A stretch of 64,000 bases of DNA from Melioribacter roseus P3M-2 (GTDB taxonomy: Bacteria > Bacteroidota > Ignavibacteria > Ignavibacteriales > Melioribacteraceae): positions 186,001-250,000 of the forward strand of contig NC_018178.1 of the NCBI RefSeq assembly GCF_000279145.1, in the 5' to 3' direction. Of the stretch, positions 1 to 64,000 are shown piece by piece (position 1 is the first letter of the stretch; each line of letters begins with the position of its first letter). Position numbers and translations under genes: made by a program. The notes beneath the pieces are model-generated. The model did not search any database. It was not told where the DNA came from and was given only the letters and a program-made list of their open reading frames with translations.

Positions 1-20
1 ATATAATAACTCTCAAAATA

Positions 21-671
21 CTAATCATTATTGCTTGCCTCCGGTTTGAAGTACTCTATAAAACCCCTGTCTTCTCTGAATATCTGTTCGTAGAGTTCGT
101 CGAAATCTTTTTTGTTATTAACAAAATCGATTTCCGATGTATTGACAATAAGAAGAGGAGTTTGACTGTATTTGAAAAAGAAATTATTGTATGCTTCCGC
201 TAATTCCACGATGTATGCCCGGGTCAGGTGCTTTTCCATAGGCCTGGCGCGCTTTTTAATATTGTGCATCAGCCTGTCGATACTCGCCTGCAGAAAAATT
301 ACCAAATCCGGCTTGGGAATATCGCGCTCCAATAACGGAAAGATCGACTCGTAGAGTTTTAGCTCCTCGCCTTGCAAATTGAGATATGCAAATATCTTGT
401 CTTTGTCGAAGATGTAATCGGATACGATATAACGGGCAAACAAATCCTGTTGATTTAGCTGCTGTTGCTGTTTGTAACGATTCACAAGAAAAAACATTTG
501 AGTCTGGAACGCATATCGATGTCGGTCTTCGTAGAATTTTTCGAGGAAGGGATTTTCCTGGAATTCTTCGAGAATCAGATTGGCGTCGAGTTTTTCGGCA
601 AGCATTTTTGCCAATGTGGTTTTGCCAGCCCCGATAACGCCTTCGATTGCTATATATCTGATATCCTGCAC
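21..671 (-). CDS. deoxynucleoside kinase (dAK/dGK type)
   Basis: This 216-residue protein probably phosphorylates deoxyadenosine or deoxyguanosine in nucleoside salvage. A P-loop, GVIGAGKTT, lies at residues 11-19, a DYIFDK segment near residue 86 sits where the family has its substrate-binding acidic residue, and the arginine-rich lid RARPMEK lies near 141-147. The length is normal for the bacterial dNK family. The start is GTG at 671, with an AAGG about ten bases upstream. It is the last gene of a run pgeF-eamA-folB-folK-dnk and lies 11 bases after folK. Base specificity cannot be read from the sequence. Confidence 0.88.
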   Translation of the reverse strand: MQDIRYIAIEGVIGAGKTTLAKMLAEKLDANLILEEFQENPFLEKFYEDRHRYAFQTQMFFLVNRYKQQQQLNQQDLFARYIVSDYIFDKDKIFAYLNLQGEELKLYESIFPLLERDIPKPDLVIFLQASIDRLMHNIKKRARPMEKHLTRAYIVELAEAYNNFFFKYSQTPLLIVNTSEIDFVNNKKDFDELYEQIFREDRGFIEYFKPEASNND

Positions 672-682
672 CGTTGAGCGCC

Positions 683-1186
683 TTATATTAAAGTTGAATC
701 GAGTTTACCGATAATATATCGATCGAGATCGGAGAAATCAATTTCCCTCAGTTTTTTCTTTTGACCCGGCGGAACGTAATCCGGCGCAATTTCCAATAAC
801 GGAACTATCACAAAATCCCTTTTGAAAACTTCCGGGTGAGGAATAATAATGTCGCCCGTGTCATAAACCAACGTGTTGAGGAAAAGAATGTCGAGGTCGA
901 TTTCGCGCGGACCCCATTTTACGTCGTCTTCCTTTCTACCCAAATCCTTTTCGATATTTTTCAAGAATTCAAACAAACCGATTACACCGAGACCCGTGTC
1001 GATTTCGATTACAGCGTTATAAAAATTCTCCTGGTTCGGATTTCCGTACGGCTTACTTTCGTATACCGAAGAGACGGCAAGCACTTTACAACTTTCGTGC
1101 TCTTTGATTTTTTTAACGGCTTCCCTCAAAGACTGAAGACGATTGCCTTTGTTCGAGCCGAGACCGATATAGATATTATCTACCAT
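683..1186 (-). CDS. folK: 2-amino-4-hydroxy-6-hydroxymethyldihydropteridine diphosphokinase
   Basis: FolK transfers pyrophosphate from ATP to 6-hydroxymethyl-dihydropterin, the step before dihydropteroate synthase in folate synthesis. The family hallmarks are visible: GLGSNKGNR at residues 8-16, NFYNAVIE near 54-61 and GPREIDLDI at 92-100, which carries the metal-binding aspartates. The 167-residue length is typical. Its start overlaps the end of folB by 11 bases, so the two consecutive pathway steps are probably translationally coupled. Confidence 0.95.
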   Translation of the reverse strand: MVDNIYIGLGSNKGNRLQSLREAVKKIKEHESCKVLAVSSVYESKPYGNPNQENFYNAVIEIDTGLGVIGLFEFLKNIEKDLGRKEDDVKWGPREIDLDILFLNTLVYDTGDIIIPHPEVFKRDFVIVPLLEIAPDYVPPGQKKKLREIDFSDLDRYIIGKLDSTLI

Positions 1187-1544
1187 TTTCTTTAATTACC
1201 TCCGCTTCGACATAATCGATTACTCCGCCGACCGGAACGTGATGCTTCCTTACGCGTACTGCAATTTTCTTGATTGAAGGATATTTTTCCAATAATCCGT
1301 CGGCAATTATTGTAGCCAAAGTTTCAATCAAATATAATTTTTTTTGATGAACGAGACTATTGATGTATTTATATACTTCGTCGTAATTAATAGTAAGTTT
1401 CAAGTCGTCTTTTGCCGCGGCTTCCGAAAAATCGGTATAAATATCGACGTCGGCTTCGAATTTTCCGCCGATATTCTGTTCTTCCTTCAAAGCGCCGTGA
1501 TAAGCATAGAAAACAGCGTTTCTTAATCGAATTATATTCGTCAT
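1176..1544 (-). CDS. folB: dihydroneopterin aldolase
   Basis: FolB cleaves 7,8-dihydroneopterin to 6-hydroxymethyl-dihydropterin and glycolaldehyde, feeding FolK. The protein has 122 residues, the normal size for this octameric enzyme. It shows the N-terminal IRLRNAVFYAYHG strand, the conserved Tyr in NYDEVY near residue 54, the catalytic-region Glu in LIETLA near 74 and a Lys in the RKHHVPVGG segment near 99. It overlaps the upstream eamA gene by four bases and the downstream folK by 11. Confidence 0.93.
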   Translation of the reverse strand: MTNIIRLRNAVFYAYHGALKEEQNIGGKFEADVDIYTDFSEAAAKDDLKLTINYDEVYKYINSLVHQKKLYLIETLATIIADGLLEKYPSIKKIAVRVRKHHVPVGGVIDYVEAEVIKENGR

Positions 1545-2455
1545 ATATTCACTCGGCTCCTCCGCATATGAAAATATTTAATTAACCCTTTAAAATTAGC
1601 AAATAATATACCGATAAGCACTAAAGAACTTCCCATAATTACTCTTTGTGAAAAATATTCGTCGAGGATCAACCACCCGAGAACAACGGCAATAATCGGC
1701 GTAATAAATGCGCTCAACGAAAGAATTACAACGTTCATTCTTTTCAGAAGCCAATAATAAGTTGTAAAAGTTACTACCGTTCCGAAGAAAGCAAGATATA
1801 GAATAGAGCCCACCGATTTAGCGTCGAAAATCCAGCGCGACGGAGTTTCAAATATAAACGCAATCGGAATCAATACGATTCCTGCAATTAACAGCGGTAG
1901 AAAATTCATCGACAGCGGATGCAGATGACCACCGTGTTTTTTCATCGCTACGGCTATAAAAGCCTGCATCATAGAACTTACGAGCACGGCTATCATTCCC
2001 CACAAATAATTTGTGATTTCGATATGGATATTTTCCGAAAAAATTATCACGATTCCGGCGAATCCCAGAGCTACGCCCGCCAGCTGACTCAAACCGACGC
2101 GGTTTTGCGGCATCATTAATCGCGAAAAGATTATCACGCCGAAAGGCATTATCGCAAACAATATCGAAGCAAGCCCGGAGGGTATGAACTGTTCAGCCCA
2201 GTAAACCAATCCGAACGGTATTATAAATGAAAAGAACGCCAGCATCAAATAAATTTTGACTGACTTTTTATCGACCTGTAATTCTACATCGTTGAATTTC
2301 ATCAAAAAATAAATAAAACCGGACGCCAACAGGAATCGTATGCCCACCGAAATAATCGGGTCGATTGAATCGAGCCCCAGACGTATTGCCAGCCAGGTAG
2401 ACCCCCAAATAATACAAATAAGAATATAACCGCCTGCCACTTTTAATTTTTCCAA
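1541..2455 (-). CDS. EamA/DMT-family permease
   Basis: This 304-residue protein has about ten hydrophobic segments arranged as two EamA repeats (the first after IIWGSTWLAIRLG near residue 15, the second from about residue 150). This is the layout of drug/metabolite transporters such as RhaT/YdcZ relatives. The substrate is unknown; its place beside folate genes is not enough to assign one. The start is TTG at 2455, supported by an AAGGAG six bases upstream that overlaps the end of pgeF. It overlaps folB by four bases. Confidence 0.85.
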   Translation of the reverse strand: MEKLKVAGGYILICIIWGSTWLAIRLGLDSIDPIISVGIRFLLASGFIYFLMKFNDVELQVDKKSVKIYLMLAFFSFIIPFGLVYWAEQFIPSGLASILFAIMPFGVIIFSRLMMPQNRVGLSQLAGVALGFAGIVIIFSENIHIEITNYLWGMIAVLVSSMMQAFIAVAMKKHGGHLHPLSMNFLPLLIAGIVLIPIAFIFETPSRWIFDAKSVGSILYLAFFGTVVTFTTYYWLLKRMNVVILSLSAFITPIIAVVLGWLILDEYFSQRVIMGSSLVLIGILFANFKGLIKYFHMRRSRVNI

Positions 2456-2458
2456 ATC

Positions 2459-3196
2459 TTACTCCTTCATATAAATTACTCCGAGCGCTCTGCCCGAAAG
2501 TTTACCGTCCCTGCGGTAAGAGTGAAGTAATTCTTTTTCCTTGTATGTACATCCCTCATAAATTTCGACATTCGAATCCGGAACGCCAAAATCGTACAAA
2601 ACGTCGATACATACGCTCCGTAAATCCAGATAATATTTCCCGTTGATTACCGATAAATATTTTTCTTTGAATTGCGAAGCTACATCCGGTCCGACTTCAT
2701 AATTTTCTTTAGATATCGAGGGACCTAAGTAGACAAACAAAGAATCGACGGAGGAGTTAAAATTGCTTACCAAAAAATCGAGCGTTTTGCCCAGAATGTT
2801 CGACTTTGTGCCACGCCAGCCCGAATGCGCTCCTGCGATCAGATTATTCTTTTTATCGTACAAAAAAATCGGGATACAGTCCGCGGAGGAAATAGCAAGG
2901 GCAACGCCCGGCTCGGTTGTAATCATCGCGTCGGACTCTCCTGCAAAGCCGCCTTTGCGAACAACTTTAATAATATCCGAATGGATTTGTTTTTGATAAG
3001 CTACTTTTTCGGACTCGATTCCAAGATATCCGAAAAACGCTTTCCGGTTTTCTTTGACTCTATACTCATCGTCTCCAACGTTATACGACATATTAAAATA
3101 ATACGGATCTCCTCTGTCGAGCCCTATCTTAGTCGAAAATCCGAAAACGAGATTTTCAAATTGCCGAAACAACTTACTTTGAATTATTTTTATCAT
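2459..3196 (-). CDS. pgeF: YfiH/PgeF-family purine nucleoside phosphorylase (laccase-domain protein)
   Basis: The 245-residue protein matches the YfiH/DUF152 family, once called polyphenol oxidase and now known as zinc-dependent purine nucleoside phosphorylase/deaminases. The three metal ligands are visible: H72 in KQIHSD, C107 in SADCIPI and H124 in GAHSGWRGT. It is first in the run leading to the folate genes and nucleoside kinase, which fits a nucleoside-salvage role. Its 5' end faces the divergent cytochrome gene across a 156-base promoter region. Confidence 0.9.
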   Translation of the reverse strand: MIKIIQSKLFRQFENLVFGFSTKIGLDRGDPYYFNMSYNVGDDEYRVKENRKAFFGYLGIESEKVAYQKQIHSDIIKVVRKGGFAGESDAMITTEPGVALAISSADCIPIFLYDKKNNLIAGAHSGWRGTKSNILGKTLDFLVSNFNSSVDSLFVYLGPSISKENYEVGPDVASQFKEKYLSVINGKYYLDLRSVCIDVLYDFGVPDSNVEIYEGCTYKEKELLHSYRRDGKLSGRALGVIYMKE

Positions 3197-3283
3197 AAAT
3201 CCGCTTATGAAAATCCATAGAAATGTAAAAATAAAATTAACGCCGGAATTATCAAGAACAAAATTTAGATAAAAAAATAATTC

Positions 3284-3312
3284 TTGACACTTGTAAAGTC
3301 GATAACTAAATT
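3284..3312 (+). promoter_or_regulatory. candidate promoter of the cytochrome gene
   Basis: A perfect TTGACA (3284-3289), a 17-base spacer and TAAATT (3307-3312) lie 41 bases before the cytochrome start. A strong GGAGGG ribosome site is at 3343-3348, four bases before the ATG. It reads into the only plus-strand operon of the left half. Confidence 0.6.
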
Positions 3313-3352
3313 AAACAGGAGATTTACCTCTCATTAAAATCCGGAGGGTAGT

Positions 3353-4675
3353 ATGAAAAAACTAATATTCTTTTTTATAATCTGCGGTATAATTACGGCT
3401 CAACCCGAGCAAGGGAAATTTTCTTATAAAGATTTTAAGAAGCCCGAATTTTGCCGTTCCTGTCACAACGATTTTTATCAACAGTGGAAACAGGCAATGA
3501 TGTCCCAGGCATATACACACGAATGGGATGAAATAGAATACTTCAAATTGGCTGTGCCGCACGCGGAAAAAGACGAAAAAGTGGCGGAAGTAAAAGCGGG
3601 TTGCAACGGCTGCCATTCTCCAATCGCATATGTTTCGGGTGATACTCCGCCCCCTTTGCCCAAAATGAATTCGCGCGCCAACGAATCGGTCTCGTGCGAC
3701 GTTTGTCACAGTATCAAAGGCTATTCCGGAGACGTGCCGTATAATTTCAATTATATAATGGAGCCGGGTAAAACCAAATTTACGTCAAGAAAAAATAGAG
3801 TTGATTCTCCCGTTCACGAAATTGTAGTAACGGAACTTCATAAGAGCGGCGATTTTTGCGGCATCTGCCACAACGAAAAAAGTCCTTACGGAGTATGGGT
3901 AAAATCAACTCATCTGGAATGGAAGGAAGGACCGTATTCGAAAGAAGGAGTTCAATGCCAGGATTGTCATATGACAAAAGGCGAAATGAAAACCGCATCG
4001 ATGGGACCCGCATATAAAGACGCCAAGCTTCATCTGTTTCACGGCGCGCACGACCCCGGCAAAGTGCGAGGCGTTATTGAGCTGCGTATAAATCCGGACA
4101 TGCGCCAAGCCGAGCCCGGGGAAACCGTAAAATTTACGCTCGCCCTTTTCAATCAAAAAACGGGACATAAATTTCCCACAGGGTCGGTCGAAGATCGAAT
4201 CGTATGGCTGCATGTGGAAGCAGTCGATGCCAACGGAAAAGTTTATCACCTGCCCGTCGATAAAAAAGGATTCGAAGGAGAAGAGTATACAATAGCAAGT
4301 AAAGAACTCGCTTATCAGGATATGGGAATTGCGCTCGGCAATCCGGATTTCAAAGGAGTCGAACGCGACGGTGTGCCCGAAGGCGACAGAATTTTCAGAA
4401 TGCCTTACTTCGATCCTCAGGGCAGAATGACTATTCAACAATGGAACACTGCGTCTTTAGGCGTCGATTACAGAATCGGTCCGCGCGAAACCAAATTGGA
4501 AACGTTCACTTTTCACATACCGGACGACATGCCGCCGGGCAAACTCAAAGTGACCGCCGTTTTAAATTATCAGTTGTTGGTTAAACCGGTAGCCGATTTT
4601 CTCGGGGTTCCGGAAGAAGAATCGAGAATTGTAGAAGTTAACAGGCACTCGACCGAAATCGAAATTTTACCATAA
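3353..4675 (+). CDS. pentahaem c-type cytochrome (cytochrome c554-like N-terminal region)
   Basis: This 440-residue exported protein begins with a Sec signal (hydrophobic residues 3-16). It carries five CxxCH haem-binding motifs, at residues 34-38, 84-88, 115-119, 169-173 and 202-206. The haem part resembles the cytochrome c554/multihaem c family. The remaining half (about 230-440) is haem-free and beta-rich, with a GHKFPTGSVEDR segment near 275-286. It probably shuttles electrons in the periplasm or at the outer membrane. It is followed after 18 bases by a haem-bearing barrel protein, so the two probably act together. The donor and final acceptor are unknown. Confidence 0.85.
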   Translation: MKKLIFFFIICGIITAQPEQGKFSYKDFKKPEFCRSCHNDFYQQWKQAMMSQAYTHEWDEIEYFKLAVPHAEKDEKVAEVKAGCNGCHSPIAYVSGDTPPPLPKMNSRANESVSCDVCHSIKGYSGDVPYNFNYIMEPGKTKFTSRKNRVDSPVHEIVVTELHKSGDFCGICHNEKSPYGVWVKSTHLEWKEGPYSKEGVQCQDCHMTKGEMKTASMGPAYKDAKLHLFHGAHDPGKVRGVIELRINPDMRQAEPGETVKFTLALFNQKTGHKFPTGSVEDRIVWLHVEAVDANGKVYHLPVDKKGFEGEEYTIASKELAYQDMGIALGNPDFKGVERDGVPEGDRIFRMPYFDPQGRMTIQQWNTASLGVDYRIGPRETKLETFTFHIPDDMPPGKLKVTAVLNYQLLVKPVADFLGVPEEESRIVEVNRHSTEIEILP

Positions 4676-4693
4676 CAAAACGCGGGCAATAAA

Positions 4694-5854
4694 ATGAAAA
4701 AATTAATACTCTTATTCGTCCTTATTCTTTTTTCGGCTGAATTCATTTACGGCATACCTGCTTTTGCCAGAAAATACAGAATGAGCTGTCAAACTTGCCA
4801 CGCTCCTTTTCCTAAATTGAAACCTTACGGAGACGAATTTGCAGGCAACGGTTTCAGATTATCCGATCAGGAAGCGCCGCGATATTACATTAACACAGGC
4901 GACGACGATCTATCCCTTATCAGAGAACTGCCGCTTGCAGTTCGTCTTGAAGGCTACACAACTTACAATATGAACAATTCTGACAAATTTGACTTTACAG
5001 CTCCGTATATCTTAAAATTACTTTCGGGAGGCGAACTGTCGAATAAGATTTCATATTATTTCTATTTCTTTTTCAGCGAAAGAGGCGAAGTGGCAGGCAT
5101 CGAAGATGCTTTTCTTATGTATAACGACCTGTTCGGATACGACCTCGATATTTATTTGGGTCAATTCCAGGTGTCCGACCCGCTGTTTAAAAGAGAGTTG
5201 AGACTTACGCTCGAAGACTATTCGATCTACAAAGCCAAACCGGGATATGCCAAAGCCGCCTTAACTTACGACAGAGGATTAATGATAACGTACGGCGCTC
5301 CAAGCGGAACTGATATCATCCTGGAGATACTCAATGGCAACGGAATCGGGGAAGCAAATAATCTGAAAATATTCGACGACGACAAATATAAAAACGTTTT
5401 GTTGAGAATATCACAGGACGTAAACGATAATCTAAGACTCGGAGCATTCGGTTATTACGGAAACGACGAAATAGAAGACGATTTCGGATATAATTTTACA
5501 AACGAATTCTATTCGTGGGGAACCGATTTGACTTTGTCGTATGAAAATATGTGGGAATTTAATCTTCAGTATCTCTACCGTAACGACAAACAGGCTACCT
5601 ATTTTAACAACGACGTCGAGACCCAAGGCGGCTTGGCGGAACTGATCTTCAGTCCGGAAGGAGACGAAAGCAAATGGTACGGAGTCGCTTTGTTCAACTG
5701 GGTCGATTCCGAATGGAAGCCTCTCGACTATAAAACCGCCACCATCGGCGTCGGTCATCTGTTAAATCGAAATATCAGGTTAATAAGCGAATGCACATAC
5801 AACATTAAAGATGAATTTGCCCAATTTAGCCTAGGTATAATTTCGGCGTTTTGA
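4694..5854 (+). CDS. outer-membrane beta-barrel-like protein with N-terminal CxxCH haem motif
   Basis: The 386-residue protein has a signal peptide (residues 1-20), then one haem motif, CQTCH, at residues 32-36. The rest (about 75-386) alternates hydrophobic and polar residues in short strands rich in Tyr, Phe and Gly. It ends in Phe, the usual terminal residue of outer-membrane barrels. I infer a porin-like protein with a covalent haem near its periplasmic end, paired with the upstream pentahaem cytochrome. I do not recognise a named family. A perfect hairpin terminator follows the stop codon. Confidence 0.7.
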   Translation: MKKLILLFVLILFSAEFIYGIPAFARKYRMSCQTCHAPFPKLKPYGDEFAGNGFRLSDQEAPRYYINTGDDDLSLIRELPLAVRLEGYTTYNMNNSDKFDFTAPYILKLLSGGELSNKISYYFYFFFSERGEVAGIEDAFLMYNDLFGYDLDIYLGQFQVSDPLFKRELRLTLEDYSIYKAKPGYAKAALTYDRGLMITYGAPSGTDIILEILNGNGIGEANNLKIFDDDKYKNVLLRISQDVNDNLRLGAFGYYGNDEIEDDFGYNFTNEFYSWGTDLTLSYENMWEFNLQYLYRNDKQATYFNNDVETQGGLAELIFSPEGDESKWYGVALFNWVDSEWKPLDYKTATIGVGHLLNRNIRLISECTYNIKDEFAQFSLGIISAF

Positions 5855-5856
5855 TC

Positions 5857-5889
5857 AATGAGTTCCCAATAATTTATTGGGAACTCATT
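5857..5889. terminator. bidirectional terminator between convergent genes
   Basis: A 16-base perfect inverted repeat (5857-5872 against 5874-5889, centred on AATAATTTATT) is followed by T-runs on the plus strand. It lies between the stop of the plus-strand barrel gene and overlaps the stop of the minus-strand phosphatidyltransferase gene, so it can serve both. Confidence 0.85.
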
Positions 5890-6550
5890 TTTTTTCTTCG
5901 GCTTTAAGTTTTTGTCCCTCAATTATAACCGTAGCTATATAAATCACAAATAAACCGGCGGCTAATAAAATGGCAGCCGCGTCGATAACGGTTATAATCC
6001 TTCTGCCCCATACAAACGGGAATGCCCCGAAATAATAGAGAACCGTATTCAAAATTATTATAAATACTCTTACTTCGGTTGGCCCGATTTTGTAATATGA
6101 CAATCTGAAAACGCCCTGGATATATGTTCTGATATATACAAGTATCGACATAAGAAAGTAACTGAGAAGCGCCATTAATACAAATTCAAACTGCGCGTAC
6201 GGTGAAAGACCTATTCCGAAGGCAATGAAAATCATACTTATGGAATCGAGCGTGTGATCGATAAAAAAACCGTAACGCGGTCTTTCGATATGACGATAAC
6301 GCGCCAATGTTCCGTCGAGACTGTCGCCGAACCAATTTATTACGAGTCCTAAACTTGCCAACCACAGATAATTTTTATCGTAGTTGGTCATATAATAACT
6401 CCATCCTGTAAGGAAAGAACCGAACAATCCCAATAACGTTAATTTGTCCGGAGTCATAAATTCCGGCATTTTGGACGCGAGCCATTTAAGCGCAGGTCTT
6501 TCGAGCGGGCCCAACAAAATATCATTAATTCTTTCGTGCGGTTTTTGCAT
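5885..6550 (-). CDS. CDP-alcohol phosphatidyltransferase family membrane protein
   Basis: The 221-residue protein has about six membrane segments and the CDP-alcohol phosphotransferase signature. Its pattern is DG-x2-AR, about nine residues, then G-x3-D-x3-D, covering residues 78-102 (starting DGTLAR and ending GFFIDHTLD). The family joins a CDP-linked lipid to an alcohol such as glycerol-3-phosphate, inositol or choline in the inner membrane. The acceptor alcohol cannot be told from the sequence. It stands alone, with its stop inside the shared terminator. Confidence 0.88.
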   Translation of the reverse strand: MQKPHERINDILLGPLERPALKWLASKMPEFMTPDKLTLLGLFGSFLTGWSYYMTNYDKNYLWLASLGLVINWFGDSLDGTLARYRHIERPRYGFFIDHTLDSISMIFIAFGIGLSPYAQFEFVLMALLSYFLMSILVYIRTYIQGVFRLSYYKIGPTEVRVFIIILNTVLYYFGAFPFVWGRRIITVIDAAAILLAAGLFVIYIATVIIEGQKLKAEEKK

Positions 6551-6713
6551 TGCTCTCTTAAAATATTGTGAATTATTAAAAGAAATATAAGAAATACTGA
6601 TAACTTTCCATTATTATCTCTCGAATACATTAGAAAGAATCAATTTATTCGACGTTTAATTTTTGTCTGAATTTTTTATTGAAGCCCTGCTTTTATCATG
6701 GTAACGCCCCAAT
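6551..6713. other. AT-rich spacer with no recognisable gene
   Basis: This stretch upstream of the phosphatidyltransferase is rich in A and T and has no open frame of note. It probably holds the promoter of the minus-strand gene, but no convincing box pair stands out. Confidence 0.5.
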
Positions 6714-6766
6714 TCTTTAAAACAAAAAGGATGATTTCTCATCCTTTTTTAATGGTGGGCAGAGAC
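6714..6766. repeat. copy A of a duplicated terminator plus tRNA-Phe 3' end
   Basis: This 53-base copy closely matches 6808-6862. It contains the same hairpin (AAAGGATGA/TCATCCTTT) and ends with GTGGGCAGAGAC, which equals the 3' end of the tRNA-Phe gene read on the other strand. No complete tRNA follows it; instead a short unrelated hairpin, ACCACG/CGTGGT, is present near 6764-6782. It may be a scar of integration into the tRNA or a tandem duplication. Confidence 0.75.
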
Positions 6767-6807
6767 CACGCCTGCGTCGTGGTAAACTCCATCAAACCGC
6801 TTTCTCT

Positions 6808-6862
6808 TCTTTAAAAACAAAAAAGGATGATTTCTCATCCTTTCTTATTTGTGGGCAGAGAC
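6808..6862. repeat. copy B of the duplicated terminator plus tRNA-Phe 3' end
   Basis: This is the intact copy, in its natural place at the 3' end of tRNA-Phe. It differs from copy A by a few bases in the A-run and in the short linker between hairpin and tRNA end. Confidence 0.75.
6818..6847 (-). terminator. terminator of tRNA-Phe
   Basis: The inverted repeat AAAGGATGA/TCATCCTTT with a short loop, followed on the minus strand by a T-run, lies a few bases after the tRNA-Phe 3' end. A second copy of the same hairpin sits at about 6722-6750. Confidence 0.75.
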
Positions 6863-6924
6863 GGAATCGAACCGCCGACACAAGGATTTTCAGTCCTTTG
6901 CTCTACCGACTGAGCTATCTGCCC
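6852..6924 (-). tRNA. tRNA-Phe (GAA)
   Basis: The 73-base cloverleaf has the acceptor pair GGGCAGA/TCTGCCC, the D-arm sequence AGCTCAGTCGGTAGAGC, a GAA anticodon in the loop CTGAAAA and the T-loop TTCGATT. The discriminator base is A and CCA is not encoded. It lies about 85 bases downstream of argF on the same strand. Confidence 0.95.
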
Positions 6925-7008
6925 AACCTCAAACAGGATAATGCCGTTAAATTGTGGCAACAAATCTATAGAAAAAGAGAAATAAAATCAAAACATTTTC
7001 GCACAAAA

Positions 7009-7941
7009 TTACATAACAAGAGCCATAATTGCTTTTTGTACGTGCAATCTGTTTTCGGCTTCGTCGAACACGACGGAATTAGCCGAATCAATCACTTCAT
7101 CAGTTACTTCATCGCCTCTGTGAGCGGGCAAACAATGCATAAACAAATAGTCGTCTTTTGCATTTTTAACCAACTCGCTGTTGACCTGATATTTTTCAAA
7201 ATGTTTGCGGCGTTCGTTTGCCTCTGCTTCCTGCCCCATGCTTGCCCATACGTCCGTATAAACAATATCGGCGTCTTTAACGGCTTCGACCGGATCGGAA
7301 GTAATAACAATTTTGCTTCCCATATAATCCGCATTCTTTTGGGAGTTATCCACTATTTCCTTTTTGGGCGTATATCCTGACGGCGAAGCTATAGCGATAT
7401 CCATTCCCACTTTCGAACAGCCGTGAAGCAACGAGTGCGCCATATTGTTGCCGTCGCCGATATAAGCGAGCTTCAGCCCCCGCAGTTTTCTTTTCTTTTC
7501 AAGAATCGTAAAAAGATCGGTCAATACCTGGCAGGGATGAAGCAAATCGGTTAAACCGTTGATTACAGGGATATCCGCGTGTTTGGCTAACTCGACAACG
7601 TCGTCGTGAGAAAACGTTCTTATCATAATGCCGTTGAGATATCTCGACAATACCTTAGCCGTATCGTGTATGTTCTCAGATTTACCGAGTTGAAGGTCGG
7701 CCGGACCGAAATAAAGCCCGAGTCCGCCCAACTGGTAGATACCGGTTTCAAAAGATATTCTGGTTCTGGTCGAGCGTTTATGAAAGATCATACCGAGCGT
7801 TTTGCCTTCCAGCAGTCGATGAGGCTCGCCGGTTAATTGCTTTTCCTTCAAAGTTTTCGACAAGTCGAATATTTGATAAATTTCTTCTAATGATAAATCG
7901 TTGATGGAAATTAAATCTTTCCCTTTCATGTTGATTGCCAT
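7009..7941 (-). CDS. argF: ornithine carbamoyltransferase
   Basis: The enzyme makes citrulline from ornithine and carbamoyl phosphate. The 310-residue protein has the carbamoyl-phosphate motif STRTR at residues 57-61, HPCQ at 135-138, the ornithine-binding SMGQE near 238 and HCLPAHRG near 270. These identify true OTC rather than aspartate or the YgeW-type carbamoyltransferases. It follows arcC by 45 bases. Carbamate kinase just upstream could supply its carbamoyl phosphate, or the pair could run in the catabolic direction. No arginine deiminase is in the window. Confidence 0.95.
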   Translation of the reverse strand: MAINMKGKDLISINDLSLEEIYQIFDLSKTLKEKQLTGEPHRLLEGKTLGMIFHKRSTRTRISFETGIYQLGGLGLYFGPADLQLGKSENIHDTAKVLSRYLNGIMIRTFSHDDVVELAKHADIPVINGLTDLLHPCQVLTDLFTILEKKRKLRGLKLAYIGDGNNMAHSLLHGCSKVGMDIAIASPSGYTPKKEIVDNSQKNADYMGSKIVITSDPVEAVKDADIVYTDVWASMGQEAEANERRKHFEKYQVNSELVKNAKDDYLFMHCLPAHRGDEVTDEVIDSANSVVFDEAENRLHVQKAIMALVM

Positions 7942-7986
7942 AAGTCACCTGAAATTTTAATTTAATGCAAAAATAAAAAGATTTGG

Positions 7987-8934
7987 TTAGGACGGAATAA
8001 TTCTTGTCCCGCAATTCTCTTTTTCTATTTCTTCTTCGTTTGTAATAACTGCTTCGTTGCCTGTTTTTTCTACAAATTGAATGGCGGCAAGAATTTTCGG
8101 GCCCATGCTTCCTGGCGGAAATTGTCCTTCGTCGTATAATTTTTTGGCTTCTGTAACGGTTAATTTATCGAGCTGCTTCTGATTTTCCTTTTTGTAATTT
8201 ATATAGACCTTCGGCACGTCCGTAATGATATAAAAACGGTCGGCTTTTATTTCGCTTGCCAGAAGTCCCGACGCCAGGTCTTTGTCGATAACAGCTTCGA
8301 TGGCTTCAAGATATTTCGTATCCTGATGCCAGTAGACCGGTATTCCTCCGCCGCCCACGCCAATAACGATATGACCTCGTTCGACCATTTCTTTTATTAC
8401 CTGCTTATTCATAATATCTACTGGCTTGGGCGAAGGCACAACTCTTCTCCATCCTCTTTTGGCTGAATCTTCTTTGAATATCCAACCTTTCCGCGCGGAT
8501 AAATCGTCGGCTTCCTCTTTTGAATAAAATCTGCCGATCGGCTTTGTCGGATTTTGAAACGCCGGGTCGTTAATATCAATAAGAACCTGAGTAATAATCG
8601 CCAGGACGTTTCTTTGAATGTCCGTCTTACTCATGGCGTTTCTCATTTGCCTTTCAATCATGTAGCCGATTCCTCCCTGGGAATCGGCTACGCAAATATC
8701 TAAAGGCATTTTGGGAATATTGAATTGATTGTAGCCGGCTTCGTTTCTCAGCAATATATTGCCGACTTGAGGACCATTGCCGTGAGTAAGAACGAGATTA
8801 TAACCGTTCCGTAACAAACCGATCAATTTTTCGCACGTTTCAAGCGTATGCTTTTCCTGTTGCTCGATCGTTCCGGTTTCGTCCCCCCTCAGTAGGGCAT
8901 TACCGCCCAGTGCGACAACGGCTATTTTATTCAT
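7987..8934 (-). CDS. arcC: carbamate kinase
   Basis: The 315-residue protein interconverts carbamoyl phosphate plus ADP with ATP plus carbamate. It belongs to the amino-acid kinase fold, seen in the N-terminal VVALGGNAL (residues 6-14), THGNGPQVGN near 50-59 and the GGGGIPVYW loop near 193-202. Length and motifs are those of ArcC. It overlaps the upstream GTPase-like gene by four bases and precedes argF, so the three are probably co-translated. Confidence 0.95.
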   Translation of the reverse strand: MNKIAVVALGGNALLRGDETGTIEQQEKHTLETCEKLIGLLRNGYNLVLTHGNGPQVGNILLRNEAGYNQFNIPKMPLDICVADSQGGIGYMIERQMRNAMSKTDIQRNVLAIITQVLIDINDPAFQNPTKPIGRFYSKEEADDLSARKGWIFKEDSAKRGWRRVVPSPKPVDIMNKQVIKEMVERGHIVIGVGGGGIPVYWHQDTKYLEAIEAVIDKDLASGLLASEIKADRFYIITDVPKVYINYKKENQKQLDKLTVTEAKKLYDEGQFPPGSMGPKILAAIQFVEKTGNEAVITNEEEIEKENCGTRIIPS

Positions 8935-10250
8935 AACAATCCTTTAGATCTTAATACGGACTCTAAAGTATTTTCGCCTTTTTCGTCGAGTTCATACATA
9001 ACTCTCGTTGTCGGCTTGTTTATTTTGAGTATTCGTCCCAGATCTATCGGGGTGCCTATTACAACCGAGTCGCAATCTGTGCGATTGATTGTTTCTTCAA
9101 GATCTTTTATTTGTTGTTCGCCGTATCCCATTGCCGGTAAAAGGATTCCGATATTCGGGTATTTTTTGTAAGTCTCCGCAATCGACTTAACGGTGTAAGG
9201 TCTGGGATCTACTATTTCTTTTGCATTCAACTTTTGAGCAATTACAGTACCGGCTCCGTACTTCATTTCCCCGTGCGTTAAAGTCGGTCCGTCTTCAACA
9301 ACCAGAACTCGTTTTCCGGTTATCAATTCAGGCTTATCGACCGTTATTGGAGAAGCCGCTTCGATGATTACTGCATTCGGATTTACATTGCGGACGTTTT
9401 CCCTGACTGTTTCGATGCCTTCTTTTGTAGCCGAATCGATTTTATTAATTATTACGGCATCTGCCATTCGAAGAGAAGTATTGCCCGGATAATATCTTAA
9501 TTCGTGACCGGGGCGATGCGGGTCGACTACGGTGAATGTAAGGTCGGAATGATAAAACGACATATCGTTATTGCCTCCGTCCCAAAGGATAATGTCCGCT
9601 TCCTGTTCGGCTTGTCTGAGAATGGCTTCGTAATCTACGCCCGCATAAATTACGCCGCCCCTTGCAATATGAGGTTCGTATTCTTCCCGCTCCTCAATAG
9701 TGCATTCGTATTTGTCCAGATCTTCATAGGATGCAAAGCGTTGTACTTTTTGTTTAACAAGGTCGCCGTAGGGCATAGGATGACGAATTGCCACAACTTT
9801 CTTTCCCGCCTCGGACAATAATTTTACGATTTTTCTGGAAGTCTGAGATTTTCCGCATCCTGTTCTAACGGCAAGCACCGATACAACCGGCTTACTGCTT
9901 TTAATCATCGTTTCCTGCGCGCCCATTAATCTGAATGAAGCTCCTGCAGCGTTAACGATTGACGCTTTTGTCATCACGTATTCAAAAGGCACATCCGAAT
10001 AAGCAAAAACCACCTCGTCGGCTTTGAGAGTTTTGATTAAATCGACAAGTTCGCTCTCGTCGTATATTTTAATTCCGTTCGGATAAAGTTTGCCCGCTAA
10101 TTCTGCGGGATAAACTCTTCCTTCGATATTGGGAATCTGTGTTGCCGTAAAAGCGACAACTTCGTAATTCTCGTTGTCCCTGAAATAGACGTTGAAGTTA
10201 TGGAAATCGCGTCCTGCCGCGCCCATAATAATTACTTTTCTTTTAGTCAT
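8931..10250 (-). CDS. cyclic 2,3-diphosphoglycerate synthetase-like GTPase
   Basis: This 439-residue protein resembles the family containing the archaeal cyclic 2,3-diphosphoglycerate synthetase, but most bacterial members have no proven function. It has an N-terminal Rossmann-like part (KVIIMGAAGRDFHNFN), a P-loop RTGCGKSQTS at 129-138, a Walker-B-like LWDGGNND and a G4-like NKID near 270. It is followed directly, with a four-base overlap, by carbamate kinase and then OTC. This context points to a role in carbamoyl-phosphate or arginine metabolism rather than archaeal osmolyte synthesis; that is inference. Confidence 0.75.
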   Translation of the reverse strand: MTKRKVIIMGAAGRDFHNFNVYFRDNENYEVVAFTATQIPNIEGRVYPAELAGKLYPNGIKIYDESELVDLIKTLKADEVVFAYSDVPFEYVMTKASIVNAAGASFRLMGAQETMIKSSKPVVSVLAVRTGCGKSQTSRKIVKLLSEAGKKVVAIRHPMPYGDLVKQKVQRFASYEDLDKYECTIEEREEYEPHIARGGVIYAGVDYEAILRQAEQEADIILWDGGNNDMSFYHSDLTFTVVDPHRPGHELRYYPGNTSLRMADAVIINKIDSATKEGIETVRENVRNVNPNAVIIEAASPITVDKPELITGKRVLVVEDGPTLTHGEMKYGAGTVIAQKLNAKEIVDPRPYTVKSIAETYKKYPNIGILLPAMGYGEQQIKDLEETINRTDCDSVVIGTPIDLGRILKINKPTTRVMYELDEKGENTLESVLRSKGLL

Positions 10251-10267
10251 ACTACACCTCAGTTTAT

Positions 10268-12100
10268 TTATTCTACAGTTACGCTTTTAGCCAAATTTCT
10301 GGGTTGATCCACATTCAATCCTCTCTTAACAGCCACATGATATGCAAGCAACTGAAGCGGAATAACGCTAAGAATCGGTTGAAGCATATTAATTGTTTTG
10401 GGTACTCTTATTACGTGGTCGACAAGTTTTTCAATATAATCGTCGTCTTCGTTAACAATAGCCAGAATTCTTCCCTTGCGCGCTTTCACTTCTTCGATAT
10501 TGCTGATAACTTTATCGTAAACCGCGTCTTTTGTGGCAATAAAAACCACGGGCATATTTTCGTCTATCAATGCAATCGGGCCGTGTTTCATTTCGGCTGC
10601 AGGATAGCCTTCCGCGTGTATGTAGGATATTTCTTTCAGCTTGAGAGCGCCTTCCAGAGCGACGGGGAAATTATACCCGCGTCCCAGATAAAGGAAGTTC
10701 CTGCACGACATATATTCATCGGCAATTTTTTCTATCTGGTCGTTCGATTCAAGAATTTTTTTAACCTTTTCGGGCAACGATTGCATTTCGCGTATAATGT
10801 TTTGTCCTTCTATAAGACTCAGATTTTTTTTGCGCGCCAGCAGCAAAGTAATCAATGATAAAACCACCAATTGGGAAGTAAAAGCCTTGGTTGAAGCCAC
10901 TCCAATTTCGGGACCAGCGTGTATATAAACGCCGGCATTGCTTTCGCGAGCAATCGAACTGCCGACTACATTACAAACTCCGAGACAAAGAGCGCCCTTC
11001 TTTTTGGCTTCCTTTAACGAAGCCAGAGTATCTGCGGTTTCTCCGCTTTGTGAAATAAATATTACCGTATCTTCAGGACGAATGATCGGGTGTCTGTATC
11101 GGAATTCCGACGCATATTCAACCTCCACCGGTATGCCAGCATATTCCTCCAGCATATACTCGCCTACGAGTCCGGCATGCCAGGATGTGCCGCACGCCGA
11201 AATAATAATTCTTTGAGATCGTACAATCCTGTCCTCGTATCCTTGAAGTCCGCCGAGTTTGGAAATTCCCTCCTCGTAAAGCAATCTGCCTCGCATCGAA
11301 TTAAATATCGAATCGGGCTGTTCCATTATTTCTTTGAGCATATAATGCGGATAGCCGCCTTTGGTGATTTCGTCGACGTTCATGTCGACCTTATGAATTT
11401 CTTTTATTATTTCTTCGTCGTGAATTGTTTTTGCGTGGAAATGGTCTTTATAGATTTCGGCAATTTCGCCGTCTTCCAGATAAACGACCTGGCTTGTATG
11501 AACAATCAGAGCGTTCACGTCGGAAGCGATGAAATTTTCGTTCTTTCCTATTCCGATAACCAGAGGAGATCCTTTTCTGGCTGCAATAATTTTGTCGGGT
11601 TCTTCTTTATAGATAACTGCGAGTCCGTATGTGCCTTCAACTTCATTCAGCGCGTACCTAACCGCCTGGAATAAATTGTTTTTCAGTTTCAGATAATAAT
11701 CGATAAGATGAGCCAGAACTTCCGTGTCCGTCTCGCTGACGAAGGTATAACCTTCATTAATCAAATTATTTTTTAGCGTTGAATAATTTTCAATAATGCC
11801 GTTGTGAATAATAAAGAGAGTTTGCTCTTTATTGCTGTGGGGATGCGCATTAGTTACGCTCGGTTCGCCGTGAGTAGCCCATCGGGTATGCCCGATGCCA
11901 AGATTGGCAGATATATTTTGTGAATAGACGTTTTTTTCCAGTTCGGAAACTTTCCCCTTTGTTTTGATTGCCCTACATTCTTCCCGACCGACTACCGCGA
12001 TTCCGGCCGAATCGTAGCCCCGGTACTCCAAGCGTTTGAGCCCCTCGATTAAAATAGGAACGCAATTCTTGTCGCCAATATAGCCAACAATACCACACAT
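10268..12100 (-). CDS. glmS: glutamine-fructose-6-phosphate aminotransferase (isomerizing)
   Basis: GlmS makes glucosamine-6-phosphate from fructose-6-phosphate and glutamine for peptidoglycan and lipopolysaccharide. The 610-residue protein begins MCGIVGYIG, with the Ntn-hydrolase nucleophile Cys2. It has the glutaminase motifs GHTRWATHG and NGIIEN and two SIS domains in the second half (SQSGETADT near 350, then the segment through AEMKHGPIALI). It ends in LAKSVTVE. The leader is too short for a glmS ribozyme. The cDPGS-like gene begins 17 bases downstream, so glmS may head that operon. Confidence 0.97.
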   Translation of the reverse strand: MCGIVGYIGDKNCVPILIEGLKRLEYRGYDSAGIAVVGREECRAIKTKGKVSELEKNVYSQNISANLGIGHTRWATHGEPSVTNAHPHSNKEQTLFIIHNGIIENYSTLKNNLINEGYTFVSETDTEVLAHLIDYYLKLKNNLFQAVRYALNEVEGTYGLAVIYKEEPDKIIAARKGSPLVIGIGKNENFIASDVNALIVHTSQVVYLEDGEIAEIYKDHFHAKTIHDEEIIKEIHKVDMNVDEITKGGYPHYMLKEIMEQPDSIFNSMRGRLLYEEGISKLGGLQGYEDRIVRSQRIIISACGTSWHAGLVGEYMLEEYAGIPVEVEYASEFRYRHPIIRPEDTVIFISQSGETADTLASLKEAKKKGALCLGVCNVVGSSIARESNAGVYIHAGPEIGVASTKAFTSQLVVLSLITLLLARKKNLSLIEGQNIIREMQSLPEKVKKILESNDQIEKIADEYMSCRNFLYLGRGYNFPVALEGALKLKEISYIHAEGYPAAEMKHGPIALIDENMPVVFIATKDAVYDKVISNIEEVKARKGRILAIVNEDDDYIEKLVDHVIRVPKTINMLQPILSVIPLQLLAYHVAVKRGLNVDQPRNLAKSVTVE

Positions 12101-12141
12101 AGATGGTTCTCCTATGTTTTGATGAAATAAAAATGAATTTC

Positions 12142-12169
12142 AATATAAGGAAATTAGTGGTCAGGGCAA
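12142..12169 (-). promoter_or_regulatory. candidate glmS promoter
   Basis: On the minus strand TTGCCC (12164-12169), a 16-base spacer and TATATT (12142-12147) lie about 40 bases before the glmS start. The rest of the 200-base gap (12101-12300) shows no gene. A ribosome site AGGAG lies just before the ATG. Confidence 0.45.
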
Positions 12170-12300
12170 GGACGCAACAGAAGGAGTTCCGAGGAAATAA
12201 AGAGTCTGTTTGTTTTATGAGGGTGCTTAATTAACATATTCACAAAAATTTGTTACCGGAATTTATGAAAAATTTTTGCGTATAGTCAATACCCCCTGAA

Positions 12301-12855
12301 TCAATCCCATGGATTCCTTTTATAAAGATTATTCAAAGGATGAAATTCTTTTCGCCCGTCGGCATACACTGCGACCCATTCCGCCAGGCGTTTTCCCAAA
12401 CGGCGGCACGCTTCAATCTCTTTATCGAGTCTCGGTTCGCCAGCTTGAACGGCGCCGTAATGCGCAGTAAACTGATGACCGCTATAGTCGGTAACGCCGA
12501 ATACAAGAAAGCCGTAATTCATCAGAACAGTCAGGATCGACATGCAGGTTAATTCGCCGCCGCCTCCCCAACCGCCCTGGGAACTGAAAGCGCAGCCGAT
12601 TTTACCGTCGATTCTTTGCCATTCCGGGAGCAAATCTTCCCAGAATTTTTTCATCCCGGAAGATAAAATACCCAGATGCGTAGGCGAACCGACAGCCACC
12701 CCGTCGCACCATATTATATCTTCTCTCGAAGCGGTTTCAGTATTCTTCAATCGTATTTCGGTGCCCGGAATTTGCGACGCCCCTTCCGCAACGTACTTAG
12801 CCATTTTTTCCGTGTTGCCGTCTTTGCTGTAGTAAAGGATAAGTACTTTGCCCAT
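12301..12855 (-). CDS. flavodoxin-like NAD(P)H:quinone oxidoreductase (WrbA-like)
   Basis: The 184-residue protein has the flavodoxin fold. It has the FMN-phosphate loop YSKDGNTEKMA (residues 9-19), a second flavin loop VGSPTHLGILS near 55-65 and a glycine-rich FSSQGGWGGGGE near 90-101, as in WrbA/NQO-type enzymes. It probably reduces quinones with two electrons in the cytosol. It follows nuoF on the same strand after 73 bases and could be co-transcribed with complex I genes. WrbA itself is a little longer, so the name is approximate. Confidence 0.8.
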   Translation of the reverse strand: MGKVLILYYSKDGNTEKMAKYVAEGASQIPGTEIRLKNTETASREDIIWCDGVAVGSPTHLGILSSGMKKFWEDLLPEWQRIDGKIGCAFSSQGGWGGGGELTCMSILTVLMNYGFLVFGVTDYSGHQFTAHYGAVQAGEPRLDKEIEACRRLGKRLAEWVAVYADGRKEFHPLNNLYKRNPWD

Positions 12856-12928
12856 CTCTGCCCTGAAATAAATTCTTGTGTTAAACTTTTTTGTACCCTG
12901 CTCTTCAGGCAGTTTAAGAATAAAAAAC

Positions 12929-14263
12929 TTATGATTTCAAAACTATGTCGTCGAGAGCAATTTTAGTAAATCTCATCGAATGCACTTTGTTCGGAACCGG
13001 AATGACGACCTGAGGTTTGACGTATTTTTCAAACTCGTCTCTGAATCTCTGAATCATAAATTTAACAGGCCAAGCTGCGGCATCACCGAGAGCGCATATA
13101 GTATTGCCTTCGATATTCTGAGCCACGCTTACCAGCAAATCGAGGTCTTTCGAAGTGCCGTTACCCTGATCGATTCTTTTCAGGATTTTTTCCATCCATC
13201 CCGTTCCCTCGCGGCACGGCGTACACTGCCCGCAACTTTCGTGATGATAAAAGTGAGTAATTCTTAACAAAACTTTAAGAAGATTCGTATCCTCGTCCAT
13301 AACGATAACGCCGCCCGTACCGATAGCCGAACCCGCTTCTTTAAGCGATTCGGCGTCCATTCTAACGCCTTCGAGCCGGTCTCCTCTAAGCGGGGGCATC
13401 GAAGAGCCGCCCGGAATGACACATTTAATTTTCTTATTGCCCGGGACTCCGCCCGCTACATCATAAATTAATTCGGTTAACAAAATACCGGTTGGCAATT
13501 CATAAACGCCGGGCTTGTTCACATGCCCGCTAATGCCAAACAATAAAGTTCCGGGATGTTTCGGCGCTCCGATTTTCGAAAACCATTCCCATCCTTTCGA
13601 AATAATCGGCGGCACGTTAGTAATTGTCTCAACGTTGTTGATTGTTGTGGGGCATCCCCACAAGCCTTTTTGAGCCGGGAACGGCGGTTTAACGCGCGGG
13701 TAGCCTCTTTTTCCTTCTATCGAGTTCATTAATGAAGATTCTTCGCCGCAGATATAAGCGCCTGCGCCTTTATGAATATATAAATCGCAATAAAAATCGA
13801 CGCCGAAAGTGTTCTTCATTTTTTCGCCAAGATAACCCTTCTCGTAAGCCGTATCGATAGCCTGCTGCATCAATTTAATCCATTTATGGTATTCGCCTCG
13901 AATGTAGAGGTATGCTGTGTTTGCTCCTATGGCATAACAAGCTATTATGACTCCTTCGATCAATTGGAAAGGATTGTATTCGAAAATTTGTCGGTCTTTG
14001 AACGAACCGGGTTCGCTTTCGTCTCCGTTAATGCACAGATATTTGGGCATGTCTGTCGTTTTGGGCATAAAGCTCCATTTCAACCCCGTCGAAAACGCCG
14101 CGCCGCCTCTTCCTCTCAATCCGGATTTCTTCACCTGGTCTATAATATCGTCGGGAGATTGCGAAAAGGCTTTTTTGGCGGCTTCGAAACCGCCATTTTG
14201 AAGATAGACGTCGATTTGATTTAAATTCGGTATTTCGGGTAATACAATTCTTTCCATTATCAA
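12929..14263 (-). CDS. nuoF: NADH-quinone oxidoreductase subunit F
   Basis: NuoF is the NADH-binding flavoprotein of complex I, carrying FMN and cluster N3. The 444-residue protein shows GRGGAAFSTGLKW near 50-62 (FMN/NADH loop), GAGAYICGEESSL near 167-179 and the cluster ligands SCGQCTPCREG near 345-355, with a further Cys near 391. It follows nuoE by 11 bases. NuoG, the usual next subunit, is not encoded after it; the next gene is a flavodoxin-like protein. Confidence 0.96.
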   Translation of the reverse strand: MIMERIVLPEIPNLNQIDVYLQNGGFEAAKKAFSQSPDDIIDQVKKSGLRGRGGAAFSTGLKWSFMPKTTDMPKYLCINGDESEPGSFKDRQIFEYNPFQLIEGVIIACYAIGANTAYLYIRGEYHKWIKLMQQAIDTAYEKGYLGEKMKNTFGVDFYCDLYIHKGAGAYICGEESSLMNSIEGKRGYPRVKPPFPAQKGLWGCPTTINNVETITNVPPIISKGWEWFSKIGAPKHPGTLLFGISGHVNKPGVYELPTGILLTELIYDVAGGVPGNKKIKCVIPGGSSMPPLRGDRLEGVRMDAESLKEAGSAIGTGGVIVMDEDTNLLKVLLRITHFYHHESCGQCTPCREGTGWMEKILKRIDQGNGTSKDLDLLVSVAQNIEGNTICALGDAAAWPVKFMIQRFRDEFEKYVKPQVVIPVPNKVHSMRFTKIALDDIVLKS

Positions 14264-14274
14264 TAGACCTGATA

Positions 14275-14754
14275 TTATTTCAGAGAATTGAGAATTTCTT
14301 CTACTTTTTCTTTTGTCAGATTTTCATAGTAATCTTCGTTAACCGCTATCATTGGCGCATAGCCGCAGGCGCCCATGCATTCGACTTCTTCGATCGAAAA
14401 TTTTCCGTCGGGCGTTACTCCCATGTTATCGACGCCGAGTTTGTTTTTAACCTGTTCCCAAATTTCGTAACCGCCCCGGAGCATACACGATACATTGGTG
14501 CAAACCTGAATATGATATTTGCCGACGGGTTTAGTGTGAAACATGGTATAGAAAGTAACGACGCCCAGAACGTCCACTTTGTCGATACCGAGCACGTCGG
14601 CAATTTCAGCCATTACTTCGTTTGTAATATAGCCGTTTTGTTCCTGAGCAATATAAATTGCCGGCATTACCGCAGCTAACGATTCAGGGTATTTTTTGCG
14701 CTCTTCTTCTATTCGCTTAAGATTTTCTTCGGTAAATTTAAAACTCATATTCAA
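14275..14754 (-). CDS. nuoE: NADH-quinone oxidoreductase subunit E
   Basis: NuoE is the thioredoxin-fold 2Fe-2S subunit of the NADH module of complex I. The 159-residue protein has the ligand set C-x4-C (VCTNVSCMLRGG near 89) and C-x3-C (ECMGACGYAP near 129), matching cluster N1a. It lies between nuoD (27 bases upstream) and nuoF (11 bases downstream). Confidence 0.95.
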   Translation of the reverse strand: MNMSFKFTEENLKRIEEERKKYPESLAAVMPAIYIAQEQNGYITNEVMAEIADVLGIDKVDVLGVVTFYTMFHTKPVGKYHIQVCTNVSCMLRGGYEIWEQVKNKLGVDNMGVTPDGKFSIEEVECMGACGYAPMIAVNEDYYENLTKEKVEEILNSLK

Positions 14755-14781
14755 TTATTCCCGACAGCTATTCAAAAATAA

Positions 14782-16032
14782 TTATTTATCGGCTTCTCCC
14801 ATGACCGGGTCGAGACTTCCAATAATTGCGATAACATCGGAAATCATGGCGCCTTTGCAAAGTTGCGCTATTGCCTGTAGATTGCAGAACGAGGGCGAAC
14901 GTATTTTCAGTTTCCAGGGATTTCCTTTGCCGTTGCTGACCAGGTAGAATCCCAATTCACCTTTCGGATTTTCCGCCGAAAAGAAAACGTCGCCTTCTGG
15001 AGGATTAATTCCGTAATTAATAATCATGAAGTCGTGTATCAACTCTTCCATCTTAGTATAAATTTCGGTTTTGTGAGGCAGCACATGTTTCGGATCGTTT
15101 GCCAGTATTTCCCCGGCGGGCATTTTATCCAGAATTTGATAAAGAATTTTGACGCTTTCACGAACTTCGTCGCCTCTCAGGAAATAACGAGCGAGGCAAT
15201 CGCCTTCGGTATAAACGGGTATGTTAAAATCGATTTCGTCGTAAAACAAATAGGGTTTGGCTCTGCGAACATCGTAACCGACGCCCGAGGCTCTCAGATT
15301 CGGACCGGTAACGCCCAACTCGATTGCTTCTTCTTTGGATAAAACTCCTATTCCTTCAAGACGATCAATAAAAATCCTGTTTGCAAGCAGAAGCTTGTCC
15401 ATTTCGTCCAATGCGGGGTGAAACTGGTCGAGAAACTCGCGTACCATTTTCAATGTTTCGTCGTCCGCGTCGGAAGCAACGCCGCCGATTCTCGTATAGC
15501 TGGTGGTAAATCGAGCGCCTGCAAGACGATCGAAAATATTTTGAATTTTTTCGCGTTCTCGGAAAGTCCACATAACCATCGTAACCGCGCCCACATCCAT
15601 TGCATAAGTACCGATGGCGACCATATGAGCGGCGATACGCGATAATTCCGCTACCATCATTCGGATATATTGAGCGCGTTTTGGAGCTTCAATTCCCAAC
15701 AGTTTTTCGACAGCCAGAACGTAAGCGACGTTATTGCACATTGTAGCCGTATAGTCGAGACGATCTGTATGAGGAATAAATTCGATATAACTCATCTCTT
15801 CGGCCATCTTTTCGTAGCCGCGATGAAGATAGCCGAGCTCGGGAACGCAATTGACAACGGTTTCGCCGTCGATTCGCAATACCAGTCTCAATACGCCGTG
15901 TGTGGCAGGGTGCTGAGGACCCATATTAATAACCATCTCATTTTCTAGAGCGTCTTCGACGGTTATATTCGAATCTTCCATTAATTTCTTGTAAATCTTT
16001 TCGTCGGTATAAACTTTTTTATTGTTCGTCAT
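14782..16032 (-). CDS. nuoD: NADH-quinone oxidoreductase subunit D
   Basis: NuoD is the 49-kDa-type subunit that, with NuoB, forms the quinone site of complex I. The 416-residue protein contains NMGPQHPATHGVLRL near 31-45 (with the quinone-binding His), GYLHRGYEK near 68-76 and the C-terminal DPVMGEADK. It is a separate gene, not the NuoCD fusion of enterobacteria, and follows nuoC after two bases. Confidence 0.97.
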   Translation of the reverse strand: MTNNKKVYTDEKIYKKLMEDSNITVEDALENEMVINMGPQHPATHGVLRLVLRIDGETVVNCVPELGYLHRGYEKMAEEMSYIEFIPHTDRLDYTATMCNNVAYVLAVEKLLGIEAPKRAQYIRMMVAELSRIAAHMVAIGTYAMDVGAVTMVMWTFREREKIQNIFDRLAGARFTTSYTRIGGVASDADDETLKMVREFLDQFHPALDEMDKLLLANRIFIDRLEGIGVLSKEEAIELGVTGPNLRASGVGYDVRRAKPYLFYDEIDFNIPVYTEGDCLARYFLRGDEVRESVKILYQILDKMPAGEILANDPKHVLPHKTEIYTKMEELIHDFMIINYGINPPEGDVFFSAENPKGELGFYLVSNGKGNPWKLKIRSPSFCNLQAIAQLCKGAMISDVIAIIGSLDPVMGEADK

Positions 16033-16034
16033 GG

Positions 16035-16526
16035 TTATTCCGGTTTTTCTGGCAGTGGTAATGAGCCCGGTATTCCTAAGACCGGAAATTCTTTACGAAG
16101 AGGATGATATTCAAAGCCTTCGGGCATATACATTCTTCTTAAATCGGGATGGTTGCGGAAATTGATACCGTACATGTCATAGGTTTCGCGTTCGTACCAA
16201 TTTGCGCTACGCCAAACCGGGGTTACGGAATCAATAGCAGGCGGTTCTTCCGAAATATTCGCTTTGATTCTGAGATTAAAATTATTCTTAAACGAGTAGA
16301 CATGATAAACAACCGTAAATCGATTTTTGCGCGTAGCCCAATCGATCGCCGTAACGTCTTTGCACATTACGAATTGGAGGTCTTCGTCATTTTTAAGAAA
16401 TCCGGCAATTTCTACTATTTTGTTCGGGTCTACCGTAATAGAAACGTCGCCTCTGAATTCAGTAATTTCAAAAACCGATTCTTCAAATTTCGCTTTGATT
16501 TTTTCGGTAATATTTTTTTGATCCAT
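16035..16526 (-). CDS. nuoC: NADH-quinone oxidoreductase subunit C
   Basis: NuoC is the 30-kDa-type subunit of the complex I connecting module. The 163-residue protein carries the family segment ERETYDMYGINFRNHPDLRR near 112-131 and DWATRKNRF near 65-73. It sits between nuoB and nuoD with gaps of two to five bases, so the cluster is translated as a tight unit. Confidence 0.95.
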   Translation of the reverse strand: MDQKNITEKIKAKFEESVFEITEFRGDVSITVDPNKIVEIAGFLKNDEDLQFVMCKDVTAIDWATRKNRFTVVYHVYSFKNNFNLRIKANISEEPPAIDSVTPVWRSANWYERETYDMYGINFRNHPDLRRMYMPEGFEYHPLRKEFPVLGIPGSLPLPEKPE

Positions 16527-16531
16527 ATTGC

Positions 16532-17041
16532 CTATTTCTGAAGTTCTAATGATGGTTTATCCTGAAAATCCTGAGCGCGGGTTTTAGCGATTTTCTGTTG
16601 AATGGTCATAACCGCATTAATCAGATTTTCCGGTCTCGGCGGACATCCCGCGGTATAAACATCGACGGGCAGGAACTGGTCGATACCCTGAACAACGTTA
16701 TAAGAACGATACATGCCGCCTGAAGAAGTGCACGCTCCCATAGCTATAACCCATTTGGGTTCGGGCATTTGGTCGTAAATTCTTCTGACGACCTGAGCCA
16801 TTTTATAAGTAACAGTGCCTGCGACAATCATCAAATCGCATTGGCGCGGCGTGAATCTCATTACTTCGGAACCGAATCGGGCAAGGTCGTATTTAGGGTC
16901 TGCCGCAGCAATCATTTCGATGGCGCAGCAAGAAATACCCATCGGCATCGGCCAAACGGAGCTTTTACGAGCCCATGCTATAACCGCATCAATCGTTGTC
17001 GTAATAAAACCATCCTGCGTCAGCTTTGCTTCTAATCCCAT
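16532..17041 (-). CDS. nuoB: NADH-quinone oxidoreductase subunit B
   Basis: NuoB holds the terminal 4Fe-4S cluster N2 that reduces quinone. Its ligands are visible in the 169-residue protein: the adjacent cysteines of [10 protein letters not shown] near 38-39, the Cys of MGACTSSGG near 103 and the Cys of AGCPPRPE near 133. Its start overlaps nuoA by ten bases. Confidence 0.96.
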
Positions 17042-17400
17042 TTCAATCCTCCTTTCATAAGGATATACAAATACCCGAGCTCAAGAACAATCAAGAAGAT
17101 AAACATCGGCATAAATGCGAATAATCCGTGAGTATGAAACATATTCCTGAATTCAACAGCCCACGGATAAACATAAATAACTTCAATATCAAAAATTATA
17201 AACAACATTGCAACCAGGTAATATTTAACTGAAATTCGCTCGTGCGTACCGCCTACAGGGTCTTTACCGCTTTCATACGATAGGTTTTTGACTTTGTTGG
17301 GTCTGTAAGGTCCGAATAATCGTGAAGAAAAGACTATTGCAAGACTTACGATTACCGAAAATGCGAGCACCAGAAAAATTGGGAGATAGTCTAATAACAT
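17032..17400 (-). CDS. nuoA: NADH-quinone oxidoreductase subunit A
   Basis: NuoA is a three-helix membrane subunit at the hinge of complex I. The 122-residue protein has hydrophobic segments near 6-28, 64-82 and 93-115. The conserved acidic loop RFLGPYRP-like region is followed by [11 protein letters not shown] near 42-52. It is the first gene of a nuoABCDEF run with a promoter just upstream. NuoG to NuoN are absent from the window. Confidence 0.95.
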
Positions 17401-17426
17401 GAGTAAATCTATTTTTTTATTTGGTA

Positions 17427-17455
17427 AAATAAGCTAAAAGAGGGTATAAAGTCAA
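17427..17455 (-). promoter_or_regulatory. candidate nuoA promoter
   Basis: On the minus strand TTGACT (17450-17455), a 17-base spacer and TTATTT (17427-17432) lie just upstream of nuoA and just after the argD terminator. Confidence 0.5.
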
Positions 17456-17466
17456 AGTATCTCAAT

Positions 17467-17526
17467 TAAAAAGAGGAGGCTTTCTCACCCGGAGTTAATT
17501 CCGAAATTGTCGCGGATAAGAAAGCC
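17467..17526 (-). terminator. terminator of the LysW operon
   Basis: The arms at 17513-17526 and 17478-17491 pair over 14 bases with two G-U pairs (GGCTTTCT at the base), separated by a 21-base loop. On the minus strand they are followed by TCCTCTTTTT. The hairpin starts seven bases after the argD/lysJ stop and separates this operon from nuoA. Confidence 0.8.
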
Positions 17527-17532
17527 TTTCGG

Positions 17533-18687
17533 TTACGCCAATACGGCTGTAATTTTTTCGACTGCAGCGTCGAGGTCGGCGTAGTCGATCGTAAGAGGCG
17601 GCAGCAGCCTCAAAACAGTTGTGCCTGCGGGCAGAGTTACCACTCCTAGCGACAATAATTCGACAATATACGGTTGAACTTTTTCTTTCAATTCAATGCC
17701 GATCATCAAACCGATCTGCCGTATTTCTCTTACTTTGGATAGTTGACGAGCTTCGAGTTTTTCTCTGAAATATTTTCCTTTTGCGGCTGATTCTTCCCAT
17801 AATTTATATTCCACCATAAAGTCGATGGCTGCAATTCCCGCGGCGCATGCGAGGGGATTTCCGCCGAAAGTAGAACCGTGCTTGCCTCTTTCGATCTGAA
17901 TTTTGCCGGAACAGAGAAGCGCTCCCATTGGAAATCCGCCGGCAATTGATTTTGCAAGCGTCATCATATCGGCTTCAATTCCGTAATGTTCAATTGCGAA
18001 CATTTTTCCGGTTCTGCAAAATCCGGTTTGAATTTCGTCAATAATCAGCAAAATATTTTTTTCGTCGCAGAGTTCGCGCACTTTTTGAAAATATTCCCTG
18101 TCGCCTATATTAATTCCTCCTTCGCCCTGAACCACTTCGAGAATAATGCCGGCGGTATCGTCATCAACCGCTTCGGCCAATTTTTCAAAGTTATTGTAAG
18201 GCACAAAAGAGAATCCGGGCACCAGAGGTTCGAAGGCTTCCCGGTATTCCTTCTTAAACGTTGCGCTCAAAGCTCCCATTGTTCTGCCATGGAATCCTTT
18301 CATGGCGGCAATAAAGTTTTTCTTTTTGGTAGTAAAGCGGGCGAACTTGATTGCGGCTTCGACAGCCTCGGCGCCGGAATTAGTTAAAAAAGCCTTTTTA
18401 AGATTTTTTGGCGCAACCGAAAAAAGTTTTTCCAGGAACAGCGCCTTTTTATCGTTATAGAATGTGTTGGCGCATGTAATGAGAGTCCGAGCCTGCTCGG
18501 CTATTGCCTGCGCTACTTTTTCGTTGGAATGACCGATATTTGCAACGCTGATTCCGGAAGACAAATCGATATATTCGTTTCCTTTGTCGTCCCACAATCT
18601 GGAATTTTTTCCTTTGACAAATACCACGTCCCTCATCGGATAAACGTCGATTTCGTATTGTTGCTGTAAAGCTTTGAAGTCTTTCAT
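17533..18687 (-). CDS. acetylornithine/LysW-aminoadipate semialdehyde aminotransferase
   Basis: The 384-residue PLP enzyme belongs to class III aminotransferases of the ArgD/LysJ type. It shows LTNSGAEAVEAAIKFAR near 101-117 (the PLP phosphate loop), FHGRTMGALSAT near 133-144, IIDEIQTGFCRTG near 212-224 and the lysine of TLAKSIAGGFPMG near 243. In this operon it should transaminate the carrier-bound semialdehyde, giving the LysW-linked lysine or ornithine. It is the last gene, after lysZ by nine bases, and a terminator follows. Acetylornithine use is an alternative. Confidence 0.88.
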   Translation of the reverse strand: MKDFKALQQQYEIDVYPMRDVVFVKGKNSRLWDDKGNEYIDLSSGISVANIGHSNEKVAQAIAEQARTLITCANTFYNDKKALFLEKLFSVAPKNLKKAFLTNSGAEAVEAAIKFARFTTKKKNFIAAMKGFHGRTMGALSATFKKEYREAFEPLVPGFSFVPYNNFEKLAEAVDDDTAGIILEVVQGEGGINIGDREYFQKVRELCDEKNILLIIDEIQTGFCRTGKMFAIEHYGIEADMMTLAKSIAGGFPMGALLCSGKIQIERGKHGSTFGGNPLACAAGIAAIDFMVEYKLWEESAAKGKYFREKLEARQLSKVREIRQIGLMIGIELKEKVQPYIVELLSLGVVTLPAGTTVLRLLPPLTIDYADLDAAVEKITAVLA

Positions 18688-18696
18688 AATACACCT

Positions 18697-19488
18697 TTAT
18701 GAAATTGTTGTTCCTTTTCCGTTTAGCGCGTCGTCAACAGGATGCGCCGTTCTGCCGTCGGATATTATTACGGTAGTAGGCGAGCCTTCGAATAATTTTC
18801 TAAGCGCGAGTATCTTTCTTTTCATTCTGCCTTCAACTTTCTGTTCCATAGCTTCGAGTTCATTTCGGGAAATATTATTAACCAACGAATCCGGATCGTT
18901 TTTATCGAGCAAAAATCCGGGAGCTTCGATCAGCGAAATAATTTTATCGGCATTAAATTCTTTCTGAAGGAGAGCCAGTATATCGTCGTTTTCGGAATTA
19001 ACCGCAAAATTATTTTCGTCAATCAAAGGCACGGACAATACGGGAGTATAACCATTGTCGAGCAGAAGATCGAGTAGATGTTTATTGATCGATTTGGGTT
19101 TGCCCGAAAAGTCTCTGAGTAAAAGAGTTTTGCCGTTTTCCCGCACTCGAATGCCGCTGTTTCTTTTGGCTTCAACAACTTTTCCGTCCAGTCCGCTCAA
19201 GCCGACTGCATTTATTCCGTTCTGATGGCACAACTCGACAATTCTTTTATTTCTTAGTCCGGCATAAGTCATCATCATCAAATCGATTGTTTCTTCGGCG
19301 CTGAAAACCGAATCGTAACCGGAGACCGAAGTAACAACTCTTTTTTTGTATCCGATTTTTTCGCCAATTTGGTCGCGCAGCGCATTAGCTCCGTGCAGAA
19401 TAATAAATTTTTCGTCGAGCTTAGCAAGGTCTTCGATTATTCCTTTAATATTAATATCGGCTCCGCCGCCAATTTTAATTAAAAGCAT
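18697..19488 (-). CDS. lysZ: [LysW]-aminoadipate/glutamate kinase
   Basis: The 263-residue amino-acid kinase phosphorylates the distal carboxyl of the amino acid carried on LysW. The start, MLLIKIGGGADIN, and the FIILHGANALRDQIG segment match the LysZ/ArgB kinase fold. The gene overlaps the end of the glutamine amidotransferase gene by ten bases and precedes the aminotransferase by nine. An N-acetylglutamate kinase is the alternative, but the whole pathway set including lysW favours LysZ. Confidence 0.88.
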   Translation of the reverse strand: MLLIKIGGGADINIKGIIEDLAKLDEKFIILHGANALRDQIGEKIGYKKRVVTSVSGYDSVFSAEETIDLMMMTYAGLRNKRIVELCHQNGINAVGLSGLDGKVVEAKRNSGIRVRENGKTLLLRDFSGKPKSINKHLLDLLLDNGYTPVLSVPLIDENNFAVNSENDDILALLQKEFNADKIISLIEAPGFLLDKNDPDSLVNNISRNELEAMEQKVEGRMKRKILALRKLFEGSPTTVIISDGRTAHPVDDALNGKGTTIS

Positions 19489-20123
19489 TTGAACTCCGTT
19501 ATTGATTCGTTTTCAATTTTTTGCCAGCCGGATTCATCCGGAAAAGGGTCGGATGAAACGAGAACGATATTATCTTCAACCTTTTTGTGCATTGTAAAAT
19601 AATCGGGATCTTCGCTGAACTTGGAATAGACATACGCGTAGTTTCTGTCCGCAACGATAATATTCATTGCTCTTACATAAGCGCTTTTCTTCTCGATAAT
19701 CGACGCGCCTTTTAAGATAGCTTCTTTAATTGACCCTTTGTCGAATCTTTTGACGTAATTAAAAATTTTTTCGGCGCCAATTCTGCCTTCTTCTTTAATT
19801 CGGACGCCTCTCAATTCGCCGTTAAAAATAAAAACATATTTATCGTCGTAGAAAGGCATATTGTTTTCCACAACAATACCTTCGTCCCTGAAAGCGCTGC
19901 GGGCATGGGCAACTATTCTGTTTGTATAGCCGAATTGCGAGAGGTCGTCTTCCCAAATCGGTTTAATATTCTTATAAATTCTGCGTTCGCCATCGATCCA
20001 GTACGCCATACCCCATCCGTGCCCCTGATATTCCTTACTGTTTTTTGAAATAAGAGCAAATTTCTCGAGGTATTCTCCGGCATTAATTTTTTCTTTCGAA
20101 TTAAGATAGAATAAACGGCACAT
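19479..20123 (-). CDS. class II glutamine amidotransferase-like protein (YafJ/EgtC type)
   Basis: The 214-residue protein starts MCRLFYLNS, placing Cys2 as the Ntn-hydrolase nucleophile. GHGWGMAYW near 35-43, VAHARSAF near 72-79 and FNGELRG near 99-105 match the glutaminase fold. The ATG at 20123 is preferred to an in-frame TTG six bases earlier because only it exposes Cys2. No synthetase domain is attached, so the ammonia acceptor is unknown. It sits in the LysW operon between lysY and lysZ and overlaps lysZ, which suggests a linked but undefined role. Confidence 0.82.
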   Translation of the reverse strand: MCRLFYLNSKEKINAGEYLEKFALISKNSKEYQGHGWGMAYWIDGERRIYKNIKPIWEDDLSQFGYTNRIVAHARSAFRDEGIVVENNMPFYDDKYVFIFNGELRGVRIKEEGRIGAEKIFNYVKRFDKGSIKEAILKGASIIEKKSAYVRAMNIIVADRNYAYVYSKFSEDPDYFTMHKKVEDNIVLVSSDPFPDESGWQKIENESITEFKCF

Positions 20124-20134
20124 TGTCAATCCGG

Positions 20135-21181
20135 TTAAATTGGATGAAGACCCGGGAATTCGAGTCCGGTTTTTTCGTCGAAACCGTTCATGATATTGAA
20201 AGCCTGCAGAGCTTGTCCGGCGGCGCCTTTCATCAAATTATCGATTGCGCTAATTACGACCAGTCTGTTCGACAATTCGTCTTTTTTAAAGCCGATATCG
20301 CAATAATTCGTACCCGCCAATAATTTCGGTTCTGGAAATCTGTAAATGCCTTCGTTTTCCTTTACTATTCTGATAAAAGGTTCGTCTGAATAATATTTAC
20401 GATAAATTTTCCATATGTCTTTTTCTTCAAGATTTTCTTTCAGGAAGAGATGGCAAGTGGCAAGCAAACCTCTTACAAGGTCTATTGCCGTTGCGGAAAA
20501 ATGGACGGTAATATTTTTCCCGAAACTCAATTCCTGAATTATCTCAGCAGTGTGTCGATGCCGCGTCGGCATATAAGAACGCACGACATTGCTGCGTTCG
20601 GGATGATGGGAACCTTCGTTGGCTTTATTGCCGCCTTCGCTCGAACCGACTTTCACTTCGATAACGGTTCGGTCTTCTTCAACCAAACCTTCTTTATAAA
20701 GCGGATACAAACCGAGAATCGACGCAGTGGCATTGCAACCCGCGCTCGATATATAATTTGCCTTTTTCATTTCTTCCCGATGAAGCTCGGGGATTCCGTA
20801 AACAAATTTATCTAACAGATCGGGACGAGCATGGTCGTGTCCGTACCACTTTTTATATTCCGCACCGTCTTTCAATCTGAAATCCGCGCTCAAATCGATT
20901 ATTTTCGGAGCGAGTTTCATGAAGTCGTCAATTTTATTCTGCGAACTTTTATGAGGCAGGCAAAGGAATAAAACGTCGCACTCCTCGAGCTCGCTGACTG
21001 AGCTGAATTTTAACTGCGTCGCCTTGCGCAAATTCGGATGGACTTTATATACAAATTTTCCGGTATACGATTCCGAAGTAACCTGTTTAACTTCCGCATT
21101 CGGATGAAACAGCAATAGTCTCAGCAATTCGCCGCCAGTATACCCGGAAGCTCCGACAATAGAAACTTTCAATTTTTCCAT
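20135..21181 (-). CDS. lysY: [LysW]-aminoadipate/glutamate semialdehyde dehydrogenase
   Basis: The 348-residue protein reduces the carrier-bound acyl phosphate to the semialdehyde using NADPH. It has the Rossmann start IVGASGYTGGELLRLL (residues 8-23) and the catalytic Cys in SAGCNATAS near 146-154. The GCNAT form around the Cys is the LysY pattern; classical ArgC proteins usually have PGCYPT there. It overlaps the lysX stop by one base, so the two are coupled. Confidence 0.88.
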   Translation of the reverse strand: MEKLKVSIVGASGYTGGELLRLLLFHPNAEVKQVTSESYTGKFVYKVHPNLRKATQLKFSSVSELEECDVLFLCLPHKSSQNKIDDFMKLAPKIIDLSADFRLKDGAEYKKWYGHDHARPDLLDKFVYGIPELHREEMKKANYISSAGCNATASILGLYPLYKEGLVEEDRTVIEVKVGSSEGGNKANEGSHHPERSNVVRSYMPTRHRHTAEIIQELSFGKNITVHFSATAIDLVRGLLATCHLFLKENLEEKDIWKIYRKYYSDEPFIRIVKENEGIYRFPEPKLLAGTNYCDIGFKKDELSNRLVVISAIDNLMKGAAGQALQAFNIMNGFDEKTGLEFPGLHPI

Positions 21182-22026
21182 TATTTTCCTCCGGCGACTT
21201 TTAATACATATTCGACCATTTTGGCTGGAATATTAACGCCCGTCGTATCGATGCTGTTTTTGTACTCCATTGTATAATTCACTTCATTTACCATGTATCC
21301 GTCATCGGTTTCGAAGATGTCGATAGCTACAATTCCGCCGCCTACGGCTTTAGCGGCGTTTAAGGAAATTTCTGCAATTTCATCTGTTACAGGGCAGTTG
21401 GTTGCTTTACCGCCGCGCGCCGTATTTGTAATCCAGTGAGGCGATGTTCTGTAAATTGCCGCGATGCATTCGTCGCCAACCACAAAGCTGCGAATGTCCC
21501 TTCCCTTTTTTTCGACATATTTTTGAATATAGAAAATCGAATGATGATAAGAGCCCAAAATTGTTTTGTGTTCCAGAATAGCTTCGGCGGCATCCCTGTC
21601 GTTAACTTTTGAAAGCAATCTTCCCCAGGATCCGACGGCGGGTTTGAGAACCACCGGATATCCCATTTCTTCAATCGCTTCCAAAGCCGATTCTTCGGTA
21701 AATGCGATTCTGACTTCGGGTTGGGGAACGTTGTTTTCAGCCAGAGCCACCGACGTCAAAAGTTTATCGCCGCAAATAGTAGCCGTTTTATAAGAATTCA
21801 CGCATTTTACGCCCGCAGCTTCGAACAGTCGTAAACCGTGCAACGCTCTCGAGTGGTTTATACATCTTTCTACAATTACATCCACATCGAATTTGTCTTT
21901 ACCGACATTAAATTTGACCTTTCTGTCGTCTATCATAACAAGTTCGACGCCTTTAACCTTATTAAATTCGTCGATTAAATATTTTTCATCTTTTCTTAAT
22001 AATGAATGAAGTAAACCAACTTTCAT
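21181..22026 (-). CDS. lysX: ATP-grasp ligase attaching an amino acid to LysW
   Basis: The 281-residue ATP-grasp enzyme (RimK/LysX family) links the amino group of alpha-aminoadipate or glutamate to the terminal glutamate of LysW. Visible features are the [17 protein letters not shown] segment near 87-103, the nucleotide-binding [13 protein letters not shown] near 122-134, FYIQKYVE near 158-165 and the metal/substrate motif [11 protein letters not shown] near 251-261. The last motif resembles what I recall for Thermus LysX, but aminoadipate against glutamate specificity needs an alignment. It lies 48 bases after the homocitrate-synthase-like gene. Confidence 0.88.
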
Positions 22027-22074
22027 TTTAATAATCTCCTCTTATTGTAATTTATTTAGAAGAGCTATAAAACA

Positions 22075-23235
22075 TCAAATATGTTTATAGGTTTGGTGAT
22101 GTTTTACAGCGTCGACGATATGTTTAAGTTCGGAAAGGTCAATTGTTCTGCCGCGTTGTCCGACGGCTTTAACTTCTTTTAGAATATCGTTCTGCATTTC
22201 TTCGTCAATCTCATTTTCGCCGATGAGACCGAGAGCGTATCTGAGAGATGCGATGCCCGACATATGGTCGAGAGCAAATTCACGCTGACGTCCCAGCAAT
22301 TCTGGAGTCAGACTTTCGTAGTGCATCGGATTAATGGAAGCTGCGTGAGTGTGAACGCCGGCGCAATGCGTAAAAGCATTTTTGCCCGTCATCGGGAAAT
22401 TATGGGGAATCGGAACTCCCGAATGCTTGCTGACGAGGTCGTACAATTCCGGTAATTTTTTCAAATTCCATCTGTTTTCTCCGAAATCAACCGTCAGAAC
22501 GACCAAAAGTTGAGCGAGATCCGTAATCCCGGCGCGTTCGCCTAAGCCGAGAGTAGTCGCGTCGATTATATCGGCGCCCGCTCTGTAAGCGTCGAGCGAA
22601 TTTGCCAATGCAAGACCTCTGTCGTTGTGGCAATGGACAGCCACTTTGGGATTCAAATTCCTTTTTGCGAATTCATCCTTCAGACGCGATATATAATCGT
22701 ACATACTTCTTTTAGTGCCCGGAACCATATAGCCTGTAGTATCGGCAACGCTTATAATGTCCGCGCCCGCTTCTACCGCCGCAACAGCCGCAGTCACAAC
22801 GTTTTCGAATTGAGAACGCACGGTATCTTCCGGAGTATAACGCACCAGCAAATCCGGTTTTTGGGATTTGGCGTATTTAATAACATCTGTAATTTGATTT
22901 ATGGCCGTATTGAGGTCTTTCTTAAATACGTTATTAAGACGTTCGTCCGAAACGCAATAAAAAATGCCGATAAAATTAACGCCGCACTCGAGCGCCAGAT
23001 CGACGTCGGCTTTTAACGATCTGGAATGCGCGCCCACAATCGCTTTGTAATCTTTTTGAGCAATCGATTTAACGGCGGCGTGTATTTCGGGAGTGACCAT
23101 CGGGTGCCCCGCTTCGATTATATCGACGCCAACTTCGTCGAGCATATTTGCTATTGCAAGTTTAATGTGTTTATCGAAATAAACACCCGGCGTTTGCTCG
23201 CCCTCTCTTAATGTGGAATCGAGAACCCAGACCAA
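22075..23235 (-). CDS. homocitrate synthase-like enzyme
   Basis: The 386-residue TIM-barrel enzyme joins acetyl-CoA to a 2-oxoacid. It starts MVWVLDSTLREGEQTPGV, with the DSTLREGEQ catalytic/metal motif, and has the metal-binding HCHNDRGLA near 206-214 and the C-terminal AGVHTHAASINPMHYE segment. In a lysW operon, homocitrate synthase (2-oxoglutarate as acceptor) is the natural assignment; isopropylmalate or citramalate synthase are alternatives. The start is TTG at 23235, directly after and in frame with the lysW stop codon, with GGTGA in the end of lysW as ribosome site. Confidence 0.82.
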   Translation of the reverse strand: MVWVLDSTLREGEQTPGVYFDKHIKLAIANMLDEVGVDIIEAGHPMVTPEIHAAVKSIAQKDYKAIVGAHSRSLKADVDLALECGVNFIGIFYCVSDERLNNVFKKDLNTAINQITDVIKYAKSQKPDLLVRYTPEDTVRSQFENVVTAAVAAVEAGADIISVADTTGYMVPGTKRSMYDYISRLKDEFAKRNLNPKVAVHCHNDRGLALANSLDAYRAGADIIDATTLGLGERAGITDLAQLLVVLTVDFGENRWNLKKLPELYDLVSKHSGVPIPHNFPMTGKNAFTHCAGVHTHAASINPMHYESLTPELLGRQREFALDHMSGIASLRYALGLIGENEIDEEMQNDILKEVKAVGQRGRTIDLSELKHIVDAVKHHQTYKHI

Positions 23236-23403
23236 TTATTCACCCCAGTCTTCTTCTTCTTGAGGGGCTTCGTTTAATTTGGGCGGATCTAACGAAACCA
23301 CTTCGAGTTCGGTTCCGCAATCGGGGCATTCGAGCAATTCGCCCACAACCGTTCCTTCGGCTAATTCTATTTCTGCGCCGCAGACCGGGCATTCTGCTTT
23401 CAT
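23236..23403 (-). CDS. lysW: amino-group carrier protein LysW
   Basis: This 55-residue acidic protein carries biosynthetic intermediates on its C-terminal glutamate and protects their amino group. It begins MKAECPVCGAEIEL, has two CxxC pairs (C5/C8 and C26/C29) that should bind zinc, and ends EEEDWGE, the hallmark EDWGE tail of LysW. It is the first gene of the operon, with GAGG a few bases before the ATG. A different frame through the same DNA is open but meaningless. Confidence 0.96.
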   Translation of the reverse strand: MKAECPVCGAEIELAEGTVVGELLECPDCGTELEVVSLDPPKLNEAPQEEEDWGE

Positions 23404-23436
23404 AAAACAACCTCATTAATTTGGGAAAAATTAATT

Positions 23437-23458
23437 GCAAAAATAAAAAAATTTTTGC
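23437..23458 (-). promoter_or_regulatory. hairpin in the lysW leader
   Basis: The inverted repeat GCAAAAAT/ATTTTTGC, with a six-base T-loop on the minus strand, lies about 35 bases before the lysW start. It is AT-rich and weak but could affect the leader. Confidence 0.35.
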
Positions 23459-23465
23459 GCCTTTA

Positions 23466-23505
23466 CAAAAATATAAAAATTATTTTTATGCACAATTATG
23501 CATAA
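23466..23505 (-). promoter_or_regulatory. lysW promoter with overlapping ARG-box-like operator
   Basis: On the minus strand a TTG (23493-23495), a 19-base spacer and TATTTTTG (23466-23473) match the Bacteroidota promoter pattern TTTG-N19-TAnnTTTG apart from the first base. A perfect inverted repeat TTATGCA-N6-TGCATAA (23486-23505) covers the upstream box. It matches the E. coli ARG-box consensus at about 15 of 18 positions. Repression of the operon by an ArgR-like protein is inferred. Confidence 0.5.
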
Positions 23506-23542
23506 TTATAAATTTTTTTAATTAGCGCGAAATTTGCATTTT

Positions 23543-24748
23543 TCAGATTGCGCCCGGATCGAGCGCATTAAGATATGCGATTTTCAAAGAATCGAATTTC
23601 GCCCGGTTTTCTTCCGATATGCCTTTCGACGGCGGAATTTTTTCCCGGAAAGGATCCACCTGCCGTCCGTTTTTCCAGAACCTGAAACATACATGCGGGC
23701 CGGTAGCTAATCCGGTTTTGCCTACGTATCCGATAACCTGCCCTTGTTTAACATAAACTCCTTTACGGATTCCTTTTGCAAAACGCGACATATGCAAATA
23801 TTGAGTGGTATACACCGAATTGTGTTTTATTTTCACGTAGTTCCCGTTTCCTCTGGTATATCCTGCGGCAATTACAACGCCGTCCCCGACGCTCATTATC
23901 GGAGTGCCGATAGGAGCCGCATAATCAGTCCCCAGATGCGCTTTGACCCGTCCCAGTATCGGATGAAGTCTGCGAGACGAATATCTAGACGATATCCTGC
24001 TAAACTTTAAAGGCGCTTTAAGAAATGCCTTCCTTAAACTATTGCCTTCTTCATCGTAATAACCGGCTTCTTTTTCGCCTTCAAAATAAAACGCGTTGAA
24101 TTCGGTTCCCCGGTGGAAAAACCGAGCTGCCAGAATCTTCCCCGTTCCTACATATTGACTGTCCACATAAATGGTTTCATAATAAACCTTAAAGCTGTCG
24201 CTCGGCTGAATTCTGAAGAAATCGATTTGCCAGGCATAAATATCGGACAGTTTAATTGCCAAATCCACGCTTAGATTTTTTTTGTCGAGCGTTTCGTAAA
24301 GAGAATTGACAATTCTGCTCTCCGCAACTTTCAATTCAACATATTTTTCCTTTTCTCCTTTTGTAACCTTAATCGAATCGCCAAACTCAAAGACAACGTA
24401 GTTTATCATATCCTCGTCGTAAACAAAATATTTAGGCGTATTGAGCGAATCTTTATTTAAATAAATATTGTATGTATTGCCGACTTTAATGCTTCTTAAA
24501 CTAAAAATACCGCGGGAGGCTTCTCTCATTTTATGAATCAACGAATAGTCCGCATACGGAGCCAATAGATCTGTAACGGTTTGACCCGCTTTTACTTTTC
24601 CCGAAACCACCTCGAAAGTATCGGCTACAATACCGTATGAATTTTTTTTGTGTTTAACATTTTGTGTTTTTTTAGTTTTTTGAGAACAGGCTGAAAATAT
24701 AATACCTGCGCACAAGAGCGCAATGAGAATTCGGGTTGTTTTCAACAT
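23543..24748 (-). CDS. M23-family murein endopeptidase-like lipoprotein
   Basis: The 401-residue protein has a lipoprotein signal ending GIIFSAC, with the lipidated Cys at 21. A middle region with an OapA/LysM-like fold is followed by a C-terminal LytM (M23) domain. Of the zinc ligands, the H-x3-D pair is present in AHLGTDYAAP. The usual HxH reads HVC (GPHVCFRFW near 361), so the third ligand is Cys or the enzyme is altered. It probably cuts or regulates peptidoglycan cutting on the cell surface. It follows moxR on the same strand. Confidence 0.85.
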   Translation of the reverse strand: MLKTTRILIALLCAGIIFSACSQKTKKTQNVKHKKNSYGIVADTFEVVSGKVKAGQTVTDLLAPYADYSLIHKMREASRGIFSLRSIKVGNTYNIYLNKDSLNTPKYFVYDEDMINYVVFEFGDSIKVTKGEKEKYVELKVAESRIVNSLYETLDKKNLSVDLAIKLSDIYAWQIDFFRIQPSDSFKVYYETIYVDSQYVGTGKILAARFFHRGTEFNAFYFEGEKEAGYYDEEGNSLRKAFLKAPLKFSRISSRYSSRRLHPILGRVKAHLGTDYAAPIGTPIMSVGDGVVIAAGYTRGNGNYVKIKHNSVYTTQYLHMSRFAKGIRKGVYVKQGQVIGYVGKTGLATGPHVCFRFWKNGRQVDPFREKIPPSKGISEENRAKFDSLKIAYLNALDPGAI

Positions 24749-24774
24749 AAAATCCGTTCAATGTTTGATGATAA

Positions 24775-25770
24775 CTAAAATTGACTTTTCAGTTTTGTAA
24801 TAATATCGAGCGTTGAAATACCTTCCGCTTCGGCTGAAAAATTGGGAACGATACGATGTCTCAACACAGGGAAAAGAAAACTTTTAACATCGTCGATGTT
24901 CGGAGTAAATCTGCCGTCGACGACAGATTTTGTTTTTGCAGCCAGAATAAGATATTGCGAAGCTCTGGGACCGGCGCCCCAATTTACCCACTTATTAATA
25001 AACTCAGGTTTACCGTCGCCAGGTCTGGTCGCATTGACAAATTTAACCGTGTATTCTATCACGTTGTCTGCAACTGGAACGCGCTTAATCAAATTCTGGA
25101 ATTCGATTATTTCTTCCGATGTAATAACTCTCTTCAGCTCGGGCAAGTAATCGCTTGTAGTTTGTTTAATAATTTCAATTTCTTCATAAATCGCGGGATA
25201 ATCGAGCCAGAGACTGAACATAAAACGATCGAGCTGAGCTTCCGGCAGCGGATATGTGCCTTCCTGTTCGATCGGATTTTGCGTTGCCAGGACAAAAAAC
25301 GGCTCTTCGAGTGTGTACGTTGTGCCTGCGGCTGTTACTCTATGCTCCTGCATCGCTTCGAGCAGAGCCGATTGAGTTTTAGGAGGCGTTCTGTTTATTT
25401 CGTCCGCCAAAACAATATTCGCGAAAATGGGTCCCTTGATAAACTTGAAATTTCTTTTTTTTGTTGACAAATCTTCTTCGATAATTTCCGTGCCCGTAAT
25501 GTCTCCCGGCATTAAATCGGGCGTAAACTGGATACGACTGAATTTCAAGTCCATTACCTCAGCGAGCGTTTTGATCAATAAGGTTTTTGCAAGACCGGGA
25601 ACGCCGATAAGCAAACAATGTCCCCGCGAAAGCAGCGATACCAATAAGTTATCTACTATATCGGTTTGCCCAATAATAACTTTCGATATTTCGTTCCTTA
25701 CATTATTAATTTTTTCGCTTAACTTTTCCGCGAGTTCTAGGTCAAATGAGTTGTATTCTTTGTTTTTCAA
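24775..25770 (-). CDS. MoxR-family AAA+ ATPase
   Basis: The 331-residue protein is a MoxR AAA+ chaperone-like ATPase. The P-loop is GVPGLAKTLLIKT near 57-69, Walker B ADEIN near 126-130 and the sensor region ATQNPIEQEGTYPLPEAQ near 169-186. MoxR proteins usually work with a DUF58 and VWA protein, but none is encoded here; the gene lies between surA-like and M23 genes. It may remodel an envelope or metalloprotein complex; the partner is unknown. Confidence 0.9.
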   Translation of the reverse strand: MKNKEYNSFDLELAEKLSEKINNVRNEISKVIIGQTDIVDNLLVSLLSRGHCLLIGVPGLAKTLLIKTLAEVMDLKFSRIQFTPDLMPGDITGTEIIEEDLSTKKRNFKFIKGPIFANIVLADEINRTPPKTQSALLEAMQEHRVTAAGTTYTLEEPFFVLATQNPIEQEGTYPLPEAQLDRFMFSLWLDYPAIYEEIEIIKQTTSDYLPELKRVITSEEIIEFQNLIKRVPVADNVIEYTVKFVNATRPGDGKPEFINKWVNWGAGPRASQYLILAAKTKSVVDGRFTPNIDDVKSFLFPVLRHRIVPNFSAEAEGISTLDIITKLKSQF

Positions 25771-25782
25771 TTTTCTCCCTTG

Positions 25783-27048
25783 CTATAGTCTTATTTCCCA
25801 GTAGATTCTTTTTTTAATCTCCTGCATCCATTCGTTATATATCTTTTGTCTTTTATAATATTCGGCCAATCGTTTCAATTCGTCATAATCCTGTTCGAGA
25901 TTCGGTTTGTGCTGAGGTATTCTCCGGATCAACTTAACGATATGATAACCGTAAGAAGTGGGATCAAGCTCCATTCTTTTAGGGTAAGAGATATCGCCTT
26001 CTTTCATTTTATAAATTAAATCGAGCAAAGATTTATCGAGCTGACTGGCTTCGAAAATACCGAGTTTGCCTCCGAACTTTGCGCTTTCTTTATCGTCGCT
26101 GTATTTTTTTGCGTAATATTCGAATGTATTATGACCCGCTAAAATACTGTCGCGGATTTCGTTAAGAAATTCGATAGCTTTCAGATCGGCTTCGTCGTCG
26201 GCTTTCAATTTTACGAGAATATGTCGTACGTGGATCGACTCGCCTCTTCTGTCGAGGAGTTGAATAATATGATAACCGACGGGAGTTTCGACGATATCGG
26301 AAATTTGATTGGGAGCGAGTGAAAATGCAGCCGCCTCGAATTGAGGATAGAAAACGCCGCGTTTAACATAGCCGAGGTCGCCCCCCTCAGATGCGCTTCC
26401 GGGATCGTCGGAATACTTTCTTGCCAAATACGCAAAATCGGCTCCTTGAATCAAGCTGTCGAGCAACGACCTGGCGAATTCGTACGCGCGCTTTTTTGTT
26501 TGCTCCCCGGTTTTAGGATTCTGGAAAATATGCGCCAGCTCGAATTTTTCCGGCACCATCCCGAGCGAATCTTTGTAGACTTCATAAAAATCTTCAACTT
26601 CTTTACGCGAAACCTGAATTTCTCCGAATTTTTTTTGCTGCAACATCTGAGCCATAAGATTCTTTCTGGTGTCGTCTCTCAGAACTCTTTTAATTTTTTC
26701 GACCGGCATACCGTAAGCTTCTTCGAGTTTTTCCTGCGAACCGTATTGTTGAATAAAATAATTGATTTGATAATCGAGCTGACTTTTTACCTGGTCGTCG
26801 GAGACTACAACCGAATCGAGTTCTGCCTGAGCGTATAATAATTTTTCTTCGACCATACGGATTAAAACGTTTCTGAGCAATGTCGAATCGATCTGAGGCA
26901 ATTGTCTTTGCGCCGCTTCTACGTTTGCGCGAAATTCCAATTCCGATTGGAGTATTATATCGTTATCCACTACCGCCACGATTCTATCGATAGTTTGCTG
27001 CGCATAAATTCCCGATGCGAGCAAAAAAAACAAAAATATTTTTTTCAT
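25783..27048 (-). CDS. SurA-like periplasmic peptidyl-prolyl isomerase
   Basis: The 421-residue exported protein (signal peptide 1-16, ending IYAQ) has a SurA-type N-terminal chaperone domain (IVAVVDNDIILQSE near 23). It has two parvulin domains, near 170-265 (ELAHIFQNPK to GYHIIQLLDRR) and 270-380 (HVRHILVK to GYHIVKLIRR). It should help outer-membrane proteins fold. Its ATG overlaps the stop of the restored reading frame of the upstream parvulin-like gene (ATGA), and moxR follows after 12 bases. Confidence 0.88.
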   Translation of the reverse strand: MKKIFLFFLLASGIYAQQTIDRIVAVVDNDIILQSELEFRANVEAAQRQLPQIDSTLLRNVLIRMVEEKLLYAQAELDSVVVSDDQVKSQLDYQINYFIQQYGSQEKLEEAYGMPVEKIKRVLRDDTRKNLMAQMLQQKKFGEIQVSRKEVEDFYEVYKDSLGMVPEKFELAHIFQNPKTGEQTKKRAYEFARSLLDSLIQGADFAYLARKYSDDPGSASEGGDLGYVKRGVFYPQFEAAAFSLAPNQISDIVETPVGYHIIQLLDRRGESIHVRHILVKLKADDEADLKAIEFLNEIRDSILAGHNTFEYYAKKYSDDKESAKFGGKLGIFEASQLDKSLLDLIYKMKEGDISYPKRMELDPTSYGYHIVKLIRRIPQHKPNLEQDYDELKRLAEYYKRQKIYNEWMQEIKKRIYWEIRL

Positions 27049-27876
27049 TCTGATTCCCTTTTAATTTCGGTTTCCATAACTAACCGTTCAATGTATTCTT
27101 TTATTTTTTCTTTCTGCTTGTACTGTCTATACCTTTCATAAACGACATCCTTTACTATTCGGTATTCCGGCAGAGTTCCTTTTTCATATTTTTTTTAAGA
27201 ACTGCGCAACGACATATTTACCCGGATTAACTTCCGTTACTACGCTGACTTCATTTTCATAGAGATTTTTGACAATGCGATTGAGAGCAACCGGGGTTAT
27301 TTGATAATCATAAAAAAGTTTGTCGGTTTCATTTTCAATAATTGATTTGTTATCCCGAAAAACGTTGAGAGCTCTGTTCCAATCGCTTTCAATCAAAATT
27401 CTTCTGAATTCCCGCGCGCTTTCGGAATTATTAAACGAAATATAATTCAGTATGTACGCATCCTGTTGAAGGACAAAATCTTGTTTGTATTTATCGTAAA
27501 AATCGATCAAATCATTTTCTTCAATATTAACCGGATTTTCTTTCAAGTATTTTTCAATTAGTATGGCGCCTGCAAGTTCTTTTTTTGAATTGTCTATTAA
27601 TCCGACATAATAATCGGATTCTGTAACGCCTTCCTCAATTGCTTTTCGGTAGAGCACTTCTTTTTCGATCCAGTCGTTAATAAATTGCTCCCGATACATT
27701 GACCTTGAGGCGCCTTCTCCAATCTCCTTTTCTATATCTTCTTCAGTCAATACAGCGTCGTCTATGCGCACCACTTCGTCGCCAATTTCTCTTTTTTGTT
27801 CGCACGCGACTAACAACAGCGTCAGCAATGCAGCAATATGCGCGCTATTTTTTAACAATTTCAGCGAGTTTGTCAT
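27045..27876 (-). CDS. SurA/PpiD-like lipoprotein, frameshifted at an A8 run
   Basis: The first frame gives 230 residues with a lipobox LLLVAC (Cys 25), a SurA-N-like start (VVRIDDAVLTEEDIEKEIG) and a stop at 27184. Skipping one base in the A8 run (27189-27196) restores 47 more residues (YEKGTLPEYRIVKDVV onward). These look like the C-terminal helix of parvulin-type proteins and end in a TGA overlapping the next ATG by four bases. So the true product is about 276 residues. The break is a sequencing error, a mutation or slippage. No clear rotamase core is seen. Confidence 0.75.
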
Positions 27877-29812
27877 AATGATATTCCGGATGATACAATT
27901 TTTTCAATCTTTCTATATATTCGTTTTCAAGACGTTTGCTTTCTTTTTCCTGCAGAATGCCCGTAATTTCGTTGCGCGCTTCGTCAAACGTTTTAATTCT
28001 CGCGGGTTCATGTTTTATTAATTTCAAAATCACCCAGTTGCCTTTGAATTTAAACGGTTCGGAAATTTTACCGACCTCTCCGAGTTCGAGAGCCTTGTCC
28101 GGCAGACTTCCGTCGTTTTTAACTTCGACCAATTCCGATACGATTGTTGAACGGGTATACTTGGAAGCTAGCGAATCGAAATCCGCTCCTGATACTAACT
28201 CTCCGTAAATAACATTTGCAAGCGAATCAGACCTAACCTGTATTTGCTTATATTGAACCCGGTCGTTCAGTTTAAAGTTTTCCTTGTTCTTCTCATAATA
28301 ATTTTTTGCCATTGTGCTGTCGATATTAACTTTCGACCAGACTTCTTCGTCAAGTATCTTAAATAAATAGACGCCTTTCTCGTATTCATCCATCAAAGAA
28401 GCAAATTGAGCATTCACCTTATCGTAATTCATCACTTCGTCCCGCACTGCAAGTTCGTCGGAATATTCGTCAATAGAATTATCTATTATGGTTTCGCCTA
28501 CTTTTCCTCTCGTAATTTTCTTTTTAGTTATCATAAAGTTGAACAATGAATCGACGATAACGTCTCTACCGTTAAGTTTGAAAACGGGCATATTGCCGAA
28601 TTCGTTATGGATTTTGCAAGTCCAATAGTCGTCTCCCATTTTCATCGAATCGACGTTTTCCAAAATTTTGTCGATTGTAGACTGCACGATTGTAAATCCT
28701 GCTTTTTGTTTCAGGCTGTCGATAAATTTACTCTTATCGTAATTATAGCGAGTTTTTTGATAAATGTTTTTCAACTCTTCTTTAATTTCGTCAATCGGCG
28801 GCGTCGGTTTTTCGTCGGTAACTTCGATTATATGATAGCCGAATCGTGTTTTGACAATCGGAGAACGCTCGCCCACTTTCAATTGAAAAGCTGCGTCTTC
28901 GAATTCTCTTACCATTCTCCCTCTCGCAATGAAACCGAGGTCGCCCCCTCTTTTCGAACTGAATTTATCGTCAGAATATTCGCGTGCAAGTTCTTCAAAA
29001 TCGCCGCCGTTGTTCAATTTCTCATTCACTTCGAGAATTTTATTATAAGAAGCTGCCGTATCGACAACTTCGTTGGAGTCCATTACGGAAGCCATGATAT
29101 GTCGAATTCTTATCATATAGCGGCGGGGCTGTTTTTCGAGAATCTTCAGAACATGATAAGCAAAATTCGATTTTACCGGTTCGGGATAAACCGAGCCGGG
29201 CGCAGTCGCATATATAGCGTCTTCGATTTCGGGGAACGGAATGTCGCCCGCCGTAATGTATCCGATTACACCGCCTTTATTATTCGTAAATTTATCTTTT
29301 GAATACGCATTTGCCAAAGCGGCAAAATCCTCGCCATTATTAATTCTTCGTATTAATTCTTTACCGAGCGCGATTATGTCTTCTACGGTTTTACCCGAGT
29401 CGGGTACGAGCATTATATGAGCGACTTTAAATTCGTTTTTTCTTTTATCGTAAAGCCTTTCAATACCGGGCTTAATAATTTCATTTTCATAATAGAGCGC
29501 AGCGCCGATATTAACTTTGTAATCCGTCAATTCCTTTTGCAAATCTTCGTCTTGATAATAGCCTCTTACCCAGGCGTCTCTTAATTTCATTCTGTAATTG
29601 ACATAAAGGTCGAGGAAATTTTTATAACTGTCGAGCGAGTCGCCGGCGTCTTTTTCAAGCGCGGCATTTTTTTCGTAAGCTTTTTGAAATTCATCCAGCG
29701 TAATTTCGTTGTCGCCGAATTCGGCAACTACTATTTTGGAATTTTGAGCAGAACATGCAGACATTATAATAATGAAAATCAGACTCAGAATTTTGACGAA
29801 TTTTGACGACAT
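27845..29812 (-). CDS. PpiD/SurA-type peptidyl-prolyl isomerase lipoprotein
   Basis: The 655-residue protein begins MSSKFVKILS with the lipobox IIMSAC. The ATG at 29812 is chosen because GGGAGG lies six bases upstream and a longer frame would run into the methyltransferase gene. Two parvulin domains are visible, starting KVAHIMLVPD and MIRIRHIMAS, each ending in a GYHI- or AYHV-type motif. A third, weaker rotamase-like part lies near the C-terminus (QYKQIQVRSD). It is probably a periplasmic folding factor. It overlaps the next parvulin-like gene by 32 bases. Confidence 0.87.
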   Translation of the reverse strand: MSSKFVKILSLIFIIIMSACSAQNSKIVVAEFGDNEITLDEFQKAYEKNAALEKDAGDSLDSYKNFLDLYVNYRMKLRDAWVRGYYQDEDLQKELTDYKVNIGAALYYENEIIKPGIERLYDKRKNEFKVAHIMLVPDSGKTVEDIIALGKELIRRINNGEDFAALANAYSKDKFTNNKGGVIGYITAGDIPFPEIEDAIYATAPGSVYPEPVKSNFAYHVLKILEKQPRRYMIRIRHIMASVMDSNEVVDTAASYNKILEVNEKLNNGGDFEELAREYSDDKFSSKRGGDLGFIARGRMVREFEDAAFQLKVGERSPIVKTRFGYHIIEVTDEKPTPPIDEIKEELKNIYQKTRYNYDKSKFIDSLKQKAGFTIVQSTIDKILENVDSMKMGDDYWTCKIHNEFGNMPVFKLNGRDVIVDSLFNFMITKKKITRGKVGETIIDNSIDEYSDELAVRDEVMNYDKVNAQFASLMDEYEKGVYLFKILDEEVWSKVNIDSTMAKNYYEKNKENFKLNDRVQYKQIQVRSDSLANVIYGELVSGADFDSLASKYTRSTIVSELVEVKNDGSLPDKALELGEVGKISEPFKFKGNWVILKLIKHEPARIKTFDEARNEITGILQEKESKRLENEYIERLKKLYHPEYHYDKLAEIVKK

Positions 29813-29831
29813 GAGATTCCTCCCGTTATTT

Positions 29832-30800
29832 TTAACGCTTCTTTTTAACATTCAAATTGATTGGAAACGGCTTGGTATTACGTTCCCAGAAATAACCATA
29901 ATTATAACCTTGAATATCGGAATTTGTTTCTGCTAATTCCAATCGCTTTTCGGTAAGGCAAGCGAAATAATTATCAGCTTCGATACCCACATATTTTCTG
30001 CCCAGTTTTTTTGCAACGACCGACGTGGTGCCGGAACCTGTAAAAGGATCGAACACAATATCGTTTTCGTCGCTGCTGGCTAAAATCAATTTAGCTATTA
30101 ACTTCTCGGGTTTTTGAGTGGGATGCTCGGTATTTTCCGACATCGACCAAAAAGGCACCGATATGTCAGTCCAGATATTGGAAGGATGCGTCAATCTGTA
30201 ATTCCCGTTTTCTACTTCAATCCAGTCCTTTGGCAATCCGTTCGCATCCCTGTAGGGAGCAATTACTTTTTTAATCAGTTTAACTGCGTTTATATTGAAT
30301 TTATATTTATCAGACATTGTGCAAAACCAGATATCTTCGGAATTATTTTTCCAGTTTCTTAACGACCCCCGCCCTTTCTCTCTTTCCCATGTGATTCTGT
30401 TACGCACAATAAAATGCCTAGTGAGAACATTAGAAATGGATATCGAAGTGTACCAGTCGCCGCAGAAGTATATCGATGCGCTTTTTTTCAGGGACGGTTT
30501 AAGAGCGGTAATAATTTTATCGATCCACTCGGAATATTTATCGATGCTTCTCGAAGTAAACTTTATAGAATTGAACGATTTATTCAAATTATACGGCGGA
30601 TCGAGTATAAGAAGGTCTACAAATTCTCCGGGTAAATATTTAACCGCTTCGAAAAAATCCTGGTTTATCGTTTTGTTAATCAACGAATTTACGTCCGTAT
30701 TCGAATCGAGTCTTATAAGTTTTTTCGAATAAAGATTTATGTCTTCATTATCAAGGATAATAGTCTTGTTCCTCGCCTTCGCCTCTTTGCCCGCCTTCAT
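29832..30800 (-). CDS. site-specific DNA methyltransferase (beta-type, adenine-N6 likely)
   Basis: The 322-residue protein has the catalytic motif DPPYNLNKSF near 67-76 ahead of the SAM-binding motif FDPFTGSGT near 250-258. This order defines the beta class. DPPY usually marks N6-adenine methylation. The segments SLRNWKNNSEDIWFC and EHPTQKPEKL resemble enzymes such as M.RsrI. No restriction endonuclease gene adjoins it; it sits between metG and a parvulin gene, so it looks like an orphan enzyme. Its target is unknown. Confidence 0.88.
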   Translation of the reverse strand: MKAGKEAKARNKTIILDNEDINLYSKKLIRLDSNTDVNSLINKTINQDFFEAVKYLPGEFVDLLILDPPYNLNKSFNSIKFTSRSIDKYSEWIDKIITALKPSLKKSASIYFCGDWYTSISISNVLTRHFIVRNRITWEREKGRGSLRNWKNNSEDIWFCTMSDKYKFNINAVKLIKKVIAPYRDANGLPKDWIEVENGNYRLTHPSNIWTDISVPFWSMSENTEHPTQKPEKLIAKLILASSDENDIVFDPFTGSGTTSVVAKKLGRKYVGIEADNYFACLTEKRLELAETNSDIQGYNYGYFWERNTKPFPINLNVKKKR

Positions 30801-30817
30801 ATCAATAATCCATAATA

Positions 30818-32866
30818 TTATTTAGCAAGGCGTCCCGGTGAAACGGAAGAATCTATTTCTACGATTTTCACTTTGTCTTTTTCGTCCGTATCGAGCGCCA
30901 GAATCATTCCTTGCGACTCGATTCCGAAAAGCTTCGCCGGTTTCAGATTTCCGACTATCAGCAGGTTCTTCCCGATCAATTCTTCAGGGCTGTAGCTTTT
31001 AGCAATTCCCGCCACCACCTGCCGTTCGCCGTCGCCGGTATTCAATTTTAATTTAAGGAGCTTGTCGCTCTTCGGCACTTTTTCGGCTTCGATAACTCTG
31101 GCTGCCATCAGTTTAATTTTTTTAAAGTCGTCTATGGAAATCAATTCGTCATCTTTTACAGGTTCTTCCTCGTCGAGTTTGGAAATCTGTTCGTCGATAA
31201 TTTTGTCTTCAATTTTAGTAAAGAGTATTTCGGGTTTCTTCAATTCCTTACCCGGTTCGAGACGGAATTGACCGGCTTCATACCAGGGAGCTCTTTCGGC
31301 GTCGAGCATATTGAATATTTTTTGAGACGTAAATGGAATTACCGGTTCAAATATTTCCGCTAGAGTGTAGATTGTATTAAGACAAATATTAATCGTCGTA
31401 GCGCATCTGTTTTTGTCTTTCTTGACCGTAATCCAGGGTTCGGAATCGTTGAAATATTTGTTTGCCGCTCTTGCCAAACTCATCATTTCAAATACGGCGT
31501 CTTTAATTTTATATCTCTCGATTAACTCGCCGACCTTTGCGGGATAATTTTTAACAAGTTCTATCATTTCTCTGTCGATATCCAGAAGTTCATTAACAGG
31601 AGGAACTTTTCCTTCGAAATGTTTGAAGGCAAAAGTAAACGTACGATTAATGAAATTTCCCAGGATGTCCGCAAGTTCGCCGTTATTACGCGACTGAAAT
31701 TCCTTCCAATAAAAATCGGTGTCCTTGTTTTCCGGCAGGTTTGCAGCTAACGTATATCTCAAAGGATCCGGAGGAAACATATCGAGGAATTCCAGAACGT
31801 CGACACCCCAGCCTCTCGATTTTGAAAACTTCTTACTTTCGAAATTAAGGAATTCGTTAGCCGGAACGTTTTGCGGCAGTATATATTTGTCTTCATTGTA
31901 ATCGTTCCATGCCATCAACATTGCCGGGAAAATAATTGTATGGAAGACGATGTTATCTTTTCCGATGAAAGCGACATATTTTGTTTCGGGATTCTGCCAG
32001 TAATTTTTCCACAAATCCGGCTGATTTCTTTTTTCCGAGAGTTCCTTGGTCGCCGAGATATAACCGAGGACAGCTTCGAACCATACATAGATTACTTTTC
32101 CTTCGGCATTTTCCAATGGAACTTTGACGCCCCAGTCGAGGTCTCGGGTTACCGCCCTGTCTTTCAATCCGTCTTTAAACCAACCGCGGCAATATTGAAG
32201 CACATTTTCTTTCCAGCCGTATTTTTTGTTCATCTCGTCGATATATTTTTCAAGACGTTCCTGAAACTTACCCAGAGGGAAATACCAGTGCGAAGTTTCT
32301 TTCAAAACTGGCGTTTCGCCTGTAATTTTGCTTTTGGGATTTTTCAACTCCGATGGTTCATACAACGAACCGCATTTTTCGCACTCGTCGCTTCTGGCTT
32401 CTTCATTGCCGCATTTCGGACATGTGCCTTCCACATACCGGTCGGGCAAAAACATTTTGGCTTTCGGATCGTAAAACTGCATCGATTTTTTTTCGACTAG
32501 CAGTCCTCTGTCGTAAAAGCACTTGAAAAATTCCTGTGCCGTTTTATGGTGAATCGGTATGCTGGTTCTCGAATAGATATCGAAGCTCATACCGAATTTT
32601 TCGAACGCCTGTTTATTCAGTTCATGATATCTGTCTATAATTACTTTCGGACTAACTTTTTCTTTATCGGCAGTAATAGTGATAGGCACGCCGTGCTCAT
32701 CCGAACCGCAGATATAAATTACATCGTCGCCTTTGAGTCGTTTGTAACGCACATAAATATCGGCAGGTAAATAAGCTCCGCTCAAATGACCCAGATGAAT
32801 TCTGCCATTGGCATAAGGCAGAGCCGACGTAACCAGCACCTTTTCTTTTTTCAATTTTTCACTCAT
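30818..32866 (-). CDS. metG: methionyl-tRNA synthetase
   Basis: The 682-residue enzyme charges tRNA-Met. The class I motifs HLGH (24-27) and KFSKSRG near 346-352 are present. A zinc knuckle pair CPKCG...CEKCG lies near 148-166, as in the long MetRS type. The last 110 residues form an EMAP/Trbp111-like tRNA-binding domain (AARVIEAEKVPKSDKLLKL near 583), so it should be a dimer. It is followed by the methyltransferase gene after 17 bases. Confidence 0.97.
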   Translation of the reverse strand: MSEKLKKEKVLVTSALPYANGRIHLGHLSGAYLPADIYVRYKRLKGDDVIYICGSDEHGVPITITADKEKVSPKVIIDRYHELNKQAFEKFGMSFDIYSRTSIPIHHKTAQEFFKCFYDRGLLVEKKSMQFYDPKAKMFLPDRYVEGTCPKCGNEEARSDECEKCGSLYEPSELKNPKSKITGETPVLKETSHWYFPLGKFQERLEKYIDEMNKKYGWKENVLQYCRGWFKDGLKDRAVTRDLDWGVKVPLENAEGKVIYVWFEAVLGYISATKELSEKRNQPDLWKNYWQNPETKYVAFIGKDNIVFHTIIFPAMLMAWNDYNEDKYILPQNVPANEFLNFESKKFSKSRGWGVDVLEFLDMFPPDPLRYTLAANLPENKDTDFYWKEFQSRNNGELADILGNFINRTFTFAFKHFEGKVPPVNELLDIDREMIELVKNYPAKVGELIERYKIKDAVFEMMSLARAANKYFNDSEPWITVKKDKNRCATTINICLNTIYTLAEIFEPVIPFTSQKIFNMLDAERAPWYEAGQFRLEPGKELKKPEILFTKIEDKIIDEQISKLDEEEPVKDDELISIDDFKKIKLMAARVIEAEKVPKSDKLLKLKLNTGDGERQVVAGIAKSYSPEELIGKNLLIVGNLKPAKLFGIESQGMILALDTDEKDKVKIVEIDSSVSPGRLAK

Positions 32867-32885
32867 TTTTATTTATGATTGAAGA

Positions 32886-32893
32886 CAAATATA
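32886..32893 (-). promoter_or_regulatory. candidate metG promoter octamer
   Basis: TATATTTG on the minus strand, 20 bases before metG, matches the TAnnTTTG -7 pattern of Bacteroidota. The upstream box is weak. No T-box leader is visible. Confidence 0.35.
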
Positions 32894-32955
32894 AGAAATT
32901 TCCCAGAATAAGAATTGCGGCAGGCTGCGCTCTAAAATGATTTGCGATATTAATT

Positions 32956-32979
32956 GCCCGGCGATTTAGACCACCGGGC
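32956..32979 (-). terminator. hairpin after the acyl-CoA ligase gene
   Basis: GCCCGGTG and CGCCGGGC form an eight-pair stem with an eight-base loop, about 32 bases after the ligase stop. The following sequence is AT-rich but lacks a clean T-run, so termination may be weak. Confidence 0.5.
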
Positions 32980-33011
32980 GCCCAAGTTAATTTTATAAAT
33001 CGAAGACCGGA

Positions 33012-34835
33012 TTATCCTTCCAAACCTTTATACATTTCGTCGATTAAATCGCGATATCTTTCTTCTATTACTTTTCTTTTAACTTTTAACGACGGCGTAA
33101 GCTCGCCGTCTTCAATCGTAAAGGGTTTATCGAGCAGAGTAAATTTGCGCACCTTTTCGAACGACGAAAGTTTTTTCTGGAATTGCTCAAGTTCCTTGTC
33201 GAGCAATTCATAAATTTGTTTCATTTTAACGAGTTCTTTTTCATCTTTATACTGTATTCTGTTAGCGTCGGCGTATTCTTTAAGAGCTTCGAAATCGGGA
33301 ACTATCAGAGCTGTGATGAACATCCTGCGGTCGCCGATGATTACAAATTGTTCGATATATTTACTTGCAAGAAACATGCTTTCTATCGGAGTGGGAGCCA
33401 CATATTTACCCTGACTGGTTTTGAACAAGTGCTTTTTTCTGTCCGTAATAATCAAAAAGCCTTCAGCGTCAAAGACGCCTATATCGCCTGTATGGAGCCA
33501 GCCGTCTTTAATCGTCTCCTCCGTTTCTTTTTTATTTTTATAATATCCCTGCATAATATTCGGACCGTGAGCCAGTATCTCCCCGTCTTTAGCAATTTTC
33601 ACTTCGACGCCCGGCATAGGCTTACCCACGGTTCCGAATTTATAGTCGTTTAATCTGTTAGCCGCAATTACGGGAGACGATTCCGTCAATCCGTATCCTT
33701 CGATTATGAGAATGCCGGCGGCTTCGAAAAATATTCCCAGTTCCCTGGCTAAAGCCGCGCCGCCCGATATAAAGAATCTCATTCTTCCGCCTGTTCTTTC
33801 GCGCAGCTTAGAGAGCACAAGCTTGTCGGCAAGTTTATGCTTCAGAGTCAATGAAACGGGAATCGGTTGGCCGGACTTTCTTGCCAATTGATATTCTTTT
33901 CCGGTTTCGATTGCCCAATTAAATATTTTCTGTTTCTTTTCGGATTGACTTTCGATATTTCTTTTGATTTTAGTATACATTCTTTCGAATAATCGCGGCA
34001 CTGCCGTCATAATAGTCGGTCGTATTTCGAGCATGTTCGATGCAATTTTTTCAATCGATTCCGCATATGCAATAGTTCCGCCGCACGAAAATGCCGTATA
34101 ATACCCAGCCATTCTTTCGAATATATGACACAGCGGAAGGAACGACAGGAATGTGTCTGTTTCGTCAATATCGAAAATTTCATGAGCGGCTTTGATATTA
34201 GATACAATATTTTTATGAGTAAGCATAACGCCTTTAGGCTCGCCGGTGGTACCCGAAGTATAAATAATCGTACAAAGTTGATTTTCCTCTACAAGTTCGC
34301 TCTTATCCTTAAAATATCCGGGATTTTCTTTGCGAAATTCTTTACCCATATTCAGAATATCTTCAAAAGAGTAAACTCCCTTGTCCGGCGATTTTTCGGC
34401 ATTATTCATCACGATTACGAATTTGAGATGCTTACATTTGTCTTTAATCTTCAGAATCTTATTGAGATGAAATTTATTGGAAACGAAAATACCTACCGCT
34501 TCGGAATTGTTGAGAATAAACTCGATAGAATCGGAAGTCGATATGGGATACAAGGGAACGTCGATAGCCCCGAGGCCCAGAATAGCCATATCCGCATAGA
34601 CCCATTCAGGTCGGTTTTCTGAAATAATCGCAACTTTATCGTCTTTTTTTACTCCCATCGAAGCCAATCCGCAAGCCAACAATTCCGTTTTTTCATACAG
34701 TTGATCGTACTTTATGTCGATCCATTTATCTTTGTCTTTGTATTTCAAGGCAGGTTTGTCTTTCCCTTTGCCAAATTCAACCGCTATGATATGAAATAAT
34801 TCAGGAATTGTTTTAAAATCTTTAATAATAGGCAT
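33012..34835 (-). CDS. long-chain fatty acid-CoA ligase (AMP-forming)
   Basis: The 607-residue adenylate-forming enzyme activates fatty acids to acyl-CoA at the membrane. It carries the AMP-binding P-loop YTSGTTGEPKG near 190-200, EGYGLTESSPV near 374-384 and the TGD motif (WLHTGDIG) near 442-449. Length and motifs match the long-chain FadD15/bubblegum type. It is divergent from the DedA-like gene across a region with a marked dyad. Chain-length preference cannot be read. Confidence 0.92.
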   Translation of the reverse strand: MPIIKDFKTIPELFHIIAVEFGKGKDKPALKYKDKDKWIDIKYDQLYEKTELLACGLASMGVKKDDKVAIISENRPEWVYADMAILGLGAIDVPLYPISTSDSIEFILNNSEAVGIFVSNKFHLNKILKIKDKCKHLKFVIVMNNAEKSPDKGVYSFEDILNMGKEFRKENPGYFKDKSELVEENQLCTIIYTSGTTGEPKGVMLTHKNIVSNIKAAHEIFDIDETDTFLSFLPLCHIFERMAGYYTAFSCGGTIAYAESIEKIASNMLEIRPTIMTAVPRLFERMYTKIKRNIESQSEKKQKIFNWAIETGKEYQLARKSGQPIPVSLTLKHKLADKLVLSKLRERTGGRMRFFISGGAALARELGIFFEAAGILIIEGYGLTESSPVIAANRLNDYKFGTVGKPMPGVEVKIAKDGEILAHGPNIMQGYYKNKKETEETIKDGWLHTGDIGVFDAEGFLIITDRKKHLFKTSQGKYVAPTPIESMFLASKYIEQFVIIGDRRMFITALIVPDFEALKEYADANRIQYKDEKELVKMKQIYELLDKELEQFQKKLSSFEKVRKFTLLDKPFTIEDGELTPSLKVKRKVIEERYRDLIDEMYKGLEG

Positions 34836-34887
34836 ATCATCTCCCTAAAATGTTTTATACAAGATAAACTGACAAAATAAAAAAGGC

Positions 34888-34918
34888 AATCGAAAAAGAG
34901 CGAGCGCTCATTTCGATT
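34888..34918. promoter_or_regulatory. 31-base dyad between acyl-CoA ligase and dedA-like genes
   Basis: The outer arms AATCGAAA/TTTCGATT and inner arms GAGCG/CGCTC are nested around an AG centre. The dyad lies 53 bases upstream of the ligase start and 50 bases upstream of the divergent membrane-protein start, the position expected of an operator serving one or both genes. Confidence 0.45.
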
Positions 34919-34967
34919 TTATCCTGACGATATTTTTGCTATAATTACGGATTAAAATAAATACCGT

Positions 34968-35582
34968 ATGCAATTTTTAAGAAAACTATACGATTGGGTG
35001 CTTCACTGGTCGGAGACACCGTACGGAGCGGCGGCATTGTTTGTGTTGGCTTTTGCCGAAGCGTCATTTTTTCCAATACCGCCCGATGCGCTTCTGATTG
35101 CTCTCGTACTCGGTTCAAGAGAAAAAGCGTTCAAGTTTGCTTTAATTTGTACTGCCGCTTCGGTAGCCGGAGCCGCCGCCGGATTCGGTATCGGCCACTA
35201 CTTATGGTGGGATTCTCCTGAAAATTTTTCGGCTTTAGCCAACTTCTTTTTTGCTAACGTACCCGGCTTTACGAAAGAATTATTTTTTAATGTACGCAAC
35301 CTCTATAACGAGTGGAATTTCTGGATTATTTTTACCGCAGGTTTTACTCCCATACCTTATAAAGTTTTTACAATCTCCGGCGGAGCATTCGATATAAACT
35401 TTCTCCTTTTTATCACAGCCTCGGTTGTAGGCAGAGGACTTCGTTTCTTTCTGGTTGCTGGACTTATATGGAAATTCGGCGAGCAGATAAGAACTTTTAT
35501 CGATAAATATTTCAACACACTAGCTATTCTTTTCACCGTATTGTTAATAGGCGGGTTCGTTGCAATTAAATATCTAATTTAA
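34968..35582 (+). CDS. DedA/YqaA-family membrane protein
   Basis: The 204-residue protein has about five hydrophobic segments and the DedA/SNARE-associated (VTT) pattern. That pattern is ASFFPIPPDALLIAL near 32-46 (acidic residue after a Phe-Pro-Ile-Pro) and TAGFTPIPYKVFTISGGAF near 124-142, followed by a VVGRGLRF arginine segment. Such proteins act in membrane lipid (undecaprenyl phosphate or phospholipid) translocation. It is one of three plus-strand genes in the window and ends four bases inside the convergent unknown gene. Confidence 0.85.
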   Translation: MQFLRKLYDWVLHWSETPYGAAALFVLAFAEASFFPIPPDALLIALVLGSREKAFKFALICTAASVAGAAAGFGIGHYLWWDSPENFSALANFFFANVPGFTKELFFNVRNLYNEWNFWIIFTAGFTPIPYKVFTISGGAFDINFLLFITASVVGRGLRFFLVAGLIWKFGEQIRTFIDKYFNTLAILFTVLLIGGFVAIKYLI

Positions 35583-35908
35583 TCCGCTAATATTTTTCCG
35601 TCGAGTACCGGAGTAACGCATATCAAAGGGTTGTCCGGCGTTTCGAAATAGTCAAAAATTTCTTCGTACAATTTGTAATGATAACCTTTGGATTCGAGAC
35701 GGGAAAATTTTCTGTAGGAAATAAATTCACCCTTTTCATTAACGGGCGCTTCGAAACGGACGGCGCGCATGTAATCGCTTTTTGCCTGACGTTTAAGAAA
35801 ATTTATTTTGTCGGCGTCCGAGCCTTCGACTTCGTACGAAATCGCCTTAAATCCGACTACGTCCTTGTTTTCTATTTCGACATAAATATTTAATATGGTT
35901 TCTTTCAT
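35579..35908 (-). CDS. unknown protein
   Basis: This 109-residue protein is not recognised. It is soluble, with an N-terminal beta-strand pattern (ETILNIYVEIENKDVVGFK), a charged helix near 35-50 and a C-terminal region rich in Tyr and Phe. No signal peptide or cysteine cluster is present. Its stop overlaps the end of the convergent dedA-like gene by four bases, and a terminator for fumC lies just upstream, so it has its own promoter. That it is a real gene rests on codon-like composition and the clean gap it fills. Confidence 0.65.
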   Translation of the reverse strand: MKETILNIYVEIENKDVVGFKAISYEVEGSDADKINFLKRQAKSDYMRAVRFEAPVNEKGEFISYRKFSRLESKGYHYKLYEEIFDYFETPDNPLICVTPVLDGKILAD

Positions 35909-35910
35909 AA

Positions 35911-35945
35911 TAAGAAAGGCCGCCCATTAGAATTGCAGGGCAGCC
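35911..35945 (-). terminator. terminator after fumC
   Basis: GGCTGCCC and GGGCGGCC (minus strand) pair over eight bases with one G-U, followed by TTTCTTATT. It lies 17 bases after the fumC stop. Confidence 0.75.
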
Positions 35946-35961
35946 TCATTTTCCCTACAAA

Positions 35962-37356
35962 TTATTTTTTGTTCGGGCCGACCATATTTTCCGGTCTAAC
36001 GAATTTGTCGAATTCCTCTTCCGTAAGCAATCCCAGTTCAACGGCGGCTTGTTTAAGGGTTTTGTTTTCGGCATATGCTTTCTTTGCAACTTTGGCGGCG
36101 TTGTCGTATCCGATAACGGGATTCAGCGCCGTAACAAGCATAAGCGAATTATTCAAATGCTTGTTAATTACTTCCCGGTTCGGTTTTATTCCTACCACGC
36201 AATTATCCGTAAAGCTCTCGCACGCATCGGCGATTAGCCGTATCGATTGCAGTATATTGAAAGCAATAACAGGCATAAAGACATTCAGTTCAAAATTACC
36301 GCTGGCGCCTGCGAAGTTTATCGTAACGTCGTTGCCGAATACCTGCGTACAAACCATCGTCATGGCTTCGGATTGAGTGGGATTTACTTTGCCTGGCATA
36401 ATTGAACTGCCGGGTTCGTTCGCGGGTAAAACAATTTCGCCGATTCCGCAGCGTGGTCCGGAGCCGAGCCAGCGAACGTCGTTTGCAATTTTCATTAAAG
36501 AAGCCGCTATTGTTTTCAGAACTCCGCTTAATTCCACAAGGGCGTCTTTACCCGCCATAGCTTCGAATTTATTCTGCGCCGTACGGAAAGGTTTGCCTGT
36601 AAGCTCCGAAATTTTTTGCGCCGCTTTAACCGCATAATCAGGATGTGTATTCAATCCGGTGCCCACGGCCGTTCCTCCAAGAGGTACTTCGTAAAGGCGA
36701 TTCAAAGCGTCGTTTATTCTTGCCAGTCCGTTGGTTAATTGTTGCGCGTATCCGGAAAACTCCTGTCCCAATGTCAACGGCGTTGCGTCCATCAGATGCG
36801 TCCTACCGATTTTAATTATCGATGAGAACTCTTTCGCCTTTTCCTGCAGCGCGTCTCTTAATTTTGTTATCATGGGAATCAGACGGCGGTGAATTTCTTC
36901 AACTGCCGCAATGTGAATAGCCGTCGGGAATGCGTCGTTCGTGGATTGGGATTTGTTAACGTCGTCATTGGGATGTATGGGAGTTTTGCTGCCGAGTTTT
37001 CCTCCGGCAATTTCAATAGCGCGATTAGAAATCACTTCGTTTACATTCATGTTGGTCTGCGTACCGCTGCCGGTTTGCCATACCACCAGCGGAAAGTGTT
37101 CGTTCAATTTTCCCTCGATCACTTCGTCGGCGGCTTTAATTATCAGGTCTTTCTTTTCCTCCGGTAAAAGTCCCAACTCGTTATTTGTCAATGCGGCTGC
37201 TTTCTTAACAATTGCAAGGGCTCTTATCAATTCGAAAGGAAATCTTTCGCCCCCGATTTTAAAATTTTGTAACGACCTTGCAGTCTGCGCTCCGTAATAT
37301 TTGTCTGCGGGAACTTTAATTTCCCCCATGCTGTCGGTTTCAATTCTGTAATCCAT
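35962..37356 (-). CDS. fumC: fumarate hydratase class II
   Basis: FumC interconverts fumarate and malate in the TCA cycle without an iron-sulfur cluster. The 464-residue protein has [16 protein letters not shown] near 94-109 and the family signature [15 protein letters not shown] near 316-330. The catalytic His lies in the [16 protein letters not shown] segment. Length and motifs are standard. It is monocistronic, with a promoter upstream and a terminator downstream. Confidence 0.97.
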
Positions 37357-37387
37357 CTTTGACTCCGTTAAATTAGATTGTATGTCA

Positions 37388-37418
37388 CAAATTAATGGAA
37401 TGAATAAATTAATGCAAT
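37388..37418 (-). promoter_or_regulatory. candidate fumC promoter
   Basis: On the minus strand ATTG (37415-37418), a 19-base spacer and TTAATTTG (37388-37395) fit the TTTG-N19-TAnnTTTG pattern except for one base in each box. GGAG precedes the fumC ATG. Confidence 0.4.
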
Positions 37419-37429
37419 CGTTAAAACCG

Positions 37430-38104
37430 TTACCTGGATAGCGGAAAACGGCGGGCTCCTATAAATCTTTTCTTGTAATAATCTTCGTCCAATGAAGAGA
37501 TGGTAACGCCCAGGGTTCTGCTCGAATGAACGAATTCCCGGTTCCCGAGATAAATTCCCACATGTCCTGGATAACTTCGTTTGGAAGTATCGAAAAATAC
37601 CAGGTCGCCGAATTTTAATTCGTTTTCATCGACGCTTGCACCTGCGGCAAATTGTTCTTTTGCAGTGCGGGGCAAATCTACGGAAAAGGCGCTCAATATA
37701 TGCTTGGTAAACGCAGAGCAATCAATGCCTTTATCCGTATTTCCGCCGTACTTATAAGGAGCGTCGATATACTTTATTACTTCGAGAAGCAATTTTTCCC
37801 TGAACGAAAGAGGCGCGCCGGAGCTTACCGTAGTTCTGTATTCCTCTATAAATTCTTCTTTATTAATGGAATTGATTTCTTCCGGCAATTCATCGAACTC
37901 AGAAACTTCGGAATCCGGAACGGGGGCTTTATAATTTAACGTGTCGCTTTTAAAGTTATCTTCGGAAGTAAATCTGGGGGTACGGTTCGCTTCTTCCTTT
38001 TTTTCTTTCGGTTTGTTATACCTGACCGAGGAAGAAGTGGAAGAGCATCCTGTTATCAGGATAAATGAAATGAGTAAAAGAGATATTGCTATTTTTACGG
38101 GCAT
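37430..38104 (-). CDS. NlpC/P60 cell-wall peptidase lipoprotein
   Basis: The 224-residue protein has a lipoprotein signal ([10 protein letters not shown], Cys 20), a charged linker and a C-terminal NlpC/P60 domain. The catalytic Cys is in [12 protein letters not shown] near 130 and the catalytic His in PGHVGIYLG near 181-189. It should cleave the D-gamma-glutamyl-meso-diaminopimelate bond in peptidoglycan stems at the cell surface. It follows the sigma factor gene by seven bases, so it is probably co-transcribed with it. Confidence 0.92.
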
Positions 38105-38111
38105 CCGAGTT

Positions 38112-38966
38112 TTATCCCAGATATGCTCTTAGGTTTTTACTCCTGGACGTATGTCTGAGACGTCGGATAGCTTTTTCCTTAATTTGACGGACTCTTTCCC
38201 GCGTAAGATTGAACTTTTCGCCAATCTCTTCGAGCGTCAGGGAATGCTCGCCGTTCAGTCCGAAATAGAGTTTTATGACCTCTGCTTCTCTGTCGGTTAA
38301 GGTTGATAACGCTCTTTCGATTTCTTTTTTCAGGGATTCCGACATCAAAGTTTGGTCCGGCGATGGCACTTCGTCGTTGGGCAGTACGTCGAGCAAACTG
38401 TTTTCTTCGCCCTGGCTGAAAGGCGCATCCATCGAAATGTGTCTGCCGGCATTTTTAATTGCGTCGGCTACTTCGGAAACGTCCATATTCAACTGTTCGG
38501 CGAGCTCTTCGGCGTTGGGTTCCCTTTCGAATTCCTGTACCAGATTGCTGTAGGCTTTACCGATTTTATTAAGCGCGCCTACCCTGTTGAGCGGAAGACG
38601 AACGATTCTCGACTGTTCGGCAAGCGCCTGAAGAATCGATTGACGGATCCACCAAACCGCATATGAAATAAATTTAAAACCGCGGGTTTCGTCGAAACGT
38701 TTTGCAGCTTTAATCAATCCCAGATTGCCTTCGTTTATCAAATCACCGAGCGACAGTCCCTGGTTTTGATACTGTTTTGCAACCGAGACGACGAATCTCA
38801 AGTTTGCCTTGACGAGTTTTTCCAGAGCTTTCTGATCGCCTTTTTTTATTTTAATAGCCAGTTCAATTTCGTCTTCTGGAGTAAGTAATTCAACTTTGCC
38901 TATTTCCTGCAGATATTTATCGAGAGAAAGACTTTCACGGTTTGTAAATTGTTTTGTGATTTTCAA
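38112..38966 (-). CDS. rpoD: RNA polymerase primary-type sigma factor, short Bacteroidota form
   Basis: The 284-residue sigma-70 protein lacks the long N-terminal domain of proteobacterial RpoD. Region 1.2 ([11 protein letters not shown] near 16), region 2 ([17 protein letters not shown] and [10 protein letters not shown]) and region 4 with the helix-turn-helix ([29 protein letters not shown] near 240-268) are present. This short form is the primary sigma of Bacteroidota and relatives. The start is TTG at 38966, with GAGAGG four bases upstream and a stop codon just before in frame. It lies between EutN-like and NlpC genes. Confidence 0.92.
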
Positions 38967-38982
38967 GGTTCCTCTCCCCTAT

Positions 38983-39252
38983 CTATTTTTCTGTATTAAT
39001 GGAATCCACGATGCCGACAATCGAAGCGTCTACAGGAGCCATCTCCACATCGAGCGGGATTACCGCTTCGCTGGCCGTAACGTAAAAAATAACTTCCCCC
39101 GGTCCTGCGCCCACCGTATCGAGCGCAATAATCGGACTGCCGATCTTTTCCAAATCACAGTTGACCGGCTGAACCAACTGCATCTTATAACCTGCGACGG
39201 CGTCATACTTTCGAGTAGCCCAGATTGTTCCGATCACTTTTCCCAGGTGCAT
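38983..39252 (-). CDS. EutN/CcmL-type microcompartment vertex protein (second copy)
   Basis: The 89-residue protein begins MHLGKVIGTIWATRK and has the IIALDTVGAGPGEVIFYVT segment of the EutN/CcmL (BMC-P) family, whose pentamers cap the vertices of bacterial microcompartments. The ATG at 39252 is chosen over a longer frame because family members start just before GKVIGT. It lies ten bases after another EutN-like gene and 16 bases before the sigma factor. No hexameric shell (BMC-H) gene is in the window. Confidence 0.88.
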   Translation of the reverse strand: MHLGKVIGTIWATRKYDAVAGYKMQLVQPVNCDLEKIGSPIIALDTVGAGPGEVIFYVTASEAVIPLDVEMAPVDASIVGIVDSINTEK

Positions 39253-39262
39253 TAAATAATAC

Positions 39263-39544
39263 CTACTTATTATCGTTAATTGCGACGTCAAGTTTATCTA
39301 CAATAGCCATTATAACAGCGTCGACCGGTTTGTTCTTTGTAAAAGTAGTTTGCCTTGCCGAACTGCCCTGAGCCACCAAAACAGTTTCGCCAATTCCCGC
39401 GCCCACGGAATCGACAGCTATTACCGTTGAAGATTTTGGAGTCAAATCGAGATTCAATTCACGGACGATCAAAAACTTTGCGCCTACCAAATTTTCGTCC
39501 TTGCGGGTTGACCAGACTGTTCCAATTACCTTTCCGAGTACCAG
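39263..39544 (-). CDS. EutN/CcmL-type microcompartment vertex protein with apparent CTG start
   Basis: The family requires the protein to begin near VLGKVIGTVWSTRKDE, and that sequence is present in frame. The only plausible start codon is CTG at 39544, five bases after a strong GGGAGG; no ATG, GTG or TTG occurs before residue 19. The 93-residue product has AVDSVGAGIGETVLVAQGS, typical of BMC-P. It begins two bases after the stop of the PIN-like gene, so it is coupled to it. A base error at the start codon is the alternative. Confidence 0.82.
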   Translation of the reverse strand: MVLGKVIGTVWSTRKDENLVGAKFLIVRELNLDLTPKSSTVIAVDSVGAGIGETVLVAQGSSARQTTFTKNKPVDAVIMAIVDKLDVAINDNK

Positions 39545-39546
39545 AA

Positions 39547-39945
39547 CTACCTCCCTGTTTTAATTTCCTCCGGGTCAATTATTTCGACTCCGGACTTCAA
39601 ATACTTTTCTTTCTGCCTTGTAACCAGCGGTAAATTATTGTTTAACGCCACAGAACAGATTAAAGCTTCACGAACGCCTGCAACTTTATTAAAAAATTTT
39701 GAAATGTTCAAACTGTATCTCGAATTTAAGCCGAGCACTTTAAGCGACGTAAGCAGACGCTGAACCGCTTCGTTCCGGGTTTCGTTGTTAGCGTTGAAAA
39801 AAAGTTCGGCGGAATTTATTACGGTTGTAAAACAAAGTCCCCTCTCCATAAGCATTTCAAGCGCCGTTCTTTCTCCCGAGTCGGACTCAAGGTATTCTAT
39901 CAATATCTCCGTTTCTATTAAATATTCATGTTTTTTGTTTTCCAT
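39547..39945 (-). CDS. degenerate PIN-domain-like protein
   Basis: The 132-residue protein has the layout of a VapC-like PIN domain: EYLIETEILIEYLES at 8-22, SAELFF near 45-50, REALICSVALNNNLPLVTR near 92-110. However, the first acidic pair usually reads DTD and here reads ETE, and the Asp of the usual DALIAA is Glu. Catalysis may be lost or changed. It lies one base after a 98-residue unknown gene, in the toxin-antitoxin order, and in the same operon as EutN genes. Function unknown. Confidence 0.65.
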   Translation of the reverse strand: MENKKHEYLIETEILIEYLESDSGERTALEMLMERGLCFTTVINSAELFFNANNETRNEAVQRLLTSLKVLGLNSRYSLNISKFFNKVAGVREALICSVALNNNLPLVTRQKEKYLKSGVEIIDPEEIKTGR

Positions 39946-39946
39946 A

Positions 39947-40243
39947 TTAATACCAAATAAATCCCTTTCCGAAGTTCTCTTGTTTCAAAATTCCTTTAAC
40001 CTTCAAAAAATCATAGACCGACGAATACGGTATTCCCTGCGTATTTTTAATTGTATCTATCAGCTCCGCAGAGAATCCATCGAGTATAGCCGTCTGTCTT
40101 GCGTCGTAAAATATAGATACGTAAAATTCTTTGATATTATTATTTTTAATTTTGTCGACAGCAGCGTCGGGTAAAGTTACGCTATTGTTTTCCTCAAGAC
40201 GCGCTTTAAATGAAATGATTTCAGTCAAGTTATCTTTATCCAT
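39947..40243 (-). CDS. small unknown protein, possible partner of the PIN-like protein
   Basis: This 98-residue protein is not firmly recognised. Its segment ISFKARLEENNSVTLPDAAV near 10-29 faintly resembles the swapped-hairpin of AbrB/MazE-type antitoxins. Its position directly before a PIN-like gene fits an antitoxin, but the remainder (residues 45-98) is not typical. The ATG at 40243 overlaps the end of deoB by eight bases, so it is coupled to the phosphopentomutase. Confidence 0.6.
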   Translation of the reverse strand: MDKDNLTEIISFKARLEENNSVTLPDAAVDKIKNNNIKEFYVSIFYDARQTAILDGFSAELIDTIKNTQGIPYSSVYDFLKVKGILKQENFGKGFIWY

Positions 40244-41399
40244 ATAAAAAGCTATTTCCTTTCAAATCGTTATTAACTTTAAAATAATGAGCGACAGTTT
40301 GAGCAACGTCCGCAAAAGTATTTCTAATGCCGAAATTGCGAGACGGTTCTTCTTTTGAATAAAAAAGCAAAGGAACATATTCCCTGCTGTGGTCGGTGCT
40401 CGGAGTAGTCGGGTCGTTACCGTGGTCGGCGGTTAATATCAATCTGTCGCTTCCATCCATTTTATTCAATAAAGACGGCAAAAAATCGTCAAATTCTTTC
40501 AACGCCCCGGCAAAACCCAGCGGATCGTTGCGATGGCCGTAATACACGTCGAAATCGACAAGGTTAACAAATATAAAAGAGGAAACGTCTTGCGAACAGA
40601 CCTGTAGCAGTTTATCCATCCCTTCGGCGTTTGACTTTGTCTTATAACCCGTTTTGATTCCCCGGTAATTAAACAAATCGTTTATTTTACCGATGGCAAT
40701 CGTATTCACATTATTATGATACAGATAATCGAGTATAGTATACCCGAACGGATCGAGAGAAAAATCTTTTCTGTTTGTAGTGCGCCTAAACTTACCCGGC
40801 TTTCCGATAAAAGGACGGGCTATTACCCTAGCGACGGCATTATCTCCGGTCAATACTTTGTTCCGCGCTATTTCACATATTTCATAGAGCCTTTCCAGCG
40901 GAATAATTTCTTCATGAGCTGCAATTTGAAATACGGAATCGGCGGATGTATAAACAATCGGGTATGAAGTTTTTAAATGCTCTTCTCCAAGTCTTTCTAT
41001 AATTTCCGTGCCGGAGGAGGGTATATTGCCGAGAGCGCCTTTGACTCCGGTTTCTTTAATGAATTTATCGATTATGCTTTGCGGAAAACCTCGTGGATAG
41101 AGCGGAAATTCTTTATCGATATGAAGCCCGCCCAATTCCCAATGTCCGGTAGTGGAATCTTTACCTACGGATACTTCATTCATTTTGCCAAAAGAAGCCA
41201 ATGGTTTTTCAACGGGGTCTATACCTCTGATAGAGGCGATATTACCCAATCCGAGTTTCTGCAAATTCGGTAAAAACAATCCGCCCAGGTATTCAGCCAT
41301 ATTAGCCAAAGTATTACTGCCCCTGTCGCCGTATTTATCGGCGTCTGGCAGTTCTCCGATGCCGACTCCGTCTAGAACTATTACAATAAAATTATTCAC
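40236..41399 (-). CDS. deoB: phosphopentomutase
   Basis: DeoB interconverts (deoxy)ribose-1-phosphate and (deoxy)ribose-5-phosphate in nucleoside breakdown. The 387-residue protein starts with the metal site IVLDGVGIGELPDA near 7-20, has the catalytic-Thr region KDSTTGHWELGG near 79-90 and ends with the metal-binding LTADHGNDPTTPSTDHSRE near 337-355. The family size is matched. In this operon it is followed by an unknown gene, a PIN-like gene and two microcompartment vertex genes. Confidence 0.95.
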   Translation of the reverse strand: MNNFIVIVLDGVGIGELPDADKYGDRGSNTLANMAEYLGGLFLPNLQKLGLGNIASIRGIDPVEKPLASFGKMNEVSVGKDSTTGHWELGGLHIDKEFPLYPRGFPQSIIDKFIKETGVKGALGNIPSSGTEIIERLGEEHLKTSYPIVYTSADSVFQIAAHEEIIPLERLYEICEIARNKVLTGDNAVARVIARPFIGKPGKFRRTTNRKDFSLDPFGYTILDYLYHNNVNTIAIGKINDLFNYRGIKTGYKTKSNAEGMDKLLQVCSQDVSSFIFVNLVDFDVYYGHRNDPLGFAGALKEFDDFLPSLLNKMDGSDRLILTADHGNDPTTPSTDHSREYVPLLFYSKEEPSRNFGIRNTFADVAQTVAHYFKVNNDLKGNSFLYG

Positions 41400-41405
41400 A
41401 AACTG

Positions 41406-43283
41406 TCACAAACTTTTGACTGTATTCCCTCCTTTTTCGAGGGCTTTATTGAGCGCCAATTCGGCGTTAGTTAAAATTTCGTCCACGTCGGTTTTGTTCG
41501 TTGTCGTAGCCACGCCTACCGAGATTGTAAAAGTAGTCTGTTTCGACACTACAGAAATCGGCTTACGCGCAACTTTAATGCGCAGTTTTTCAGCCCAAAG
41601 GAATACGTCTTTCGGAGCCGTATTAAAAAAGTAGACTGCGAATACCCGCTCGCTCAAACGTCCTATTAAATTCATCGGCGTCATTTCATCCCGAATCATT
41701 TGCGCTATCGCTTTTAAAACTTTCGGGAACGGATTGCCGTCGAAGAGCGAATCTTCTTCGATAAAATCGTCAATTTTGATAAGCGCCAATGCGCCGGGAA
41801 GCTCGAGCTCTTTGCTACGCACCAAATCCGTAGTCAACCGTTCGATAAACGACTGATAGTTCAAAACTTTTGTTTCGACATCGTGAGCCAACAGACTTTT
41901 CAAAACATTTATCGATGCATGAGAATACAGAATGAAGGCAAAAATTTTAGTCGCATTTTTTACGAAGGTTACTTCGCTGTTCGAATAATAATTCTTTTTA
42001 AGACTTTCGAAACACAGCACTCCGTAATTTTGCTCGTCGTATATCAACGGTATAGCCAAAAAGGTACCGTCGAAACTGACGTCCTCGTTTCTGTTGAATC
42101 GGGGAATATCGGTTTGAGTAGTATCGTCGATTTTAACGGGGATGGAACTCATAATTGATTTTCCTACCAGAGTGTCTTTGAGTTCCACTTCGAGATTCTC
42201 GCCTACGTATTTCAAAGAAGTCTTATTGATAATGCGGGAAGTTTTAAATTTTTGTTCGAGCGGATTATAAATAACAAACGTAAAAACATCCCAATCGAGT
42301 AATTTTTCGACGGTCTTGTCGAGCATTTCGAAAATGTCTTCTTCCGATTCGAACTTTCTGTCCTTTTCCAATATTTCCGTAAGAGCTTTAAGCCGCTGCT
42401 CGGCTTGTGATTCCGAGAATTTATCTTCGAAGAGCGATATTATTATCGAAATAACTCTAACTATTTTTCCAAGCGAATATATCTGTTCGATGCCGAAAGC
42501 GTCTTTTACCTTTGAATCGAGCACGAGAAGGCCGGTCAGATTTTTTCCGTAGAAGAGAGGCACGCCTACAAAACTCTTAATACCTTGAGGCGCGTTGTAG
42601 TAACGTATGACGTCTGCCTCCGCGTTCGAAGTAATATCGGTCAGCAATTCGGGTTCCTCGTTCTGGATAATTTTACCGAGTATGTCGTCTTCGAGGTCGA
42701 ATTTTTGACGAGTAATTGCGGATGAACTCGAGACATAGCGTTCGAGAGTCAGCCGTTGTCTTTTCTTATTGTACCAGAAAAACGCCGCCGTGTGCGCAAG
42801 GAACGCTTCTTTAAGCACGCTCAATATTTTTTCTAGTAAAAATCCGAATTGCTCGTCGTGGCTGACGTCTTTCGGCAGTTCTTCGAATGCGATTTTTTGA
42901 AAATTTTCTTTAAAGTCGGAAGGCTTAAAAACTTCCCTGTTGCCGGTGCGAGGGAAATACGCGCCCATGTTTTCGGCGGTCAAAACTTCTATATTTTTCA
43001 CGGGCGAAACAATCTTAAACTCTTCGCCCTCGTCGGTTTGATAACTTTGATCCGCTTCCGATTTATCGTCTGTCAAAGGCTCGAGTTCTGGTACGTCGGG
43101 CTCGGTTTCGGCCCGTCGGCTTGAGGAATCGCGCAGAAATATAATAAAGCCGATGTAAATAACTAAGATTACGCTGGTTATTATTCTTGTCAGAAAATCG
43201 TCGGAAAGAAAAAGGATGGTCAGAAGGATGGGTATTAACATAAAAATCAGAATTCTTTTTTTGTACTTTGACGATAGACCCAT
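41406..43283 (-). CDS. membrane GAF-domain sensor with degenerate GGDEF domain
   Basis: The 625-residue protein has two membrane helices near 11-27 and 34-50 and a linker. Two GAF-like domains follow, about 145-290 and 300-455 (the first has FVGVPLFYGKNLTGLLVLDS). The C-terminal domain of about 165 residues has the GGDEF-family fold, with TFTISVGVATTTNKTDVDEI near its end. The GGDEF signature itself is replaced by SERVF (GRLSERVFAVYF), so diguanylate cyclase activity is unlikely. It may be a signal-binding or scaffold protein. deoB follows after six bases. Confidence 0.8.
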   Translation of the reverse strand: MGLSSKYKKRILIFMLIPILLTILFLSDDFLTRIITSVILVIYIGFIIFLRDSSSRRAETEPDVPELEPLTDDKSEADQSYQTDEGEEFKIVSPVKNIEVLTAENMGAYFPRTGNREVFKPSDFKENFQKIAFEELPKDVSHDEQFGFLLEKILSVLKEAFLAHTAAFFWYNKKRQRLTLERYVSSSSAITRQKFDLEDDILGKIIQNEEPELLTDITSNAEADVIRYYNAPQGIKSFVGVPLFYGKNLTGLLVLDSKVKDAFGIEQIYSLGKIVRVISIIISLFEDKFSESQAEQRLKALTEILEKDRKFESEEDIFEMLDKTVEKLLDWDVFTFVIYNPLEQKFKTSRIINKTSLKYVGENLEVELKDTLVGKSIMSSIPVKIDDTTQTDIPRFNRNEDVSFDGTFLAIPLIYDEQNYGVLCFESLKKNYYSNSEVTFVKNATKIFAFILYSHASINVLKSLLAHDVETKVLNYQSFIERLTTDLVRSKELELPGALALIKIDDFIEEDSLFDGNPFPKVLKAIAQMIRDEMTPMNLIGRLSERVFAVYFFNTAPKDVFLWAEKLRIKVARKPISVVSKQTTFTISVGVATTTNKTDVDEILTNAELALNKALEKGGNTVKSL

Positions 43284-43341
43284 CTCTCCACTCAGAATGT
43301 TTACAATTTCGATTCAATAATAATAAAGTTTTGTGAAATTT

Positions 43342-43926
43342 TCATGATAAGTAGAGCGAAGAAAGCAGTTTTATTATTTCTTTTTTGCCCGTATGTTTTA
43401 CCGCCGAAAAGAGGAAAGCGTTTGTTCCGAAAATAATTTCGGGAAATACTTCAATAACATCTTTCTTTGCGCCGGCAATTTCCGATTGCTTCAGTTTATC
43501 GGTTTTGCTCAAAATCAGGAAATACGGCAACTCTCTGGAGCGCACAAATTCGTTTAGCATTAAATCGAGCGGTTGCGGTTTGTGGCGGGCGTCTATCAAA
43601 TGAAATACAGTCGAAATATTGTTATTTGTGTCGAAGTAATTTGTAATGAGAAGTTCCCAATAATTCTTCTCGCTTTTTGAGACCTTAGCGTAGCCGAAAC
43701 CCGGCAAATCTACCAGATAAAATTTTCTTTCGACGAGATAATAGTTGATAGAACGCGTTTTACCGGGAGTGGAACTTGTTCGCGCGACTTTCAAAGGAGA
43801 GAACAAAGCGTTAATAAACGAAGATTTTCCCACATTCGACCTGCCGCAAAGCACAGCGCACGGCAAGTCGTCTTTCGGTATCTCGTTCATATTGAAAGCC
43901 GAGGCTACAAATTCTATTTTTTTCAT
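43342..43926 (-). CDS. engB: ribosome-biogenesis GTPase YsxC/EngB
   Basis: The 194-residue TRAFAC GTPase helps assemble the large ribosomal subunit. It shows P-loop GRSNVGKSSF at 28-37, STPGKTRSINYY near 56-67, G3 DLPGFGYA near 73-80 and G4 SKTDK near 139-143. Length and motifs are those of EngB. It lies just past the ribosomal operon terminator and opens the GAF-deoB-EutN-sigma run. Confidence 0.95.
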   Translation of the reverse strand: MKKIEFVASAFNMNEIPKDDLPCAVLCGRSNVGKSSFINALFSPLKVARTSSTPGKTRSINYYLVERKFYLVDLPGFGYAKVSKSEKNYWELLITNYFDTNNNISTVFHLIDARHKPQPLDLMLNEFVRSRELPYFLILSKTDKLKQSEIAGAKKDVIEVFPEIIFGTNAFLFSAVKHTGKKEIIKLLSSLYLS

Positions 43927-43941
43927 AAGTTCATAATAGAT

Positions 43942-43982
43942 TTAAAAAAGAAACGTCCGGAAACCGATCGGAGATCCGGACG
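43942..43982 (-). terminator. terminator of the ribosomal protein operon
   Basis: The arms CGTCCGGA (43975-43982) and TCCGGACG (43954-43961, as read on the minus strand) pair perfectly and are followed by TTTCTTTTTT. It lies 27 bases after the rplQ stop. Confidence 0.85.
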
Positions 43983-44008
43983 CGTCTAAAATTCGAAAAG
44001 GGAATCGA

Positions 44009-44581
44009 TTATTTTTCTTCTTTATTATCTTCCGATGAAGATTCTTCTTCCTTGGATTCGCTTTCTTCTTTGGCTTCGGCTTTGGGTTCCTGGCTTACTT
44101 CGGAATCTGCTTCTGTTTCCGTTTCTTCTTTTGCTTCTTCTGTTTTAACTTCTTCCGCCTTGGTTTCTTCTACCTTTGCCTTTTCTTCTTGTTTCTTTTT
44201 TGGAGCTGTTTCTTTTACAACGTCGCTATAGTCAACCAATTCGATATAAGCCAGTTCGGCGCCGTCGCCTTTGCGTTGACCCAGTTTGATTATTCTGGTA
44301 TAGCCGCCGGGTCTGTCGCCTATTTTAGGAATAATAGCTGTAAAGAGTTCCTTTACAACTTCTTTATCCTTGATATCGGCAGCCACGTATCTGCGGTTTG
44401 CAACCGAGTCGACTTTGGCTTTTGTAATAATCGGTTCGACAAAAACGCGCAACTCTTTGGCTTTTGCCAGAGTAGTTTTGATTTTTTTATGTTTCAGCAG
44501 AGAAGTAGCTAAATTTCTCAAAGTAGCCAGTCTGTGTTCCGACGTTCTTTTTAATTTTCTTCCTTTTACTCTGTGTCTCAT
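44009..44581 (-). CDS. rplQ: ribosomal protein L17 with acidic C-terminal tail
   Basis: The first 120 residues ([17 protein letters not shown] onward) are ordinary L17 of the large subunit. A further 70 residues form a low-complexity tail of Lys, Glu, Ala and Ser. This makes 190 residues against about 120 in E. coli. Such tails are seen in Bacteroidota. It is the last gene of the alpha operon. Confidence 0.95.
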
Positions 44582-44606
44582 TATTGAACCTTCGCAGTGT
44601 TAATGA

Positions 44607-45602
44607 TTATTTTTTATCGGGTTTTTCAGACAAATATTTATCGACGTCCATACCGAAATGGAGTCCGTAGTTTTCAACAATTTCTTTCAATTCAGCCAAC
44701 GATTTGCGTCCGAAATTTCTGAAACGGAGCATTTCGTTTTCGTCGCGGCGCACTAAATCGCCTAATGTCTTTATATTGGCGGTTTTAAGACAATTATGAG
44801 ACCTTACGCTCAGTTCGAGATCGTCAACGCTGGTCGAAAGAATTTTTCTCAATCTTTCCGATTCTTCGTCTCTTTCGGCTTCTTCTTTTACTTCTTCGGG
44901 TTCGGTTTCGAAATTAATGAACATCTGAATATGGTCTCTCAAGATTTTGCCCGAAGTGGAAAGGGCTTCTTCAGGAGTAATAGAACCGTCTGTTGTAATT
45001 TCGAGAGTAAGCTTTTCGTAGTCGTTGCGTTCGCCTATACGAACGTTTTCAACGTCGTATCTTACGTTAACAATCGGCGTATAAATCGAATCGATCGGAA
45101 TTGTGCCGATAGTCATATCCGGAGTTTTTTGTTCCTGAGCGGGGACATAACCTTTGCCAATACCGAAACGAAGTTCGAGGTTTAACTGAGTGTCTTTATT
45201 TAAGTGAGCGATATGTAAATCGGGGTTAAGAATTTCAACTTCGGGACAAGCTTTTTGAATATCAGCCGCTTTGAAATTGCCTTCGCCGGTAACTGTAACT
45301 TGGCAACCGGTTGCCTTTTTATCGAGAAGTCTCATACGAACTTTTTTGAGATTCAGGATAATTTCGGTAACGTCTTCCTGAACTCCCGGAATAGTAGAGA
45401 ATTCGTGAAGGACGCCTTCTATTTTAACGGCAGTAATTGCGGCTCCCGGAAGCGAGGATAATAATACCCTTCTCAACGAATTTCCTAATGTAACGCCAAA
45501 TCCTCTCTCTAAAGGTTGAATAGTAAATCTTCCGAATGTAGCGCTTTTTGAGGATTCTTCTTGTACTACGCCATCGGGCATTTTAATTAACGGATAGCTC
45601 AT
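44607..45602 (-). CDS. rpoA: RNA polymerase alpha subunit
   Basis: The 331-residue alpha subunit nucleates RNA polymerase assembly. The N-terminal dimerisation part (FTIQPLERGFGVTLGNSLRR near 26-45) and the C-terminal DNA-binding part (SVRSHNCLKTANIKTLGDL, then FGRKSLAELKEI) are both present, with an acidic linker near 234-250. It sits between rpsD and rplQ, the classical alpha operon order. Confidence 0.97.
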   Translation of the reverse strand: MSYPLIKMPDGVVQEESSKSATFGRFTIQPLERGFGVTLGNSLRRVLLSSLPGAAITAVKIEGVLHEFSTIPGVQEDVTEIILNLKKVRMRLLDKKATGCQVTVTGEGNFKAADIQKACPEVEILNPDLHIAHLNKDTQLNLELRFGIGKGYVPAQEQKTPDMTIGTIPIDSIYTPIVNVRYDVENVRIGERNDYEKLTLEITTDGSITPEEALSTSGKILRDHIQMFINFETEPEEVKEEAERDEESERLRKILSTSVDDLELSVRSHNCLKTANIKTLGDLVRRDENEMLRFRNFGRKSLAELKEIVENYGLHFGMDVDKYLSEKPDKK

Positions 45603-45628
45603 TTAATATATCCTCTATTATTATAAAA

Positions 45629-46254
45629 TTACTTAGAATACAATTCGACAATTAATTGTTCATTGGCATTCAACGGTATATCTTCTCTTTCGGGGATGTT
45701 CATAAAAGTACCCGAGAGCGAAGCTTTGTCGACGGAAAGCCAACCGTATGCGTTATCTTTTGTTCTTCTCAACGAATCGTGAATAATATCGAGTTTTTTG
45801 CTCTTTTCTCTTACGGCTATAACGTCTCCCGGCATTAGCAAGTACGACGGAATATCGACAACTTTGCCGTTAACGGTAAAATGCCTGTGAAGCACTAATT
45901 GCCGCGCAGCTTTTCTCGAAGGCGCAAATCCGAGTCGGTAAACAACGTTGTCCAGTCGTCTTTCGAGCAGTTTTACCAGGTTGGCGCCTGTAACGCCTTT
46001 TTGTCGTGTGGCTCTGAAGAAGTAGAGCTTGAATTGCGTTTCCTGCAATCCGTAAATACGTTTAACTTTTGTTTTTCTCTCAACTGAACGCCATACTCGG
46101 AAAACTTGGATCGACGGGACAAACCGTGCTGACCCGGAATATAATTTTTCTTTTCGAGCGGACAACGCTCGGAATGGCATTTAGAACCTTTAAGAAATAA
46201 TTTTTGTCTTTCTCTTCTGCATAATTTGCAACTTGGACCAGTATATCTTGCCAT
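45629..46254 (-). CDS. rpsD: ribosomal protein S4, frameshifted
   Basis: S4 nucleates assembly of the small subunit. The N-terminal frame (from 46254, [18 protein letters not shown]) has the zinc set C9, C12, C26 and C31. It is open to LREKQK, after which the sequence switches frame. The second frame carries [16 protein letters not shown] to the natural end LIVELYSK at 45629. Adding one A within the A-runs at 46067-46076 restores a protein of about 208 residues, the normal length. Because S4 is essential, a sequence error is the likely cause. Confidence 0.9.
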
Positions 46255-46269
46255 CTAAATTTTCTCCTG

Positions 46270-46656
46270 TTATACTCTTCTACGTTTTGGTGGTCTGCAT
46301 CCGTTATGGGGAATCGGAGTAATATCCTTAATCGAAAGGATTTCCAGTCCCGCTGTATTGAGAGCCCGGATAGCGGCTTCTCTGCCTGCGCCAGGACCTT
46401 TAATTAAAACGTCGACTTTGCGCAGACCTAAGTCGTAAGCTTCTTTAGCGGCGGCTTCCGCGGTAACCTGGGCGGCAAAGGGAGTGTTTTTTCTGGAGCC
46501 TTTGAAGCCGTTTTTACCGGCAGAAGACCATGAAATTGTATTGCCGTAAATATCCGTTATAGTAACAATCACGTTGTTAAACGAAGCTTTGATGTGTGCG
46601 ACTCCGACCGAGTCAACGTGAACTTTCTTTTTAGTCTTTTTTCCTGCCTTAGCCAA
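46270..46656 (-). CDS. rpsK: ribosomal protein S11
   Basis: The 128-residue protein is S11 of the small-subunit platform. It has [15 protein letters not shown] near 22-36 and the conserved tail [19 protein letters not shown]. It lies between rpsM and rpsD. Confidence 0.97.
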
Positions 46657-46678
46657 TTTAAATCTCCGTAATTAATTA

Positions 46679-47062
46679 TTACTTCTTAGCCGGCGCTTTT
46701 TTCTTTCCGGCTACTGTTTTTCTTTTACCTTTTCTGGTTCTTGCATTTGTTCTGGTTCTTTGTCCTCTTACGGGCAACCCGCGACGATGTCTCAGTCCGC
46801 GATAGCACCCGATATCCATCAAGCGCTTTATGTTTTGTTGGACTTCGCTTCTGAGCGCGCCTTCCACTTTATAGTCGGAAGTCATGATTGAACGAATCTT
46901 AGCGACTTCTTCCTCGGACAAATCAGCTATTTTCTTTTCGGGATCGATGCCCGCTTTAGACAAAATATCCAAAGCAGTTCTACGACCTATTCCATAAATA
47001 TAGGTTAATCCTATATATGATTTTTTTTGCTTTGGTAAATCAATTCCTGCTATACGAGCCAA
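46679..47062 (-). CDS. rpsM: ribosomal protein S13
   Basis: The 127-residue S13 of the small-subunit head shows [20 protein letters not shown] near 22-31 and [20 protein letters not shown] near 94-113. It follows rpmJ after 11 bases. Confidence 0.97.
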
Positions 47063-47073
47063 ATCTTTTCCTC

Positions 47074-47187
47074 CTATCCTTGTCTTTGTTTATGTTTAGG
47101 ATTTTTGCAAATTACTCGAACTACGCCTTTTCTTTTAATCACCTTACAATGGTCGCACATTTTTTTTACAGATGCTCTTACCTTCAT
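47074..47187 (-). CDS. rpmJ: ribosomal protein L36
   Basis: The 37-residue protein starts [15 protein letters not shown] and keeps the zinc ligands C11, C14, C27 and H32 in the C+ form. It ends with the usual basic tail. It lies between infA and rpsM, the common bacterial place. Confidence 0.95.
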
Positions 47188-47197
47188 GATTGCTCCG

Positions 47198-47416
47198 TTA
47201 TTTATATCTGTATGTTATTCTTCCTTTATTGAGATCATAAGGAGATAATTCGACTGCGACTTTATCCCCGACCAGAATTTTAATAAAATGCATTCTCATC
47301 TTACCGGAAATATGCGCAAGGATCTCGTGCCCGTTGTCAAGCTTTACCTTGAAATGAGCATTGGGCAACGTTTCCGTTACAACCCCGTCTACTTTTATCG
47401 GTCCTTGTTTTGCCAT
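47198..47416 (-). CDS. infA: translation initiation factor IF-1
   Basis: The 72-residue OB-fold protein binds the ribosomal A site during initiation. The sequence ([19 protein letters not shown], then [15 protein letters not shown] and ending GRITYRYK) is typical. It follows map by eight bases. Confidence 0.97.
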
Positions 47417-47424
47417 TTTTTATT

Positions 47425-48186
47425 TCAGCATTTTGTTAATATTTCCGGTTTCCCGTCTATTATTGCAATGGTATGCTCAAAATGAGCCGACGGTTTACCA
47501 TCCATTGTTTTGACTGTCCATCCGTCTTCATCCACAAAGACTTTGTGAGTTCCTAAATTAATCATCGGTTCGATTGCCAGCGTCATTCCGTTTTTCAAAA
47601 GAGAGCCGCTTCCCTTTTTGCCGTAATTGGGAATTTGCGGGTCTTCGTGCAAATGTTTTCCGACGCCGTGACCGCATAAATCGCGCACTACCGAGTAACC
47701 AAAGCTTTCCACGTACGACTGTACTGCATACCCGATATCGCCTATTCTGTTTCCGGGACGCGCTTCTTCAATGGCCAGATAGAGCGACTTTTCGGTTACT
47801 TCCATCAACTTTTTCTTTTCGTCGGATATATTTCCGACTGCCACGGTCAAAGCTGCGTCGCCGTAGAAGCCGTTCTTTTCGACGCCTACGTCGATCGAAA
47901 TAATTTCGCCTTCATTAAGAACTCTGTTGCCCGGAATTCCGTGAACAACCTCGTCATCAACCGAAGAACAAATTGAGCCGGGAAAATCGAACGACCCGAC
48001 CTGCGAATAACCTTTGAATGCCGCGCGGGCATTATTGCTGAGTATATAATCCTCAGCCATTCTATCGAGCTCGAGCGTTGTAACGCCCGGTTTAATATAA
48101 TTTTTCAGTAATTGAAGAACTTCAGCAACAATCTGACAACTTTCTCTTATATAATCAATTTCTTTTTTAGTCTTAATTAAAATCAC
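47425..48186 (-). CDS. map: methionine aminopeptidase type I
   Basis: The 253-residue enzyme removes initiator methionine. Metal-binding segments are visible: ISIDVGVEKNGFYGDAA near 94-110 (two Asp), CGHGVGKHLHEDPQIPNYG near 166-184 (His), MTLAIEPMI near 196-204 (Glu) and HFEHTIAI near 234. It follows secY by 19 bases; the adk gene found between them in many bacteria is missing here. Confidence 0.96.
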   Translation of the reverse strand: MILIKTKKEIDYIRESCQIVAEVLQLLKNYIKPGVTTLELDRMAEDYILSNNARAAFKGYSQVGSFDFPGSICSSVDDEVVHGIPGNRVLNEGEIISIDVGVEKNGFYGDAALTVAVGNISDEKKKLMEVTEKSLYLAIEEARPGNRIGDIGYAVQSYVESFGYSVVRDLCGHGVGKHLHEDPQIPNYGKKGSGSLLKNGMTLAIEPMINLGTHKVFVDEDGWTVKTMDGKPSAHFEHTIAIIDGKPEILTKC

Positions 48187-48205
48187 AATTCGCTACAATA
48201 ATATA

Positions 48206-49543
48206 TTAAAATCTTCTGCCTCTTATCTTACCCGACTTCATGAATCCGTCGTAATGGCGCATCAAGAGGTGCGACTCGATTTGTTGAAGAGTGTCGAGCG
48301 CAACTCCTACGATAATCAACAAACTGGTTCCGCCGAAAAATTGAGCAAAGCTACCCGAAACGCCAAACCTCGAAACGAATGCCGGTAAAATTGCTACGAT
48401 TGCCAAAAAGATAGAACCAGGTAAAGTTATTTTTGTTAATATGTTGTCAATAAATTCTGCGGTTTGTTTACCCGGACGAATACCCGGTATAAATCCGCCC
48501 TGTTTTTTCATGTTTTCTGCCACTTCCTGCGGATTAAAGGCTATTGCCGTATAAAAGTATGTAAAGAAAACAATCATCACAGCATATATAAAAGAGTACG
48601 TAAACGATTCGTAATTAAAATAACCGGCTATAGACGCAATAAACTCGTTATTAGGGAAGAACGAGAAGAGAGTGCTCGGAATAAACATAATCGACTGAGC
48701 AAAAATAATCGGCATCACGCCAGCAGTGTTCACTCTCAAAGGAATATATTGAGTAACTCCTCCGTAAACTTTTCTTCCGACTACTCTTTTGGCATATTGA
48801 ACGGGAATTCGTCTTGTTCCCTGAGTTACGAGAACAACGCCGGCAATTACTAAAACCATAAACGCAAGTATCACTATCTCAATTACGAGATTACGTTGAC
48901 CTGCTGCCAACAATCTGTATTCGTCAAGTATAGCATAAGGAAAGCGATCGATAATTCCGATAAAAATAATAAGAGAGATGCCGTTGCCTATGCCTTTGTC
49001 GGTAATTTGTTCGCCGAGCCACATAATAAAAACAGTGCCTGCGACAAGGAATACTATTGTAGAGAAAGTCCAGCCGATGCCTCTTATTTCTTCGGGCACA
49101 ACCGGCGAACCGTTATAGTTCATATTGAGAAGATGAATAGTAACGCCCCATGCCTGGAAAGCCGAAATGATTACAGTTCCGTAACGCGTCCACTGCGTAA
49201 TTTTCTTTCTGCCTTCTTCGCCTTCGCGTTGGAGCTTTTGAATATAGGGCACTACCGCTCCCGCCAGCTGAAGTATAATCGAAGCGGAAATATAGGGCAT
49301 TATCCCCAGAGCGAAAAGGGCTGCGTTACTGAACGCTCCGCCAACGAACAGATCGTAAAGACCGAACAGATTGTCCGAAGTCGAATTCGACATAGCCGAG
49401 CTGAGCAAATGCGAGTCGATTCCCGGCAATGTTACGTGAGCGCCTATTCTTACAATCACAAGCAGGGCTAAAGTATAAAGGATCCTTTGCCTCAGCTCGT
49501 GAATCTTAAATATGTTCCGGAATGTTTCTTGAAAAGTTGCCAT
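48206..49543 (-). CDS. secY: preprotein translocase subunit SecY
   Basis: The 445-residue protein has ten membrane segments and forms the protein-export channel. LRQRILYTLALLVIVRIGAH starts the first helix, and ADNMKKQGGFIPGIRPGK-like residues near 340-360 (ENMKKQGGFIPGIRPGKQT) form the ribosome/SecA-facing loop. It ends MKSGKIRGRRF. It overlaps the rplO stop by one base. Confidence 0.97.
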   Translation of the reverse strand: MATFQETFRNIFKIHELRQRILYTLALLVIVRIGAHVTLPGIDSHLLSSAMSNSTSDNLFGLYDLFVGGAFSNAALFALGIMPYISASIILQLAGAVVPYIQKLQREGEEGRKKITQWTRYGTVIISAFQAWGVTIHLLNMNYNGSPVVPEEIRGIGWTFSTIVFLVAGTVFIMWLGEQITDKGIGNGISLIIFIGIIDRFPYAILDEYRLLAAGQRNLVIEIVILAFMVLVIAGVVLVTQGTRRIPVQYAKRVVGRKVYGGVTQYIPLRVNTAGVMPIIFAQSIMFIPSTLFSFFPNNEFIASIAGYFNYESFTYSFIYAVMIVFFTYFYTAIAFNPQEVAENMKKQGGFIPGIRPGKQTAEFIDNILTKITLPGSIFLAIVAILPAFVSRFGVSGSFAQFFGGTSLLIIVGVALDTLQQIESHLLMRHYDGFMKSGKIRGRRF

Positions 49544-50007
49544 TAAGCTTTAATCTCTTTTATGGTTCCACCGACTGATTCAATTTTTTGTTTAGCAGAA
49601 GCGCTGAATGCATGCGCTTCGATAGTAATTTGGGATTTAATTTCTCCGCTGCCCAAAATTTTATAAGGAGCAGCTGCTTTAGAAATCAAACCGTTCTGAT
49701 ATAAAACCGCTGACGTAATTACATCTTCGGTTATCTTTTTATCGTCGACTAACTTTTGAATACGGTCGAGATTAATAACCTGATAGGTTACTTTAAAAGG
49801 ACTTTTGAAACCGCGTTTGGGCACTCTGCGTTGCAAAGGCATCTGACCGCCTTCAAACCATACTTTATACTTAGCGCCCGATCTAGAACGTTGGCCGTTC
49901 ATACCGCGCGTAGCAGTGCCGCCGTGACCGCTGCCTTCGCCTCTCCCGATTCTTTTTTCTTTCTTGTTTGAACCTTTTGCAGGTTTTAAATTACTTAAAA
50001 TATCCAT
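49543..50007 (-). CDS. rplO: ribosomal protein L15
   Basis: The 154-residue L15 of the large subunit begins MDILSNLKPAKGSNKKEKRI, with the glycine-rich segment GSGHGGTATRGMNGQRSRSG and RVPKRGFKSPF. It lies between rpmD and secY in spc-operon order. Confidence 0.96.
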   Translation of the reverse strand: MDILSNLKPAKGSNKKEKRIGRGEGSGHGGTATRGMNGQRSRSGAKYKVWFEGGQMPLQRRVPKRGFKSPFKVTYQVINLDRIQKLVDDKKITEDVITSAVLYQNGLISKAAAPYKILGSGEIKSQITIEAHAFSASAKQKIESVGGTIKEIKA

Positions 50008-50018
50008 GTATCACCCTG

Positions 50019-50207
50019 TTAATCTTCTATTTCTTCTACTTTTACTAAATGCGATACTTTTCTAACCATTCCTCTTATCTGAGGAGTATCGTTATGAATA
50101 ACCTGATAGTTAGGTCTTCCCAAACCGAGAGCTTCAATAGTAAGCTTTTGCGGTTTCGGGCGATCGATGATGCTGCGTGTTTGTGTTATTTTTAATTTCT
50201 TAGCCAT
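50019..50207 (-). CDS. rpmD: ribosomal protein L30
   Basis: The 62-residue protein has the L30 core KLKITQTRSIIDRPKPQK and LGLGRPNYQVIHNDTPQIRG. It fills the usual place between rpsE and rplO. Confidence 0.95.
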   Translation of the reverse strand: MAKKLKITQTRSIIDRPKPQKLTIEALGLGRPNYQVIHNDTPQIRGMVRKVSHLVKVEEIED

Positions 50208-50214
50208 TTCTACC

Positions 50215-50730
50215 TCACTCTGCGCTGAATAACTCGTTAAGTTTCATACCTCTTTTGTAAGCTACGGAGCGTGCGTCCCATAAATTCAACAAAGCATCCA
50301 GAGTAGCTTTGACCTGATTATGCGGGTTCGACGAGCCGAGCGATTTTGTCAATACGTCCTGAACGCCTGCAGCTTCGAGCACAGCTCTAACGCCGCCGCC
50401 TGCAATCAAGCCCGTACCCGGGGATGCGGGTTTAATGAGAACTTTGCCTGCTCCGAATTTACCTATAATTTCATGAGGCACTGTGCCTTTAATAACCGGC
50501 ACTTTATATACGTTTTTCTTGGCATCGTCAATGCCTTTGGAAATAGCATCGGTAACTTCATTAGCTTTGCCCAGGCCCACTCCAACATGACCATTACCGT
50601 CGCCTACAACTACGATAGCATTAAAGCTGAAACGGCGACCGCCTTTAACGACCTTGGCAACCCTGTTAATATGAACTATTTTTTCCTTTAAGTTTTCCAG
50701 TCCGCTAACTTTTTTCGATTTGAAGTTCAA
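50215..50730 (-). CDS. rpsE: ribosomal protein S5
   Basis: The 171-residue S5 shows the double-stranded RNA-binding start [20 protein letters not shown] near 17-36 and [17 protein letters not shown] near 48-64. Upstream lies a tRNA-Gln gene rather than rplR directly. Confidence 0.96.
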
Positions 50731-50762
50731 TTTTCACTCCTTTTGTATTACCTTATTTATAG

Positions 50763-50833
50763 CTGCCGGAGGAGGATTCGAACCTCCACATACGGCTCCA
50801 AAGGCCGCTGTCCTACCATTAGACGATCCGGCA
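50763..50833 (-). tRNA. tRNA-Gln (TTG)
   Basis: The 71-base cloverleaf has acceptor TGCCGGA/TCCGGCA, the anticodon loop CTTTGGA with TTG, the T-loop TTCGAAT and discriminator G. CCA is not encoded. The weak first pair and G73 fit glutamine identity. It lies six bases after the rplR stop and 32 bases before rpsE, on the same strand, so it must be cut out of the ribosomal protein transcript or have its own promoter. Confidence 0.95.
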
Positions 50834-50839
50834 ATCCCT

Positions 50840-51205
50840 TTAGAATTTCAATCCGCCTTCGCGTGCGCCTTCTGCAACCGCTTTTACTTTTCCGTGATAG
50901 GGATAGCCGTTTCGGTCAAATATCGCTGCAGTAATACCCTTTTCGGTTGCAATCTTAGCAAGTAACTTACCGACAATTCTACCTTTTTCAACCTTTCCTT
51001 TAACCCCTTTCAATTCCTCGGCAATCTCCTTCGAGAGCGTAGAAGCTGCAGCTAATGTGGCGCCTGTAGTGTCGTCGATCAATTGAGCATATATATGATT
51101 GAGACTCTTAAATACGCTCAAACGAGGACGTTCAGGAGTTCCATGTATTTTCTTTCTGATTCTTACGCGTTTTCTTAATCTTCTTGTAGTGTCTTTTAAA
51201 AACAT
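50840..51205 (-). CDS. rplR: ribosomal protein L18
   Basis: The 121-residue 5S-rRNA-binding L18 shows [20 protein letters not shown] near 16-35 and ends [18 protein letters not shown]. It is separated from rpsE by the tRNA-Gln gene. Confidence 0.96.
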
Positions 51206-51223
51206 TTTTCACATTCTCCCTAA

Positions 51224-51760
51224 TTATTTGCCGGCTGTCTTGCCTGCTTTTCTAATAATAACTTCGTTAGAATATTTAATTCCTTTGCCTTTGTACGGTT
51301 CGGGTTTCCTGAAAGACCGTATCTTAGCCGCTACGAGCCCGACAAGTTCTTTATCGCTTCCCGATATTTTCAACTGGTTAGGAGTTACGACTTCTACTTT
51401 AATTCCTTCGGGAGGAATAAAAAAGATCGGGTGCGAATAGCCGATGGTCAATAAGACTCCGTTGCCTTTTGCCTCGGCGCGATAACCCACGCCTACGATA
51501 TCGAGCGTTTTTGAAAATCCTTCGGTAACTCCGACGACCATATTATTTATTAACGACCTGGTAAGACCGTGAAGCGCTCTGTTTTGTTTCTCGTCGTTGG
51601 GTCGTGTGACTATAATTTCTTCTTTAGTAACTTCGACATTAATATTCGGATGAATCTCCATCTGGAGTTCGCCGAGTTTGCCTTTTACTTTCAACAAATT
51701 ACCGTCTTTTGTTACGGTAACGTCTTTGATTGGAATCGGTTTTTTGCCTATTCGTGACAC
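51224..51760 (-). CDS. rplF: ribosomal protein L6
   Basis: The 178-residue L6 begins VSRIGKKPIPI and ends with the usual PEPYKGKGIKYSNEVIIRKA segment. The GTG at 51760, seven bases after GAGAGG, is preferred to an in-frame TTG at 51775 because the family starts with M-S-R-I-G-K. Confidence 0.95.
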   Translation of the reverse strand: MSRIGKKPIPIKDVTVTKDGNLLKVKGKLGELQMEIHPNINVEVTKEEIIVTRPNDEKQNRALHGLTRSLINNMVVGVTEGFSKTLDIVGVGYRAEAKGNGVLLTIGYSHPIFFIPPEGIKVEVVTPNQLKISGSDKELVGLVAAKIRSFRKPEPYKGKGIKYSNEVIIRKAGKTAGK

Positions 51761-51778
51761 TTTTAGACCTCTCAATTA

Positions 51779-52174
51779 TTACCAAACTTGGCAGATTACT
51801 TCTCCGCCCACTGATTCTTTGCGTGCTTGTTTATCCGTCATTAAACCTTTTGACGTCGATATAATCGATATTCCCAGTCCGTTGAGGACTTTCGGGATTT
51901 CGTCTTTTCCTGCATAGATACGAAGACCCGGTTTGCTGACTTTCTTTAAGCCGGTTATTGAAGGAATTCCGTTTACATACTGAAGATGAATTCTCAATAT
52001 GTTCTGTTTATTATCTTCGATCACATTATAATCTTTGATATAGTTGTTTGTTTTTAGAATTTCAGCCAGTCCTTCTTTCATTTTAGACGAAGGAATATCG
52101 ACGTACTTTTTTCTGGCTTTAATTGCATTTCGTATTCTTGTTAAAAAATCTGCAATCGGGTCGGTTGTCAACAT
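51779..52174 (-). CDS. rpsH: ribosomal protein S8
   Basis: The 131-residue S8 begins [20 protein letters not shown] and ends with the S-T-S-x-G-L-M and GGEVICQVW segments. It lies between rpsN and rplF. Confidence 0.97.
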
Positions 52175-52192
52175 TACTTTATTCTCCTTCTA

Positions 52193-52462
52193 TTACCAAC
52201 TTGATTTCTTTAAACCGGGAATTTCGCCTCTTAGAGCCATTTCCCTGAGTACGAGACGGGAAATTCCGAATTTTCTGTAATAACCTCTGGGACGACCGCT
52301 GATCAAGCAGCGGTTATGAGCTCTGGTTGGAGCCGAATTACGGGGCAACAATTGCAATCCCTCGTAATCGCCTTTTTCTTTCAATTCTTTTCTCTTTTGA
52401 GCGTATTTTTCTCTTAATTTTGCTCTTTTTACTTCGCGAGCCAATAAGCTTTTTCTTGCCAT
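52193..52462 (-). CDS. rpsN: ribosomal protein S14 (zinc-free form)
   Basis: The 89-residue protein has [20 protein letters not shown] and ends LKKSSW. It has only one Cys, so it is the C-minus, zinc-free type, unlike the zinc-type S4 and L36 in this window. Confidence 0.96.
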
Positions 52463-52471
52463 GATTTCCCT

Positions 52472-53116
52472 TTAATTATTTTCCTTTTTTCTAAACGGCA
52501 TTCCGAATGCACTCAGCAATTCGTAAGCTTCTTTATCAGTTTTGGCAGTTGTAACAAACGTAATATCCATTCCCAAAACCCTGTTGACTTTATCGATATT
52601 AATTTCGGGAAAGATTATTTGTTCTTTAATCCCGAGAGTGTAGTTGCCTCTTCCGTCAAAGGATTTATCGGAGATACCTCTGAAGTCCCTTACGCGCGGA
52701 AGAGCAATCGTAATCAATCTGTCGAGGAATTCGTACATCATTTCTCTGCGCAGAGTAACCTTTGCGCCGATTTTCATGCCTTCTCTAAGCTTGAAATTCG
52801 AAATCGACTTTTTGGCGGTTCTTATCGAAGCTTTCTGACCGGTAATTGTTTCGAGGTCTTTAACGGCTTCGTCAAGAATTTTGGGATCCTGAACAGCCTG
52901 GCCGACGCCCATATTGACAACAATCTTAGCCAGACGCGGAACCTGCATAAAATTCTTATAGCCGAACTGCTCCATCAATTTCGGCGCAATTTCTTTATTG
53001 TATTTTTCTTTTAAGCGAGCCGGAATTTTTTCTTCAACAACGGTTTCCTTTTCGACACCGGCTTTTGCAGTTTTTTTAGCTGCTTTTTCCTGTTTTTCTG
53101 TTTTTTGTTTTGCCAT
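52472..53116 (-). CDS. rplE: ribosomal protein L5 with charged N-terminal extension
   Basis: The 5S-binding L5 starts normally near [20 protein letters not shown], preceded here by about 33 Lys/Glu/Ala-rich residues. The ATG at 53116 (MAKQKTEKQ) is chosen; a TTG four codons earlier is possible. The core segments [19 protein letters not shown] and [18 protein letters not shown] are standard. Total length is 214 against about 180 in E. coli. Confidence 0.95.
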
Positions 53117-53158
53117 CTTAAATATCAATCCTTTTTGACGTTTTACTTTCCGAGATAA

Positions 53159-53485
53159 TTATCCGAGCATTTCGCCGCTTTTTTTGCTAATTCTAACGCT
53201 TTTTTTCTTGCCTGTTTTTTCGTCGATTATAATTTTAGCGCCAATACGCGACGGTTCGTTTGTTTTAGGGTCTAGAATCATTACGTTCGAAGCGTCAATT
53301 GCAGCTTCTTTTTCAATAATTCCGCCCTGAGGATTTTTCTGAGAAGGCTTGGCATGTCTTTTACGCAAGTTGACACCTTCTACGATTACCCGATTTTTAG
53401 CGGGAAAAACTTTCAATATTTTACCGGTTTTTCCTTTATAGTTACCGGCTATTACGATTACATTGTCATTTTTTTTCAGTTTCAT
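53159..53485 (-). CDS. rplX: ribosomal protein L24
   Basis: The 108-residue L24 has the KOW motif [20 protein letters not shown] near 4-23 and [20 protein letters not shown]. It lies between rplN and rplE. Confidence 0.96.
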
Positions 53486-53498
53486 AGTATCTATCCTC

Positions 53499-53867
53499 TT
53501 AAAGAACCTCTGGAGCCAGAGAAATAATTTTCATGAATTTTTTGTCTCTTAATTCTCTTGCAACCGGACCGAAGATACGTGTACCTCTCGGTTCGCCTTG
53601 ATTGTTGAGCAATACCGCAGCGTTTTCGTCGAATCTGATATAAGATCCGTCACTTCTGCGCACTTCTTTTTTAGTGCGGACAACTACGGCACGCGACACA
53701 TCGCCTTTTTTAACGGCGCCACCCGGAATAGCTGCTTTAACGCTGACGACAATAATATCTCCTACACTGGCATAGCGTCTGCCGCTGCCACCCAGTACGC
53801 GAATACATCGGATTTTCTTGGCACCCGAATTATCCGCAACGACTAAATTTGTTTCTTCTTGTATCAT
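53499..53867 (-). CDS. rplN: ribosomal protein L14
   Basis: The 122-residue L14 begins [19 protein letters not shown] and ends [18 protein letters not shown], typical of the protein at the subunit interface. Confidence 0.97.
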
Positions 53868-53902
53868 AATTCCCAGATCTCCGTCGAGCTTTTTCTATTT
53901 AC

Positions 53903-54157
53903 TTAGCTTTTTTCGATAATTTCTACTAAACGCCATGTTTTTCTTTTGCTTAGCGGGCGTGTTTCCATAATTTTTACTTTATCTCCCAAGCCGCATTCGT
54001 TTTTTTCGTCATGCGCCATCAGCTTGGTAGTCTTTTTGAAATACTTCTTATATAATGGATGCGCCACGCGTCTTTCAATCGCAACGATGATGCTTTTGTC
54101 CATCTTTGTACTGATTACGGTTCCGATCCTAACTTTTCTGTAATTTCTTGTCTGCAT
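53903..54157 (-). CDS. rpsQ: ribosomal protein S17
   Basis: The 84-residue OB-fold S17 has [19 protein letters not shown] and the signature [20 protein letters not shown] near 59-78. Confidence 0.96.
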
Positions 54158-54174
54158 GGAAAACTATTTGCTCC

Positions 54175-54399
54175 TTATTTATTTTCCTTTTTTTCGTTCT
54201 GCTTTGCTTCTTGAAGCTGGCGCTCTTTGAGAACCGTTTTCATTCTGGCAATATCTCTACGTGTGGTTCTGAGCAGCGCAGTATTAGTCAAATTTTTCAA
54301 TTCGTGCTGAAATCTCAGATCGATTAAATTTTTCTGTTCTTCCAGAATTCTTCTCTGAATTTCTTCTGTTGACATTTCTCTGATTTGATAAATTTTCAT
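54175..54399 (-). CDS. rpmC: ribosomal protein L29
   Basis: The 74-residue two-helix L29 has the RTTRRDIARMKTVLKERQL segment near 44-62 and a short charged tail. Confidence 0.94.
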   Translation of the reverse strand: MKIYQIREMSTEEIQRRILEEQKNLIDLRFQHELKNLTNTALLRTTRRDIARMKTVLKERQLQEAKQNEKKENK

Positions 54400-54410
54400 T
54401 TTATCAATCC

Positions 54411-54830
54411 TTATGATTCTAAATCGATTCTCTGAACAATTTTTGTTTTAATTGGAAGCTTGTGAGCCGCCAATTGCAAAGCTTCGTAAGCCGTTTCTCT
54501 GTCGACGCCGTTAATTTCGAAGAGGATTCTGCCCGGTTTGACAACCGCAACCCAGAATTCCGGAGCGCCTTTTCCTTTACCCATTCTTGTTTCAAGAGGT
54601 TTTTTGCTAACGGGTTTGTCGGGAAAAATACGGATCCAGACCTTACCGTCGCGTTTCATTTTACGCGACAGAGCGACACGACAAGCTTCTATTTGACGAC
54701 TTGTAATCCAAGCCGGCTCCAATGCTTTGAGACCGTAATCACCGAAGTTGACTAAATGTCCTCTCGATGCTTTACCTTTTCTTCTACCTCTTTGCGATTT
54801 ACGATATTTAACTCTTTTTGGCATTAACAT
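54411..54830 (-). CDS. rplP: ribosomal protein L16
   Basis: The 139-residue L16 lies near the peptidyl-transferase centre. It has [20 protein letters not shown] and [19 protein letters not shown]. The start is uncertain: ATG at 54830 has AGGAG nine bases upstream, but MPKRVKYRK at 54824 matches the family start better. Confidence 0.96.
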
Positions 54831-54842
54831 GGCATTAAACTC

Positions 54843-55484
54843 CTATTCGGATGAACGTTTACCTAAAATTTCTCCGCGACAGATCCAAACTTTTACACCA
54901 ATCGAGCCGTAAATAGTTTGAGCGGTAGCCTGAGCATAGTCGATATCGGCTCTGATAGTGTGGAGCGGAATCCTGCCTTCTTTGTATTGTTCCGTACGAG
55001 CCATTTCAGCGCCGCCCAATCTACCCGAGCACATAACTCTGATGCCTTCGGCGCCCATACGCATAGCCGCAGTAATGGCTGTTTTCATAGCTCTTCTGAA
55101 GGAAATTCTTCCTTCGATTTGCTTTGCAATATTTTCGGCAACCAGATAAGCGTCCAATTCGGGTCTTTTGATTTCCGAAATCTGAACTTTTACTTCTTTT
55201 TGAGTAATCTTTTTCAATTCTTCTTCGAGCTGGGCAATTTCTTTACCGCTTTTGCCAATAACCACGCCGGGTCGCGAAGTATGGATAGTAAGAATAATAT
55301 TCTTCGAGGTCCGATCGATCTTGATGGCTGAAACGCCGGCATTTTGAAGTCTTTTTCTGATATAGAGCCGGAGTTTGTGATCTTCCATTAATTTTGGGGC
55401 GTAACTTTTGTTTTCGAACCAGTTCGATTCCCAGCCTCTTATAATACCAACTCTAAAGCCGATTGGATGTGTCTTTTGACCCAA
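54843..55484 (-). CDS. rpsC: ribosomal protein S3
   Basis: The 213-residue S3 begins [20 protein letters not shown], has the KH motif [16 protein letters not shown] near 68-83 and ends [16 protein letters not shown]. It forms part of the mRNA entry site. Confidence 0.97.
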
Positions 55485-55496
55485 ATCTTCCTCCGA

Positions 55497-55841
55497 TTAC
55501 TTTTTTGTTGCAACAACAATTGTTAAATGATTAGATCTTTTTCTTATTCTGTAAGCTCTGCCCATAGGCGCAGGCATAATTCTTTTCAAAGTCGGACCCT
55601 GATTAACATAAGCTTCTTTTACATAGAGCTCGGAAATATCGTGACTTACATTTTCGTCTTTATTCATCAGATTCGAGACAGCCGAGCGTAACACTTTTTC
55701 AGCATCTACCGAAGCATGCTTCGGAGAAAAGTGTAGAATCTCGATGGCCTGATCGACCGACTTTCCTCTGATCAAATCGATAACCAACCTCATTTTACGG
55801 GGCGATGATCCGATATATTTGTGTGTCGCTTTTGCTTCCAT
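55497..55841 (-). CDS. rplV: ribosomal protein L22
   Basis: The 114-residue L22 shows KYIGSSPRKMRLVIDLIRGK near 8-27 and the tail AYRIRKRSNHLTIVV. Its loop lines the exit tunnel. Confidence 0.96.
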   Translation of the reverse strand: MEAKATHKYIGSSPRKMRLVIDLIRGKSVDQAIEILHFSPKHASVDAEKVLRSAVSNLMNKDENVSHDISELYVKEAYVNQGPTLKRIMPAPMGRAYRIRKRSNHLTIVVATKK

Positions 55842-55870
55842 TATTCCAAACCTCAGTTACATTCTTAATT

Positions 55871-56158
55871 TTACTTTGCTTTAGACGCTTTTTCTGCTTT
55901 AGTTCCCGGGTGTCCTCTGAAAATTCTCGTCGGCGCAAATTCACCCAGCTTATGTCCGACCATATTTTCAGATATATAAACCGGAATCATTTTATTGCCG
56001 TTATGAACGGCGATAGTATGACCGACGAACTCAGGAGATATTGTAGAAGAGCGAGACCAGGTTTTAATAATTTTTTTCTGATTAGTCTCGTTTAACTGTC
56101 TGATTTTCCTGAGTAATTTTACATCGATATAAGGACCTTTTTTGACTGATCTTGGCAT
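55871..56158 (-). CDS. rpsS: ribosomal protein S19
   Basis: The 95-residue S19 begins [19 protein letters not shown] and has [20 protein letters not shown] and [12 protein letters not shown]. It lies after rplB. Confidence 0.97.
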
Positions 56159-56166
56159 AGCTTACT

Positions 56167-56991
56167 CTATTTTCTTCTCTTTACAATGTATTTATTAGAA
56201 GGATTTTTCTTTTTTCTGGTTTTAAGACCTTTTGCTTTTTGACCCCAGGGCGAAACCGGATGTCCGCCTCCGGAAGTTTTGCCTTCGCCGCCGCCCATCG
56301 GGTGGTCTACGGGGTTCATAGCGACGCCTCTGACGTGAGGTCTTCTGCCGAGCCATCTGCTTCTGCCGGCTTTTCCAAGACTAATATTTTCGTGGTCAGA
56401 ATTGCCAACCGTTCCATACGTTGCCATACATTCCACGTTGATCATTCTTACTTCTCCCGAAGGCATTTTCAATTGTGCATATTTGCCTTCGCGAGCCATC
56501 AACTGGAGCGATACTCCCGCCGAACGTCCTATTTGACCGCCTTTACCGGGCTTCAATTCGACGTTATGGACAAAACTGCCGAGGGGAATTTCTTTCAAAG
56601 GTAGCGCGTTGCCAACTTTGATATCGGCTCCGCTGCCAGACATTACGGTATCGCCTACTTTCAAACCGTCGGGCGCGAGAATATATCTTTTTTCTCCGTC
56701 AGCATAATGCAACAACGCTATTCTTGCAGTCCTGTTCGGATCGTATTCAATCGAAAAAACCTTGGCAGGAACGCCGTGTTTGTCGCGTTTGAAATCGATA
56801 ATTCTGTATTTACGTTTATGTCCGCCGCCGCGATGACGAGACGTGACGCGCCCCTGATTATTTCTTCCGCCGGATTTTTTAAGAGGAGCCAGTAACGATT
56901 TTTCGGGTTCCGTCTTGGTTATCTCTTCGAACGAAGAGATACTCATAAATCTCGTTCCGGGTGTTATTGGTTTTAATTTTCTTATAGCCAT
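56167..56991 (-). CDS. rplB: ribosomal protein L2
   Basis: The 274-residue L2 supports subunit joining and the peptidyl-transferase centre. The conserved segment [20 protein letters not shown] near 221-240, with its catalytically important His, is intact. Confidence 0.97.
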
Positions 56992-57013
56992 TTAATTTAC
57001 TCCGATTCTCAGA

Positions 57014-57310
57014 TTATACTTCGCCGAATATATCAATTGTTTGACCTTCTTTGAGCGTCACAACCGCCTTTTTGAACTTAGGCGTTCTGCCTTCGAAACG
57101 ACCTCTTCTTGTAAATTGAGTTCTTCTCTTACCTTTATATCTCATAGTATTAACAGCAACCACGTCGACATTAAATTTTTCTTTAACAGCTTTGGCAATC
57201 TCAATTTTATTAGCGTCAACCGATACGATAAATCCGTATTTATTCGGATGTTTCTCCTGTATCGAGGTCATTTTTTCTGTTATCAAAGGTCTTATAAGTA
57301 TACTTTTCAT
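57014..57310 (-). CDS. rplW: ribosomal protein L23
   Basis: The 98-residue L23, a docking site for trigger factor and SRP at the tunnel exit, begins MKSILIRPLITEKMTSIQEK and has VVAVNTMRYKGKRRTQF. Confidence 0.96.
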   Translation of the reverse strand: MKSILIRPLITEKMTSIQEKHPNKYGFIVSVDANKIEIAKAVKEKFNVDVVAVNTMRYKGKRRTQFTRRGRFEGRTPKFKKAVVTLKEGQTIDIFGEV

Positions 57311-57324
57311 ATCATTACCAAATT

Positions 57325-57951
57325 TTAATTAAATGTACTTTCCAGCAATTGAACCGCGCTCTTCTGGAGCATCAGAACTTGATTGTTTAACAATTCATAA
57401 ACCGAAGCTTTGTTTGCTTCCACAATCGAAACTCTATCGATATTTCTGCCCGATTTGTATACGTTCTTAAGCGTTCCGTTGGTGAGCAATAGAGTTTTCT
57501 TACCGCTCAAATTCAACGCTTTAAGAACTTCAACGAATTTTTTAGTCTGCGGCTGTTCGAAATCGAAATCTTCGACCACAATAATCTGATTAGCCTTGGA
57601 TTTATAAGAGAGAGCCGATTTACGGGCCAGTTGAACTACTTTTTTATTCAATTTTTGTCTGTAGTTTCTCGGTTTAGGTCCGAAAATTCTTCCGCCGCCT
57701 ACCCACAGAGGCGAACGTATCGAACCGGCTCTTGCGCCGCCGCGACCTTTTTGGCGCCACGGTTTTCTACCTCCGCCGCGCACTTCGCTTTTTTCTTTGG
57801 CTTTGTGAGTTCCCTGTCTTTGATTAGCCAGGTAAGCCTTCACCGCCAGATAGAGCACATGATCATTAGGCTCAATTTCAAAAATATCTTTCGAGAGTTC
57901 TATCTGCTCGCCCGATTTTGTACCGTCTATTTTATAAACATCTACTTTCAT
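57325..57951 (-). CDS. rplD: ribosomal protein L4
   Basis: The 208-residue L4 has the tunnel loop GGGRKPWRQKGRGGARAGSI near 59-78 and LARKSALSYKSK. It could regulate its own operon, as in E. coli, but no leader is visible here. Confidence 0.96.
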   Translation of the reverse strand: MKVDVYKIDGTKSGEQIELSKDIFEIEPNDHVLYLAVKAYLANQRQGTHKAKEKSEVRGGGRKPWRQKGRGGARAGSIRSPLWVGGGRIFGPKPRNYRQKLNKKVVQLARKSALSYKSKANQIIVVEDFDFEQPQTKKFVEVLKALNLSGKKTLLLTNGTLKNVYKSGRNIDRVSIVEANKASVYELLNNQVLMLQKSAVQLLESTFN

Positions 57952-57965
57952 TTTTCGATCGTCGT

Positions 57966-58586
57966 TTATTTGTTGATAGCAACTATTGAATTAACCGAAC
58001 CGGGTACAGCGCCTTTAACCATAATTATATTCTGTTCCGGTATAACTTTTACAACCTTCAAATTTCTAACCGTAATTTGCTTGCCGCCCATTCTTCCGGC
58101 CATTCTTTGTCCTTTGAAAACTCTGGACGGATAGGAACTGGCGCCGATTGAACCGGGAGCTCTTTCTCTGTCGCTTTGTCCGTGCGTTGCCGATCCGACG
58201 CCGCCGAAGCCGTGACGTTTAACAACACCCTGAAAACCTTTTCCTTTACTGTTGCCGGTTACTTTAACTTTATCGCCGGGCTGGAAAATATCGGCTTTAA
58301 TTTCGTCTCCGATCTTAAACTGGCTTACATCGAAATTTTTGAATTCTTTCACAAATCTGGGCGGATTTAGACCTAATTTTTTATAAACTTCGAGCTGCGG
58401 CTTGTTTACTTTCTTTTCTTTCTTTGAGCCGAAACCGAGCTGAAGCGCTTCGTAACCGTCCTTGTCGGCAGTTCTCAAACCGTATACTTTGCACGGTCCG
58501 GCCTCCAGAACGGTTACCGGTATAACTTGACCGTCTTCACCGAAAATATTTGTCATTCCGATTTTTTTAGCTATCAATCCAGGCAT
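57966..58586 (-). CDS. rplC: ribosomal protein L3
   Basis: The 206-residue L3 begins [20 protein letters not shown] and has [20 protein letters not shown] near 126-145. It initiates large-subunit assembly. Confidence 0.97.
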
Positions 58587-58596
58587 TTTTAATTTC

Positions 58597-58905
58597 CTAT
58601 AACTTTATCTCAATATCCACGCCGGCAGGTATTTCCAACTTGCTCAGCGCATCAACTGTTTTATTGTTTGAATTATGAATGTCAATAATTCTTTTGTGAG
58701 CCCTAATCTCGAACTGTTCACGCGATTTTTTGTCGACGTGAGGCGAACGCAGTACGGTAAAAACAGTTCTTTTTGTAGGCAACGGAATGGGTCCGGAGAC
58801 CACTGCTCCCGTGCTTTTAACAGTCTTAATAATCTTTTCAGTTGACTTATCAATCAGAATATGATCATAAGATTTCAACTTTATTCTAATTTTTTGACCG
58901 GGCAC
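58597..58905 (-). CDS. rpsJ: ribosomal protein S10
   Basis: The 102-residue S10 (NusE) has [20 protein letters not shown] and [20 protein letters not shown]. It starts the S10 cluster after the tuf terminator. Confidence 0.97.
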
Positions 58906-58966
58906 TTTTTTAATTCTCCTTTTTACAAATCATATCTTCAGTGTATTTAGCCTTTCGAGGCAAAAA

Positions 58967-58992
58967 GAAGGGAAAGATTCCTCTTTCCCTTC
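58967..58992 (-). terminator. terminator after tuf
   Basis: GAAGGGAAAGA and TCTTTCCCTTC pair perfectly around a four-base loop, followed on the minus strand by TTTTTG. It separates tuf from rpsJ, so the str and S10 units may be transcribed at different levels. A small GCCT/AGGC hairpin follows at 58950-58961. Confidence 0.8.
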
Positions 58993-59009
58993 GTCTATTT
59001 ACTTATTAA

Positions 59010-60215
59010 CTATTCGATAATTTTAGTTACAACGCCAGCGCCTACAGTTCTACCGCCTTCGCGAATAGCGAAACGGAGACCTTCTTCCATAGCGATTTCG
59101 GAAATCAACTCTACGGACAGCTTAACGTTATCGCCGGGCATAACCATTTCAGTTCCTTCGGGCAAAGTAGCAACGCCTGTAACGTCGGTTGTTCTGAAAT
59201 AGAACTGAGGACGATATCCGTTGAAGAACGGAGTATGACGTCCGCCTTCTTCTTTCGACAGGATATAAACCTCGCCTTCAAATTTCTTATGAGGAGTAAT
59301 CGAACCGGGTTTGGCGAGAACCATGCCTCTTTCGATTTCTTTTTTGTCGACGCCTCTCAACAACAATCCAGCGTTATCGCCAGCCATTGCCGAATCGAGC
59401 TCTTTGCGGAACATTTCGATACCGGTAACAACCGTCTTTTTGTGCTGACCGAGACCGATAAGTTCAACTTCTTCGTTCAATTTAATCTGACCTCTTTCAA
59501 CTCTTCCGGTAGCAACTGTACCGCGACCGGTAATGGAGAAAACGTCCTCGACAGGCATAAGGAACGGTTTGTCGACGTCTCTTTCCGGGACGGGAATGTA
59601 TTCGTCAACTGCTTTCATAAGATCCCATATGCATTGATATCTCGGGTCGTCCATCGGAGCGTTTTCAGTGCCTGCTTCCAAGGCTTTCAAAGCGGAACCT
59701 CTAATTATCGGAATTTCGTCTCCGGGGAATTCGTATTTGCTGAGGAGATCTCTCAATTCCATCTCAACCAATTCGATCAATTCAGGATCGTCTACCATAT
59801 CAATTTTATTCAAGAAGACAACGATTCTCGGCACGCCAACCTGACGAGCAAGAAGAATGTGTTCTCTTGTCTGAGGCATTGGACCGTCTGTAGCTGCAAC
59901 AACGAGAATAGCGCCGTCCATCTGAGCGGCTCCAGTGATCATGTTCTTAACATAGTCAGCGTGACCGGGACAGTCCACATGCGCATAGTGACGATTTTCA
60001 GTTGAATATTCAACGTGCGCCGTTGCAATTGTAATACCTCTTTCTCTTTCTTCCGGAGCGTTATCAATACTGTCGAAAGTACGAGCCTGGGACAATCCTT
60101 TGTTTGCCAGAGCCATGGTTATGGCTGCAGTCAATGTGGTTTTACCATGGTCTACGTGTCCGATTGTACCAATATTAACGTGAGGTTTACTACGATCAAA
60201 TTTTTCTTTTGCCAT
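59010..60215 (-). CDS. tuf: elongation factor Tu
   Basis: EF-Tu brings aminoacyl-tRNA to the ribosome. The 401-residue protein shows [10 protein letters not shown] near 19-28, [12 protein letters not shown] near 81-92 and NKIDMVDD near 136-143. It is the last gene of the str unit and the only tuf copy seen in the window. Confidence 0.98.
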
Positions 60216-60261
60216 CGAGTTACTCTCCTTGTTGTTTTATATTCTTTTTAATTTATTTTAA

Positions 60262-62361
60262 TTAATATTCTTCGACCGATTTCTTGGATTGCGATTTTTC
60301 CATAATCTCTTCCGCCACCGATTTAGGCACTTCCGAATAGTGAGAGAATTGCATGGTGTAAATAGCTCGTCCTTGCGTCATCGATCTCAATACGGTAGCA
60401 TATCCGAACATCTGAGCAAGCGGCACCTGCGCTCTGATAACCTGAGCATCTTTTCTTGTAGAAAATCCTTCGATTTTTCCTCTTCGCGAATTCAAATCGC
60501 CCAAAACGTCGCCGAGATATTCTTCCGGCGTAATCACTTCCACCTGCATAATCGGCTCCAGCAATATCGGTCCGGCTTTTAATGCTCCGTTTTTGAAAGC
60601 CATTGAAGCTGCCACACGGAACGATATTTCGTCAGAGTCGACTTCATGATAAGAACCGTCGTAAAGTTTTGCCTTGACGTCTACTACCGGATACCCTGCA
60701 AGCACTCCGTTTTTCATTGCATCCTGCAAACCGTTAATAACAGGATTGATATATTCCTTCGGAACAGCTCCGCCTACAATAGCGTTTTCAAATTCAAAAC
60801 CTTTGCCCGGCTCATTCGGCGATAATTCTATCCATACATGGCCGTATTTTCCCCTACCGCCCGACTGCTTAACAAACTTGCCTTCAGCCTGCACGGTTTT
60901 GGTAATCGTTTCTCTGTAAGCTACCTGAGGCTTACCAATATTTGCTTCGACTTTAAATTCCCGCTTCATTCTGTCGACGAGAATTTCGAGGTGCAACTCG
61001 CCCATACCGCTAATCAACGTTTGACCGGTTTCTTCGTCGACTTTTACTTTGAATGTGGGATCCTCGTCCGACAACTTAGCTAATGCGTCCGAAAGCTTGT
61101 CCTGGTCTGCTTTTGTTTTCGGTTCAATGGCAATCTGAATAACCGGCTCGGGGAATGCCATCTTTTCGAGCACAATCGGATCGTCTTCAGTGCACAACGT
61201 ATCGCCTGTGCGAGTGTTTTTCAATCCGACTATAGCGGCAATATCTCCGGCGCGTATTTCATCCATATCCTCGCGATGGTTAGCGTGCATCTGCAATATT
61301 CTACCGATTCGCTCTTTCTTTTCCGCAATCGAATTATAAATATAAGAACCCGATTTGAGAGTGCCCGTGTAAACTCGTATAAACGTCAATTTACCTACAT
61401 ACGGATCTGTCATAATCTTAAATGCAAGAGCCGCAAATTTTTCATTCGGATCAATTTTTCTTTCGACACGGTCGTTTTTATGAACATGGTGAGCAACAAG
61501 ATTTCCGAGATCAAGCGGAGAAGGCAAGAAATTGACCACTGCATCGAGCAGCATTTGAACGCCTTTGTTCTTAAACGACGAACCGCAAAGAACAGGCACG
61601 ATTTTAAGCTTGATAGTAGCTTCTCTTAAAACCTTCAGAACTTCATCAGATGTAATTTCCTTCCCTTCTATATATTTTTCAAGAAGAGTATCGTCAATTT
61701 CTGAAACTGCCTCGAGCATTTGAGTGCGATATTTATTGGCAAGCGGTTTCAAATCTTTGGGTATCTCGACATCTTCAAAAGTAGTACCAAGGGTTTCTTC
61801 GTGGAACATACGGGCTTTCATCGTCATCAAGTCAATAATACCGTTGAACAAATCGCCTTCGCCAATCGGCAATGTAATCGGAACCGCATTAGCGCCCAAT
61901 CGATCTTTCATCATTTGAACGGCATTATAAAAATCGGCACCCACACGATCCATCTTATTCACAAAAGCTATTCTCGGCACGCCGTACTTGTCTGCCTGTC
62001 TCCAAACCGTTTCCGACTGAGGTTCAACTCCGCCAACCGCGCAAAACAATGCGATGGCGCCATCCAAAACTCTCAAAGAACGTTCGACTTCTACCGTAAA
62101 ATCGACGTGTCCCGGAGTATCAATAATATTTATTTGATGCCCCGCCCACATAGTAGTTGTAGCGGCGCTTGTAATCGTAATACCTCTTTCTTTTTCCTGC
62201 TCCATCCAGTCCATCGTTGCAGCGCCGTCGTGGACTTCGCCAATTCGATGCACTTTACCGGTATAGAACAAAATTCTCTCGGTCGTCGTAGTCTTACCGG
62301 CGTCGATATGAGCCATAATGCCGATATTTCTAACCTTACTTATTTCAACTCTTTTAGACAT
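60262..62361 (-). CDS. fusA: elongation factor G
   Basis: EF-G drives translocation. The 699-residue protein shows [19 protein letters not shown] near 17-35, [16 protein letters not shown] near 82-97 and [10 protein letters not shown] near 136-145. All five domains are present. It follows rpsG after 20 bases in str-operon order. Confidence 0.98.
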
Positions 62362-62381
62362 AATTTATCGAATTACTCCTT

Positions 62382-62849
62382 TCACCATTTAAAGTGAGCA
62401 AAAGCTTTATTTGCTTCCGCCATTCTGTGTGTATCGTCTTTTTTCTTAACCGAACTACCTTCGCCGTTGTAAGCGGCAATTAATTCCGCAGCCAGTTTCA
62501 AAGCCATCGATTTATCCTTGCGATCGCGCGCATAAGTTCTCAGCCATCTCAAAGCCAAAGCCATTCTTCTTTCCGGTCTAACTTCCATCGGCACCTGATA
62601 CGTTGCACCGCCGACTCTGCGGCTTCTAACTTCCACCAACGGAGAAACATTCTGAACCGCTTTTTTGAACACCTCTAGCGCCGGCTTTTTCGTACGTTGT
62701 TCAATAATATCGAAACTGTCATAAACAATTCTTCTGGCTGTGGATTTTTTGCCGTCCCACATAATATAATTGATAAACTTGGATACCAGCACGTCGTTAT
62801 AACGCGGATCCGGTTTAAGATATCTTTTTTCTGCTCTTCTCTTTCTCAT
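62382..62849 (-). CDS. rpsG: ribosomal protein S7
   Basis: The 155-residue S7 of the small-subunit head begins [19 protein letters not shown] and has [20 protein letters not shown] near 73-92. Confidence 0.97.
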
Positions 62850-62851
62850 AG

Positions 62852-63229
62852 TTATTTAGCTTTTGGTTTTTTGGTTCCGTATTTCGACCTGCCTTGTTTT
62901 CTGTCTTCAACGCCGCTTGTGTCGAGCGTGCCTCTGATAATATGATATCTAACGCCAGGCAAGTCTTTAACTCTTCCGCCTCTTATTAATACAATCGAGT
63001 GTTCCTGAAGATTGTGTCCTTCACCCGGAATATAAGCCGTAACTTCGATACCGTTACTCAGCCTTACCCTGGCTACTTTTCTAAGAGCCGAGTTAGGTTT
63101 CTTGGGCGTAGTAGTATAAACTCTAGTGCAAACGCCGCGCTTTTGAGGACAAGCTTCTAAAGCAGGCGCTTTATTTTTAGAGGTTACTACCTCTCTTCCT
63201 TTTCTAACCAACTGGTTTATCGTTGGCAC
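62852..63229 (-). CDS. rpsL: ribosomal protein S12
   Basis: The 125-residue S12 sits in the decoding centre. [12 protein letters not shown] near 39-50 and [13 protein letters not shown] near 83-95 keep the lysines whose changes give streptomycin resistance, so the sequence looks streptomycin-sensitive. The start is GTG at 63229, six bases after GGAGG. Confidence 0.97.
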
Positions 63230-63276
63230 GTAAATCCTCCAAGTCTATTTCACTTTAATAAAAAATTCAGACTCAA

Positions 63277-63305
63277 AATTTATTGATAATAAATTCAATT
63301 GTCAA
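63277..63305 (-). promoter_or_regulatory. candidate rpsL/str operon promoter
   Basis: On the minus strand a perfect TTGACA (63300-63305), a 17-base spacer and TAAATT (63277-63282) lie in the rpoC-rpsL gap, about 48 bases before the rpsL start. It should drive the str genes and perhaps beyond. Confidence 0.65.
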
Positions 63306-63324
63306 GTTAAGTCTATAAGAAATA

Positions 63325-64000
63325 TTAATTTATCGACTCTTTTTCTTCTACTTTTTGGTCTTCTTTCTCTTTTTCTTCTTCGGTAGCCAAAATTATGTTT
63401 CTGTATTTTTTCAAGCCTGTGCCTGCCGGTATGAGATGCCCCATAACGACGTTTTCTTTCAAGCCGATCAAATAGTCTGTTCTTGCTTCAACGGCCGCAT
63501 TAGTTAGAACCTTGGTGGTCTCCTGGAAAGAAGCAGCCGAAATGAAGCTTTCGGTAGAAAGAGCCGCCTGGGTAATACCCAACAGAATATTATCGAATGT
63601 TGCAGGTTCGGCGTCGCGTACTTTCATCGGTTTCTTTCCTTTCCTGTTCAGATCCGCATTGACTTCTCTGTATTTTGAACGCGTTATCAACTGTCCTTCT
63701 TTGAAACGCGACTGACCGGGGTCGATTATATAGACCATATTCTTGATTCTTTCGTTCTCTTCGATAACTTTATTTCTGTCTTCAAGACTTTCTTCGATGA
63801 AATTGGTGTCGCCCGACGAAATAATACGCAACTTCTGCAGCATTTGTTTAACGATAACCTCGATATGCTTGTCGTTAATTTTCACGCCTTGCAGACGGTA
63901 AACATCCTGAATTTCGTTCACAAGGTATTCCTGCACTGCATTTGTACCTTTGATCTTCAATATGTCGTGAGGGTTAACGGGTCCGTCGGTAATCTTTTCG
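63325..64000 (-). CDS. rpoC: RNA polymerase beta' subunit, C-terminal end (partial)
   Basis: The frame is open to the window edge, so only the last 225 residues are seen. [18 protein letters not shown] at the edge, [20 protein letters not shown], the Lys-Met-Arg stretch [14 protein letters not shown] and the helix [19 protein letters not shown] are the conserved beta' C-terminus. It ends in a Glu/Lys-rich tail. It lies upstream of rpsL, as in many bacteria. Confidence 0.96.

Follow-up and report, generated by a model that had tools for sequence, protein, structure and literature searches.

A Cyc2-type cytochrome-porin with an inherited pentahaem cytochrome partner in Melioribacter roseus: a candidate two-protein electron conduit across the outer membrane

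Cyc2 proteins have been described as a signal peptide and one CXXCH followed by a porin of 16 strands that resembles OprO and OprP, and Fe(II) oxidation has been shown for one member of each of their three clusters (PMC8406198). They were screened for by length, by the motif PXFAR[Q/K][T/Y], by the CXXCH with a PXL downstream, and by a blastp match at E <= 1e-5 to any of three cluster queries (PMC8406198). Cyc2 homologues have already been reported in Ignavibacteriaceae and Bacteroidetes MAGs, and the sections of that report drawn on here name no pentahaem partner for them (PMC6344600). In a different outer-membrane arrangement, that of MtrCAB and OmbB-OmaB-OmcB, the gene of a haem-free, many-stranded barrel (MtrB is quoted at 26-28 strands; PMC10654088, PMC5877670) adjoins the gene of an exported multihaem cytochrome, and a separate Geobacter-like PCC has been reported for M. 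roseus (PMC6137239, PMC7399161). Among the multihaem cytochromes, a PHC family was recently proposed that takes in ExtKL, Gsu2801 and cable-bacteria proteins and has structural kinship to Thermochromatium tepidum c552 and to AvECN, an archaeal cytochrome nanowire (PMC11976967). ExtKL has been found to be more abundant with Fe(III) (PMC5877670).

The locus described here lies in a stretch of 64,000 nucleotides of Melioribacter roseus P3M-2 (NC_018178.1, positions 186,001 to 250,000), which we call the window and whose first letter is position 1 below; the source genome is 3,300,414 bases long, in one contig. Two genes on the + strand, 18 nt apart, make up the locus, with the following features:

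3284-3312, + strand: possible sigma-70-type promoter, TTGACA-17-TAAATT, a consensus match alone (10/12)
3343-3348, + strand: ribosome-binding site GGAGGG, as read from the sequence
3353-4675, + strand: pentahaem cytochrome gene of the PHC (ExtKL / T. tepidum c552-like) kind, 440 aa
3452-3466, + strand: haem site 1, CRSCH
3602-3616, + strand: haem site 2, CNGCH
3695-3709, + strand: haem site 3, CDVCH
3857-3871, + strand: haem site 4, CGICH
3956-3970, + strand: haem site 5, CQDCH
4694-5854, + strand: Cyc2-type fused monohaem cytochrome-porin gene, 386 aa, 16 predicted strands, C-terminal Phe
4757-4777, + strand: PxFAR[QK][TY] signature, PAFARKY, the published Cyc2 screening motif (PMC8406198)
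4787-4801, + strand: single haem site of the barrel protein, CQTCH (residues 32-36), with APF-PKL after it
5857-5889, + strand: intrinsic terminator, a 15-pair stem with 5 G-C pairs and a T run after it

The genes flanking the pair are housekeeping-like and lie on the opposite strand. Across the whole window, these two are the only reading frames of at least 70 aa with a CxxCH. The locus thus resembles MtrCAB and OmbB-OmaB-OmcB in that an outer-membrane barrel gene adjoins the gene of an exported multihaem cytochrome, but differs from them in that the cassette, on this count within the window, has no surface multihaem cytochrome, and in that its barrel has 16 predicted strands and a CxxCH of its own and so is not of the haem-free, many-stranded sort. 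A preliminary description of this DNA had proposed a compact porin-cytochrome route distinct from MtrCAB, with its own terminator and a strong promoter. The anatomy does fit such a route, and the terminator is supported by its stem and T run, although terminator-like sites in the region number 6 against 3.9 expected. The strong promoter is not established: 17 sites in the region match the consensus at 10/12, against 7.0 expected, and by eye nothing clearly equivalent was seen ahead of the gene in 13 orthologues. Nor is the barrel half of the route new, being of the known Cyc2 type.

The barrel protein carries, as had been described, a CxxCH near its N-terminus and a barrel-like remainder ending in Phe (...ISAF). 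In an AlphaFold2 model built from 44 aligned proteins, 16 strands run from residue 81 to the C-terminus, so that the protein models as a 16-strand outer-membrane porin and not as a soluble fold; all but one of residues 16-78, which make up the haem region, fell below pLDDT 50. By VIA-align the model comes closest to OprO (Z 24.9, rmsd 4.8, 302 aligned) and OprP (Z 24.5, rmsd 3.9, 300 aligned), scores that are tied with those of other porins, e.g. Omp32 at Z 24.6, and Foldseek likewise returned 16-strand porins. Family models had little to add. The protein matched no Pfam family at E <= 1 and nothing in NCBIfam, and PDB sequence searches with it gave nothing useful; the silence of Pfam says little, because 5/6 other cytochrome-porins scanned also stayed below its cut-off.

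Every part of the published Cyc2 screen that we ran picks out this protein. PAFARKY stands 3 residues before CQTCH, the same spacing as in named relatives; the one CXXCH is followed by a PXL; the 386 aa exceed the required 365, as do all 44 aligned barrels; and the predicted barrel has 16 strands and a porin fold of the OprO/OprP kind. The features are kept across the alignment, one CxxCH and a PxL occurring in 44/44 proteins, a terminal Phe in 41/44, and P.FAR[QKR]Y three residues before the CxxCH in 42 (3 of them with R at the Q/K position), the other two having P.FGRKY. A FARQT-type query also finds the window barrel, at E 6.8e-15 and 30% identity over query residues 11-156, and the similarity to Cyc2 of Acidithiobacillus, Mariprofundus and Chlorobium covers the first ~145 residues. 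By motif, PxL, length and predicted fold, therefore, the window barrel is a Cyc2-type fused cytochrome-porin and no new class of barrel. It differs from the described Cyc2 proteins in having a G where the longer consensus AXPXFAR begins with A, in belonging to a separate clade, and in being linked to a pentahaem partner of the PHC kind.

The separate clade was seen in two trees. A profile search of 395 Bacteroidota genomes gave many further cytochrome-porins, 39 such loci were fetched, and five named Proteobacterial plasmid records found with a FARQT-type protein query were added; the window barrel as query found no relative at E <= 1e-3 in the plasmid collection. Each sequence was cut so that it began 30 residues ahead of the CxxCH. 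The first tree had 65 rows, of which 21 were drawn from the 44 window-type proteins and 44 were other cytochrome-porins; the second left out six of the 65 (L117-L122), and L101 is in neither. Window-type proteins form one clade with SH-aLRT 100 in the first tree and 100/99 in the second, on a branch of 1.1 changes per column, and the FARQT-type clade of 14 rows, including the five named Proteobacterial records, stands apart from it with support of 100/100. Both clades persisted in the second tree. Long branches meet in both trees, and the support concerns the clades, not the order between them.

In 9/9 of the FARQT-type loci among the 39 fetched, the ORF next to the barrel has one CxxCH, and the product of the one scanned (L104) belongs to the class I cytochromes c. 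All five named records have an annotated c-type cytochrome near the barrel. At 22/29 of the non-FARQT loci among the 39, no listed neighbour ORF has a CxxCH, and so cytochrome-porins are not always found beside a cytochrome gene. The loci L084-L103 come from a family with genomes of about 2-3 Mb (f26, which we infer to be Chlorobiaceae), where there are several paralogous FARKY-type cytochrome-porins per genome and several of the loci continue with genes of ~190, 110 and 257 aa that have no haem motifs. In another cytochrome-porin lineage (L112, L113, L115) the barrel is followed by a two-CxxCH protein of ~265 aa, which Pfam, in the one case scanned (L112), assigns to the class I cytochromes c. 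In the M. roseus genome, no second cytochrome-porin was found with either of two queries.

The partner gene encodes, in agreement with the preliminary description, an exported-looking five-haem cytochrome, with a signal-like hydrophobic N-terminus, a haem domain bearing the five CxxCH sites and a C-terminal Ig-like domain (~residues 236-440). No lipobox was seen in this protein or in 36 orthologues. The five haem sites are kept in 37/37 aligned proteins, and His 70, 155, 227, 233, 272 and 299, none of them part of a motif, are invariant in the same 37, a number that would be enough for ligating five haems, to judge from the alignment. Haem site 1 alternates between CX2CH (16/37) and CX3CH (21/37), and such close orthologues offer a natural series for the study of non-standard haem motifs. 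Pfam gave cytochrome c7, c554 and NapC/NirT-like haem stretches, and NCBIfam a weak ExtKL match (NF040886) at 43.4 bits against a cut-off of 250, short of the equivalog threshold. Against PDB sequences the best match was 5ZE8, the pentahaem c552 of T. tepidum (E 7e-8; 5e-10 with a profile), and an AlphaFold2 model, of moderate quality (pLDDT 76) and with haems absent, aligned to 5ZE8 by Foldseek at 1.4e-13 and by VIA with Z 21.9, rmsd 3.9 and 336 aligned residues, the next row scoring 10.3. The second-best sequence match, AvECN (8E5G), came at E 0.036 and 0.072, by itself not significant. With five haem sites, a C-terminal Ig-like domain and the predicted c552 fold, the protein fits the recently proposed ExtKL-like PHC family, which it shares with ExtKL of Geobacter and the sPHC of cable bacteria. 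It differs from them in lying far under the ExtKL cut-off, in having a partner porin with a haem site of its own, and in standing, within the window, apart from any other multihaem gene.

The two genes travel together. Among 97 related genomes, the source genome included, and with a window-type barrel taken as one of 45% identity or more, 33 had both genes, 1 had the barrel only, none had an intact pentahaem gene only and 63 had neither (Fisher p 4e-25, a test that ignores kinship). By coordinates the pentahaem gene adjoins the barrel, upstream of it, in 33/33 genomes with both; in five genomes (G011, G030, G038, G046, G051) the barrel contig has a partial pentahaem gene only, again beside the barrel, and a single stop interrupts the barrel frame in G010 and the pentahaem frame in G013. 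In one genome (G096) the pentahaem gene is a fragment broken by four stops, and nothing there matches the barrel. The genome with the barrel only (G062; L028, and L123 = G062:C13) has it at full length and of the window type, with a histidine kinase gene upstream, and nothing in that genome matches the pentahaem protein. Both genes are missing from G001, the only congeneric genome in this set. The named collection has the pentahaem gene at 23/25 barrel loci. Over the 55 loci from the source genome, related genomes and the named collection, at least five of which are the same contigs fetched twice, it was present in 52; the other three are L028, L046, where the contig begins within the barrel, and L048, where the barrel is in pieces. 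Of the 24 window-type loci from the 395-genome search 23 have it, including 9/9 from genomes outside the 97, compared with 0/44 of the other cytochrome-porin loci within the 4 to 11 kb covered. Over 33 loci, the distances between pairs of barrel proteins track those between the matching pentahaem proteins (r 0.84), none of 2000 permutations being as high, in a test that ignores species descent. Neighbour clustering gave no widespread third partner. Few neighbour families recur, the commonest at 7 loci and with no Pfam match in the two members scanned. Adjacency, co-occurrence, correlated distances and the scarcity of recurring neighbours together mean that the pair behaves as a cassette, in a near-exclusive, inherited partnership.

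It seems reasonably probable that this partnership forms a two-protein electron conduit across the outer membrane, in which a PHC protein would stand where the FARQT-type loci have a small cytochrome. The barrel protein, in which a short haem domain leads into a 16-strand barrel, would span the outer membrane, with haem presumably attached at its CQTCH. The exported pentahaem protein would dock on its periplasmic face and link the single haem to the periplasmic electron pool, thereby filling the place of the small cytochrome c found beside FARQT-type barrels. The route would then consist of a small outside redox partner, the barrel haem, the pentahaem protein and the periplasmic pool, and we infer each transfer step along it. 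Docking from the periplasm is the more likely arrangement because a haem-bearing 16-strand barrel would be unlikely to enclose a pentahaem protein. An MtrA-like plug inside the barrel was considered as well and set aside, given the 16 predicted strands and the haem domain that the barrel has of its own. A 16-strand pore with a single haem would probably exchange electrons on its outer side with a redox partner that is small and soluble, such as chelated iron, a quinone or humic group or a flavin, and not with a solid mineral. The simplest reading would be that the periplasmic partner was swapped on a common fused-barrel design.

The pair could instead be an Fe(II)-oxidizing system of the Cyc2 kind, where Fe(II) would be oxidized at the barrel haem and electrons would pass inward via the pentahaem protein to oxidases or nitrite reductase. 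This possibility, which we hold to be doubtful but worth keeping in view, draws on the Fe(II) oxidation shown for a Cyc2 of each cluster, on the passage of the window barrel through the parts of the Cyc2 screen that were run, and on COX1, which is above its cut-off in 31/34 cassette hosts. COX1 is, however, not enriched in hosts over non-hosts (p 1.0), and the window clade is separate from the FARQT-type clade. The named hosts (Marinilabilia, Tangfeifania and others), moreover, are not known as Fe(II) oxidizers. Much of Cyc2 Clusters 2 and 3 has also been said to need verification (PMC8406198).

A different division of labour, and an unlikely one in our estimate, would make the pentahaem protein a periplasmic reductase of nitrite, hydroxylamine, selenite or a similar oxyanion, to which the barrel would import substrate or pass electrons, as discussed for ExtI and ExtKL of Geobacter. 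There, the reduction of selenite and tellurite is influenced by ExtI, a porin like OprP, with ExtKL as a possible reductase (PMC5877670), and PHC proteins have been placed among potentially catalytic cytochromes (PMC11976967). Consistent with such a role, NrfA is commoner in cassette hosts (29/34 versus 28/63 non-hosts, p 9e-5 with kinship ignored), the counts by family being 19/22 versus 12/35 in f1, 9/10 versus 13/25 in f3 and 1/2 versus 3/3 in f2. Yet a plain substrate channel would have no need of the haem site that is kept in all of the barrels aligned, and the ExtKL model gives the pentahaem protein 43 bits where 250 are called for. That the two genes are unrelated neighbours, adjacent by chance in this genome, is extremely improbable: G062 does have the barrel without a pentahaem gene and relatives of either protein family occur separately, but the two adjoin in every genome that has both, amid otherwise changing surroundings. 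The motifs themselves are more than chance, the five haem sites, the barrel CxxCH and, with few exceptions, the terminal Phe being constant across the alignments.

If the pair is a conduit, as we favour, its direction can be argued either way. Known Cyc2 activity argues for inward flow, while the abundance of ExtKL with Fe(III), the heterotrophic character of the named hosts and the excess of NrfA point towards outward flow or anaerobic respiration, and we lean slightly to outward flow in the cassette hosts. A more general and quite tentative proposition, open to considerable doubt, is that Cyc2-type barrels with a PHC protein normally work outward, as a minimal, horizontally spread terminal-reductase conduit between heterotrophic or fermentative Bacteroidota and their kin and small extracellular acceptors. 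Bolder still, and very unlikely, would be an extension in which the PHC subunit, as fold kin of the AvECN nanowire, polymerizes into a wire.

The barrel type and the PHC family are thus already known, and it is their inherited one-to-one pairing that was not found in print, no description of a Cyc2-type barrel paired with a PHC protein having come up in the portions of the CC-licensed PMC literature searched. Cyc2-type genes serve as a marker of iron oxidation, a use that may mislead for this clade, because the barrel here partners a PHC protein, whose family has been tied to the reduction of Fe(III) and of selenite, and its hosts are not known as iron oxidizers. The pair would also be among the smallest conceivable electron conduits across the outer membrane; as two small genes it can be moved to a laboratory host, and it makes the direction of Cyc2-type barrels directly testable.

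As to its spread, Melioribacteraceae and other Ignavibacteria hold the close relatives of the cassette. Further copies lie in Bacteroidales and in records that bear the labels Aminicenantes, Caldithrix and Krumholzibacteriota, MAG labels being taken on trust, and this presence suggests that the cassette has moved between lineages. The cassette and a FARQT-type barrel are rarely in one genome (1/34 hosts versus 14/63 non-hosts, p 0.016, uncorrected). In Stygiobacter electus (L048:5001-5933), where the barrel is in pieces and no pentahaem match lies within ~5 kb on each side, the upstream genes match those of a locus (L032) that carries the full cassette. In Sunxiuqinia dokdonensis (L054:5658-6827) the barrel gene is broken by a stretch that may be a mobile element and has a 389-aa ORF running in the opposite direction.
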